DNA of 36,890 bases from a virus. A program made the translations under genes and the position numbers. This document shows positions 1-36,890 of this stretch, piece after piece (the first letter of the stretch is position 1; every line of letters begins with the position of its first letter). Where the stretch lies: positions 1 to 36,890 of IMG/VR virus record IMGVR_UViG_3300050821_023959; one strand, written 5' to 3'. The notes under the pieces are model-generated. The model was not told where the DNA came from and made no database searches. It saw nothing but the letters and a program-made list of their open reading frames with translations.

Positions 1-903
1 ATGCGCATATTCGAGTTTGCAAAAGTCGCTGACTGGGATGATCGGCTCAAAACGCTGGCCGAAACGGCTGAGCCGGAGCGTTGGACTTTTCTGCACGCGC
101 CCTCACCGTCACCGCTGCCAGTGCTTGACAGCTATATCAAGTACACATTTGTTCGAGGCTTCGATCAACAGAAGATCGTTGAAGCAGACCAACTCGCGTG
201 CTTCAACACAGGTCTCTTGACACCTGGCCAGGAAGAAATCTTCGCGTTCTTTACCATCTCCGATGACTATGATCGGACGCAGCCGATCTCGCCTCTGAAT
301 AAGAAGTGGTGGCTCAAGTCATGGGCTCGTTCAGGTGACCGAATGCTCACGGATTTCATGGAGTTGCCGCGTCTTGTCGAATATTGGAACGATCCGAAGG
401 AACTGGTCTTCGATCCAAAGCTGCAGGTGCAGCTAAATCTCGATCACATCGTCAAGGATAATCTGAACCGTTTCCCAGAAGAGCTAGGCGGGAAGGTTGA
501 CAAGAACGGCGTGCCCACTGACCTTAATGAGCAACATGATGACGAGGAAGTCGAATCGGCAGAGGGAACTGTCAATGCGCATCCGATTCCGATTGCAACT
601 CGCAATGCGCTAGAAGGTGCCATGAAGCACAGCATTCGCCTCGCGCAACGAAGCTATCGGATGGCTGTCCCCCAGTTTTATCACGGGCGCATCCAGCTGC
701 TGCTCCCACTCTACCTGCGAGATGCTAAGCGTCCTGATCTTGCCCTGACTTTAGAACGACATGGCGGTTGGTACCGCGCTGCAACAGTTCTCTACACCGA
801 CTGGGCTTATCGCCACGCACGATTACTGGCGCGGCCCAACAGCGAGTGGCTGGGCGGATTCAGGACTGATGTTCTGGAAGCAGCACCAAAGCTGATTATT
901 TGA
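1..903 (+). CDS. DUF3825 domain protein
   Basis: The 300-residue product matches my recollection of the DUF3825 family. An early-middle FNTGLLTPGQEEIFAFF stretch and a C-terminal block with WYRAATVLYTDWAYRHARLLA and NSEWLGG fit the two conserved ends of that domain. The function of the family is not established. A short acidic stretch (about residues 165-190, rich in D and E) separates the halves. No signal peptide or membrane segment is seen. It is the only long plus-strand gene at the left end, points away from the recombinase module, and may be host DNA or accessory cargo. The ATG is the first base of the window, so a longer N-terminus cannot be excluded. Confidence 0.8.
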   Translation: MRIFEFAKVADWDDRLKTLAETAEPERWTFLHAPSPSPLPVLDSYIKYTFVRGFDQQKIVEADQLACFNTGLLTPGQEEIFAFFTISDDYDRTQPISPLNKKWWLKSWARSGDRMLTDFMELPRLVEYWNDPKELVFDPKLQVQLNLDHIVKDNLNRFPEELGGKVDKNGVPTDLNEQHDDEEVESAEGTVNAHPIPIATRNALEGAMKHSIRLAQRSYRMAVPQFYHGRIQLLLPLYLRDAKRPDLALTLERHGGWYRAATVLYTDWAYRHARLLARPNSEWLGGFRTDVLEAAPKLII

Positions 904-965
904 ACGTGGGACGAAGGGTGGCGACAATCCCGCAGCAATGTCCGATAACAGGTAACGTGTCAAGC

Positions 966-1292
966 TCACGCGGCGCCTCGCTTCCGGCGTCCGTTGGCCT
1001 CAGGCGAGGGCGGGGGAAACATGGGCAACTGCTCGCGCGCCTGGCGCAGCCGCTGCAAATGCTGCTGATGCTGGTTGATTGCGGCCCGACACGAATTGCA
1101 TCTACACCCTTTTCGGTAGCGCCCTGGCGTGCCGTGTGGACCGAGAGGTCGCGGAGGCTCCTTCGCCCATCGCTCGGTGGCAGCATGTCGAGCACTCGCC
1201 GTGCGCTGCTCGGGACTTTGATTCTTCATCCGAGCCTTTGCACCGCGCCTGCCCAACTCGGCCGCGAACGCTGAGATTGGATCCTTCGCCAT
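966..1292 (-). CDS. small basic protein with GRRGxKAR-type N-terminus and CxCxxC motif
   Basis: This 108-residue protein starts MAKDPISAFAAELGRRG. Its N-terminal half carries the pattern LGRRGAKAR...SPEQRTASARHAATERW, which is widespread in small acidobacterial proteins. The second half contains HGTPGRYRKGCRCNSCRAA, a Cys cluster that could bind zinc together with nearby His residues. The C-terminus is basic and Gln/Pro-rich. A start 12 codons upstream (at 1328) is also open, but the MAKD start looks more natural; no good ribosome binding site decides it. It follows the recombinase on the same strand after about 100 bp. A nucleic-acid-binding role is inference from charge and Cys pattern only. 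Confidence 0.6.
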   Translation of the reverse strand: MAKDPISAFAAELGRRGAKARMKNQSPEQRTASARHAATERWAKEPPRPLGPHGTPGRYRKGCRCNSCRAAINQHQQHLQRLRQAREQLPMFPPPSPEANGRRKRGAA

Positions 1293-1328
1293 GTCGACAC
1301 TTATAACGCAGTGCCTAGCGAGGCGCAA

Positions 1329-1395
1329 GGGAAAAGTTAGCGGGGCTGTGGAAAAACGCAGGGACTAGCTCGGCGGGACGCGGGAAAAGGCGGGG
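1329..1395. repeat. imperfect direct repeat next to the recombinase gene
   Basis: The stretch between the small basic protein and the recombinase stop holds two related copies: GGGAAAAGTTAGCGGGG at 1329-1345 and GGGAAAAGGCGGGG at 1382-1395. Serine recombinases often act at sites next to their own gene, so this is a possible crossover or accessory site. That is inference; the copies are short and GC-rich, and no second site was found. Confidence 0.25.
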
Positions 1396-2007
1396 TTAAC
1401 TCTGCTGGTGCGGGCTCGCGGCGCGCTTAGATTGGCGCCACAGAGTTGAAGGCGATGGTCCGCGATCGCTGATCTTCGGACCTGGTCTTTTCGCGCCGGC
1501 TTTCTTCATGCCGTTGCGGATCCGCTCAGCGATCAGGTTGCGTTCAAATTCTGCGATCGCGGCCAGGATGGTGAACACCAGGCGACCCATCGGCGTCGAT
1601 GTGTCAATCGCTTCCGTGAGTGAGAGGAACTCGAGGCGCTTCGCGTTCAGCGTGTCCAGGACTTGGAGCATGTGCGGCGTCGAACGAAAGAATCGATCGA
1701 ACTTCCACACGACAACGCCGTCGAACTTTCGCGTGTCAGGCTTTTTCGGATCTGTCGCGGCAATCACGGCCATCAACTCATCGAACGCCGGGCGCGACTC
1801 CGAGGCGCCGCTCCATCCCTCGTCGATGTACTCCTTCACGATCGTCCAGCCCTTCATGCGGCACATCTCACGCAGCGGCTGAAGCTGGGCCTCGGGATCT
1901 TGGCCCTTGAACTCGTGGTCGATCGTGGCATCGTGACGCGCCTCTGCCTTGCCGCAGGTTCGGCAAATGTCCTTCGAGACGCGCGCGTAGAGTGCGACCA
2001 GGTTCAC
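1396..2007 (-). CDS. serine recombinase (resolvase/invertase type) with a zinc-finger-like insertion
   Basis: This 203-residue site-specific recombinase has the catalytic serine at residue 11 in YARVSK. The arginine-bearing motif VVVWKFDRFFRS (about residues 98-109) and the long helix segment IAEFERNLIAERIRNGMKKA are typical of resolvases and invertases. A short C-terminal segment (PSPSTLWRQSKRA) fits a small helix-turn-helix. Directly after the serine there is an insertion with C15, C18, H25 and H31 that resembles a zinc-binding loop and is not usual in the family. The start codon is GTG and overlaps the upstream gene as GTGA, so the two are translationally coupled. It could integrate and excise the phage or resolve/invert DNA; its size favours the small resolvase/invertase class over large serine integrases. 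Confidence 0.9.
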   Translation of the reverse strand: MNLVALYARVSKDICRTCGKAEARHDATIDHEFKGQDPEAQLQPLREMCRMKGWTIVKEYIDEGWSGASESRPAFDELMAVIAATDPKKPDTRKFDGVVVWKFDRFFRSTPHMLQVLDTLNAKRLEFLSLTEAIDTSTPMGRLVFTILAAIAEFERNLIAERIRNGMKKAGAKRPGPKISDRGPSPSTLWRQSKRAASPHQQS

Positions 2008-2408
2008 GTGGCTTTCACCTGGACGACGGCAAAACTCATTTTGTTCCAGCGATAGGCAAACCGTTCTTTTGCCAGCGCGACCATCTCATCGAAAGAGAAA
2101 CTCCCCTCGGCAAAGTAGGTGCTGTTGCAACCCCCGCGCGTATCCACGCTTCGATCCCAAAATGAAAGCGCGGTCCAGCCGTCGCGATGATGAAGCAGCG
2201 CGTGGCCCTCGATCTCAGGCCCGTGTTTCCAAATTCCGTTATTCCAAACACAGCCGGGCTGCAGGCAGCAGTCGATTCCGTTGCACGGGCTGTACTCATG
2301 CCACGGGAGACTGCCTCGTTCATGGTCGCGCACCGATCTCCCACCTTCATGGTGGAGATAATGGCCAGAGCGATCCCACGGGCCGAAGTAGAACATTCTC
2401 GGTTGCAT
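2004..2408 (-). CDS. conserved phage-type hypothetical protein
   Basis: This 134-residue protein begins MQPRMFYFGPWDRSGHYLHH. It is rich in Trp, His and Cys, with blocks LPWHEYSPCNGIDCC, GHALLHHRDGWTALSFWDRSVD and GCNSTYFAEG. The style resembles small proteins found in many phages of Proteobacteria and soil bacteria, whose function is unknown to me. The His/Cys content could support metal binding, but no standard finger is evident. It is the first gene of the recombinase operon; its stop overlaps the recombinase GTG by four bases. An AGGGAA stretch sits almost directly before the ATG, so the internal ATG four codons later (before FYFGPW) is a possible alternative start. Confidence 0.75.
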   Translation of the reverse strand: MQPRMFYFGPWDRSGHYLHHEGGRSVRDHERGSLPWHEYSPCNGIDCCLQPGCVWNNGIWKHGPEIEGHALLHHRDGWTALSFWDRSVDTRGGCNSTYFAEGSFSFDEMVALAKERFAYRWNKMSFAVVQVKAT

Positions 2409-2430
2409 TTCCCTGTTAACTCACTAGTAA

Positions 2431-2459
2431 AATATCGGCTCCAAAAGGGCCTTTTTCAA
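2431..2459 (-). promoter_or_regulatory. putative promoter for the recombinase operon
   Basis: On the minus strand TTGAAA (2459-2454) is followed after 17 bp by GATATT (2436-2431), a reasonable -35/-10 pair; a second candidate -10, TATTTT, lies at 2434-2429. The -35 box lies inside the left arm of a perfect dyad, so a repressor bound there would block this promoter. It would drive the hypothetical gene and the recombinase. The assignment rests on sequence match only. Confidence 0.45.
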
Positions 2460-2475
2460 TTCAGGTGAATTGAAA
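2454..2475. promoter_or_regulatory. perfect 9-bp inverted repeat, operator-like
   Basis: Arms TTTCAATTC (2454-2462) and GAATTGAAA (2467-2475) flank a 4-base loop AGGT. The AT-rich arms and missing T-run argue against a terminator. The overlap with the putative -35 box of the recombinase operon suggests a binding site for a dimeric regulator. No repressor gene is visible in this window. Confidence 0.5.
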
Positions 2476-2485
2476 TGCCGACGAT

Positions 2486-2512
2486 GTCCCAAAAACGGCC
2501 GTTTTGCGGGAC
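2486..2512. promoter_or_regulatory. second large dyad, AAAACGGCCGTTTT core with GTCCC/GGGAC flanks
   Basis: A perfect 14-bp palindrome (2492-2505) is extended by outer arms GTCCC (2486-2490) and GGGAC (2508-2512) separated by one and two unpaired bases. As RNA it would form a strong hairpin just after the stop of the upstream minus-strand gene (2529), but no T-run follows on either strand, so a classical terminator is not supported. It could be an operator or a processing/insulating hairpin. Confidence 0.45.
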
Positions 2513-2528
2513 CCTAATTGTGTGGGGC

Positions 2529-3038
2529 TTAACCCCTCTTCCGAGGTCGGACGTCGAGCTGGGGCGTCCTGGGCGCAAATGTGAAGCATGCCAACGCGAG
2601 GCTCGCTATCTCGTCTGGCAGCTTCCCTTCGGCGCGCAGCAGTTCAGCCGCGTTCGGTGCCAACCGCCAGGACTTTTCCTCGGTAAAGAGTTTCTTCAGC
2701 AGACGGGTTTGCTTCGCGACCTTCAGCGCCAGGCGCAGCCGCTCGACCGCGGCCGCATCGATGCCATGGGATTGACCGAATGTGGCCATTAGCTCCCAAT
2801 CGATGCCGTGCAGGATCTTCGACTTCTCAGCGTGCTTGCCTCCGTAGGCGCGCACCAGCTCGATCAGCGCGAGGTGCAGCTTGCCAAGTCGAACGCCCTC
2901 TGCTTTTCTGACGGCCTCGTAGGCAATCTTCGCGTCATCGAGAATCTTCTCGAGCTGTTTGTATTCCTGCGCGTGCGCGTCGACCTGCTCTGCGTTCGGC
3001 GACTCGACGGCCGGAACGTCAGCTGCAATGGTAGCCAT
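2529..3038 (-). CDS. hypothetical helical protein
   Basis: This 169-residue protein begins MATIAADVPAVESP. The start is fixed by AAGGAG seven to eight bases before the ATG; a start nine codons upstream has no such site. The sequence is predicted helical by eye: a charged helix around residues 28-50 (EYKQLEKILDDAKIAYEAVR), then LGKLHLALIELVRAYGGK and AAAVERLRLALKVAKQTRL. The C-terminus is basic (RPRKRG). No enzymatic motif is recognised. It is transcribed divergently from the plus-strand gene at 3092, with a 14-bp palindrome between them, and precedes the dyad-rich region ahead of the recombinase operon. A regulatory role is possible from position but is not shown. Confidence 0.7.
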   Translation of the reverse strand: MATIAADVPAVESPNAEQVDAHAQEYKQLEKILDDAKIAYEAVRKAEGVRLGKLHLALIELVRAYGGKHAEKSKILHGIDWELMATFGQSHGIDAAAVERLRLALKVAKQTRLLKKLFTEEKSWRLAPNAAELLRAEGKLPDEIASLALACFTFAPRTPQLDVRPRKRG

Positions 3039-3065
3039 GGTGTTTACTCCTTCGATTCCCGCCAC

Positions 3066-3079
3066 AGCCGCTAGCGGCT
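3066..3079. promoter_or_regulatory. 14-bp palindrome in divergent intergenic region
   Basis: AGCCGCTAGCGGCT is a perfect palindrome between two divergent genes. Its last base is the first base of TAGAAT (3079-3084), a good -10 box for the plus-strand gene. The 12-bp core GCCGCTAGCGGC recurs exactly at 3481-3492. An operator is the natural reading; this is inference. Confidence 0.5.
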
Positions 3080-3084
3080 AGAAT
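3079..3084 (+). promoter_or_regulatory. putative -10 box TAGAAT
   Basis: TAGAAT matches TATAAT at five of six positions and sits eight bases before the preferred ATG at 3092, so the transcript could be leaderless or nearly so. The -35 region (TTCCCG at 3056-3061) is poor. The overlap with the palindrome implies regulation. Confidence 0.35.
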
Positions 3085-3091
3085 GACTGGC

Positions 3092-3481
3092 ATGGAAATT
3101 CAAAATTGCGTGCGGTGCGGCGGACGTCTAAAAGCCCCCCAAGGTATCAATGTCACCGGAGATCCGGCGATCGCGATCTTCGTCTCGGGACTCACTGTGG
3201 GTGTGCGCCCGCGAATCAAGTCGCGCGCGCAACGCAAAGTATTCTGCATGGGCTGCGCCGCGTCCATCGCGCTCGGACCGGTGCCCGAGAATGGTGAATT
3301 CAACACGGCGATCTACCACATGCTGCGCGAGCTCGTCGCCGCCGATCGCACGATCGTGGAAGCGGCCTGGACTCAGCTCACCACGCCGACCGCAACATTG
3401 CGACGCATGCCTGGCTCGCGTCCTGACAGATCCCTTGAAGCGCCGGTACTCAAAGTTCCCGCGCTCGAGGCCGCGAGTTAG
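3092..3481 (+). CDS. zinc-ribbon-like accessory protein (moron)
   Basis: This 129-residue protein starts MEIQNCVRCGGRLKAP and has a second pair CMGCAAS about 45 residues later. The CxxC...CxxC pattern is a typical zinc ribbon. The C-terminal part (ATLRRMPGSRPDRS...) is basic and Pro-rich. A start three codons upstream (3083) is possible but lies in the putative -10 box. The gene is on the strand opposite to the late operon, as morons often are, and is bracketed by two copies of GCCGCTAGCGGC. No function is recognised. Confidence 0.65.
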   Translation: MEIQNCVRCGGRLKAPQGINVTGDPAIAIFVSGLTVGVRPRIKSRAQRKVFCMGCAASIALGPVPENGEFNTAIYHMLRELVAADRTIVEAAWTQLTTPTATLRRMPGSRPDRSLEAPVLKVPALEAAS

Positions 3482-3492
3482 CCGCTAGCGGC
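3481..3492. promoter_or_regulatory. second copy of palindrome GCCGCTAGCGGC
   Basis: This is an exact 12-bp copy of the core at 3067-3078. It starts on the last base of the preceding stop codon and lies about 50 bp ahead of the next plus-strand gene (3542). Both plus-strand genes therefore have the same palindrome upstream, which supports a shared operator. Confidence 0.5.
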
Positions 3493-3541
3493 AAAAGGGA
3501 TCCATCCAACCCGTGCTAGTCTGCGCTCGGAGGAAACCCCC

Positions 3542-3841
3542 ATGCACTACGCAGATGGCACGCCGGCCAAAGTCGGCGACCTCATCGTCCGCCGCGAGAA
3601 GTACGAGCACAGCACAGATCTCGTCGGCATCGTCATGTCGATCCAACCTGGACAGACCACATGCAACGCCATGGTCATCCCGCTCGCCGGAAGACAAAGA
3701 GGCGCGGCGCCATGGTTACCCATTTCCGCCGCGAACCTTTACTCGGTCACACTTAAAGAGTGCTGGAAGCTCGGAGAGGAAGAAGCGCCCGCCATCTACG
3801 ACACATCGAAACACGTCGCGAGTGCGGTGGCCAGCGGCTAG
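3542..3841 (+). CDS. small hypothetical accessory protein
   Basis: This 99-residue protein starts MHYADGTPAKVGDLIVRREKY, with a GGAGG ribosome binding site nine bases upstream. The N-terminal region has the look of small SH3-like beta barrels: DGTPAKVGDLIV, LVGIVMSIQPGQTTCNAMVIPL. The family function is unknown to me. It lies behind the second palindrome on the plus strand. Its TAG stop shares the four bases CTAG with the stop of the convergent minus-strand gene at 3838. Confidence 0.75.
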   Translation: MHYADGTPAKVGDLIVRREKYEHSTDLVGIVMSIQPGQTTCNAMVIPLAGRQRGAAPWLPISAANLYSVTLKECWKLGEEEAPAIYDTSKHVASAVASG

Positions 3842-4032
3842 AGCTTCGCGGCAACCCTGGCGACGTCGCTTCCAGCTTTCGAGAGCAGGGAAGCGATGTC
3901 GCCGCGGATCCGCGTCTCGGCATCAGTGACGTGCTGCTTGATGGCCTGAGCCTCGCTGATGACGTATTTGTGAAAAACGACGCCGGCGGCAAACGCGGCC
4001 GGCAGAGCAACAGCAAATACAATCGGGTTCAT
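3838..4032 (-). CDS. small membrane-anchored helical protein of the lysis region
   Basis: This 64-residue protein starts MNPIVFAVALPAAFAAGVVF, which forms one N-terminal membrane segment. It is followed by a helical, probably coiled-coil tail (EAQAIKQHVTDAETRIRGDIASLLSKAGSDV). An AAAGGAA ribosome binding site precedes the ATG. It is the last gene of the rightward-started late operon, just after the holin-like and endolysin genes. That position and architecture fit an accessory lysis protein (spanin-like or holin regulator), but no family is recognised. Confidence 0.65.
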   Translation of the reverse strand: MNPIVFAVALPAAFAAGVVFHKYVISEAQAIKQHVTDAETRIRGDIASLLSKAGSDVARVAAKL

Positions 4033-4047
4033 GGTGTTCCTTTCTTT

Positions 4048-4602
4048 TCACTTCGGAATCGGCGGCGCCGCGGCAAGCAGCTCCGTCTTACGATCGCTGC
4101 CGGCCGAGCTGCCGAAGTAGTACGCCACCACCGACGTCCAAGCCGTGCTCAGGCTGCCCAACATGAGCAACATGGCATCGTGGCCGGCAGGCGGAATGGT
4201 ACGCAGCAGCATGTAGCTGAGCACACCGAAAAACCCCAGCGTGATCAGTACGGCGAGCAGCGCCGGGATTTTGTCCTTCACCGTCATCTCCCGCTGGCGT
4301 GCGTTGGCCACGTCATCGGCGGCGATCTTCGCGAGTGCCTCGCAATCCTGAATGTCGAGCGCCTTCATCTGCACAGCGAAATCGTCATCGATCTTTTTCA
4401 GAACGGCAAGCTGCTCTGGATTCGCCATCGCTTCAGTAATGGCGTTGGTGATCGATTGGGCATCCGGCTTCACAGTCGTGTTCAACCCCGTGCTGAGCAG
4501 CTTCGAGGCGATGCCGATAAACGGAGCAGCACCTGGTACTGCCGCAGAGGCGATCGTGGTGATCCACGGCGCCGCTTTCTTTGCAAATGAAGTCACGCTC
4601 AT
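4048..4602 (-). CDS. holin-like membrane protein
   Basis: This 184-residue protein starts MSVTSFAKKAAPWITTIASA, with AGAGGAG ahead of the ATG. A hydrophobic N-terminal stretch (about 10-35) is followed by a charged helix. Two clear membrane segments close the protein: IPALLAVLITLGFFGVLSYM and MLLMLGSLSTAWTSVVAYYF, then GSSAGSDRK. The second pair with its YYFGSSAGS ending is typical of holin-like proteins next to endolysins. The start overlaps the endolysin stop by four bases (ATGA). Export of the endolysin, which has no signal peptide, would depend on such a protein. Confidence 0.75.
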   Translation of the reverse strand: MSVTSFAKKAAPWITTIASAAVPGAAPFIGIASKLLSTGLNTTVKPDAQSITNAITEAMANPEQLAVLKKIDDDFAVQMKALDIQDCEALAKIAADDVANARQREMTVKDKIPALLAVLITLGFFGVLSYMLLRTIPPAGHDAMLLMLGSLSTAWTSVVAYYFGSSAGSDRKTELLAAAPPIPK

Positions 4603-5090
4603 GATGTTGCTCCTCTTGCCGGCGGCGGTGCCGCGGCGATGTACTCCTCGTAGACTCCGAGAACTTTGAGCGCCCGATTCGGATCCGTCGACCAGGTCTT
4701 CGATACTTCCTCTACGAATGTGCGCGCATCGGTAGCTCGCAACGCGGCCGCGTAGTGCGGATACGCATTTGAAAGGCGCTCGAGCGTGGCCAGGCGATCG
4801 GCGAAGCAGGCGCGCCAGTCGGGATACTTCACCCACTGCGCCTTGATCTCGATCCAGCGGCCGTCGAGCGCTGAGCCTTGCCACTCGCGCGTCATCAGCG
4901 TCATCGTCCCGTAGATCGGGTGCGAGTGTTGCTTCATCCCGAACAAGTTGCAATCTTCGCGCGCGAGCTGGCTGTGTCCCCAGCTTGACTCGAGCGCGGC
5001 TTCGCACGCCGCCATCTGAGGGAAGGGATGGTTCGCCTTCACCGCCTCGGCCGTCGCGCGATCGAGAAATTGTCGCTGTGGGTCGTTCAT
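4599..5090 (-). CDS. endolysin, glucosaminidase (GH73-like) domain
   Basis: This 163-residue protein is a single glucosaminidase domain related to FlgJ-type peptidoglycan hydrolases that cleave glycan strands. The catalytic glutamate is probably E34 in ACEAALESSWGHSQLA. The stretches NLFGMKQ, WVKYPDWRACFADR and FVEEVSKTWSTDP match the domain. There is no signal peptide, which fits release through a holin. A GGAG ribosome binding site overlaps the TAG stop of the tail hub gene, and the downstream holin-like gene overlaps by ATGA, so lysis genes are translated together with the end of the tail operon. Confidence 0.88.
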   Translation of the reverse strand: MNDPQRQFLDRATAEAVKANHPFPQMAACEAALESSWGHSQLAREDCNLFGMKQHSHPIYGTMTLMTREWQGSALDGRWIEIKAQWVKYPDWRACFADRLATLERLSNAYPHYAAALRATDARTFVEEVSKTWSTDPNRALKVLGVYEEYIAAAPPPARGATS

Positions 5091-5096
5091 GCTTTT

Positions 5097-7208
5097 CTAC
5101 TCCACTCCGGTCATGACGCCGGTGATTCCATACGGCGAGTACTCGCCGTAATTCGTCGACGACGTCGGCCCCTGGTACTCGTAGATCGACGGATCCGTTT
5201 GCCGCACGATCAAGTCAACGCCGATCACCGGCGCATCGCTGTGGGCGCCCTGGCCGGTGGCTTCGAAGGTCACGCTGTCCTGAGTGATCTCGAAGGGCTG
5301 CGCCGTAATACCCCAGCGTGAATGCGTGAAGCTGAAGGTGTCGCCCGCCTCTAGCTGTAGCGCCGCGAGTTTAAAGGGCAGCGTGAGCGTCTGCGGGAAG
5401 CGCGTGCGCATCATCGCTATCTTCTCGAGGCGCTGCGCCGTCCATAGCGACGTGGTGAAATCGAGATGCAGCTTGGTGCGCAGCACCTGGCCGCCGTCTT
5501 CACTGTTCAAATAGTTCGGCTTGCCGGCGAGGCCGTTGGCCTGGTACTCCGGCGCGTTCTGCTGCTGCCAGGTCCCCGGCACCTGGGTGAGAGAAATAGC
5601 GCCGCCGGGGTTCGACGGCAGAAATGCCGGCACGTAAGTCGAGCCGACCGTGTTGAGCAGCTCGCGCACCGAGAGACGGAAGTCGCCTTTGATCGAGGCG
5701 CGCAGATCGGTATCCCCGAGCGAAACGGTGGGCGATACAAAGCCGCCGGCCGCGACGTGCCAAAGATCGCCTGGAGGAATCACCCAGCCGGCCATCGACC
5801 CGCACAACGCCGTGAGCACGTCGCCGCGCGTCGAGTTGAAATCAAACATACCATTCGCCGAGTACTGGTTCTCGTACACCACGGTGTTGTCGGCGTTCCA
5901 GATGATCAGGGCCTGCTCTTCGCAAACGTTCGCCGCGGCGCTCACGCTGCTGGCGTCGATCGTCGCCGCGGCTGCGCCCATCCCGTAGTTCGTGTCTTGC
6001 AGGTAGTCGTTGACCACCAGCGCCGAGTTCGACGGATTGATCGCGTGCCAGCTGCGCCCCAGACAAACCCAGTGCTGCGTGCCGTCCGTAGTAGTGCCGC
6101 CGACTGTGAGGGCGAACGCAGGCTCGGAAGCACCTGAGGCGCCGAGAGTAGTCGACAGTTGCAGGTATCCGAGCGGAGCTTCAATGATCGTGCCCACCGC
6201 CCAGCCGCCGCCCGGCGCCCAGGCATCGTTGACCAGGCGCTGATTCACAACATGGCCCTGCGGCGCGCCGTCGCTGCCGGCAACAATCGTCGTCTGGCTG
6301 ATGCCGTAGCTGGTCCAGCTGCAGGTGTTGTCAGCGAGCGTGGCCGGGAAACTGGACGCGCCTTCAAAATTTGGCCGCACTAATCCCGAAGTGCCCGAGG
6401 CGTTGGTCTGCACCCACACTCGGCCGGCGTTGTCGACGACGTAGTTGTATTCCAGGTAGCTCGTTGACCCCAGCCATGATGTGATGATGCGCGTGTCGAC
6501 AATCTTTTTCCCTGTGACCAGGAACTGAATGTTCGGAATCGAGCCGCTCGAAAACAGCGCAGGTTCACCGGTGTCGTACCGCAAGATCACGTGCACCTTC
6601 GCGCAGCCCTGTTGCAGACATGCCGCCGTCCAGGTGGAGTCGCCGGCCGCAAGAGCCGGGAACGGCTGACTCGTATTCAAGGGGCGGCCGAAATCGAATT
6701 CAAAGAAGACATGCTGCCAATAAAAATCGATGACGCTGCCGGAGAGGCCGGGATCCAGATGCCAGAGATCGTCGCCCACGCCGCCGCCATAAATCAGGTC
6801 GGTGCCGAAGTTATAGATTGTGCCCCCGATGATCACGGCATCGAAGCTCGAGATCTCGTGCGCGGCGATCGTATAGACCAGGTGCAGGTACTGAGCGGTG
6901 GTGACCTGGTTCTGCGACGGAGGAAAACTTGCATAGGTGAGAACGCCAGCGGTTTGGAATTGACCGTAGATCGCCCGGCGCGGCGAAGGCCCATTGCTGA
7001 GGTTCAGCGTGTTCGGCGTGCCCACTGCCGTCGTCTTCGGCCGCAGAGCCAAGCCCACACCGGCAAGCGCCGTGCTCAGGCCGATGCCGATCATCGCATT
7101 CATCATCGCGACGCTGCCCTGCAGCACGATTAGGCCGACCGGACCGGCAGCGAGTGCCAGCGCCAGGCCTCCGACGATGAGTCCGACTTCTTCTACGGTT
7201 TTCGACAT
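5097..7208 (-). CDS. tail tip / hub protein (J-like)
   Basis: This 703-residue protein starts with a hydrophobic Gly/Ala-rich region (about 7-58), then PRRAIYGQFQTAGVLTYASF and YLHLVYTIAAHEISSFDAV, the classic beginning of tail-tip hub proteins of the lambda J type. The C-terminal part (SLWTAQRLEKIAMMRTRFPQ, LQLEAGDTFSF) resembles the end of the hub domain. Two short repeats in the middle (around residues 268-305 and 345-385; SGASEPAF...DG..HW) match a segment also present in the connector at 23406. It sits between the peptidase-like protein and the endolysin. It is shorter than lambda J and lacks a long fibronectin-rich tail. Confidence 0.82.
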   Translation of the reverse strand: MSKTVEEVGLIVGGLALALAAGPVGLIVLQGSVAMMNAMIGIGLSTALAGVGLALRPKTTAVGTPNTLNLSNGPSPRRAIYGQFQTAGVLTYASFPPSQNQVTTAQYLHLVYTIAAHEISSFDAVIIGGTIYNFGTDLIYGGGVGDDLWHLDPGLSGSVIDFYWQHVFFEFDFGRPLNTSQPFPALAAGDSTWTAACLQQGCAKVHVILRYDTGEPALFSSGSIPNIQFLVTGKKIVDTRIITSWLGSTSYLEYNYVVDNAGRVWVQTNASGTSGLVRPNFEGASSFPATLADNTCSWTSYGISQTTIVAGSDGAPQGHVVNQRLVNDAWAPGGGWAVGTIIEAPLGYLQLSTTLGASGASEPAFALTVGGTTTDGTQHWVCLGRSWHAINPSNSALVVNDYLQDTNYGMGAAAATIDASSVSAAANVCEEQALIIWNADNTVVYENQYSANGMFDFNSTRGDVLTALCGSMAGWVIPPGDLWHVAAGGFVSPTVSLGDTDLRASIKGDFRLSVRELLNTVGSTYVPAFLPSNPGGAISLTQVPGTWQQQNAPEYQANGLAGKPNYLNSEDGGQVLRTKLHLDFTTSLWTAQRLEKIAMMRTRFPQTLTLPFKLAALQLEAGDTFSFTHSRWGITAQPFEITQDSVTFEATGQGAHSDAPVIGVDLIVRQTDPSIYEYQGPTSSTNYGEYSPYGITGVMTGVE

Positions 7209-7315
7209 TAGCTTTCAGGTTCTCGCGCAGCGCCGGCGAGGTCCTCGGCCGAGCTGGAGGCCTCGGCGCCGGCATACGATAAACACTGCACGATCGTGAA
7301 TTAAGCTACGAGCTA

Positions 7316-7762
7316 TCATCCGACCTTCCATGCACGCTTCCAGCGCAACATGTGCACGCGCTTCGTCCCCTGCTCCGACATGCAGACGGCATAGCGGCCG
7401 TCAAGACTCACCACGCCCAGCGCGCCGTACTTGCTCGGGTTCAGCGGTGTGCTGTTGTCGACCCAGACGATGTCGCCGCGCTGCGCGTAGGTGACCGGCA
7501 CGACTTCAGCCATGCCATTCGCCGCGGCGATCGCGGCCGCGAAGCTGCCGAGATCCGGGTGACCATCCAGAAAGAGCGCTTCTGCCGAAGCCTCGTCGCT
7601 ATAGGTGCTGCGATATGCGGCCGCGACGTCGAAGCCGGTAGCCTCAAGGATCCAGCGCCCGGCGAATTGTCCGCAATCGTGCACGCCCCAGGCGAAGGTC
7701 ACCGCCTTCGAACTGTCGACCAGTTCGTGCAACCGCCGTGCCCAGTCAAAACGTCGCATCAT
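7316..7762 (-). CDS. NlpC/P60-like tail protein (DUF6950-like)
   Basis: This 148-residue protein starts MMRRFDWARRLHELVDSS. The motif AWGVHDCGQFAGRW has the conserved Cys (C30) after Asp, as in DUF6950 and NlpC/P60-type phage proteins. It is followed by a GDIVWVDN strand and GALGVVSLDGRYAVCM. Such proteins stand in the place of lambda tail protein K between minor tail proteins and the hub, where they may cut peptidoglycan during entry. The start overlaps the upstream stop (ATGATGA). A much longer upstream open stretch in the same frame is out-of-frame sequence of the neighbouring gene. Confidence 0.72.
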   Translation of the reverse strand: MMRRFDWARRLHELVDSSKAVTFAWGVHDCGQFAGRWILEATGFDVAAAYRSTYSDEASAEALFLDGHPDLGSFAAAIAAANGMAEVVPVTYAQRGDIVWVDNSTPLNPSKYGALGVVSLDGRYAVCMSEQGTKRVHMLRWKRAWKVG

Positions 7763-8688
7763 GAGTGCACGATGATGGTGGCGGCTGCGCGGTACTGGCC
7801 GCCCGGAGGAAATGGAGCGTTGAGCGGGTAGGGAACCCGCACCATGATGCTGCACGTGCCCGGACTTATTCCGGTAACCAGGCCACTGAGACTGACGCTG
7901 GCCACTTTCGGATTGCTCGACGCGATACACCCGATGAAAGCCGGACCAGAACCCGTGCGCGCGGGGATGATGAAATGCGAGCCATCGGAGTAGTTGATTT
8001 GCGCTGACATCTGCTGCGTGCCGCCAACAGCAATATCGGCCGATGCCGGCAATACTCCCATGCTGATCGGGTACGGACTTCCTGAGGTATAAGGCGACGG
8101 CCAGAAGAGGCTCAGGTTGCCCAGGGCGTCAACGAAGCTGAAGCCCAAATCGCCGGGAGAGTAGATCTGCTGGTCGGCGTCGTCGAACTGCCGCGCCGGC
8201 GCTTCGTTCAACAGCAGCAGCGGATTCTCGGCCGTGATCGAGATGGTGCAGGTCTGCCCCGAGTCGGTGATGGTTGGGACGTCAAGCGCGCCGGCAAATA
8301 GCTGCACCGGATCTGTAATCAGGTTTCCGTTTGCATCGAAAAAGCCTAACCACACCGTCGCGCTGCCGCTGATGCGTACCTGCCCCACCGCCTCAAGCAC
8401 CAGGTTGCTTGGGATCCCGGAAAGCGAGAGCGTTACATTCTGCGCCTGCACCTTTGTGGTCTGCGGAATCGTCGAGACCTTTGCCAGCCAGCCCAGGCCA
8501 GTCCAGGTCTGCCCGTAAGGGAACGTGGCGGCCGCGCTGTACGCTGGACCCGCGGGCGTGAACTTGCCGACGCCGCCGAAGAGATAGAGCGTGTTGTCAG
8601 CAAAAGCCAGCTCGACAAATAGCACCGGACGGCAAGCTCCCGTCGAGCCGAGCTGCGCGAGAAATGTGGGTGAAAGACTACGGGACAT
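7759..8688 (-). CDS. minor tail / hub assembly protein with C-terminal Ig-like domain
   Basis: This 309-residue protein starts MSRSLSPTFLAQLGSTGACR. Residues about 1-200 match phage tail-assembly proteins that carry LYLFGGVGKF, GWLAKVSTIPQTTKVQAQ, DSGQTCTISITAENPLLLL and a late DADQQIYSPGDLGF block. The last 100 residues form a bacterial Ig-like (Big_2) domain: GGTQQMSAQINYSDG, SNPKVASVSLSGLVTGISPG. Surface Ig domains on tail proteins often bind host carbohydrate weakly. No strong ribosome binding site precedes the ATG; the upstream gene ends only seven bases away. Confidence 0.75.
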   Translation of the reverse strand: MSRSLSPTFLAQLGSTGACRPVLFVELAFADNTLYLFGGVGKFTPAGPAYSAAATFPYGQTWTGLGWLAKVSTIPQTTKVQAQNVTLSLSGIPSNLVLEAVGQVRISGSATVWLGFFDANGNLITDPVQLFAGALDVPTITDSGQTCTISITAENPLLLLNEAPARQFDDADQQIYSPGDLGFSFVDALGNLSLFWPSPYTSGSPYPISMGVLPASADIAVGGTQQMSAQINYSDGSHFIIPARTGSGPAFIGCIASSNPKVASVSLSGLVTGISPGTCSIMVRVPYPLNAPFPPGGQYRAAATIIVHS

Positions 8689-8695
8689 GACCGGG

Positions 8696-8884
8696 CTAAG
8701 AACTCGTGCGCGCAGCCTTCGCCGCTGCGATCCAGCCCTGGCGTACGTGCGCTGAGAGTAGGGTCCACTCCGGCGGCGCCGGCATCCACTCAGCCATCGC
8801 GACCGCAAAGGCTTCGAAGCAGGCGCGGCCGGCAGCTTCTTCGGCCGCTGCGATCGGCAACTGTGGCGTAATCGCGGCGCTCAT
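8696..8884 (-). CDS. small hypothetical tail-region protein
   Basis: This 62-residue protein starts MSAAITPQLPIAAAEEAAGR and continues ACFEAFAVAMAEWMPAPPEWTLLSAHVRQGWIAAAKAA. It is one helical, Ala-rich unit. The ATG overlaps the stop of the upstream minor tail gene (ATGA at 8884-8881), which supports translation from this start rather than the longer open frame. Function is unknown; small proteins in this position are common in siphovirus tail operons. Confidence 0.6.
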   Translation of the reverse strand: MSAAITPQLPIAAAEEAAGRACFEAFAVAMAEWMPAPPEWTLLSAHVRQGWIAAAKAARTSS

Positions 8885-9534
8885 GGCAGCAACGCCTCGC
8901 GCGCTTTGAAGCTGATCGTGTACATGCGGTTCTTGTCTATCTTCCACGTAAAACTGTTCTGCTGCAGGCGGAATGTGCCGGCACAGTTCGCTGTGACGAT
9001 CGCCTGGCCATCGGTGAGCGGCTCGCGAATGCTGGGGAATATCGGCATCGAAACCGTGCCAGGACCGATACCACCAAGCACGGCGTTGGCCAGCATTTTA
9101 TAAATCCGCTGAACGTTGATGCCCAGCGCGGAATTGAAGGCCGTGATCTGAATATAATCGCCGGCCACAATGGTTGAGCCGGCCGCGTTGCGAAGATTAA
9201 TCACGTTCGCCCCGCTGGGGTTCGCCCCGTTCACCAGCGGCGCCGTGTACCAGTTGCCTTGCGGCGCGGGGCGGTTGTAATCGCCCATCAGGAAATTTCC
9301 GTATTTGCCAAATAGCGAGCCTCCCCAGGCGATCCATTGCTCAGCCTGCTGATACATCATCGGCGGCAGGTTCGCGTCGATGGTGAACATCTGCCCCGGC
9401 CACTGCTGTTCCTGCTCGCTCAGGGTAAAGGGGGAAATGTTTTCGCCCACCACGTTCTCCATGGCCAGCGTGAAATCCTGCGGGCCGATGCCGGCGATCG
9501 CCGGAGGAGAGAGCGGATAGGTGATGGTGGGCAT
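8881..9534 (-). CDS. minor tail protein
   Basis: This 217-residue protein starts MPTITYPLSPPAIAGIGPQD. It has the style of minor tail proteins located after the tape measure: PPMMYQQAEQWIAWGGSLFG, FLMGDYNRPAPQG, a central NVINLRNAAGSTIVAGDYIQ strand pair and a C-terminal WKIDKNRMYTISFKAREAL. Similar proteins in other phages contact the distal tail. I cannot assign a Pfam family with certainty. It starts opposite to a divergent plus-strand gene whose putative promoter lies 25 bp away. Confidence 0.68.
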   Translation of the reverse strand: MPTITYPLSPPAIAGIGPQDFTLAMENVVGENISPFTLSEQEQQWPGQMFTIDANLPPMMYQQAEQWIAWGGSLFGKYGNFLMGDYNRPAPQGNWYTAPLVNGANPSGANVINLRNAAGSTIVAGDYIQITAFNSALGINVQRIYKMLANAVLGGIGPGTVSMPIFPSIREPLTDGQAIVTANCAGTFRLQQNSFTWKIDKNRMYTISFKAREALLP

Positions 9535-9559
9535 GTTGGCCTATGGCACGATGGTGGGC

Positions 9560-9588
9560 TTGACGCCGCGGCCGGGGAATGGAATCAT
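9560..9588 (+). promoter_or_regulatory. putative moron promoter
   Basis: TTGACG (9560-9565) and AATCAT (9583-9588) are separated by exactly 17 bp. Transcription would start about four to six bases before the ATG at 9599, implying a leaderless or very short leader, which agrees with the absence of a ribosome binding site there. The promoter would let the plus-strand genes be expressed independently of the late operon. Confidence 0.45.
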
Positions 9589-9598
9589 GCTGGGCGTT

Positions 9599-10078
9599 AT
9601 GAAACGCCTGCTCCTGCCGATCGTTATCGTCTGCACTGCGTTGCCGTCCGTGGCCATGAAAAATCGTCGCGAGACTTTTCCCGAGTCTTGCGAGGTTGTG
9701 TGGAAAGCAGCCATCGCCGTCGCAAAAACTCAAGACTATCGAATTGTCAGCGTCGCGGCCGAAGAGCAGATCATCTCACTCTCTGTCGGCGGCGCCTGGT
9801 GGGGAGAACGCATTATTTCTCTAAGTCTGGCGTCCGACGGCGGCGGCTGCACGGCGACTGTGCAGAGCCGGTACGCTGGAGTCCAGCATTCCGACGCCCC
9901 CGAACTTCTCGGTCGCATTCACGTTCAGCTGGTCGGCGGCGAAGTCGATCAGAACTCAAAAGCTTTCCGCAAATTCAAGAACTGCCTCGCCGACTATGGC
10001 AGCAACGAGGCCAAATGCGAAGAAAAACTGCGAAGGACGCTGGCTGAGTCTTCCCAGACGCAAGCAAAAAGCCAGTGA
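9599..10078 (+). CDS. exported accessory protein (moron) with signal peptide
   Basis: This 159-residue protein starts MKRLLLPIVIVCTALPSVA, a typical signal peptide with an S-V-A cleavage site. The mature part begins with FPESCEVVWKAAIAVAKTQDYRIVSVAAEEQIISLSVGG (shown here in pieces: CEVVWKAAIAVAKTQ, YRIVSVAAEEQIISL), followed by GERIISLSLA and CTATVQSRYAG; four to five Cys residues could form disulfides. It resembles small secreted proteins of Terriglobia by my recollection, function unknown. It lies on the strand opposite to the tail operon with its own promoter, the hallmark of a lysogenic conversion gene. Confidence 0.65.
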   Translation: MKRLLLPIVIVCTALPSVAMKNRRETFPESCEVVWKAAIAVAKTQDYRIVSVAAEEQIISLSVGGAWWGERIISLSLASDGGGCTATVQSRYAGVQHSDAPELLGRIHVQLVGGEVDQNSKAFRKFKNCLADYGSNEAKCEEKLRRTLAESSQTQAKSQ

Positions 10079-10090
10079 TGAGGTCGCGCC

Positions 10091-10306
10091 ATGTCAGTCA
10101 GAACGTGGCTCGATAGTCTCGACGAGCCGAAGACAAAGCCCGTGGATAGATGCACGCCCGACGACGATGTGCCATCTGTGGTTGTACCCTTTGACCCGCG
10201 CACGCAGGTTTCAGCGGATGCGAAGTACATCGTGCGAAATCTGGTGATCTGGTTTCTGGTCGTACCCATCGTGCTCGCGCTCGTCGTGTGGGCGCTGAGT
10301 CGCTAG
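10091..10306 (+). CDS. small tail-anchored membrane protein (moron)
   Basis: This 71-residue protein starts MSVRTWLDSLDEPKTKPVDR and ends in one membrane segment, NLVIWFLVVPIVLALVVWAL, followed by SR. The hydrophilic part faces the cytoplasm by the positive-inside pattern. It follows the exported protein by 12 bp on the same strand, with GAGGT before the ATG. The TAG stop shares CTAG with the stop of the convergent tape measure gene. Function is unknown. Confidence 0.65.
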   Translation: MSVRTWLDSLDEPKTKPVDRCTPDDDVPSVVVPFDPRTQVSADAKYIVRNLVIWFLVVPIVLALVVWALSR

Positions 10307-12465
10307 CGAGACGCCGTTCGCCGCTGGATCTCGCTGAAGTTGGTGATGGCCTTACCGATGAACCGCGGCTCCGCCGCCTGCAGCGCGCGCACAATCTTTT
10401 CTTCCACGCCGATCTCCGCGCCCTTCGCATCGATGTAATAGTGATTGTCGCCACCGCCGCTCGATCGCATGGATGCGTTCGGCGTCACTGACGTTCCGCC
10501 CGGCAAGTTCAGCAACTCCGGCCCCTGCTCCCCCACCCAGGCTAGGCCTCCAGGTGCGTCATCCGTGCCACTTGCGAAATGGCCGAGCTCCGACAGCCAT
10601 CCCATATCGCCGGCCGCGGCACCTGCGCCCGACGTGCTCACCGCCGCCGTGTTCGCTGTCAGCGCGGCCGTGTTCGCTGTGCTGGCCGTCGTATTGGCTG
10701 CAAGAGCGGCAATCTCTGCTCCCTGGCCGGGTTTCGGGATCAGTGTGTCGAGATGAAGACTTTTGCCGAGGCCGGTGCCAGAAAGCATCTGGAACATGTT
10801 CGCGATGTCTTTGTTGAGCATGAACTTGAAGGCCGATTCCGCCAGGCTGCGGAACATGTCTTCCCACTTCGCCTTCCCCGTGAATACTGCCTTCGTGAGC
10901 TCGTCCTCGAATCCCTTCAGCCCCTGATTCAGCAGATCGAACGCCATCTTGCCGTTTTGGCCGGCGTTGATTTCGAGTTGCAGGAAGAATGCTTTGACGC
11001 CATCGCTCGCCGAAGTAGAGTGGGCGAGCAGCTTGTCGAGTGCCTTCTCCATCGCCAGTTCATGCAGCTCGGCCTTGGTCAGCTGCTCGCCGAGCTTCTG
11101 AACGGCGAGCGCCATCTGCTCCGCGCTGAGCCGGCCCTGGTCCTGGAGAGTCTTGAGAGTCTGCAACGCGATCGCATACTTTTGCGCCGGCGTCTCGATC
11201 TCGTTCAGGATCTCGCCCGCCTTCCTCCACGCCTCGCTTTGGTCGCTGGTGATCTTCTGCAGCTCCTCCTGATCTTTCGGCATCGGCGCGCCCGGCGGCG
11301 GCAACACCTGGTTGGGCAGCGCATAGAGCTTCGCGCGCTCGGCCATCTCTTTGAGCCCGCTCAGCTTGCCGACCGCCTTATCCAGCTCGAAATTCAGTTT
11401 CAGCCATGCCTCGAATGCCTTGTTGTTCTCTTCGTTCCAGCCCTTCGTCTCCTCCTGGAAGTCGTGAATCGCTTTTTTGCGCGCCTCGGCCGCGGCTGTT
11501 GTTTTCGCGTCGCTTTCCTGGACGCCCTGGGAAATGTCGCCGGCATTCTGAACCTGCTGGATCTCCCTGAGTGCGAGAATGTAGCGCTGCTGCGCGGCTA
11601 CCTCCTCCGGTGAAACGAGGAGCCGCGTCTGCGGTGCCCCGCCGAGACCGACTGCGGGCGTCGTGACTGTTTTCCCTTCATCGGCCTGGAGTTGCTGCAG
11701 CTTTCGGGATGCCGCGTCCAGTTCCGAGCTGATGGCCGCGGCGGTATTGTGCGTCTGGTTCAGCCCATCTAGTCGGGACAGGTCAGTGAGCTTTTGCTTG
11801 AACTGATTGAGCTGCGCGTCGAGCCTCTTAGCGTTCTCGTCATTCGGCGACGAGAACATCGCGTCGGCGGCGTTGCCGAGCCCAGCCTTGAATCTGACCC
11901 ACCATCCGCCCGCTTCCCGCGCGGCCTTTGCATTCTCCTCGAGCGCCTTGGTTAGCTGTTCGATCTTGCTGCGTGTCTCCTGCACGGTCGACGAGTCGAT
12001 TTCAAACAGCTTCTTACCGAGGCCGGTGAGTGAGTGCAGCTTCTCGTCCTTCTCGAACGAGGCCATGATGTCTTCGAACGTGTCTTTGGCTTTGCGCGTG
12101 GATTCCGCAAAAGCTTCCTGCGCGTGCTGCGCCTTCTCGATGCTGCGCGAGACTTTCTCGAACGCTTCAAAAGCGATCGCGCCCAGCGCGCCGGCGACGC
12201 CCACACCGAGCACCGACTGCAACGCCTTCGCCAGGCCAGGGAATTCCTGCGTGAGGATCCTCGTCAAAGGCCGCGAGACGTGGATGCCGAGAGCCTCATC
12301 AATCAGCCGGAACGATTCTGCGCCCTCGCGCGAGGCGCGCTTCATCTCAGCCGACATGCCGAGCGTCTGCGAGTTCAGAATGCGGAAGGCCTCAGGCGCG
12401 TCTTTCTGCAGCGCAGAAAGATCGAGACCAAACCCGACCATCAGATTTGCGAGATTGTTCGACAC
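10303..12465 (-). CDS. tail tape measure protein
   Basis: This 720-residue protein is long and mostly helical, with a hydrophobic segment (about 78-110, ALQSVLGVGVAGALGAIAFE) and extended coiled-coil stretches. The C-terminus has a Thr/Ala/Asn repeat (TASTANTAALTANTAAV) and then FASGTDDAPGGLAWVGEQGP with ELLNLPGGTSV, which is the standard ending of tape measure proteins. It sets tail length and is ejected into the host. It follows the chaperone genes and a few small genes, as expected. The start is GTG (MSNNLANLMVGFG); the ATG eight codons later is an alternative. Confidence 0.92.
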   Translation of the reverse strand: MSNNLANLMVGFGLDLSALQKDAPEAFRILNSQTLGMSAEMKRASREGAESFRLIDEALGIHVSRPLTRILTQEFPGLAKALQSVLGVGVAGALGAIAFEAFEKVSRSIEKAQHAQEAFAESTRKAKDTFEDIMASFEKDEKLHSLTGLGKKLFEIDSSTVQETRSKIEQLTKALEENAKAAREAGGWWVRFKAGLGNAADAMFSSPNDENAKRLDAQLNQFKQKLTDLSRLDGLNQTHNTAAAISSELDAASRKLQQLQADEGKTVTTPAVGLGGAPQTRLLVSPEEVAAQQRYILALREIQQVQNAGDISQGVQESDAKTTAAAEARKKAIHDFQEETKGWNEENNKAFEAWLKLNFELDKAVGKLSGLKEMAERAKLYALPNQVLPPPGAPMPKDQEELQKITSDQSEAWRKAGEILNEIETPAQKYAIALQTLKTLQDQGRLSAEQMALAVQKLGEQLTKAELHELAMEKALDKLLAHSTSASDGVKAFFLQLEINAGQNGKMAFDLLNQGLKGFEDELTKAVFTGKAKWEDMFRSLAESAFKFMLNKDIANMFQMLSGTGLGKSLHLDTLIPKPGQGAEIAALAANTTASTANTAALTANTAAVSTSGAGAAAGDMGWLSELGHFASGTDDAPGGLAWVGEQGPELLNLPGGTSVTPNASMRSSGGGDNHYYIDAKGAEIGVEEKIVRALQAAEPRFIGKAITNFSEIQRRTASR

Positions 12466-12516
12466 GATGAGGATCTATCTAGAAGTAAGGATCTTGAAGG
12501 GTGCGCCGTTACGCTC

Positions 12517-12678
12517 TCATGCGTTCACCTGCTCCCAGAGCAGCAATGCCACTCCAGCAATGAACAGGCAGATGTATGCCACCATCGGCAGATCTAGCTG
12601 CGAAAATTCAGCTCCGGTTGCGTGCCCGAAACCGATGCCAGCCATAAATACCAGCGTTGCCGCAATCCATCGAATCAT
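12517..12678 (-). CDS. 53-residue membrane protein with two membrane segments
   Basis: A short gene translates as MIRWIAATLVFMAGIGFGHA..., with a second hydrophobic stretch MVAYICLFIAGVALLLW and the end EQVNA. Two membrane helices of about 17-20 residues with a short polar loop (TGAEFSQLDLP) are visible. The ATG lies three bases after the stop of the gp10-like gene. It fills the gap before the tape measure gene, so the cluster stays dense. No family is recognised; no clear ribosome binding site. Confidence 0.55.
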   Translation of the reverse strand: MIRWIAATLVFMAGIGFGHATGAEFSQLDLPMVAYICLFIAGVALLLWEQVNA

Positions 12679-12681
12679 GAA

Positions 12682-13233
12682 TTATCGGACCAGACTTTCT
12701 ACGCGATTGAGTGCTTCGCGGAAGTGTTCAGCGACGGCTTCGACGGCCGCATCCTGCGACTGCGCGAAAGCTGGCTTTAACCACGGGTGAGGCGGCACAT
12801 CATGCGATCCGAGCTCGATCTGCCGGCCGGTGCGACGACGCTGCTTTGCCGATCCGAATCGAGACGCCCAGCTGTAGCCGGGCATGCCGTGACCACTCTC
12901 GACGAAGCCGCCATACACTCCCGGCGACGTCGTGCGATCGGTGCCGCCCGCATAGCGGCCGCGCTTGCGCGTCTTCATCCCCTCGGGACCGGGATAGCCT
13001 GGTCCCACCAGCACGCGCATGTTGCCCAGGTCGCTGCCGATTCTGACGACCACGATGATATCTTCGGCGAGCTCGCCAGTCAGCCGCGGCGCCGAAGCTT
13101 CCGCGGCCGCCTGGATGATTTCGCCAGCTTCCTCGAGCGCCGGACGCGCGACCTGTTGCGCGAGCGCGACCGGCAACTGGTCGAGCCGGCGCGCAAGCTC
13201 CTCGAGTCCGGTTACGTGGAAGGCGTCGGGCAT
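12682..13233 (-). CDS. HK97 gp10-like tail completion protein
   Basis: This 183-residue protein has the family layout: MPDAFHVTGLEELARRLDQL, a helix with ARPALEEAGEIIQAAAEASA, then PRLTGELAEDIIV, a VGPGYPGP turn, YGGFVESGHG with the conserved FVE, and PPHPWLKPAF near the end. HK97 gp10 family proteins act at the neck or in tail completion. Here it stands near the tape measure gene rather than between head closure and tail terminator, where it is usually found; the large exported-type genes occupy part of that region. Confidence 0.85.
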   Translation of the reverse strand: MPDAFHVTGLEELARRLDQLPVALAQQVARPALEEAGEIIQAAAEASAPRLTGELAEDIIVVVRIGSDLGNMRVLVGPGYPGPEGMKTRKRGRYAGGTDRTTSPGVYGGFVESGHGMPGYSWASRFGSAKQRRRTGRQIELGSHDVPPHPWLKPAFAQSQDAAVEAVAEHFREALNRVESLVR

Positions 13234-13258
13234 GTTGCTCTATGATGCAGGCAGGCTG

Positions 13259-13345
13259 ATGAAGAAGCTATACAACTCAAAATTGTTCTGGGCCCTGGCG
13301 TTCTGCTGTTGGGCATTGATCGGCCACTTGCTGCTCAAAAGATGA
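13259..13345 (+). CDS. possible 28-residue single-pass membrane peptide
   Basis: An open frame MKKLYNSKLFWALAFCCWAL continues IGHLLLKR, a basic start and end around one hydrophobic core. It lies opposite the end of the gene at 13277 and within the gap before 13233, with only a weak GGCAGG upstream. It may be chance; listed because the shape is that of a membrane peptide. Confidence 0.2.
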   Translation: MKKLYNSKLFWALAFCCWALIGHLLLKR

Positions 13346-13552
13346 AAAAGGCGGCTGATCCGGTTCGAACGCGGTCAGTTCGCTGTCGGCCACCGCGCCG
13401 CCTAGCACCTCGTCGAACTTCGCTCCGATGAGGATCTCCAGATCGGAATTCATTACGCGCACGCGCACGCCTTCGTTCCCAACCTCGAGCACTTCGCAGA
13501 GCAGCATGACAGCGCCCCCGGCGCGCAGCTCGCCACCGTTGATGTCGAGCAC
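13277..13552 (-). CDS. small phage protein, paralogue of its upstream neighbour
   Basis: This 91-residue protein starts with GTG immediately after the TAG stop of the upstream gene. Its N-terminal half (GGELRAGGAVMLLCEVLEV) aligns with the neighbour's GIEIKAGATVLVPCRVLKL, so the two are a tandem pair of small beta-barrel-like proteins. The rest reads VRVMNSDLEILIGAKFDEVL and an acidic C-terminus. Function is unknown; small proteins of this form recur between tail chaperone and tape measure in some phages. Confidence 0.65.
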   Translation of the reverse strand: MLDINGGELRAGGAVMLLCEVLEVGNEGVRVRVMNSDLEILIGAKFDEVLGGAVADSELTAFEPDQPPFSSFEQQVADQCPTAERQGPEQF

Positions 13553-13777
13553 CTAGCTCTCTTTCTGAACTTCGATCTGCGAGGGCTCGACCCAGAAAGC
13601 GGTTTTGGTACGGCCCTTAAAGGGACCGTCCGCGTTGGGGTTGACGTGGCCATAGGCCTCAACCGTTTCCAGGTGCACCAGCTCAGCCCGGTTGCCGCTG
13701 AGTTTGAGCACGCGGCATGGAACCAGCACCGTCGCACCGGCCTTGATTTCGATCCCGTTCTTGTCCTTGTAATCCAT
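13553..13777 (-). CDS. small phage protein, first of a tandem pair
   Basis: This 74-residue protein starts MDYKDKNGIEIKAGATVLVP, with a strong GGAGG ribosome binding site. The core is a short beta-rich unit (VLVPCRVLKLSGNRAELVHL) followed by AFWVEPSQIEVQKES. It is paralogous to the next gene downstream over about 30 residues. Function is unknown. Confidence 0.7.
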   Translation of the reverse strand: MDYKDKNGIEIKAGATVLVPCRVLKLSGNRAELVHLETVEAYGHVNPNADGPFKGRTKTAFWVEPSQIEVQKES

Positions 13778-13807
13778 TGTCTCCTCCAGAGAATTTTCAA
13801 AAGCTCG

Positions 13808-14287
13808 CTACTGATTCACATTGTTGAACGTCTTTGTAATCTGGCGCCGGCACCGCTCAATCTCTTCCGGATCCGGCGCTCCGTCTTCAAACGTATCACC
13901 CGCGACCACGCGCTCGGCGAATTCGATGAGCCTGTCTTCCTCGCTCTTGATCACGGCGCCGGGCATGAAGTCGGCCGCGGTGAAACCTTCCGGCCGCTTC
14001 TCCCAATCGTTGTGCGTGTTCCAGATCTGCGCGCAGATCATCGCCGCGGCCGAGATGCGATCGAGCCGGCAATCTTCATCGGCCTCAAACAGCAGCCCCA
14101 GCTCGCGCGGCGTGGTGGCTAGGAACTCGCCGCGGGAGAAACCGAAGCGGCGACGGGCTCGAGCATAGAACCATCCGATATCGAGTTCGCGGGCGTCGAC
14201 TCTGGCGCCGGCATCGCCGCCGGCGCGTCGGCGTTTGGGCGCGAGTCTTCCTTCCGCGGCTTCGGCATCGATTGCGTGAGCGCCTTT
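13808..14287 (-). CDS. tail assembly chaperone, frameshift extension (T-like)
   Basis: This frame lies one base back from the G-like chaperone and overlaps its last 170 bases. The conserved-looking part runs RELDIGWFYARARRRFGFSR, then TTPRELGLLFEADED, AAAMICAQIWNTHNDWEKRP and a C-terminal EERIE-type acidic helix. There is no ATG or ribosome binding site near the beginning of this part; the open frame extends to a GTG at 14368 inside the first gene. Both facts suit production by -1 frameshifting from the upstream gene, as in lambda G/GT. The fusion would be about 262 residues if the shift occurs at AAAG (14287-14284). Confidence 0.7.
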   Translation of the reverse strand, partial: KGAHAIDAEAAEGRLAPKRRRAGGDAGARVDARELDIGWFYARARRRFGFSRGEFLATTPRELGLLFEADEDCRLDRISAAAMICAQIWNTHNDWEKRPEGFTAADFMPGAVIKSEEDRLIEFAERVVAGDTFEDGAPDPEEIERCRRQITKTFNNVNQ

Positions 14288-14595
14288 GCCATGGCAACCG
14301 AGACCTCGCCGGCATTCGAGAAATCGATCATGCCCTGCAGATCGTCGATCGTGAACGGAGCGCGCCACTCACCTTTATCCTGCGAATGAAGCCCGGCCCA
14401 CAGGCACGCGAGCCAGCGCTCAGGATCCTCACCGAGATCGATCTTCTTGAAGTTCTCGGCGATAAAGAGCGAGTCACCGGTTTTCTGTTTGTACAAAATC
14501 ACGGCGTGCATCGAGTAAAGCAGCGGGAACTCCGCGCCACGAAGCCTCACCTTGACCGATGGTCCGGTCAGTTCTTCCTGCAAGAGATCTCTCAT
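14119..14595 (-). CDS. tail assembly chaperone (G-like)
   Basis: This 158-residue protein starts MRDLLQEELTGPSVKVRLRG, with GGGAGGGG upstream. It has the features of siphovirus tail chaperones: LYSMHAVILYKQKTGDSLF, DPERWLACLWAGLH, PFTIDDLQGMIDFSNAGEV. The last 45 residues are a Pro/Ala/Ser-rich linker, as expected where the frame is decoupled from the conserved domain. It lies between tail tube and tape measure. The chaperone pair coats the tape measure during tail assembly. Confidence 0.8.
   Translation of the reverse strand: MRDLLQEELTGPSVKVRLRGAEFPLLYSMHAVILYKQKTGDSLFIAENFKKIDLGEDPERWLACLWAGLHSQDKGEWRAPFTIDDLQGMIDFSNAGEVSVAMAKALTQSMPKPRKEDSRPNADAPAAMPAPESTPANSISDGSMLEPVAASVSPAASS
14284..14287 (-). 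other. candidate -1 frameshift site A_AAG
   Basis: In the chaperone frame the codons GCA AAG give the tetramer A_AAG, which allows the lysine tRNA to re-pair one base back on AAA. No canonical X_XXY_YYZ heptamer is present in the overlap, so this is the best site I can see, not a certain one. Confidence 0.35.
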
Positions 14596-14623
14596 CGGAC
14601 TGCCCCTCCCACCCGAACTTTTG

Positions 14624-15073
14624 TTACGACCAGGTGATCGTGATTGGACCGCTCACCTTGATCGAAGGCTTTGCCAACACGGCTTTGTCGAACTTGAAAT
14701 CGAGATCGTCGCCGGAAATGTAGCCCTGGAATACGAACGTCGATCCATCCTGGCTGGTGAGCTTCCACCACTCAAGTGACGTCGTCGGGCTGTTCTGGAG
14801 ACTCGCAGCCACGTGCTGCTGCGTCGGATCCGCGGGACTGAGAACCATTCCGAAGCTCACGTCGCCGGCGTCGACCATGGTTTTGATGTACTCCTGGTAA
14901 ACGGCGCCGCCGCCTCCCGCGGTAGGGCTGTCGAAGTTCGTAATGTCATCCGTCTTGATCTTCCCCACAGGAAGCTTCACGTCGGTGACCTGGGCAACGT
15001 TGGTATAGCTCGATCCGGACGTGCCCCCGTTTGCGAGTTTGGTACCAAAGCCGGGAACGGCGATGGAAGTCAT
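14624..15073 (-). CDS. major tail tube protein
   Basis: This 149-residue protein starts MTSIAVPGFGTKLANGGTSG, with a strong AAGGAG site. Tail tube features are TNVAQVTDVKLPVGKIKTDD, SFGMVLSPADPTQQHV, WWKLTSQDGSTFVFQGYISG and a closing DKAVLAKPSIKVSGPITITW. It directly precedes the chaperone pair, the standard place for the tube subunit. The next gene upstream carries a related domain, so the phage has two tube-type proteins. Confidence 0.85.
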   Translation of the reverse strand: MTSIAVPGFGTKLANGGTSGSSYTNVAQVTDVKLPVGKIKTDDITNFDSPTAGGGGAVYQEYIKTMVDAGDVSFGMVLSPADPTQQHVAASLQNSPTTSLEWWKLTSQDGSTFVFQGYISGDDLDFKFDKAVLAKPSIKVSGPITITWS

Positions 15074-15106
15074 GGTGGTTTCTCCTTAGAAAGCGAACTT
15101 GAAAAA

Positions 15107-15844
15107 TCAGGCAACGCCGAGCGGACCGGTGAGCGCGCCGGCGACACGAATCTTCGCCGAGAACAGCACGGCCTTCATGGTGTCGATGTCGAACGGTTTG
15201 AACTCACTCACATAGCCCTGCCAGCTCCACATCGTGATGCCGTCGGCGAGTAGCAGCTGCCAGTAGACGAGTGTCAGGTTTGCGTGAAGCTGGCCCAGCG
15301 TAAGCTGTGAGCTGTTTTGCGGACTGAGCACCCCATCAATCTGTGCCTCGCCTGAGCTGAAGCGCACCGGCAGCGGCGCGTCACCATTGCCCGCGGTGAG
15401 AATGTTGGTCTGATCGACGAAGGCTTGTTTCGACTGCGGCCCCTGAAATTTCCGGATCTGCGCCACGCTGGTGTAATGCACTCCGTCGAGCGAGAACGAA
15501 AGCCGCGATCCGACGCCTGGAATCCCAGTGCTCGGCAGCGACGTAGACAAACCTGACGAGACCAGAATGGTAGAAATTGCCCCGCTCGAAACGACGAGGG
15601 CAAATGTGGCGCCATCCGGCGCCTGAATCTGAATGGTCGACGGGGATCCACTGGAGGAATTCACCTGCAGTGCGCCCGTGGTCAGCACACTCAATGCCCA
15701 GATCGCCGAGGTCACCGTATCCTCGAGCAGAATCGACGCCGGCCCGGTCGGACCGCTCACGGGTGTCGTCGTATAGGCACCGGCATTGGTCACGCCAAGC
15801 TGCCAGACCTGATTCGAAGAATCCTTGAGATACGTTGCGCTCAT
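15107..15844 (-). CDS. second tail-tube-type protein with repeated N-terminal domain
   Basis: This 245-residue protein starts MSATYLKDSSNQVWQLGVTN. Residues about 109-245 align with the neighbouring tube protein: GVGSRLSFSLDGVHYTSVAQ, SGEAQIDGVLSPQNSSQLTL, YWQLLLADGITMWSWQGYVS, AKIRVAGALTG. Residues 1-100 hold three repeats of a short beta motif, D....W.L.V..G.L (near 7-26, 41-61 and 76-96), which could decorate the tube surface. The ATG is 10 bases after the stop of the 900-residue gene and lacks a strong ribosome binding site. It may be a minor tube form or a tube extension. Confidence 0.7.
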   Translation of the reverse strand: MSATYLKDSSNQVWQLGVTNAGAYTTTPVSGPTGPASILLEDTVTSAIWALSVLTTGALQVNSSSGSPSTIQIQAPDGATFALVVSSGAISTILVSSGLSTSLPSTGIPGVGSRLSFSLDGVHYTSVAQIRKFQGPQSKQAFVDQTNILTAGNGDAPLPVRFSSGEAQIDGVLSPQNSSQLTLGQLHANLTLVYWQLLLADGITMWSWQGYVSEFKPFDIDTMKAVLFSAKIRVAGALTGPLGVA

Positions 15845-15854
15845 CGTGGAGAGA

Positions 15855-18557
15855 TCAGTACCAGGGCCAGGTAGCCGGGACGCATGAAGCAGGCTGCAGC
15901 GCGCCGCGAATAATATTCGAACTTGTGATCGCGCATCCGTTGGCGTCAATCGTGGGAGTGCAGGGGCTGCGCGTGCCTGCACCGCAGGTTTGCGATCCTC
16001 CCGAAGTTGTGCTCTGCACCCATGACGACGTCGGCGCGTAGTTTGCCGAACTAGCCGAAACTCCCGATCCCACGTTGGTATAGACATTCGCCAAAGTCAG
16101 AGCTGTGTTGAGAACCGAACTCTGGTTGTCGCACCCGCCGGAAGCGCTGAAGTTCGCTTCGAGCGCGTTTGGCACCAGAAGAGCGGTGATGCTGGTCCAG
16201 TAGTTGGGCGTCATGCTGGTGCAGCCCGGATTTCCTCCGCCACCGTAAGAATTAAGCGCCGCCCCTCCGTAGCCATGCGTGTTCTGCTGCGGACGCGACA
16301 GCAAAATATTCATGAAATTATTGTTGCCATTGTTCACAACTGCGGATCCACCCGCCAAGAGTCCGGTCGATCCGCAGTTGTCGAGCGTGTTGTTTGAGAT
16401 GTTCTCGTTGGCGCTCGAATCGTAGGCCTGAATGCACTCCGACGTGATGTCATGCACCAGGTTCGACCAGACGTCCGCACCCGGCGTGGCAGCATATATC
16501 CCGTGGCTGTAGTTGCAGAAGGGATTGACGTTGATGCCCGCACCGATGTTGAACACTTCGTTTCCATAGATGACAGCGTGAACCATCGAGTAGGCGTGAT
16601 AGCCAGCTTCAACGGCGCCGGTCAGAGAACAGCCAGTGCCCGTCCCGGTGTTCGCAGTGGACCCCAGGTCATGCACTCGATTCCACAGGATACGCAGCTC
16701 AGTAGAAGTACCCTGGCAGTTGGGCGCGGTTCCTTGCGAATCGCAACGAGCCATGATGCCGCCGATCGCCGCCTGGTACACGGTGGTCGAGCCCACCGTG
16801 TCGCCAACGTCGAACCCCATCACGTCCATGTAGGAATTGTCACCAAGAACAATTCCTTCAGTCACCGGAACGCTAGGTCGCAGCAAACAGGTTTTGAATC
16901 CATCGCATAGGAGACGAAACCTACGAGAGGCCGACACTCCACCGATAACGCCGTCATCCATGTTGACCCCCACTGTCCAAATAGTGCCCGGTGGAGAGGT
17001 CGGGGCGTGCTCAGTATAGGTAGTCGGTTGCGAGTGGCAAATGCTGCCGCCCGCACCGATGCCCGCGGCCTCGACCACCGCAATGCAGCGCTTGATGGTC
17101 AGGCAGGCATCGGTCGTGTTATTCGTGCAGCCATGAGCATCGCTGGCTCCGCCGGCCAGAGGGTAGGTGTAATAGTTGGTGGGCGGTATGCCAGTGAACG
17201 TCGGGGCAGCGGTACCAGTTACGGACTTAAAAGCCACGTCAGTGATGAGCCAGGCTGAGCTGGTGCTGAGCCCCATCGTCACAGCGGTCGCGCCCGCGAC
17301 GTTGAACACCCCGTCCTCGACGCCGTTACCAACGGCATCAGAATAGCGGTAGGTGTAACCGGTCCCTGCGGCGTTGGCAGTGCCCGTAATCACCGAAGTG
17401 AACGCCACCACCATGTCGCTCGTCGTCGTGGTGATGGAGTCGGTCGCAGTTGTGCCCGACGCTCCCGTTCCACCGGGGCCGTGAGCGTCGATCGCTCCGC
17501 AGCCGGTGCACTCCTCGACGTCAAGGTGAGGAGATGTCACGGTGCCGCTGAAAGTGACCGTGATGTCATTGTTGCTGCTGGCGGTGATTCCACTGGCAAC
17601 GTAGATCTGTTGCCACATGCCATTCCCGTTCACTCGTCCCATGCCTGAATCCGCATAGGTGTTTCCGGCGCCGTCTACGACGCTGGTGATGGTGAAGGCA
17701 GATTGACCGCCGACATCGAGAATGATCGTGTCGCCGGACTGTTGCGGCCCCAGGCAATTCACCGAGATACGGCTGCCGCTCGGGATCGAGGTCGAACACG
17801 TTCCAGACGAGTTGTAGGTGCCGGATACCGCGGTGATCATCGGCGTGCCGGCGCTCACCCCGGTCACAAGTCCGGAAGTGGAAACCGTGCCCAGCGAAGT
17901 GTTCGAAGAAAACCAGCTCAGGCCCGTGCAGGGAGTGGTCGAGGTGGAGTTGTTGTAATTGCAGGTCGCGGTTTCCTGCTGCTGGCAGGGCAATCCGCAG
18001 CTGGAGGTCGGCGGCGCGAGCGTGATCGAAGTCAATGAGACCGGATTGGTTGAGCCCGTGCCTGAAAGACTGACCGTCTGAGGAGAGTTCGGAGCGCTGG
18101 TGGAAATAGTCAACGTAGCCGGCAGGGATCCGCTTGCGAGCGGCGAAAACGTCACCGACACCAGGCAGCTCTGCTGCTGAGCCAGCGAAGTAGGGCAATT
18201 GTTTGTCTGCGTGAAATCGAGCGAGCCGGTTCCGCTGAAGGCGAATGAGCTGAAAGTAAACGAGCTGAGACCGGTATTCGTCACCGTCACGGTCTGAGAC
18301 GCCGACGAGGCGCCCACAGCAGTGTTGGGAAACGTAAGACTCGATGGACTCACGCCCTCGCCCGCAGCGACGCAACCGGTGCACGTGCCATTGATAATGA
18401 CGTTGTTGAAGGTCTGCGTGCCACCGAAATTGTTGTTCCCGGTATAGGTCTGATTCAGGTTCGTCATTGCGCCGGTGTTCTGGGCAAAGACCGAACCCGC
18501 GATCGCCAGAACAAATGCGATGAGCTGGATCCCGATTTTCACTTTGCGAGTCATCAT
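15855..18557 (-). CDS. large secreted-type mosaic protein: signal peptide, Ig-like domains, beta-helix
   Basis: This 900-residue protein begins with a signal peptide (KIGIQLIAFVLAIAGSVFA, cleavage V-F-A). Next come a Hydin/SPD-2 'choice-of-anchor' Ig domain (about 70-168: VSPSSLTFPNTAVGASSASQ, TVTNTGLSS, SVTFSPLASGS), a Big_2-like domain (about 172-245: SWFSSNTSLGTVSTSGLVTG), a beta-sandwich (about 265-450) and a right-handed beta-helix (about 480-800; YGNEVFNIGAGINVNPF, NISNNTLDNCGSTGL). Beta-helices occur in phage tailspikes and polysaccharide lyases. The Ig domains are typical of acidobacterial surface proteins. AGGAG precedes the tandem ATGs, which overlap the tail terminator stop. A signal peptide in a tail-operon gene is unexpected. 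Confidence 0.75.
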   Translation of the reverse strand: MMTRKVKIGIQLIAFVLAIAGSVFAQNTGAMTNLNQTYTGNNNFGGTQTFNNVIINGTCTGCVAAGEGVSPSSLTFPNTAVGASSASQTVTVTNTGLSSFTFSSFAFSGTGSLDFTQTNNCPTSLAQQQSCLVSVTFSPLASGSLPATLTISTSAPNSPQTVSLSGTGSTNPVSLTSITLAPPTSSCGLPCQQQETATCNYNNSTSTTPCTGLSWFSSNTSLGTVSTSGLVTGVSAGTPMITAVSGTYNSSGTCSTSIPSGSRISVNCLGPQQSGDTIILDVGGQSAFTITSVVDGAGNTYADSGMGRVNGNGMWQQIYVASGITASSNNDITVTFSGTVTSPHLDVEECTGCGAIDAHGPGGTGASGTTATDSITTTTSDMVVAFTSVITGTANAAGTGYTYRYSDAVGNGVEDGVFNVAGATAVTMGLSTSSAWLITDVAFKSVTGTAAPTFTGIPPTNYYTYPLAGGASDAHGCTNNTTDACLTIKRCIAVVEAAGIGAGGSICHSQPTTYTEHAPTSPPGTIWTVGVNMDDGVIGGVSASRRFRLLCDGFKTCLLRPSVPVTEGIVLGDNSYMDVMGFDVGDTVGSTTVYQAAIGGIMARCDSQGTAPNCQGTSTELRILWNRVHDLGSTANTGTGTGCSLTGAVEAGYHAYSMVHAVIYGNEVFNIGAGINVNPFCNYSHGIYAATPGADVWSNLVHDITSECIQAYDSSANENISNNTLDNCGSTGLLAGGSAVVNNGNNNFMNILLSRPQQNTHGYGGAALNSYGGGGNPGCTSMTPNYWTSITALLVPNALEANFSASGGCDNQSSVLNTALTLANVYTNVGSGVSASSANYAPTSSWVQSTTSGGSQTCGAGTRSPCTPTIDANGCAITSSNIIRGALQPASCVPATWPWY

Positions 18558-19006
18558 GCTCCTGGCTCCGTGTAGAAGGCCTTCAGGCGCAGCAGCCGGC
18601 GAAAGACATATCCACCACCGCCGACTTCATAGGGTTCGTCCGCATCCATCGTCACTTGGAAGAATGCGATCGTGGTGCCGTCGCTCAGCGCGCCGCTGAA
18701 ATTCGCAAGCGAGGCCTTTACTGCGTTCGAGAGCTGCTGCGCCGTGAGTTGATCCGGTGCGCAGCTATCGAACTGAAATTCACCTTCACTCAGGCCGCTC
18801 GGGCCATCGAACGAGTGCGCGGCCGGCGGCGCATCGGGCGTGTGGATGACGATGTAGCTGGCCGGGGGCTGCTTGTCCGCTCTCGATAAATACACCGCGA
18901 ACTGCGCGACGCCGCCGATCGACGGCAACGGCGAGAGCAGCTTCTGAACTCCAGCCGCGGCCGGGCTTTGCGTCAGAAAGTTGTAAAGGCCTCCGGCGAC
19001 CGGCAT
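18554..19006 (-). CDS. tail terminator / completion protein (DUF3168-like)
   Basis: This 150-residue protein starts MPVAGGLYNFLTQSPAAAGV. The pattern fits the DUF3168/gpU-like group: PASYIVIHTPDAP, EGEFQFDSCAPDQLTAQQLS, NAVKASLANFSGALSDGTTI and a final RRLLRLKAFYTEP strand. Such proteins cap the tail and join it to the head. It is boxed between two large exported-type genes: its ATG overlaps a small upstream frame (TGATG) and its stop overlaps the 900-residue gene. Confidence 0.72.
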   Translation of the reverse strand: MPVAGGLYNFLTQSPAAAGVQKLLSPLPSIGGVAQFAVYLSRADKQPPASYIVIHTPDAPPAAHSFDGPSGLSEGEFQFDSCAPDQLTAQQLSNAVKASLANFSGALSDGTTIAFFQVTMDADEPYEVGGGGYVFRRLLRLKAFYTEPGA

Positions 19007-19113
19007 CAGGCTCCGTAGTAGACCGGAAAAGCTTCAGGCTCACGCAGCCGGAAGTTGCGCGCTGGATCTGGAGCGCCCGGAGTTTGTCGTTTGCTCACGG
19101 GAAGCTCGGGCAT
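19006..19113 (-). CDS. possible 35-residue protein
   Basis: The frame MPELPVSKRQTPGAPDPARN continues FRLREPEAFPVYYGA. It fills the gap between the 805-residue gene and the tail terminator, starts six bases after the upstream stop with GGTGA in front, and its stop overlaps the next ATG as TGATG. The tight fit argues for translation, but the peptide is short and Pro-rich with no recognised relative. Confidence 0.4.
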   Translation of the reverse strand: MPELPVSKRQTPGAPDPARNFRLREPEAFPVYYGA

Positions 19114-19118
19114 GAGGT

Positions 19119-21536
19119 TCACCAACATGTCACCATTACATGCGGGGCAGTGAAAGCATCCGAAGTGCCAACTGTCATCGTGAGATTAAATTTGTCAGCC
19201 TTCGCGAACGCCAATGTTGCCGCGTCCGTTTCGTGGTGATTCGCCCCCGCCGCAACCACAGAGGTTGCGGAGGTTGACTGGGTAGCATTATTCAGCGTGA
19301 ACGTCACGTTGTTGGTGGCGTTGGCCGTCCCGAGTACATAGATGCTGCACTTCCCGGCCTGCGTAGCGAATGGAGCCTCGAAGCTGTTCCCGGCAGAGGT
19401 CGTCAGGGTCGCGCAAACGCTTGAAGTAACCGAGCCGTTATTGAAGGGCTGTATCCAGTAGGTTCCAGCCGTGCCGTTCACCCCGCTCGTACACTGCGCA
19501 GTGAACGAGAAGGAACCAGGCGGCACGTTGAGCGCGGTCGGAATCGAACTGACCGCACTAGAACAGTCGGACAACGCCAAAGCTGTTCCAATCGAAGTCT
19601 GAGCGAAAACGTACCAGATGTTGTTCTCAGTGCTCACGTTGCAATCAGAATTTGAAACCAGATTGTTCTTCAGCATCTTGGTGCTGGGAGTGCCCGAGAT
19701 GGTGGACATATTCGCAGCACTGAAGTTCATCACGTTCGATGAACCGTTCGCCGAACCTAGCTCGAAGTTGAAGGTGGTGTCATTGTTGCTGTCGCCGTTA
19801 GTCCAGGTTGCCCCCTGAGTCTGGGTGCTCCCATCCTCGATCCACGTTTCGTTGTGCGTTGCCATGCCGCCGATTTCCTGGCAGATGATGGCGTACTCGC
19901 AGTGGTAGCCGATGAACATGTTAGCTGGGCCGACCTGGAAATACCCCAACCCCTCGGTTAACTCTGGCAGGATTGCGTGAGTGCCTGAATTCTGCACATC
20001 TTTGAGCGACATCGTGCTGCCGATCACGTTATAAATGCTCTGACTGTTGGTTCCCATCGCAATGCCGTCGCTGGCCAGGCCCACGAAAGTTTTACTCATC
20101 GTTGAACTGGCAACCGAAGAGGAGTACGCGAGGACTGCATAAGTACACGGAGAACAGCCGGTGTTCGGCATGATGGCGGCAGTTCCCGCCATCATCTGAG
20201 TCCCGGCCTGGTAGAGCGTTACCGCTCCACCGCTGACCGCTGCATTCATCCCATAGCAACCGTTGGTGTGGATCTCGCAGTTCTCAGCTTGAAAGTTGTG
20301 GAAGATGCGCGTGTACGGCCCTGAGTGCGAAGCGCCGCCTTTGTCACCGCCGTAGGCATTCGGCGAAGTGTTGTTACCAACGAACATGCGAAAACCGTAT
20401 ACCGTCCCGTTGAACCCCTGCACGTCGGTAAGGTAGGTGCCCTCTTCACCAGCACCATTCACGAACTCGGCGCACGCGTAGGTGTAGGCGCATGATAGCG
20501 TCCACTTCTCCATTCCCGAGTGATAGAAGGTAGAACCATTGGTCGGCCCTTGAGTGAACGCTACCAGCGCAGTTTCCAGGTACGCGACACCGCCGCACGT
20601 TGCGTTGCAAGCAACCATTGAAGTCGTGTTGACGACAAAGATGGTCCCGCCGCCGGTCGGCTCCTGCTTAATCTCGTAGCAATGCCCGTTCGCTGCCGAA
20701 ACTTGCTCTTTACCTGGACACAGAAAGCGCCCGGCGAATGTCGATGGAGGCGTGCCGCTGAGTGCCCCTGACAAGGTAATAGTGGAGGTCCCGCCAGAGG
20801 CCGCCGTGATTGACGCGATAGTAGCCTGCGGCATATTCGCGGAGGAGTTGAAGTAGCCTGCACACGGGGCTCCATCTGAATTAGTCGGGTAAGTGTTATC
20901 CATGAGCAGCGGATTGCAGGCGACCAGTTCGACGTTGGTGACGTTGTTGTTGACCGTGCTGCCCGCCTGCCCAACGCCATATATCTTCACGTCACTTTTC
21001 CAGGTTCCCCACTGTACCCCTGTGTAGAGTCGCCCTCGGCTCTGCCGCCCGCGAAAATAAATTTCCCCAGCAAAGTTGCTTGCTACTGGCATCTCGGAGC
21101 AATATGCTTTGCGCGGAACCGTCGCGATCACCACGCCACCCGAGCCATTGCCGTTTATAAGGCCAGTTTCAGCCGCGACCGCTTCGACACAAACGTCCTC
21201 GGCGCCCGAGCCGGTAAGTGTTGGGAACTGATCGGCAGCCGCATAAAGAGGATCGCTAGTTAGTCGTCCTGCGGCAGTGAAAACCGCAATCCATCCTTGC
21301 GTTCCAACGGCTTGCCCAACTGCGCTTTGCACCGGTGCGCTCTGCGAGGCCACCATCGTGGCGATGCAATAGATAAGAGCAATCACCATCGCCGACTTTT
21401 GCGCTTTACTTAACGGAACATCCCATCCGATCCACAAGCGCCACGCCAGCATTGCCGCAACAATCAATACGCAGATCGCGAGGCCAAGGAAGGCCGATAC
21501 GAACGCAATCATGTGCAACACGAAAACTTGAATCAT
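19119..21536 (-). CDS. membrane-anchored large beta-helix-type protein
   Basis: This 805-residue protein starts MIQVFVLHMIAFVSAFLGLA; AGGAG nine bases upstream fixes the ATG. Two N-terminal membrane segments are visible (about 3-35 and 46-64, the second SAMVIALIYCIATMVASQSA). The rest is a Gly/Ser/Thr/Asn- and Cys-rich secreted-type sequence with beta-helix character (WTLSCAYTYACAEFVNGAGE, FQAENCEIHTNGCYGMNAAV) and a beta-sandwich end. It resembles tailspike-like or surface polysaccharide-binding proteins without a recognisable catalytic motif. It lies between the 320-residue protein and the tail terminator in the same operon. Confidence 0.68.
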   Translation of the reverse strand: MIQVFVLHMIAFVSAFLGLAICVLIVAAMLAWRLWIGWDVPLSKAQKSAMVIALIYCIATMVASQSAPVQSAVGQAVGTQGWIAVFTAAGRLTSDPLYAAADQFPTLTGSGAEDVCVEAVAAETGLINGNGSGGVVIATVPRKAYCSEMPVASNFAGEIYFRGRQSRGRLYTGVQWGTWKSDVKIYGVGQAGSTVNNNVTNVELVACNPLLMDNTYPTNSDGAPCAGYFNSSANMPQATIASITAASGGTSTITLSGALSGTPPSTFAGRFLCPGKEQVSAANGHCYEIKQEPTGGGTIFVVNTTSMVACNATCGGVAYLETALVAFTQGPTNGSTFYHSGMEKWTLSCAYTYACAEFVNGAGEEGTYLTDVQGFNGTVYGFRMFVGNNTSPNAYGGDKGGASHSGPYTRIFHNFQAENCEIHTNGCYGMNAAVSGGAVTLYQAGTQMMAGTAAIMPNTGCSPCTYAVLAYSSSVASSTMSKTFVGLASDGIAMGTNSQSIYNVIGSTMSLKDVQNSGTHAILPELTEGLGYFQVGPANMFIGYHCEYAIICQEIGGMATHNETWIEDGSTQTQGATWTNGDSNNDTTFNFELGSANGSSNVMNFSAANMSTISGTPSTKMLKNNLVSNSDCNVSTENNIWYVFAQTSIGTALALSDCSSAVSSIPTALNVPPGSFSFTAQCTSGVNGTAGTYWIQPFNNGSVTSSVCATLTTSAGNSFEAPFATQAGKCSIYVLGTANATNNVTFTLNNATQSTSATSVVAAGANHHETDAATLAFAKADKFNLTMTVGTSDAFTAPHVMVTCW

Positions 21537-21547
21537 TAGAAAGTCTC

Positions 21548-22510
21548 CTAGTTTCCAAAGAAGGCCACAGATGCCCCTGTTGTGGTGGCGATCACAAATA
21601 TCAGGTTCGTGTTTGAGAGCTGACCGCACACGCTGTCCCCTGCATTCAGCTGATATCCGGTCGAGGTGGTGACTCCGCTAAATCCGACGTACACAGGAAT
21701 CGTGTTGGCCGACAAAGCCTTCACGCACACTCCGTGGACCGCGTTGCTCGGAAGGGCTACGGCGGATGCGGTAACAGCTTGCTGATTGGTCACTCCTGAG
21801 CCAAAGCCCGAGGGCTGCGTCGGCGTCGTGGGCGCGGTTGCAAGGCTGACCGGCTGTGTCACTCCGGAGCCATCTGTCTTCACCGGCGTCATGCTGGCGA
21901 TGCCCTGGATGCTCTGCACGCTTGCATTCGGGCTACCAGCCGTGCCAGGAGGAACCTGATTCGCGGCCGTCGCCGCACTAGTGGGCAGGGGAAGAGAAGT
22001 AGCTGACACAGGCTGCGTCGCGGGAAAGTTAGTGACCGCGACGTTAGAGGCCGCCCCGCTCGATAGCGCTGGGTTCTCGGTATACCCCAGCAGAACAATC
22101 GTCACATGCCCAGTTCCAGTAATAGCGGGAGTGAGCTGACCAAAGTTAGTCGGCCCTACAGCCGCGGGTGTCACATAACTTCCAGGTGAAGCGCACGATC
22201 CGATCGTGCCCGCACTCACGAGACCACCAACAGAAAAACTGCTGCCCGTTGCCGAGGAGTCCACACTCACCGAGCACGCGGACACCGTACCATCAGGAAC
22301 AAAGACAAGCTTCCAATAAAGAATGCCTTTCGCGTTGAAGGCTCCACTCGCACCAGATGTGGATGAAAACACAAAGCTTTGCCCCAGTTGCCAGGGCGTG
22401 CCCGGCACTTGTGAGAGCGGAGTTCCTTGCTGAGCCTGTCCATTCGGGACAAGACAGAGCAACAGGAAAACGAGTAGCCCCGCGGCCGTGTACCATCGAT
22501 TCGATTTCAT
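21548..22510 (-). CDS. exported phage structural-type protein
   Basis: This 320-residue protein starts MKSNRWYTAAGLLVFLLLCL, a signal peptide ending PNGQA, with AAAGGA six bases before the ATG. The middle has VAVTNFPATQPVSATSLPLP and SAATAANQ, motifs common in phage tail/fibre-type proteins. The C-terminal 85 residues (VALPSNAVHGVCVKALSANT, IPVYVGFSGVTTSTGYQLNA) match a short beta domain frequent in phage structural proteins that I recognise but cannot name. It therefore looks like a virion protein carrying an export signal. The downstream RBS overlaps its TAG stop. Confidence 0.7.
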   Translation of the reverse strand: MKSNRWYTAAGLLVFLLLCLVPNGQAQQGTPLSQVPGTPWQLGQSFVFSSTSGASGAFNAKGILYWKLVFVPDGTVSACSVSVDSSATGSSFSVGGLVSAGTIGSCASPGSYVTPAAVGPTNFGQLTPAITGTGHVTIVLLGYTENPALSSGAASNVAVTNFPATQPVSATSLPLPTSAATAANQVPPGTAGSPNASVQSIQGIASMTPVKTDGSGVTQPVSLATAPTTPTQPSGFGSGVTNQQAVTASAVALPSNAVHGVCVKALSANTIPVYVGFSGVTTSTGYQLNAGDSVCGQLSNTNLIFVIATTTGASVAFFGN

Positions 22511-22520
22511 AAGAGTCCTT

Positions 22521-22916
22521 TCAGTTCGCTCCGCCCGCGTTCTGATTGATTTCGAAGCAGTAGACCTTGAGCTGCCACTTCTGGCCATCGGGATCATCGA
22601 TTGTGGCCACCTGCAGCGTGCGCGTTGCACCGGCTTCCGAAACTTCGACCGTCATGTTTTCCTGCACGCCCAGCTGGTAGTTCATGATCAGAAGGTCAGT
22701 GACCTTCTGCGCAATCTGCTGCGCCTTGTCGAGTTCGGCGCCGGCGATGGCATAGAGCGCCACCCAGACCGCGGGAAATGCCGGCGAGGGCGGACCGGCT
22801 TTTCCCTGCAGGTCGCGGGCGCCTGGCGAATAAAACGTGACCAGGCGATTCATGGCGCCGAGCGGGGCGTACTCGCCCGCGCGCGGCGCCCGGTTGCTGA
22901 GACGTGGCAGTGGCAC
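22521..22916 (-). CDS. head-tail joining (head closure) protein
   Basis: This 131-residue protein has the head-tail adaptor pattern: GAMNRLVTFYSPGARDLQGK, PAFPAVWVALYAIAGAELDK, LIMNYQLGVQENMTVEV and a final QKWQLKVYCFEINQ. It joins the connector to the tail. The start codon is GTG one base past the upstream stop; an ATG 21 codons later (MNRLVTF) is nearer to the usual family start but has no ribosome binding site. Confidence 0.8.
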   Translation of the reverse strand: MPLPRLSNRAPRAGEYAPLGAMNRLVTFYSPGARDLQGKAGPPSPAFPAVWVALYAIAGAELDKAQQIAQKVTDLLIMNYQLGVQENMTVEVSEAGATRTLQVATIDDPDGQKWQLKVYCFEINQNAGGAN

Positions 22917-22917
22917 T

Positions 22918-23379
22918 TCAGTTCGTCTGGATCACTGCGAACTTGACCGCGGCATTGCTGCAGGTCATCGAAATCGCGCCGCTCGATTGCCAGCCCGTAA
23001 GGTTCTTCATTTGCACCGCGGCATACGTGCCCGCGGCCATCGAGTAGCTGGTAAGCGAAGTATCGAGGCGGTTCAAAGCGTCGGCCACGCTGGTAACGGT
23101 GAACGTGTACGTGCTGCCTCCACTGTTCTGCACGAGCAGAATTTCACGGCCGGTGGAAGTGAAGCTGTTGCCATTCACCGCATCGCAAGCGGCTAAGGTA
23201 ATCGCCAACGAGCCGGCTGTGATCGGCGCATTTACGCTACCGTTGATCAGCAGGACCTGCGTGCTGAGCAACGTCGGCGTAGCGAAGGCCGTCGACACGA
23301 GCATCAGCGTCATGGCAATGACGCATGTGATCTTTTTCAGTAACGACGGTTTGTTGAGAGCGGTTTGCTGCGTCTTCAT
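22918..23379 (-). CDS. exported small head-region structural-type protein
   Basis: This 153-residue protein starts MKTQQTALNKPSLLKKITCV and has a classical signal peptide (IAMTLMLVSTAFA, cleavage A-F-A); an AGGAGA site fixes this start. The mature part (CDAVNGNSFTSTGREILLVQ, TYTFTVTSVADALNRLDTSL, KNLTGWQSSGAISM, SNAAVKFAVIQTN) matches a small beta protein that in other phages sits in the same place, between connector and head closure, and normally begins without an export signal (from recollection). Its presence on an exported protein is odd. Confidence 0.72.
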   Translation of the reverse strand: MKTQQTALNKPSLLKKITCVIAMTLMLVSTAFATPTLLSTQVLLINGSVNAPITAGSLAITLAACDAVNGNSFTSTGREILLVQNSGGSTYTFTVTSVADALNRLDTSLTSYSMAAGTYAAVQMKNLTGWQSSGAISMTCSNAAVKFAVIQTN

Positions 23380-23405
23380 GGGTGAGTTCTCCTGTAAAAA
23401 CGGGG

Positions 23406-24299
23406 TTAGCCGCGGGTGCCGGCTTTGATATTGACCTTCCAGCGATAGAGCAGCCGCATCAGCGTGGGCGATTGAGCAACGGCGCCGGCGACAATCGGCT
23501 CGCGGTTGTAGTAGCTATCAGCAATAAGCAACCGCATTGCCTGACGCAACGCAGCGGGCGCCGCTTTTCCGTTCGCGCCGTAGCCGGCGATGAAGTGAAT
23601 CTGCACGGCGTTTGGAACGTAGAGCACCGGCGGCCAGTTTCCGCCCGGCAGCGGAAAAATTCTCGGAGGTGCTGAGTCGGCGTCATAAACGAAATCACCT
23701 GAATCTGGTACCGGACCCATGCATGTCCAGGTCAGCATGCCGTCAGTTGTGGGATTGCCCACTCCCGTGGCCCATGTGGGTTGCGTCGCTCCGGACATTG
23801 AGGTCGAGTCTTCATCGCCCTGACCAACGGCCGTCACAACCTGCAGGTTGCCGTTCGGGTCCTCGGTCTGGTCGCTGAGGTTGTATTCGTGCAGCGGCTG
23901 CCAGTTAAAGAGCGCCGGGTATAGCGCATCGATGTTGCCCGTCGTGCTGTCGCTGTACGTGATCTTTGTGACCTGCTGCAGCGGCGATCGCAACAGCTTG
24001 ATCATTTGCGAATAGTTCCACAGCGTGGTGGAGTACCGCGGCAGCGAGTAATAGCTGGGCGGATACGCCATTTGCGACGTGACGCTGTCGACGAAGTAGG
24101 GAAACGAATCGAGCGATTGCCGGTATCCCTTGTTCACGATGGACCGGCCGGTAAAGCCCTCGACCTCTTCGCGCGCCGTCTGAATCAGATCCTGAATATA
24201 GGAGTCGTCATTGTTGACGCTCACCTTCAGAAAGTTCTTCACATCGGCAAGCACCAACGGCTCGGCAACGGGCGCGATCTCTTCAACGATATAAGCCAT
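23406..24299 (-). CDS. head-tail connector (gp6-like) with inserted domain
   Basis: This 297-residue protein begins MAYIVEEIAPVAEPLVLADV, then KNFLKVSVNNDDSYIQDLIQ, TAREEVEGFTGRSIV, the standard start of connector proteins that sit under the portal. The end (VQIHFIAGYGANGKAAPAAL, RQAMRLLIADSYYNRE) also fits. Residues about 115-205 are an insertion containing SGATQPTWATGVGNPTTDGM, LTWTCMG, a motif also seen twice in the tail hub. Typical connectors are about 100-200 residues, so the insertion explains the length. Confidence 0.82.
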   Translation of the reverse strand: MAYIVEEIAPVAEPLVLADVKNFLKVSVNNDDSYIQDLIQTAREEVEGFTGRSIVNKGYRQSLDSFPYFVDSVTSQMAYPPSYYSLPRYSTTLWNYSQMIKLLRSPLQQVTKITYSDSTTGNIDALYPALFNWQPLHEYNLSDQTEDPNGNLQVVTAVGQGDEDSTSMSGATQPTWATGVGNPTTDGMLTWTCMGPVPDSGDFVYDADSAPPRIFPLPGGNWPPVLYVPNAVQIHFIAGYGANGKAAPAALRQAMRLLIADSYYNREPIVAGAVAQSPTLMRLLYRWKVNIKAGTRG

Positions 24300-24306
24300 G
24301 GCTCAG

Positions 24307-24519
24307 CTAGCCGACACGTTTGCGCGAGAACACCGACTTATGTACCGGACTCTGCGCCAGTGCAACAGCTCGCTCAGCGCTCGGGGCCACAGCCATGGTC
24401 TTCACGGCGCCCACTTCCTCGGCCATACCGCTCGAGATCATGGCGCGCGCGACGTCAGGCACCATCTCTGTAACCTGACCCGTGGCACGAATGCGGATAT
24501 TCACGTAGCCCTGGTTCAT
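24307..24519 (-). CDS. small conserved head-region protein
   Basis: This 70-residue protein starts MNQGYVNIRIRATGQVTEMV, with AAGGAG nine bases upstream. PDVARAMISSGMAEEV is a recurring pattern in small phage proteins located between capsid and connector genes. Function is unknown. It follows the decoration-like gene after a 138-bp gap with a hairpin and precedes the connector by seven bases. Confidence 0.75.
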   Translation of the reverse strand: MNQGYVNIRIRATGQVTEMVPDVARAMISSGMAEEVGAVKTMAVAPSAERAVALAQSPVHKSVFSRKRVG

Positions 24520-24553
24520 TTGAAAAGGCTCCTTTTCGTTTCAAGGAAGGGAG

Positions 24554-24611
24554 GCAGGGGCCGGCCCGCGCGCCGAAGGTCGCACAACAGGACACGGTCC
24601 ACGGCCCCTGC
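24554..24611. repeat. 10-bp perfect inverted repeat in head-gene gap
   Basis: GCAGGGGCCG (24554-24563) and CGGCCCCTGC (24602-24611) are perfect complements separated by 38 bases. On the minus-strand transcript this forms a GC-rich hairpin between the decoration-like gene and the next small gene. No T-run follows, so it is more likely a stability or processing element than a terminator. Confidence 0.45.
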
Positions 24612-24657
24612 AGCCCACGCACGGCGCCGTTAAGCTCCGGGTGAGCAAACTTACCAA

Positions 24658-25209
24658 CTAACTCAGCGTGGTTCCGCCACCATCCGTGTACCAAATACCG
24701 TTGAAAGCGGTAAGAACAATCTTTGCTCCAACAGTGCCAGGAAAAGTGGCGATGTGTTTATTTCCGTTGATTTTGTTAGCCGCAGTGGTCACGGTGTGGG
24801 CGTGGCCACCGAGATCCTGAATCTCGATGGAAAGCCCATCGTTTCCACCTTGCGAAGGATCGCCGGCCACAGGGTTGCCAAGCGTGCAGGCGTCAACTCC
24901 AGCAGTGTTGATAAGAGTCTTTCCACTGATCGGGGTCGCGCCTCCAGCTGAACTCAATGCCGAGAGTCCTCCGCCTCCGCCCTGGATCGCGTCGGTGGTA
25001 CCGGTGACAATCTCGAATTGTGCTCGAAGATTCTCCGCCTGCGCCGTAACCGTATCCTGGTCAGGCGAGGTGGACGGAATTAGCGGCTGAGGATGCGCCG
25101 AAGTGATTAAGGTGCCGAACAGAGCACCGAAGGCCAGCATTGCAGCCACGATTTTGACAGTCGCAACCGCGCCGCCGTGAAACAGCAGTGCGCCGAGAAT
25201 GGGTGACAT
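24658..25209 (-). CDS. decoration-like protein with N-terminal membrane anchor/signal
   Basis: This 183-residue protein starts MSPILGALLFHGGAVATVKI; AGGAGA eight bases upstream fixes the ATG. A hydrophobic segment (about 16-37, VKIVAAMLAFGALFGTLITS) comes first. The rest contains GGATPISGKTLINTAGVDAC, GGNDGLSIEIQDLGGHAHTV, NKINGNKHIATFPGTVGAKI and VLTAFNGIWYTDGG, a pattern I know from short beta-rich proteins encoded next to phage capsids (decoration-like). The membrane segment is not expected for a capsid-binding protein. Confidence 0.65.
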   Translation of the reverse strand: MSPILGALLFHGGAVATVKIVAAMLAFGALFGTLITSAHPQPLIPSTSPDQDTVTAQAENLRAQFEIVTGTTDAIQGGGGGLSALSSAGGATPISGKTLINTAGVDACTLGNPVAGDPSQGGNDGLSIEIQDLGGHAHTVTTAANKINGNKHIATFPGTVGAKIVLTAFNGIWYTDGGGTTLS

Positions 25210-25294
25210 CGAAGTGTTCTCCTATTTCTGAATTTGTGAAAAAGCCAGACGGAGCGAGGAATCGAGGCTTCCTCGCTCCACCCAGAATTTGCGA

Positions 25295-26836
25295 CTAGGC
25301 CGCGGCCTGCTGCAGGAAGCACACCGGATGTGTGCCGGCATCAAGCAAGTTGCCGTCATAGCGTGCGAAGCCGAGGTAGCCGACCTGGCCGTAATCAGCG
25401 AAGCGCTCTTGCAGCGTGATCACACCCAGCTCCTTCACCCGGCGAATCAGATACTTCTTGTGATCGCCGAAGGTAACGGTCTTCGCGTTGAGCGCGATGG
25501 TGGGCATATCATTGTTGATCCAGTACGGATAGTTGTTCAGGCGATCGGGCTCGCCGGCAACCATCGTCTGTTTCCACAGCGGGTGACCGTACTTATCGAG
25601 CAGCCGCTTCACAGCGCGCAAAGTCTGATCATGAAACATATAGCTTGCGCCCTTGCGATAGGCCGGATCCACCGTGTGCTCGAGATCGGTAAGATCCTGC
25701 GAGCCGATCGACGTTCCGCCGGTTTCCGCACCTCCGGTGTTTGCCGAGCTGCCGGCAGCCAGCAACGCCGTGCCATAGACCACACCGGCGCTCGCGAGCT
25801 GCGCCGCGGCGCAATTGGCGACGACAGCAGTCAGCAAGCCGGTGGGTTCCACAGGATTCGCACTGTTGCCGTTGCCCACCGTAAACTTGGTGTTCAGGAT
25901 TCGGCCCAGGCGAATGGCGAACTTGTTGCGCAGATACGGCGCGATCGCGAAGGCAGAGTCCTGCAGCAATTCGAGCGAGGCCTTCACCATCTTGGTGGAG
26001 AACTTCTCGGCGCCGAACAGAATCTGACCGATCGTAACGTCTGCGGTGGATACCTGCTTACCTTCGCCGACGATTTCACCAGTGTTAGTGGTGTCGTTGT
26101 CGGTAGGGTAGGGAAGCGGTTGTCCGGTAGCCGTGTCCATGATCTCGCTGGACATCAGCATCGAGCCGTACCACTTCATTGCCTCTTCGACCTCGTATAC
26201 GAAGCCGCGGGGCACGAAATAGCCGCCCAGCGAATTGGTGCCGATACCCATGTCGCGCTTCTCACGATCGGAGATGGAAAACTTTCCATCACCGATACCG
26301 AGCAGCCGGAACTCTTCGACCTGGCCCAGCATGATGGCGCGGTCCTCGCCAGAGCAGAGGCCCACGTCGCCTCGAAGCACAGCGATCGAATGGTTACGGA
26401 AAGCATCCCAGTAGCGCTCTTCCATTTCCTCTATCTGGTTGCGAACCTCCGCGGCCACATGTTCCAGAGCATGATTGCGAACGATCAGCTCACCGCGGGC
26501 ATCACGGGTCACGGAGACACCATGGCGCTTCAGCGAACGGTTGTAGGCAATCACGGCCGAGCGCTTGTCGCCAGAGGCGGCAGTGATCGGAGCTTCACGG
26601 CGCCCGCTGGGATCGACCAGGTTGAGACGGGTCTCGCGATTCAGATCGGCCTGCAGAGCGTCACGCTCAGAGACCAGAACATCGATCTCGTCGAGAATCT
26701 TGTCCATTTTGATTTTTGCGTCGCGCACCTCGGTTTCTTTTTTGGAGTCGCGGAGGATGACGCGCAGCGGCTGCAGGTCGCCTTCGTTGCGCTTGGCGAT
26801 CTGTTCGTTCAGTTCGCGGATTCTTTGCAGTGACAT
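25295..26836 (-). CDS. major capsid protein, HK97 fold
   Basis: This 513-residue protein has a charged, coiled-coil N-terminal part (about 1-180) that would act as scaffold and be removed. The HK97-type coat domain starts near TNSLGGYFVPRGFVYEVEEA and continues with PYPTDNDTTNTGEIVGEGKQ, AEKFSTKMVKASLELLQDSA, FMFHDQTLRAVKRLL-type helices and VITLQERFADYGQVGYLGFA. The protease gene is directly upstream, consistent with processing of the N-terminal part. AAGGAAA precedes the ATG. The capsid length including the delta region is in the usual range. Confidence 0.93.
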   Translation of the reverse strand: MSLQRIRELNEQIAKRNEGDLQPLRVILRDSKKETEVRDAKIKMDKILDEIDVLVSERDALQADLNRETRLNLVDPSGRREAPITAASGDKRSAVIAYNRSLKRHGVSVTRDARGELIVRNHALEHVAAEVRNQIEEMEERYWDAFRNHSIAVLRGDVGLCSGEDRAIMLGQVEEFRLLGIGDGKFSISDREKRDMGIGTNSLGGYFVPRGFVYEVEEAMKWYGSMLMSSEIMDTATGQPLPYPTDNDTTNTGEIVGEGKQVSTADVTIGQILFGAEKFSTKMVKASLELLQDSAFAIAPYLRNKFAIRLGRILNTKFTVGNGNSANPVEPTGLLTAVVANCAAAQLASAGVVYGTALLAAGSSANTGGAETGGTSIGSQDLTDLEHTVDPAYRKGASYMFHDQTLRAVKRLLDKYGHPLWKQTMVAGEPDRLNNYPYWINNDMPTIALNAKTVTFGDHKKYLIRRVKELGVITLQERFADYGQVGYLGFARYDGNLLDAGTHPVCFLQQAAA

Positions 26837-26913
26837 CGTCTTGTTTCCTTAACGTTCGAATTCGCACCACCTCGAGGCCACCGGCCTTGGGTGCGCGTTT
26901 GCTCTCATCCCGC

Positions 26914-26935
26914 GCTGTGGCTATCACGCCACAGC
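26914..26935. repeat. 8-bp stem hairpin between protease and capsid genes
   Basis: GCTGTGGC (26914-26921) and GCCACAGC (26928-26935) form a perfect stem with a 6-base loop in the 146-bp gap ahead of the capsid gene. No T-run follows. Such intercistronic hairpins can protect or process the highly expressed capsid message. Confidence 0.45.
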
Positions 26936-26982
26936 CGCATCCGGCACGCGGGGCAGAGCGGAAATTGTTGTGTGAGGAGTTT

Positions 26983-27849
26983 CTAGCTGGCCGTTGTCGG
27001 CGTTGGCATTGACAGCCCGAGACGTCGCGCGCGGCCGTCCACATCCGCCTGCATGCGGGCGCGATCAAAATCGATCAGTTCGCCGGCGGGCGCGCTTCGC
27101 TTATCCATACATCGGCAATTCTCTTCATCACCGCAGTCGATCATGTGATCGACACAACCGTCGCAGTCGTTGTCGCGGGCGCAGGCCACACAACGGCAGT
27201 TGCACTCGGCTTCATCATCTGCCCGTTTCTGAACACGAGCCGCGATCTTGCTACGGATCTCGACGGGCAATCCTTCAGCCCACGCCGCGGTGCGAAGTTC
27301 TGTCATCAGCATCGCCGGCGTCGACCGGGAGCCCACGCTGGTACCTTCGTATGCAGGGAAGAGAACCGGCCCTTCCTCAAATAAATCGACGTCCTCGATC
27401 TCGCGCACGTAGGTGGTGAAACCATCTTCCTCAGTCTCCGTCCAGTTCTGTTTGCGCACGGTAAACATGAAGCTGCAGCCATCGACGTCGCCGCGGTCGA
27501 CGAAGCAAAGCACGTCTTGCGCGATAGTAGTTCGACTGTCGAGATCGGCTTCGAAGTGGAGGCCCTTCGCATCCTGCTCGTGAGACAAAGTTCCATTCTT
27601 GGTCCGAGCCAAAACATTGTCCGCGTTGTGATTGAAGCAGCAGCGCACATCCTGTTTTTCTTCGATGGCTCGCGTAAATGCTCCCACCTTAACCCGCTCG
27701 ACGAAGCGACAGGACTTATCTTCGTAGAGAACATAATCCTGACCAAACACCGCAGCATAGCCCTCGAGCGCGGATGTGGCTTTGTCGCCTTCGCCCTTCT
27801 TCTTGGCGCGCACCTCAGCGCCTTTCACGAAACGGCGTTCTCTCATCAT
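26983..27849 (-). CDS. prohead protease (HK97 type) with Cys-rich C-terminal tail
   Basis: This 288-residue protein has the HK97 protease core: SALEGYAAVFG, RVKVGAFTRAIE, FNHNADNVLART with catalytic H74, and DRGDVDGCSFMF with catalytic S126. It matures the capsid by cutting scaffold. From residue 216 to 247 it carries nine cysteines (216, 218, 220, 223, 229, 232, 239, 245, 247) and H235, an acidic, metal-binding-looking cluster that is not part of the family. Its ATGATG start overlaps the portal stop. Confidence 0.9.
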   Translation of the reverse strand: MMRERRFVKGAEVRAKKKGEGDKATSALEGYAAVFGQDYVLYEDKSCRFVERVKVGAFTRAIEEKQDVRCCFNHNADNVLARTKNGTLSHEQDAKGLHFEADLDSRTTIAQDVLCFVDRGDVDGCSFMFTVRKQNWTETEEDGFTTYVREIEDVDLFEEGPVLFPAYEGTSVGSRSTPAMLMTELRTAAWAEGLPVEIRSKIAARVQKRADDEAECNCRCVACARDNDCDGCVDHMIDCGDEENCRCMDKRSAPAGELIDFDRARMQADVDGRARRLGLSMPTPTTAS

Positions 27850-29678
27850 GACGGAATCACCTCAGTTTCTTCTTTTGCCCTGCGAGTGGCGACATTGCGA
27901 TAGACCTCAACGGCGAGCGAGCGCACAGCGCGCTGCAACTCACGGTCGCAAATCTCTGGCGCGCGGCCGTTGGCTGAGCGCCAGGACTCATTCTTCGATC
28001 GGTGATGCATGGTGCGGAGGTACTCGGCGAGGAAGCTGGAGCGTTCGAATCCGTCCGGATCCGGGTCGGTGTCAAACTGCTGCGCCGCTAGTTGCTCCAG
28101 CTCCTCGCCGATGCTTGTAAGAACCGGTAGAAAAGTGCGTTGAAACACAGCCAGATCGGCCTCTGATCGCGCGGCAATGCGCCCGAAAGCATCGCGGAAG
28201 AGGCGAGAATACGCGCGGGAAATGCGCGCAACCAACATCTCGCTGCGCTTGCCGGCCTTTTTCTTCCCGGCTTTACCGCCGTCCTCGGCCTGGTCATCAT
28301 CGTCGGGCTGATCCGCGGGTTCGTTCGACGGCAGTGCCGGCGTCTCAAAGAGCTGGTCGGTGGGCGCCATGTTGATCTGCATCCAGGTCGAATCGGAGGG
28401 ATCCCCTTGCAGCGGGTTCATGCGCAGCAACTCGCGCGCATCATTCGGTTGGAACACACCCCACTGGACCATCGCCTGGATAAACTGACGAAGGTCGTTA
28501 GCCGAGGGCATCGTAAACGGCCGCGTATCGAAAAACATGCCGTACTTCTGGCCGGCGTTACGTCCCACCGTGGGACGAGGGAAAAATTTACGGTCGACTT
28601 CCTGCTCCCATGCCTTCAGGTCAGTCGAAAGCGAGAAGGTGATAAATTCCTGACCGATCTGCTCAGTGTTGGCACGACTGGTTTTTTCCGTCACGCCCAC
28701 CATGTGCGGCGGCGTGGTGAACACTCGGCAAATCTCAATCACCTGGTGCTCGCGCGTCTGAATAGCTTGAGCTTTGTCCGGATCGGTCGAAGTCTGCTTA
28801 TAATCTTCGCCGCCCTCGAGCACCATCGGACGATTCGCGTTCTCGCCGCCCCAGGCTTCCTGCACTTCGCGTTTGAACGCGTCGTAATCTTCCGGCGCCA
28901 AGTTGCCAGGTAACTTGAAAATTCCCATAGGCAGAGCGCCGTTGCCGAAGAACTTGCTCCCGAATTTCTCCGTCGCCAGCGCCAGACCGATCGCGTTCCG
29001 CGCCATTTGAATCACCGACTGGCCGATACGGCCGTCGAGCGACAGCCCAGGAATGTGGAGAATATCTTCGGGCAGAATGAATCGCTCACCGTGCGGTCCT
29101 TGTGGATCAGGCGAAGGGTTCTCCGGATCCACACTCTCGGTTTCCATTCCCTCGGTGGTGATGTAAACCAGTTTCCCTGGCGGAACCGTCACGCCGATAC
29201 CGTCCGAGGTAACCACGCGCGTGCTCTTCAGAGTGCGATGAGGGCGAATGCGCGCCGGATTGCGCGGCCACATGGCAACAACGCGACCGGCGCCGTCACG
29301 CTGCAGTTCGATATAGCCATTGCCCCAGAGCATGCGATGCGCCTGCACCGTTTTGCGAAGGGTGAAGCTGCTCATCTCCGGATTCGGCTGATGCGTGAGA
29401 ATATCCCAGTAGCGGTGCTCGTGTGCGATGCGCCGCTGCAAACGGCCGTCTTCGTTGACGATGTGCTCGTAGATCTTCGGGTCGAGAACACCGATCGCGC
29501 CCGCCTTGATTTCAACGCAGGCCCATATCGTACTGACCTGCAGCGCCGTCATCTCCGAGACGCGGATCCCGGAGTCGGTGCGACCACCGTTGAAAATATC
29601 CAACAGCCATTCCGCGGGATACGAAAGCGGTGTCTGCGGATTTTCCAGCGACGTGCGGGTTTCGGAGATCAGGCCCAT
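27846..29678 (-). CDS. portal protein (HK97 family)
   Basis: This 610-residue protein starts MGLISETRTSLENPQTPLSY. The portal signature is VSEMTALQVSTIWACVEIKA, WDILTHQPNPEMSSFTLRKT, MLWGNGYIEL, PPHMVGVTEKTSRANTEQIG and FITFSLSTDLKAWEQEVDRK. The last 180 residues are an extension with a charged linker (DDDDQAEDGGKAGKKKAG) and a helical end. The portal forms the DNA channel of the head. No clear ribosome binding site precedes the ATG, which follows the small membrane protein stop by six bases. Confidence 0.93.
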   Translation of the reverse strand: MGLISETRTSLENPQTPLSYPAEWLLDIFNGGRTDSGIRVSEMTALQVSTIWACVEIKAGAIGVLDPKIYEHIVNEDGRLQRRIAHEHRYWDILTHQPNPEMSSFTLRKTVQAHRMLWGNGYIELQRDGAGRVVAMWPRNPARIRPHRTLKSTRVVTSDGIGVTVPPGKLVYITTEGMETESVDPENPSPDPQGPHGERFILPEDILHIPGLSLDGRIGQSVIQMARNAIGLALATEKFGSKFFGNGALPMGIFKLPGNLAPEDYDAFKREVQEAWGGENANRPMVLEGGEDYKQTSTDPDKAQAIQTREHQVIEICRVFTTPPHMVGVTEKTSRANTEQIGQEFITFSLSTDLKAWEQEVDRKFFPRPTVGRNAGQKYGMFFDTRPFTMPSANDLRQFIQAMVQWGVFQPNDARELLRMNPLQGDPSDSTWMQINMAPTDQLFETPALPSNEPADQPDDDDQAEDGGKAGKKKAGKRSEMLVARISRAYSRLFRDAFGRIAARSEADLAVFQRTFLPVLTSIGEELEQLAAQQFDTDPDPDGFERSSFLAEYLRTMHHRSKNESWRSANGRAPEICDRELQRAVRSLAVEVYRNVATRRAKEETEVIPS

Positions 29679-29684
29679 GTTGTT

Positions 29685-29939
29685 TTAACGGCGTTGCTGC
29701 GCGTGCGAAGCCCGCAGACCACGAATAAATCCGGTGGTGAGCTCGAGGAGCGGAAACAGTAAACAGAACACACCCAACGCGATCGGCGCCAGGTAATGCC
29801 GGATCCAGCCAAGCCCCGCGGCGACCAGCAGAACTCCGGACCAGTACAAAAGATCGGAGCGAAGCGCCGCGCGCTTTCGCTGTGCCTTCAGCTCGTCCGG
29901 TTGCACCGGCCGGCCGATCGGAACGGGTTGCGTACTCAT
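29685..29939 (-). CDS. small membrane protein between terminase and portal
   Basis: This 84-residue protein starts MSTQPVPIGRPVQPDELKAQ. Two hydrophobic segments follow, LLYWSGVLLVAAGLGWI and LAPIALGVFCLLFPLLELTT, then a basic end. Its ATG overlaps the large terminase stop (ATGA), so it is translationally coupled. A membrane protein at this point is uncommon in the head operon; function is unknown. Confidence 0.7.
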   Translation of the reverse strand: MSTQPVPIGRPVQPDELKAQRKRAALRSDLLYWSGVLLVAAGLGWIRHYLAPIALGVFCLLFPLLELTTGFIRGLRASHAQQRR

Positions 29940-31744
29940 AGGGAATGAAGACGTGGACGCGAGGTGCGAATCGGATTAGCCGCGGCGCGACCGCGCGCCA
30001 TAATGGCAGCAACGGCTCCGTCGATCTTTCGCGGCGAGTTTGGATTGTCAGGTTTATGGCACGCGAGATTTCCCTTGCCGTCTGACTCCACAACCAGATT
30101 GTCGACCATGAACGTGAGCAGCGGGTTCATTCCGTGGACCAACTCTCGCCCCATAATCGAACGGTGAAATTCCTTAATCGGATAGGTCATCGACATCGTG
30201 CCCTGGCGATGCTCAATCATCTTCAGGCCGGCCGCCTGCAGGTTCTGCACGATTTCGGTCGCGTATGCGGGATCGAAAGCCAGTTCCTCGATCCGAACCT
30301 GGTGACTAAGATCGATGATGTCCTGGCGCACGGTGGTGTAGTCGGTCACGTTGCCCGACGTGACCTTCAGGAATCCGTTGCGCACCCACTCGTCGTAGCC
30401 GTATCGCTCCTTCAATATCTGGTGATGCTCGACTTCCTTCGGCGCCCACGCCCACATCAACAGAACCGGCACATCGACTCCGCTTTGCTTTGGGAAATAG
30501 AGGCAGAGGCAGGTGAAATCGTTCACTACGCCAAGATCGAGCCCGCCAAAACAAACGCGGCCGCGAAGCGCGATCAGTTTGTCCTGCAGCCAGGCGCCAG
30601 GGCTGCCGGCAAACTGCGCCGCCGGCTCGAAGCCACAGGCGCGCCAGGCCTCGGGAGAAATGAAACGCTCGACCGATTGCGTCCAGATACAAAAGTTGAG
30701 CCGCTGCACCAGATTGCGTTGCGCCGGCTTAGTGAGCGCCTCCTGCACCTGCGCCCTGAGATATCCCGACTTGACGATCTCGCCAAGCGACGGATTGGTT
30801 TTTATCCAGACTTCCTCATCGAGCCAGTTGTCGCAGTCATCGCAGTTGGGTTGTTCTTTGCCCTCAGCGCGGCACTTCGCGCAGGTGTCGAGGTGCGCAA
30901 CGAAGGCAAAAAGAGAATCTTTCTGTGCGATGCCCTCAAGCACCTTGCGAGCAAATTCGTGGTCATCCCAGCAGATAGTTTCGCGGTCATGGCCGGAGTT
31001 GGTGATTTTGAAAACGAGAGGATTAGGATCTCCCTTAAAGCCAGCGATCAGCTTGCCGACGACCTGGGGATCCTTGTGTTCGTGCTCTTCATCGACGATC
31101 ACCATGTGCGGCCGCGGACCGTCGAGTGAGTCTCGATCCGCCGCTATCGGGCGCATGAAAGACGTACCGCAGCTGAGGTTGCCGCTGGTGTATTTGTTGG
31201 TGCAGCCGTACTTCTTGACTTTCTTCCGCAGGGCAGGACCTGCCGCAATTGTGGCCGCGTCTTTGAAGCAAATGGCAGCCTGCTCTTTCGTGGGCGCGAC
31301 GACATAGACTTCAGCCGCCGGCGTGTCATCAGAGGTGAAGCCATAGGTACCGATGCCGGCCGCCAGCGGAGTTTTGCGATTGCCCTTGGCTTCCTCGATA
31401 TAAGCCTCGGTAAACCGGCGCGTTCCGTCCTTTTTTCTCCAGCCGAAGATGTTGGCAACAATGAACTGCTCGTAAGGCAACAGCGGCTTCGTGGGGAAGG
31501 CGACATCTCGAAAGAAGATCACGATCGCGCAAGCGCCGCCCTGATCGAAGCGAAGAGCGCGCTCGGCGCCACTCTCCAGATCGTTCAGAAATCGCTCGAC
31601 TGCCAAAAACACAAGCCTGCCAGTAGGAATGTTCCCGGTGAGAACATCCAGGCAGTACCGCGCCACCGTGGGCAACCTATTGCACGACGTCGCTAGAAGT
31701 TTTTGCGCGCCGGACGTTGTCCAGCGGGTCTGATGACTGATCAT
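29936..31744 (-). CDS. terminase large subunit with zinc-ribbon insertion
   Basis: This 602-residue motor protein cuts and packages DNA. The ATPase half has a Walker-A-like EEAKGNRKTPLAA (about 117-128, atypical), VYVVAPTKEQA and Walker B MVIVDEEHEH (about 214-223). The nuclease half has FGGLDLGVVNDFTCL, ELAFDPAYATEIVQNLQAAG and a final PRKIDGAVAAIMA. Between the two lies CxxC-x9-CxxC (C288, C291, C301, C304), a probable zinc ribbon. The ATG start gives a 68-bp overlap with the small subunit and lacks a ribosome binding site, so the true start may be a downstream TTG or GTG near VARYCLDVL. Confidence 0.93.
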   Translation of the reverse strand: MISHQTRWTTSGAQKLLATSCNRLPTVARYCLDVLTGNIPTGRLVFLAVERFLNDLESGAERALRFDQGGACAIVIFFRDVAFPTKPLLPYEQFIVANIFGWRKKDGTRRFTEAYIEEAKGNRKTPLAAGIGTYGFTSDDTPAAEVYVVAPTKEQAAICFKDAATIAAGPALRKKVKKYGCTNKYTSGNLSCGTSFMRPIAADRDSLDGPRPHMVIVDEEHEHKDPQVVGKLIAGFKGDPNPLVFKITNSGHDRETICWDDHEFARKVLEGIAQKDSLFAFVAHLDTCAKCRAEGKEQPNCDDCDNWLDEEVWIKTNPSLGEIVKSGYLRAQVQEALTKPAQRNLVQRLNFCIWTQSVERFISPEAWRACGFEPAAQFAGSPGAWLQDKLIALRGRVCFGGLDLGVVNDFTCLCLYFPKQSGVDVPVLLMWAWAPKEVEHHQILKERYGYDEWVRNGFLKVTSGNVTDYTTVRQDIIDLSHQVRIEELAFDPAYATEIVQNLQAAGLKMIEHRQGTMSMTYPIKEFHRSIMGRELVHGMNPLLTFMVDNLVVESDGKGNLACHKPDNPNSPRKIDGAVAAIMARGRAAANPIRTSRPRLHSL

Positions 31745-32195
31745 CGGGATTACTATCAGCTTTCAGTGCTGCTCGAAACGATGGCCCCAACCCAAACACG
31801 GCCAGGTAGGCTCGCACGTGCCGCGCTGCATCGGAACGCAGGCGAGCCAGCGGATTCAGCGACACACCGATCACTTTTCCGTCGTCGTCTTTCTTCGGAA
31901 TCAGTCGCCCGGTCTTTGCGAGTTGCTCGGTGCATTCACGCTCTTCTGCAAGAAATCGGCACAGCTGCGTTAACGCCAAGACATCGGAGCTGCGCATGAC
32001 CTGCATCGCGCTCACGATGGGAAATATCTGCAACCAGAACTCGCGTTCCAGCGGCGTCAGTGTGATGGGCGCTCCTGGATCTGCCGGCGGGGCATCAGGC
32101 TCGCGCTCGTTGATATCTCGCTTGCCAGCATTGCCCTCTGCTTTTCTGACCGCGGCCGTCTTCCGATTGTGGCCGCCAGATCCTTTTCCGCCCAC
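31677..32195 (-). CDS. terminase small subunit (P27-like)
   Basis: This 172-residue protein starts MGGKGSGGHNRKTAAVRKAE. The N-terminus GNAGKRDINEREPDAP and the helix WLQIFPIVSAMQVMRSSDVL followed by LTQLCRFLAEERECTEQL fit P27-type small terminases that recognise the packaging site. LNPLARLRSDAARHVRAYLA is the second helical unit. The start is GTG with GGAG six bases upstream, overlapping the end of the methyltransferase gene. The end overlaps the large subunit. Confidence 0.88.
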   Translation of the reverse strand: MGGKGSGGHNRKTAAVRKAEGNAGKRDINEREPDAPPADPGAPITLTPLEREFWLQIFPIVSAMQVMRSSDVLALTQLCRFLAEERECTEQLAKTGRLIPKKDDDGKVIGVSLNPLARLRSDAARHVRAYLAVFGLGPSFRAALKADSNPDDQSSDPLDNVRRAKTSSDVVQ

Positions 32196-32198
32196 TCA

Positions 32199-33593
32199 CT
32201 ACTCCGCGGAAAGCCGCGGTTCGAGGCCCTCGCCGGCGAGGCTCTCCAGAGTCACGGCCAAGTACTTCGGATCCAGCTCCATGCCGTAGCAGATGCGATC
32301 CGTCCTGGCAGCCGCAACGGCCGAAAATCCACCACCGAGAAACGGGTCAAAAACCAACTCGCCCGGCTGCGTTGAGTTTTCGATCGCGCGTATTCCCAGT
32401 TCGATCGGCTTCGGCGTCGGATGACCGTTCTCGGCCGACGCATCATGGGAAACCTGCCAGGCATCGTTGCTCTTGCCTTCCATCGCCAACAGGAGTGTCT
32501 CTTCGCCCTTCACGCGCACCAGGCGAAGCTTTTTATTTTTCGGCGCCTTCGAGCTGATCGTGATCTCGCTGCCGGCACCATCGCTCACCCGAAGACCTTG
32601 CACGAGTGCGACACGCTTAGTTCCGCTGGCGTCGCGCCGCGGTGCGATCGCCCAGAAGGTCGATTGCGCGCGGTCACCATAAAACGGCGCCGTCTGCCCA
32701 ACCTTTTGCGCGTAGAAACATGGCTCAGTCTGCCAGTGGTAGTCGGACCGGCCGAGCACGAAGGAATCTTTGAACCAGGTGATGTACTGTTTTTCTTCCA
32801 GCCCGGCAGCATCGAGCGCGGCTTCGAAGTCGCGGCGCCGCGAGGTCGCATGCCAAATATAAAATGCGGCCGTAGGCGACGAGGCCGCGACCGCTTGCTT
32901 GAATGATTTTTCCAACAGCGCCAGCAACCCGTCTCCACGCTTGTTGTCGTTTTTGATTTTTCCGGCGCTGCCCGCATAGCTCACACCGTAAGGCGGATCC
33001 ATGTTCACCAGCTCCGCGCGGCGTCCGGCCAGAAGACGTTTCACATCCGCAGGCTTCGTGCTGTCACCACACAAGAGACGATGATTGTCTGCGAGCCAGA
33101 GCTGACCAGGCTTCGTATTCCACTTCTTCCGAAGCGCGGCGGCCTGGCCGTCATTCGAAGATGAGGTTTCTGGCTTGTCCTTTGTGTCGCCGCCGAAGAG
33201 AGATGCCAGCTCAGCTCCGGTGAAGAATGCGCCGAGGTCGACGCCCTCATCCGTAATTTGTTTTAGCGCATCGGGGTTCCACTCGAGGTCGAGCTCGCCG
33301 ACGCGATTGTCGGCGATCGCCAGAGCCCTAGCTTTCACATCGCCCAGGTCAAGGTCGGTCCGCTGGACGGCAACCAGCTTCTTTCCGTCGCTCTTGACGA
33401 CAACGACGTCCTGGTGGCCAGCGGCGATCGCCTGCTCTAGAGTCTTGTTCCCCGCAATGACCCGCCCCTTACGGTCGACCAGGATGGACCGACCGGCGCC
33501 GAATTGCTTCAGCGACTCCGCCAGTGCGGCGCGACCACGGTCGGTGCCCAGGTTGGCATTATTCGAGTCGGGCTTGAGTTCGGTGATGTTCAT
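32199..33593 (-). CDS. ParB-like domain fused to DNA methyltransferase
   Basis: This 464-residue protein starts MNITELKPDSNNANLGTDRG. Residues 1-95 are a ParB/sulfiredoxin-type domain (ALAESLKQFGAGRSILVDRK, GRVIAGNKTLEQAIAAG). The rest is an amino-methyltransferase: catalytic DPPY at 199-202, then the AdoMet-binding motif FDPFLGGGFSAVAA near residue 415. The order (DPPY before FxGxG) is that of the beta class. It probably modifies adenine or cytosine N-amino groups and may protect phage DNA from host restriction. It lies directly before the small terminase, a frequent place for this fusion. A GTG start 14 codons upstream is possible. Confidence 0.9.
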   Translation of the reverse strand: MNITELKPDSNNANLGTDRGRAALAESLKQFGAGRSILVDRKGRVIAGNKTLEQAIAAGHQDVVVVKSDGKKLVAVQRTDLDLGDVKARALAIADNRVGELDLEWNPDALKQITDEGVDLGAFFTGAELASLFGGDTKDKPETSSSNDGQAAALRKKWNTKPGQLWLADNHRLLCGDSTKPADVKRLLAGRRAELVNMDPPYGVSYAGSAGKIKNDNKRGDGLLALLEKSFKQAVAASSPTAAFYIWHATSRRRDFEAALDAAGLEEKQYITWFKDSFVLGRSDYHWQTEPCFYAQKVGQTAPFYGDRAQSTFWAIAPRRDASGTKRVALVQGLRVSDGAGSEITISSKAPKNKKLRLVRVKGEETLLLAMEGKSNDAWQVSHDASAENGHPTPKPIELGIRAIENSTQPGELVFDPFLGGGFSAVAAARTDRICYGMELDPKYLAVTLESLAGEGLEPRLSAE

Positions 33594-33808
33594 CGGAAGT
33601 CTGGCCGGGAGGGTTCCCGCAACACAGGGCGTCACATTTGCGATTAGGGCCTCACACGCGTCGAGCCGGGGCTTTTTGGCTGGATACCCCCAAATCAGGC
33701 TATAAAATCGCTCACACGCCGTCTAAATCGAAAATTCTTTTGCTGCGGAAATGCGCGAGTGGCTGGACACCGGTCGCTGGCACCGCGGCCTGGCGAAAAG
33801 AGACCCCC
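33594..33808. other. 215-bp gap between HNH nuclease and methyltransferase
   Basis: No gene is seen here. The gap holds a direct repeat CTCACACGC at 33651-33659 and 33711-33719, exactly 60 bp apart, and C-rich runs (CCCCCCTACCCCCC at about 33806-33819 reaching into the HNH stop). Its place beside HNH and terminase genes is where cos sites lie in HK97-like phages. Which bases are cut cannot be told from the sequence. Confidence 0.35.
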
Positions 33809-34141
33809 CTACCCCCCTCGAGCCGTCTTGGCTGTGTGATCAGCGTGGCATGCTCCCTGGAGGTTGGCCATGTCGAAAAAGAAGCGCTGGTCGCCGCCGT
33901 TCTGTGCAACGTACTCAACCGCAGGGATGATATGGTCCGCATCAGTGCTAGGCGCGTTGCCTCCACACAGCTTCGCAATCTTGCAGATGGGATCTCGCGC
34001 GAGCACAGCCGGCTGAGTTCGCTTGCGCCACTGCGCGGAATCGTAGAGTCGGCGAAGACCACCCGCGCGACGATGACGCTCGCGATCACGAGCAGCAGTA
34101 GCAGCATGCGGAGCTTTTGCAATCGGGGCACGGTAGGGCAT
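33809..34141 (-). CDS. HNH endonuclease
   Basis: This 110-residue protein has a basic N-terminal half (RDRERHRRAGGLRRLYDSAQ, WRKRTQPAVLARDP) and a compact HNH core: ICKIAKLCGGNAPSTDADHI with the DH pair, then FFDMANLQGACHADHTAK with N and H. Phage HNH proteins next to terminase nick DNA and assist cos cleavage and packaging. It is slightly shorter than usual but complete. Confidence 0.87.
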   Translation of the reverse strand: MPYRAPIAKAPHAATAARDRERHRRAGGLRRLYDSAQWRKRTQPAVLARDPICKIAKLCGGNAPSTDADHIIPAVEYVAQNGGDQRFFFDMANLQGACHADHTAKTARGG

Positions 34142-34151
34142 GTCATCAGAT

Positions 34152-34637
34152 TCAGTACCGTTTTAGGAATTCGCTGATCAGCCATCCAATAATGCCGAAC
34201 TCGACAAGAGTCGCCGCCGTGAGGATGCGACTCCAGATCCGTACCCAGCCCAACGTTCTCTCAGTCTTGGTGAGCTGAACGTTGATCTGCGTATTGATGT
34301 GGACCTGTTTTTTAAGATTGTCGTGGGCTTTATTGAGGTCCAACTGCAGCTGCGGAAGAGTGCGCTTCTCCGTATATGGAGGGAAGTGCTTCACGCCATG
34401 CTGTTGAACGTAGAACTCAAACTCAGGTGAGGTCTGAACTTCGGGATCCGGCATAGAGATCAGAAGCGCGAGAACGGTTGCGGCTTCGGTTGAGAGTTTG
34501 TCGCCACCGATCGAGGCGCGAATATCGCGGAGTGAGCTGACATTGTCGACGAGGTCAGAGATCCGCGGCGTCGACGTGGGGCCGCTTTCTCTAAACCGAA
34601 CGGATCCTGACGCTGCTGGGTTTTCTTGTACGGACAC
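34152..34637 (-). CDS. hypothetical protein with C-terminal membrane anchor
   Basis: This 161-residue protein starts with GTG. A helical body (ISDLVDNVSSLRDIRASIGG, LPQLQLDLNKAHDNLKKQVH) is followed by one membrane segment at the end (ILTAATLVEFGIIGWLIS) and FLKRY. It overlaps the zinc-knuckle frame at 34460 by 178 bases and has no ribosome binding site of its own, so coupling or frameshifting from that frame is possible. Function is unknown. Confidence 0.6.
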   Translation of the reverse strand: MSVQENPAASGSVRFRESGPTSTPRISDLVDNVSSLRDIRASIGGDKLSTEAATVLALLISMPDPEVQTSPEFEFYVQQHGVKHFPPYTEKRTLPQLQLDLNKAHDNLKKQVHINTQINVQLTKTERTLGWVRIWSRILTAATLVEFGIIGWLISEFLKRY

Positions 34638-34708
34638 AGCTCGCTGTTTTCAGTGTGCCCAGTGGCACCGCAAGTGTCACAGATACGGTAGCGGCCGTTG
34701 ATGCCCAT
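34460..34708 (-). CDS. zinc-knuckle-type small protein overlapping its neighbour
   Basis: The first 40 residues of this 82-residue frame, MGINGRYRICDTCGATGHTE... with a later LCPYKK, form a CxxC-x4-H-x6-C zinc-knuckle pattern and look real. The last 40 residues (PRRRRGSLTSSTMSAHS...) are low in information and run in the other frame of the next gene. Either a short protein with a random tail or a -1 frame fusion to the 161-residue protein would explain this; the frames are related by -1, but no slippery site is evident. Confidence 0.45.
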   Translation of the reverse strand: MGINGRYRICDTCGATGHTENSELCPYKKTQQRQDPFGLEKAAPRRRRGSLTSSTMSAHSAIFAPRSVATNSQPKPQPFSRF

Positions 34709-34717
34709 CGGGTGATT

Positions 34718-34912
34718 TCAGTTCGCTCGCTGCCGCAGAAACATCAGTCTCTGTTTACGTTTTTCCTGCTCGATCCGGTCGCTTAACTTACGCGCAATAG
34801 TTCGGAAGACGCGGCGATCTCGATCCTGATCGGTACGAGACCAGTGCTTTAGCCAAAAACCAGCAGCACCAATCACATAAACCTCATCAGGATTGATGAT
34901 GTCGATTTTCAC
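34718..34912 (-). CDS. small basic hypothetical protein
   Basis: This 64-residue protein starts with GTG (MKIDIINPDEVYVIGAAGFW) and overlaps the upstream stop as GTGA; GGAG lies nine bases before the start. The beta-rich beginning is followed by a very basic helix (RVFRTIARKLSDRIEQEKRK, QRLMFLRQRAN). It belongs to the coupled early operon. No family is recognised. A longer start at 34969 is open but would overlap the upstream gene by 61 bases. Confidence 0.6.
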   Translation of the reverse strand: MKIDIINPDEVYVIGAAGFWLKHWSRTDQDRDRRVFRTIARKLSDRIEQEKRKQRLMFLRQRAN

Positions 34913-35241
34913 GCGCTCGCGCTCCAATCCCAGCCAGCACGGACGGATGCCATGCTCACGCCCTCGCAATTCTTAGGAAACTCGAGGTGCAAACCGGGGA
35001 GCTCGATCGGCGCAAGCGGTCCAGCAGGAATCGGCGCAGCAATATTGCTACTGCTCGACACATGCTTCAGCACTGGGAAGATGGACTCAGGTCCAAAGAG
35101 ACGAATCAGTTTTCGCGAGATCCGCTCAGCGACCATGCGCTGCACAAGATCCTCTGCAACCTCGGAAGGCACACGCGTAGCCGCGCGACAGCCGATGGGC
35201 TGATAATGAGAAAGCACTCCAATGTATTCCGAATGAGACAC
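34909..35241 (-). CDS. hypothetical protein, possible Cys-rich upstream extension
   Basis: With the GTG at 35241 this is a 110-residue protein: MSHSEYIGVLSHYQPIGCRA, then EVAEDLVQRMVAERISRKLI and a Pro-rich part (PAGPLAPIELPGLHLEFP). The frame stays open for 210 more bases upstream and there encodes CQASRDAVEWCSTCQGLRHP with a later APCGDLRPLPD, which looks like a zinc-binding unit, but no ATG, GTG or TTG is in frame before the upstream gene; an ATT overlapping the upstream stop is the only candidate. The start is therefore uncertain. Confidence 0.5.
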   Translation of the reverse strand: MSHSEYIGVLSHYQPIGCRAATRVPSEVAEDLVQRMVAERISRKLIRLFGPESIFPVLKHVSSSSNIAAPIPAGPLAPIELPGLHLEFPKNCEGVSMASVRAGWDWSASA

Positions 35242-35371
35242 GTCTGGCAGGGGCCTTAAATCACCGCATGGCGCGGGGTGCCGTAAACCTTGGCAGGTCG
35301 AGCACCACTCTACGGCATCGCGGGAAGCTTGGCATGTTACCGAGGTGTGTGAACCCTCAGCCTGCTCGTGG

Positions 35372-35695
35372 TCAATACGGAGTGATACCGGTAACGGGGA
35401 TTGGCTTATCCAACTCGCCCCCACTCGTCCAAAAGGAGAGGACGCACCCATCGTAGTCGGTGAAGCTCACAACCCACACTTTCTCCTTGTCGCTGGTTTT
35501 CCCGATAGAAACAGTGGCGATTTCCCGAAACTGCTGCACTCTCAGTGGGGGCACCTGACTTACCGTGCAGTGCGCACCGAACAGGATCCACCGAGCATCG
35601 GCATCGGCAGGGAAGCGCTTCGCATGTTGCGCAAAACCAACAGCAACCATAAATGCACCTGCGAAAATTAGATTCCTTAAATTCAGCCTCTTCAC
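35372..35695 (-). CDS. small exported protein with signal peptide
   Basis: This 107-residue protein starts with GTG (MKRLNLRNLIFAGAFMVAVG), a signal peptide ending G-F-A. AAAGGA ten bases upstream and the GTGA overlap with the previous gene support this start over an ATG 19 codons earlier. The mature part (ARWILFGAHCTVSQVPPLRV, FREIATVSIGKTSDKEKVWV, DGCVLSFWTSGGELDK) has two Cys that could pair. Function is unknown. An exported protein in the early operon suggests a surface or superinfection role, which is inference. Confidence 0.62.
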   Translation of the reverse strand: MKRLNLRNLIFAGAFMVAVGFAQHAKRFPADADARWILFGAHCTVSQVPPLRVQQFREIATVSIGKTSDKEKVWVVSFTDYDGCVLSFWTSGGELDKPIPVTGITPY

Positions 35696-36051
35696 GCTGG
35701 CACCGTCCTTTCGCACCGGCACTTCCTCCCGCCACCAATTGGAAACCCGCACTCTTCATCATCAGCGTGGATGTGGCCACAATCAGGACAGAACTCGGCA
35801 GAGAAGTAGCGGCGCTGTGGCGACGGAGTCGTCGTTTTTCGGAATTCTGCAGTCGATGACGCTATACTTTCCCCTGGTCGGGCCGCTTCAGCCAGTTCGA
35901 GCAGCCATTGGCGGAAGTCGGTCGCATCTCGCAAGCCCGCATGGTAGACGTGATCAGCCAAGTAATTAAGCAGAAGGCGCGCCTGCAGCAATTGTTCACG
36001 ACGATCCCCATCAGGGAAAGGCGCGTCGACGATGAGGTCGCCGGCATTCAT
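35692..36051 (-). CDS. zinc-ribbon protein of the early operon
   Basis: This 119-residue protein starts MNAGDLIVDAPFPDGDRREQ. A helical part (LLQARLLLNYLADHVYHAGL, FRQWLLELAEAARPGE) precedes a C-terminal Cys/His cluster, FCPDCGHIHADDEECGFPIG and KCRCE. Start and stop both overlap neighbours (ATGA, GTGA). Function is unknown; a metal-binding end is likely from the pattern. Confidence 0.65.
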   Translation of the reverse strand: MNAGDLIVDAPFPDGDRREQLLQARLLLNYLADHVYHAGLRDATDFRQWLLELAEAARPGESIASSTAEFRKTTTPSPQRRYFSAEFCPDCGHIHADDEECGFPIGGGRKCRCERTVPA

Positions 36052-36275
36052 AATTTCACCGCGCGAATCTCTCGCTTCACCGCTTCGCTCGGCTCATACT
36101 GCGGATACTTTTTTCGCAGCTCCATCAGCAGCGGCCGGATAAGAGGATAGTTTGTAAAATCGGCCACCAAACCTGCACGCGCGACCGACGAAACGAATCC
36201 TCCGCCGTTCTGACTGGCCTTTGCCAGCCATTCCAACATTTCAGGTTCATCACTCTGAGCGATCAGAACTGTCAT
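36048..36275 (-). CDS. small hypothetical protein
   Basis: This 75-residue protein starts MTVLIAQSDEPEMLEWLAKA, with a strong AGGAGG site. SVARAGLVADFTNYPLIRPL, LMELRKKYPQYEP is a pattern I know from small phage proteins of unknown function. It is coupled to both neighbours by ATGA overlaps. A much longer open frame upstream is out-of-frame sequence. Confidence 0.7.
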   Translation of the reverse strand: MTVLIAQSDEPEMLEWLAKASQNGGGFVSSVARAGLVADFTNYPLIRPLLMELRKKYPQYEPSEAVKREIRAVKL

Positions 36276-36382
36276 GAAAATCCTCCTTCCACCAATGCCA
36301 AAACCACGAACACGAGAAAACCCACCACCACACTTGCGCCCATCAGGAAAATCAGCAGAACGGCAAGCTGTCCGCGCGTCAT
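36272..36382 (-). CDS. 36-residue single-pass membrane protein
   Basis: A very short gene translates as MTRGQLAVLLIFLMGASVVV followed by GFLVFVVLALVEGGFS. It is one long hydrophobic helix. Both ends overlap neighbours by four bases (ATGA at 36382-36379 and 36275-36272), and GAGG lies seven bases before the ATG, strong signs of translation. It resembles small membrane peptides in other phage operons; function is unknown. Confidence 0.65.
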   Translation of the reverse strand: MTRGQLAVLLIFLMGASVVVGFLVFVVLALVEGGFS

Positions 36383-36672
36383 ACTGCATCCTCAAACAGC
36401 GATCGCTGCTGGTCGACACCGTAATTTCGCTGCCGGACCTTCCAGCGTTCATACTCGCCCTGGTGCTCGGGGCATAAGTGTTTTCCGCGTCCGACCTGCT
36501 TGGTATGACGAGCGCAAACCGGCCGGTCGCACGTGCCTGATTCCTTCGTTTTGATTTTCCAGTCGCATAAAGCAACAGCTTCGCGACCGCAAACTGCGCA
36601 GTAGCGATGACTCGCACGATCTCCGCAAGCAATGACGATCGTCTTGTTCGCCAATCTAATTTGCTCGCACAT
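36379..36672 (-). CDS. small zinc-finger protein
   Basis: This 97-residue protein starts MCEQIRLANKTIVIACGDRA. It holds many Cys and His in pairs: YCAVCGREAVALCDW, GTCDRPVCARHTKQV, HLCPEHQGEYERW. At least two zinc sites can be drawn. GAGG stands before the ATG, which overlaps the upstream stop (ATGA). Proteins with the CPEH...W ending occur in many phages; the function is unknown. Confidence 0.7.
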   Translation of the reverse strand: MCEQIRLANKTIVIACGDRASHRYCAVCGREAVALCDWKIKTKESGTCDRPVCARHTKQVGRGKHLCPEHQGEYERWKVRQRNYGVDQQRSLFEDAV

Positions 36673-36890
36673 CACGCAGCCTCGCTGGTCACACGAGTGA
36701 AAGGCACAACCGACTTGGTGCCACACCCCAGGCACTCGCCGTAGTAGCCGTTAAGCAATTGCACTTCCGCCACAAAGCGCCGCGGCTCCCCGCAGACCTC
36801 GCAGTCCCGCATCCATTCGATAGGGTGATCGAGAGCGGCGATTTCCCTCAACACGTCGCCGCTCTCGTGATTTGTCACCGTTCCAAACAT
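36672..36890 (-). CDS. small zinc-ribbon protein at the window edge
   Basis: This 72-residue protein starts MFGTVTNHESGDVLREIAAL. Two Cys pairs, CEVCG and CLGCG, about 23 residues apart, form a zinc ribbon. The ATG occupies the last three bases of the window, so upstream signals and a possible longer start are not visible. It is the first gene seen in the coupled early operon. Confidence 0.65.
   Translation of the reverse strand: MFGTVTNHESGDVLREIAALDHPIEWMRDCEVCGEPRRFVAEVQLLNGYYGECLGCGTKSVVPFTRVTSEAA

Follow-up and report, generated by a model that had tools for sequence, protein, structure and literature searches.

The window analyzed here is the whole of IMGVR_UViG_3300050821_023959, a complete, linear IMG/VR record of 36,890 bases, and it carries a siphophage-like late operon on the minus strand. 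The operon encodes terminase, portal, S78 prohead protease, an HK97-type capsid protein, a gp6-like connector, a head-closure-like protein, a tail-completion-like protein, two tail-tube-like proteins, a lambda-type tape measure, tail-tip genes, and a glucosaminidase endolysin. Content and order (capsid, portal, protease, terminase, connector, tail tube, tape measure) are those usual for an HK97-type siphophage head-tail module; the portal was assigned from position and synteny, without a family search of its own. No separate fiber or spike gene was recognized in the window 3' of the tail-tip region.

Between the capsid and tail-tube genes lie five genes whose products, of 183, 153, 320, 805, and 900 residues, begin with hydrophobic leaders. 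They sit singly or as one pair and alternate with neck and tail genes without leaders, in the order capsid, 183, connector, 153, head closure, 320, 805, tail completion, 900, tail tube. The leaderless genes, likewise on the minus strand, encode the major capsid protein (25295..26836; PF05065, E 1e-48), a conserved protein of ∼70 residues (24307..24519), the gp6-like head-tail connector (23406..24299; PF05135, E 2e-9), the head-closure-like protein (22521..22916; a weak phrog_8079 match and position), the tail-completion-like protein (18554..19006; PF11367, E 0.003, below the cutoff), and the first and second tail-tube proteins (15107..15850; phrog_158, E 2.5e-7; and 14624..15073; phrog_158, E 9.5e-13, and Phage_TTP_12, E 1e-5, below the cutoff).

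The Five Leader-bearing Proteins

An earlier note on this DNA had described five export-type N termini in the head-tail operon, and all five open reading frames were found in place on the minus strand. The 183-residue protein (24658..25209), encoded 3' of the capsid gene, has a body like a capsid-spike or tailspike-type domain. Its AlphaFold model (pLDDT 67.9, with the leader poorly modeled) gave as best PDB matches TSP4 of phage CBA120 (E 6e-4) and, weakly, the capsid spike of phage Pa223 (E 2e-2). The 153-residue protein (22918..23379), encoded between the connector and head-closure genes, matched phrog_16194, “tail protein” (E 7e-4). Its model (pLDDT 83.8) had no match in the PDB, and its Foldseek matches were leaderless phage proteins of ∼112–124 residues (best E 2.5e-6); judged from the model, the body is a phage-wide fold of ∼115 residues.

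The 320-residue protein (21548..22510) has a conserved N-terminal domain with one cysteine pair (C79 and C106). Its relatives range from 263 to 1534 residues and vary in their C-terminal part, an arrangement that, as read from the sequences, is fiber-like. The 805-residue protein (19119..21536; 24 cysteines) belongs to no known family, a scan of viral sequences with it found nothing, and in relatives its place is taken by other exported or cysteine-rich proteins. Neither the 320- nor the 805-residue protein matched any solved structure. The 900-residue protein (15855..18557; 30 cysteines) contains HYDIN/Cep192-type and Big_2 Ig domains by Pfam. Like the 805-residue protein it is cargo between neck genes, and such cargo is highly variable and cysteine-rich; nine cargo proteins searched against Pfam gave no match. 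As to the proposal that all five bodies are virion-like, the 153- and 183-residue proteins resemble phage proteins, the 320- and 805-residue proteins match nothing known, and the 900-residue protein offers Ig-like domains only. A beta-helix spike in the 805- or 900-residue protein found no support in Pfam. Searches of the cultured-phage collection found no relatives of the 153-, 183-, 805-, and 900-residue proteins, and none with a leaderless 153 relative as query.

Export-type N Termini

Every prediction of a leader was made with our own rule, which scores a hydrophobic 11-residue window, charge, and an AxA site. Three of the N termini are classical Sec signals with a positive n-region, a hydrophobic core, and small residues at −3 and −1. 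These are the signals of the 153-residue protein (23281..23379; MKTQQTALNKPSLLKKITCVIAMTLMLVSTAFA, predicted cleavage after TAFA and before TP), the 320-residue protein (22433..22510; MKSNRWYTAAGLLVFLLLCLVPNGQA, after NGQA and before QQ), and the 900-residue protein (18483..18557; (M)MTRKVKIGIQLIAFVLAIAGSVFA, after SVFA and before QN); the predicted sites AFA, GQA, and VFA are the three of A-x-A type proposed earlier. The claim of a signal peptide or anchor on all five needs qualifying for the 183- and 805-residue proteins, whose leaders are non-classical, lack a positive n-region, and do not fit signal peptidase I. The 183 leader (25114..25209) consists of ∼32 hydrophobic residues with a single central lysine and ends in GALFG followed by T, as seen in the sequence and its homologues. 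The 805 anchor (21327..21536) is a hairpin in which a positive loop connects two hydrophobic segments, and the positive-inside rule predicts the body to lie on the outer side of the membrane. Ribosome binding sites of the AGGA/GGAG type precede the 183, 153, 320, and 805 starts, as had been noted. The start region of the 900 gene reads CCAGGAGC-ATGATG, and the second ATG, which gives 899 residues, is the better spaced.

Four cultured phages with related capsid proteins served as control: among their 73 structural genes the same rule found 1 classical signal, as compared with three classical signals and two hydrophobic leaders among 11–12 genes in the window. Related contigs have 613 genes in the stretch from capsid to tail tube, of which 112 were classical. 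On the control frequency, chance was rejected as the source of the leaders. Bacterial lipoproteins were also rejected: no lipobox (L-[AS]-[GA]-C) ends these signals, and the conserved cysteine of the 320 signal lies within LLLCLVP. Wrong start codons were rejected because good ribosome sites lie at the leader starts, because leader forms have no ATG at the body, and because the 153 and 320 leaders are under purifying selection.

Conservation of the Leaders

Gene order is kept in related contigs (genes called with a codon-based caller), and the leader pattern recurs in dozens of them in IMG/VR. Counting distinct homologues with the N terminus covered, leaders were present in 43 of 63 members of the 153 family, 19 of 19 of the 320 family, and about 16 of 25 of the 183 family. 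None was found on the small terminase (0/20), large terminase (0/26), protease (0/32), tape measure (0/12), connector (0/33), head-closure-like protein (0/36), or conserved ∼70-residue protein (0/24). Single matches on the portal (1/31), the tail-completion-like protein (1/30, borderline), and a chaperone-like gene (1/16) were all internal or marginal, and the sole match for the first tail tube was the second tail-tube gene of contig L020. The second tail tube, leaderless in the window, had a leader in 9 of 34 relatives, or 9 of 20 with the first paralogue excluded. The capsid protein, also leaderless in the window, had a hydrophobic N terminus in 3 of 25 (L007, L008, and L021), and L043 has one as well.

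The 320 signal was present in all homologues tested, and wider relatives (L168, L169, and L172) keep a signal of different sequence. The pN/pS of the leaders, 0.27 in the 320 family and 0.54 in the 153 family, indicates purifying selection; for the 183 and tail-tube leaders it is about 0.7, which is weak purifying selection with synonymous sites near saturation. The observations that the earlier note had named as speaking against it did not materialize: conservation of the export signals is seen in both the 153 and the 320 family. The 183 leader is missing from several relatives (L007, L008, L009, L033, L036, and L037), whose proteins begin at the body.

Covariation of Signals and Cysteines

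Of 40 members of the 153 family with an intact signal, 36 have both cysteines (C65 and C140) and the four exceptions have neither; none of the 25 members without a leader has both. This association is strong by Fisher's test (p 4e-14, relatedness ignored), and on the tree the independent contrasts were three for, none against, and one neutral, so that few independent events lie behind it. The N-terminal domain of the 320 family carries either pair A (12/17) or pair B (5/17), never mixed, and in 15 of 17 members the part beyond the signal contains two cysteines and no more. The signal-cysteine coupling in the 153 family and the unmixed pairs in the 320 family point toward real export and disulfide folding. 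Over the block, leader-type genes have 1.82 cysteines per 100 residues and the others 0.79. Such enrichment fits an oxidizing compartment and is not proof of one, because virions of Agrobacterium phage Milano, with disulfide-rich surface proteins and no export signals reported (PMC10491603), form disulfides; the likeness to Milano thus calls for caution in reading cysteines alone as export.

A Shared Leader on Unrelated Virion-type Proteins

In the 183 family, and likewise in the second tail tube, the start methionine is replaced by a hydrophobic leader whose last residues are LFG or nearly so, with T as the next residue. The tail tube with this leader was found in nine relatives, and its body matches the PHROG major tail protein (E 4e-14). 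Leaderless relatives begin MTQIT or MTTTAYPG; a cut after LFG would therefore leave about the same mature N terminus as removal of methionine. The capsid N terminus of L043 also holds an ALFG stretch followed by T. Leader state changed about five or six times on the 183 tree, a count that is approximate because L018 was mis-started and L048 falsely scored as a leader, and twice on the tail-tube tree. An alignment reference into L046 lay in the wrong frame and was left out.

Signals in Cultured Tunturi Phages

The Tunturi phages of Tunturiibacter (Acidobacteriota) are cultured tailed phages (PMC11924767), and our comparison covered Tunturi 1, 2, 3, and 4. Tunturi 2 has signals on gp12, gp13 (tail fiber), gp14 (pectin lyase, an annotation with weak Pfam support), gp16, and gp17 (virion structural), and none on its portal, capsid, or scaffold. 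Tunturi 1 has near-identical gp12–gp14 and gp17, with gp14 annotated there as tail spike, and Tunturi 4 has signals on gp113 and gp114. No signals were found among the 18 genes of Tunturi 3 that were read, tail-fiber genes included. The signal-bearing Tunturi proteins contain 115 cysteines in 5,286 residues, as against 12 in 3,798 in the signal-less fiber and decoration proteins of Tunturi 3.

Tunturi 1, 2, and 4 thus resemble the window in having cysteine-rich, signal-bearing proteins annotated as tail fiber, tail spike, tail, or virion structural. They differ in being podo- or siphoviruses of other lineages, in having the exported genes clustered rather than interleaved with neck genes, and in having no LFG leader in the genes read. 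Over about 660 residues, gp114 of the siphovirus Tunturi 4 is 49% identical to the C-terminal part of an exported protein of the podovirus Tunturi 2, a similarity that probably reflects exchange of the sort expected for host-recognition proteins. A text search of PMC11924767 found no discussion of signal peptides, and in the literature outside subscription journals and preprints we found no description of signal peptides on structural blocks of tailed phages.

Discussion

In the textbook view, tailed phages assemble wholly in the cytoplasm. Our analysis suggests that the soil phages of this uncultured family make something outside it, either a portion of the particle or a coat on the infected cell. 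The core claim of the earlier note, a conserved set of virion-type proteins with export signals, has been strengthened by the relatives, the covariation of cysteine pairs, and the cultured acidobacterial phages, and that these proteins are exported is a well supported reading of the sequences.

As to what export serves, we lean tentatively toward fiber, spike, and decoration proteins that are made outside the cytoplasm and become part of the virion once the membrane is opened. We infer that the five proteins, as phage surface proteins of the fiber, spike, or decoration type, would take the Sec route during late gene expression, undergo cleavage, and fold and form disulfides in the periplasm; heads and tails would be built in the cytoplasm, and the exported proteins would be incorporated only when the inner membrane opens on lysis. 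This proposal starts from the leaders, their conservation, the gene order, the coupling of leader and cysteines, and the virion-type folds seen for the 153 and 183 bodies. In its favor, leaders are confined to putative shell and surface proteins, with none on proteins of packaging or of the neck, the 320 signal is retained despite sequence turnover, the 320 family has its fiber-like anatomy, no separate fiber or spike gene was recognized after the tail tip, and the signals of Tunturi 1, 2, and 4 lie, by annotation, on fiber, spike, tail, and virion structural proteins. Against it, proteins joining after lysis would be diluted, the Tunturi 3 tail-fiber genes have no signals, the 153 cysteine test has few events behind it, and Milano has disulfides without reported export.

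Nearly as likely is that the exported proteins never enter the virion and instead work for the phage at the infected cell, in its envelope, at its surface, or in its medium, where they might block receptors against superinfection, open or alter a polysaccharide layer, or aid progeny escape. The late operon would then give timing alone, as with moron genes. The same evidence for export applies, and the variable, cysteine-rich cargo between neck genes, the Ig-like domains of the 900-residue protein, and the Tunturi cargo annotated as pectin lyase would all suit such roles. However, both the 153 and the 183 family show virion-type folds and include leaderless proteins encoded at comparable places in the operon, and leaders on tail-tube and capsid proteins are hard to explain as belonging to envelope effectors. 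The lambda moron genes lom and bor encode exported proteins in or near the late region; the window differs from them in that its genes are five and interleaved, and two of these encode virion-type folds and have relatives without leaders.

We consider it rather unlikely, though worth stating, that these phages are built in two compartments, with DNA-filled heads and necks made in the cytoplasm and translocated decoration and fiber subunits, in some lineages also tail-tube or capsid subunits, added outside by way of interchangeable leaders. If true, this would mean that disulfide-folded subunits are added outside the inner membrane and that leaders move between virion genes. Among known systems, filamentous phages offer a partial parallel to the window: the M13 coat proteins pIII and pVIII carry signal peptides when synthesized and enter the membrane before they are assembled. 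The window, however, has the gene set of a tailed double-stranded DNA phage (terminase, portal, protease, HK97-type capsid, and tape measure) and not the single-stranded genome, Zot-like assembly ATPase, and lack of terminase and tape measure of that group.

It is improbable that the hydrophobic leaders of the 183, tail-tube, and capsid proteins tether subunits to the inner membrane for assembly there, with only the classical-signal proteins exported. The LFG leader replacing the start methionine on two unrelated virion proteins, the near-native N terminus that a cut after LFG would leave, and the membrane-associated prohead assembly known for T4 speak for a tether. However, given the central lysine of most LFG leaders and the positive N termini of the capsid leaders, the body is predicted to lie outside the membrane, and near relatives dispense with the leader. 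Least probable, and in our view very doubtful, is that the N termini do not serve export, being wrong starts or docking peptides inside the virion: the predictions are rule-based only and the 183 and tail-tube leaders evolve fast, whereas the ribosome sites and missing body ATGs, the lower pN/pS of the 320 and 153 leaders, their coupling to cysteine pairs, and their classical n-h-c structure argue for export.

Returning to extracytoplasmic surface proteins, systematic export, if true, would make periplasmic folding and disulfides accessible to phage, change the view of particle maturation, and account for some of the secreted proteins in soil viromes that lack an assignment. The cultured Tunturi phages make a direct test possible. 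The Big_2 part of the 900-residue protein shares 42% identity with the C-terminal part of gp114 from Tunturi 4, and this shared domain, together with the Tunturi parallel, suggests an acidobacterial host for the window phage. A scan of a species genome collection with the 153 family found two contigs binned as Chloroflexi, both leaderless.

Leader-bearing proteins in related phages

Read from the sequence, membrane leaders with an FG|TT end are fused onto tail-tube proteins in nine IMG/VR relatives of the window (L012:20520-21080 and the genes at L081:16108, L051:8043, L019:18846, L087:16803, L082:16869, L103:18842, L095:5738 and L028:5771), and these leaders resemble that of the 183-residue family. 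In three major capsid proteins (L021:16028-17731, L043:2340-3932 and L007:2788-4536), the usual start is preceded by a positively charged N-terminus with a hydrophobic segment. Sec signals were also predicted on proteins annotated as tail fibre, tail spike, tail or virion structural in the cultured acidobacterial phages Tunturi 2, 4 and 1 (L145, L147 and L155, respectively).

Downstream of the 183-type gene, two relatives encode an additional signal-bearing protein of ∼180 residues (L042:5117-5668 and L081:6453-6995); the copy tested, that of L042, belongs to phrog_5417. At L031:1588-1674, the gene of the 320-residue family is shortened to a 45-residue ORF, comprising the signal peptide and little else.

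Other features of the window

Positions 1396-2007 encode a serine recombinase (Resolvase N-terminal domain, E 7e-37), suggesting that the phage may be temperate. Inside the 900-residue gene, the 46-base stretch at positions 16336-16381 matches itself on the opposite strand at 78% and could form a hairpin.
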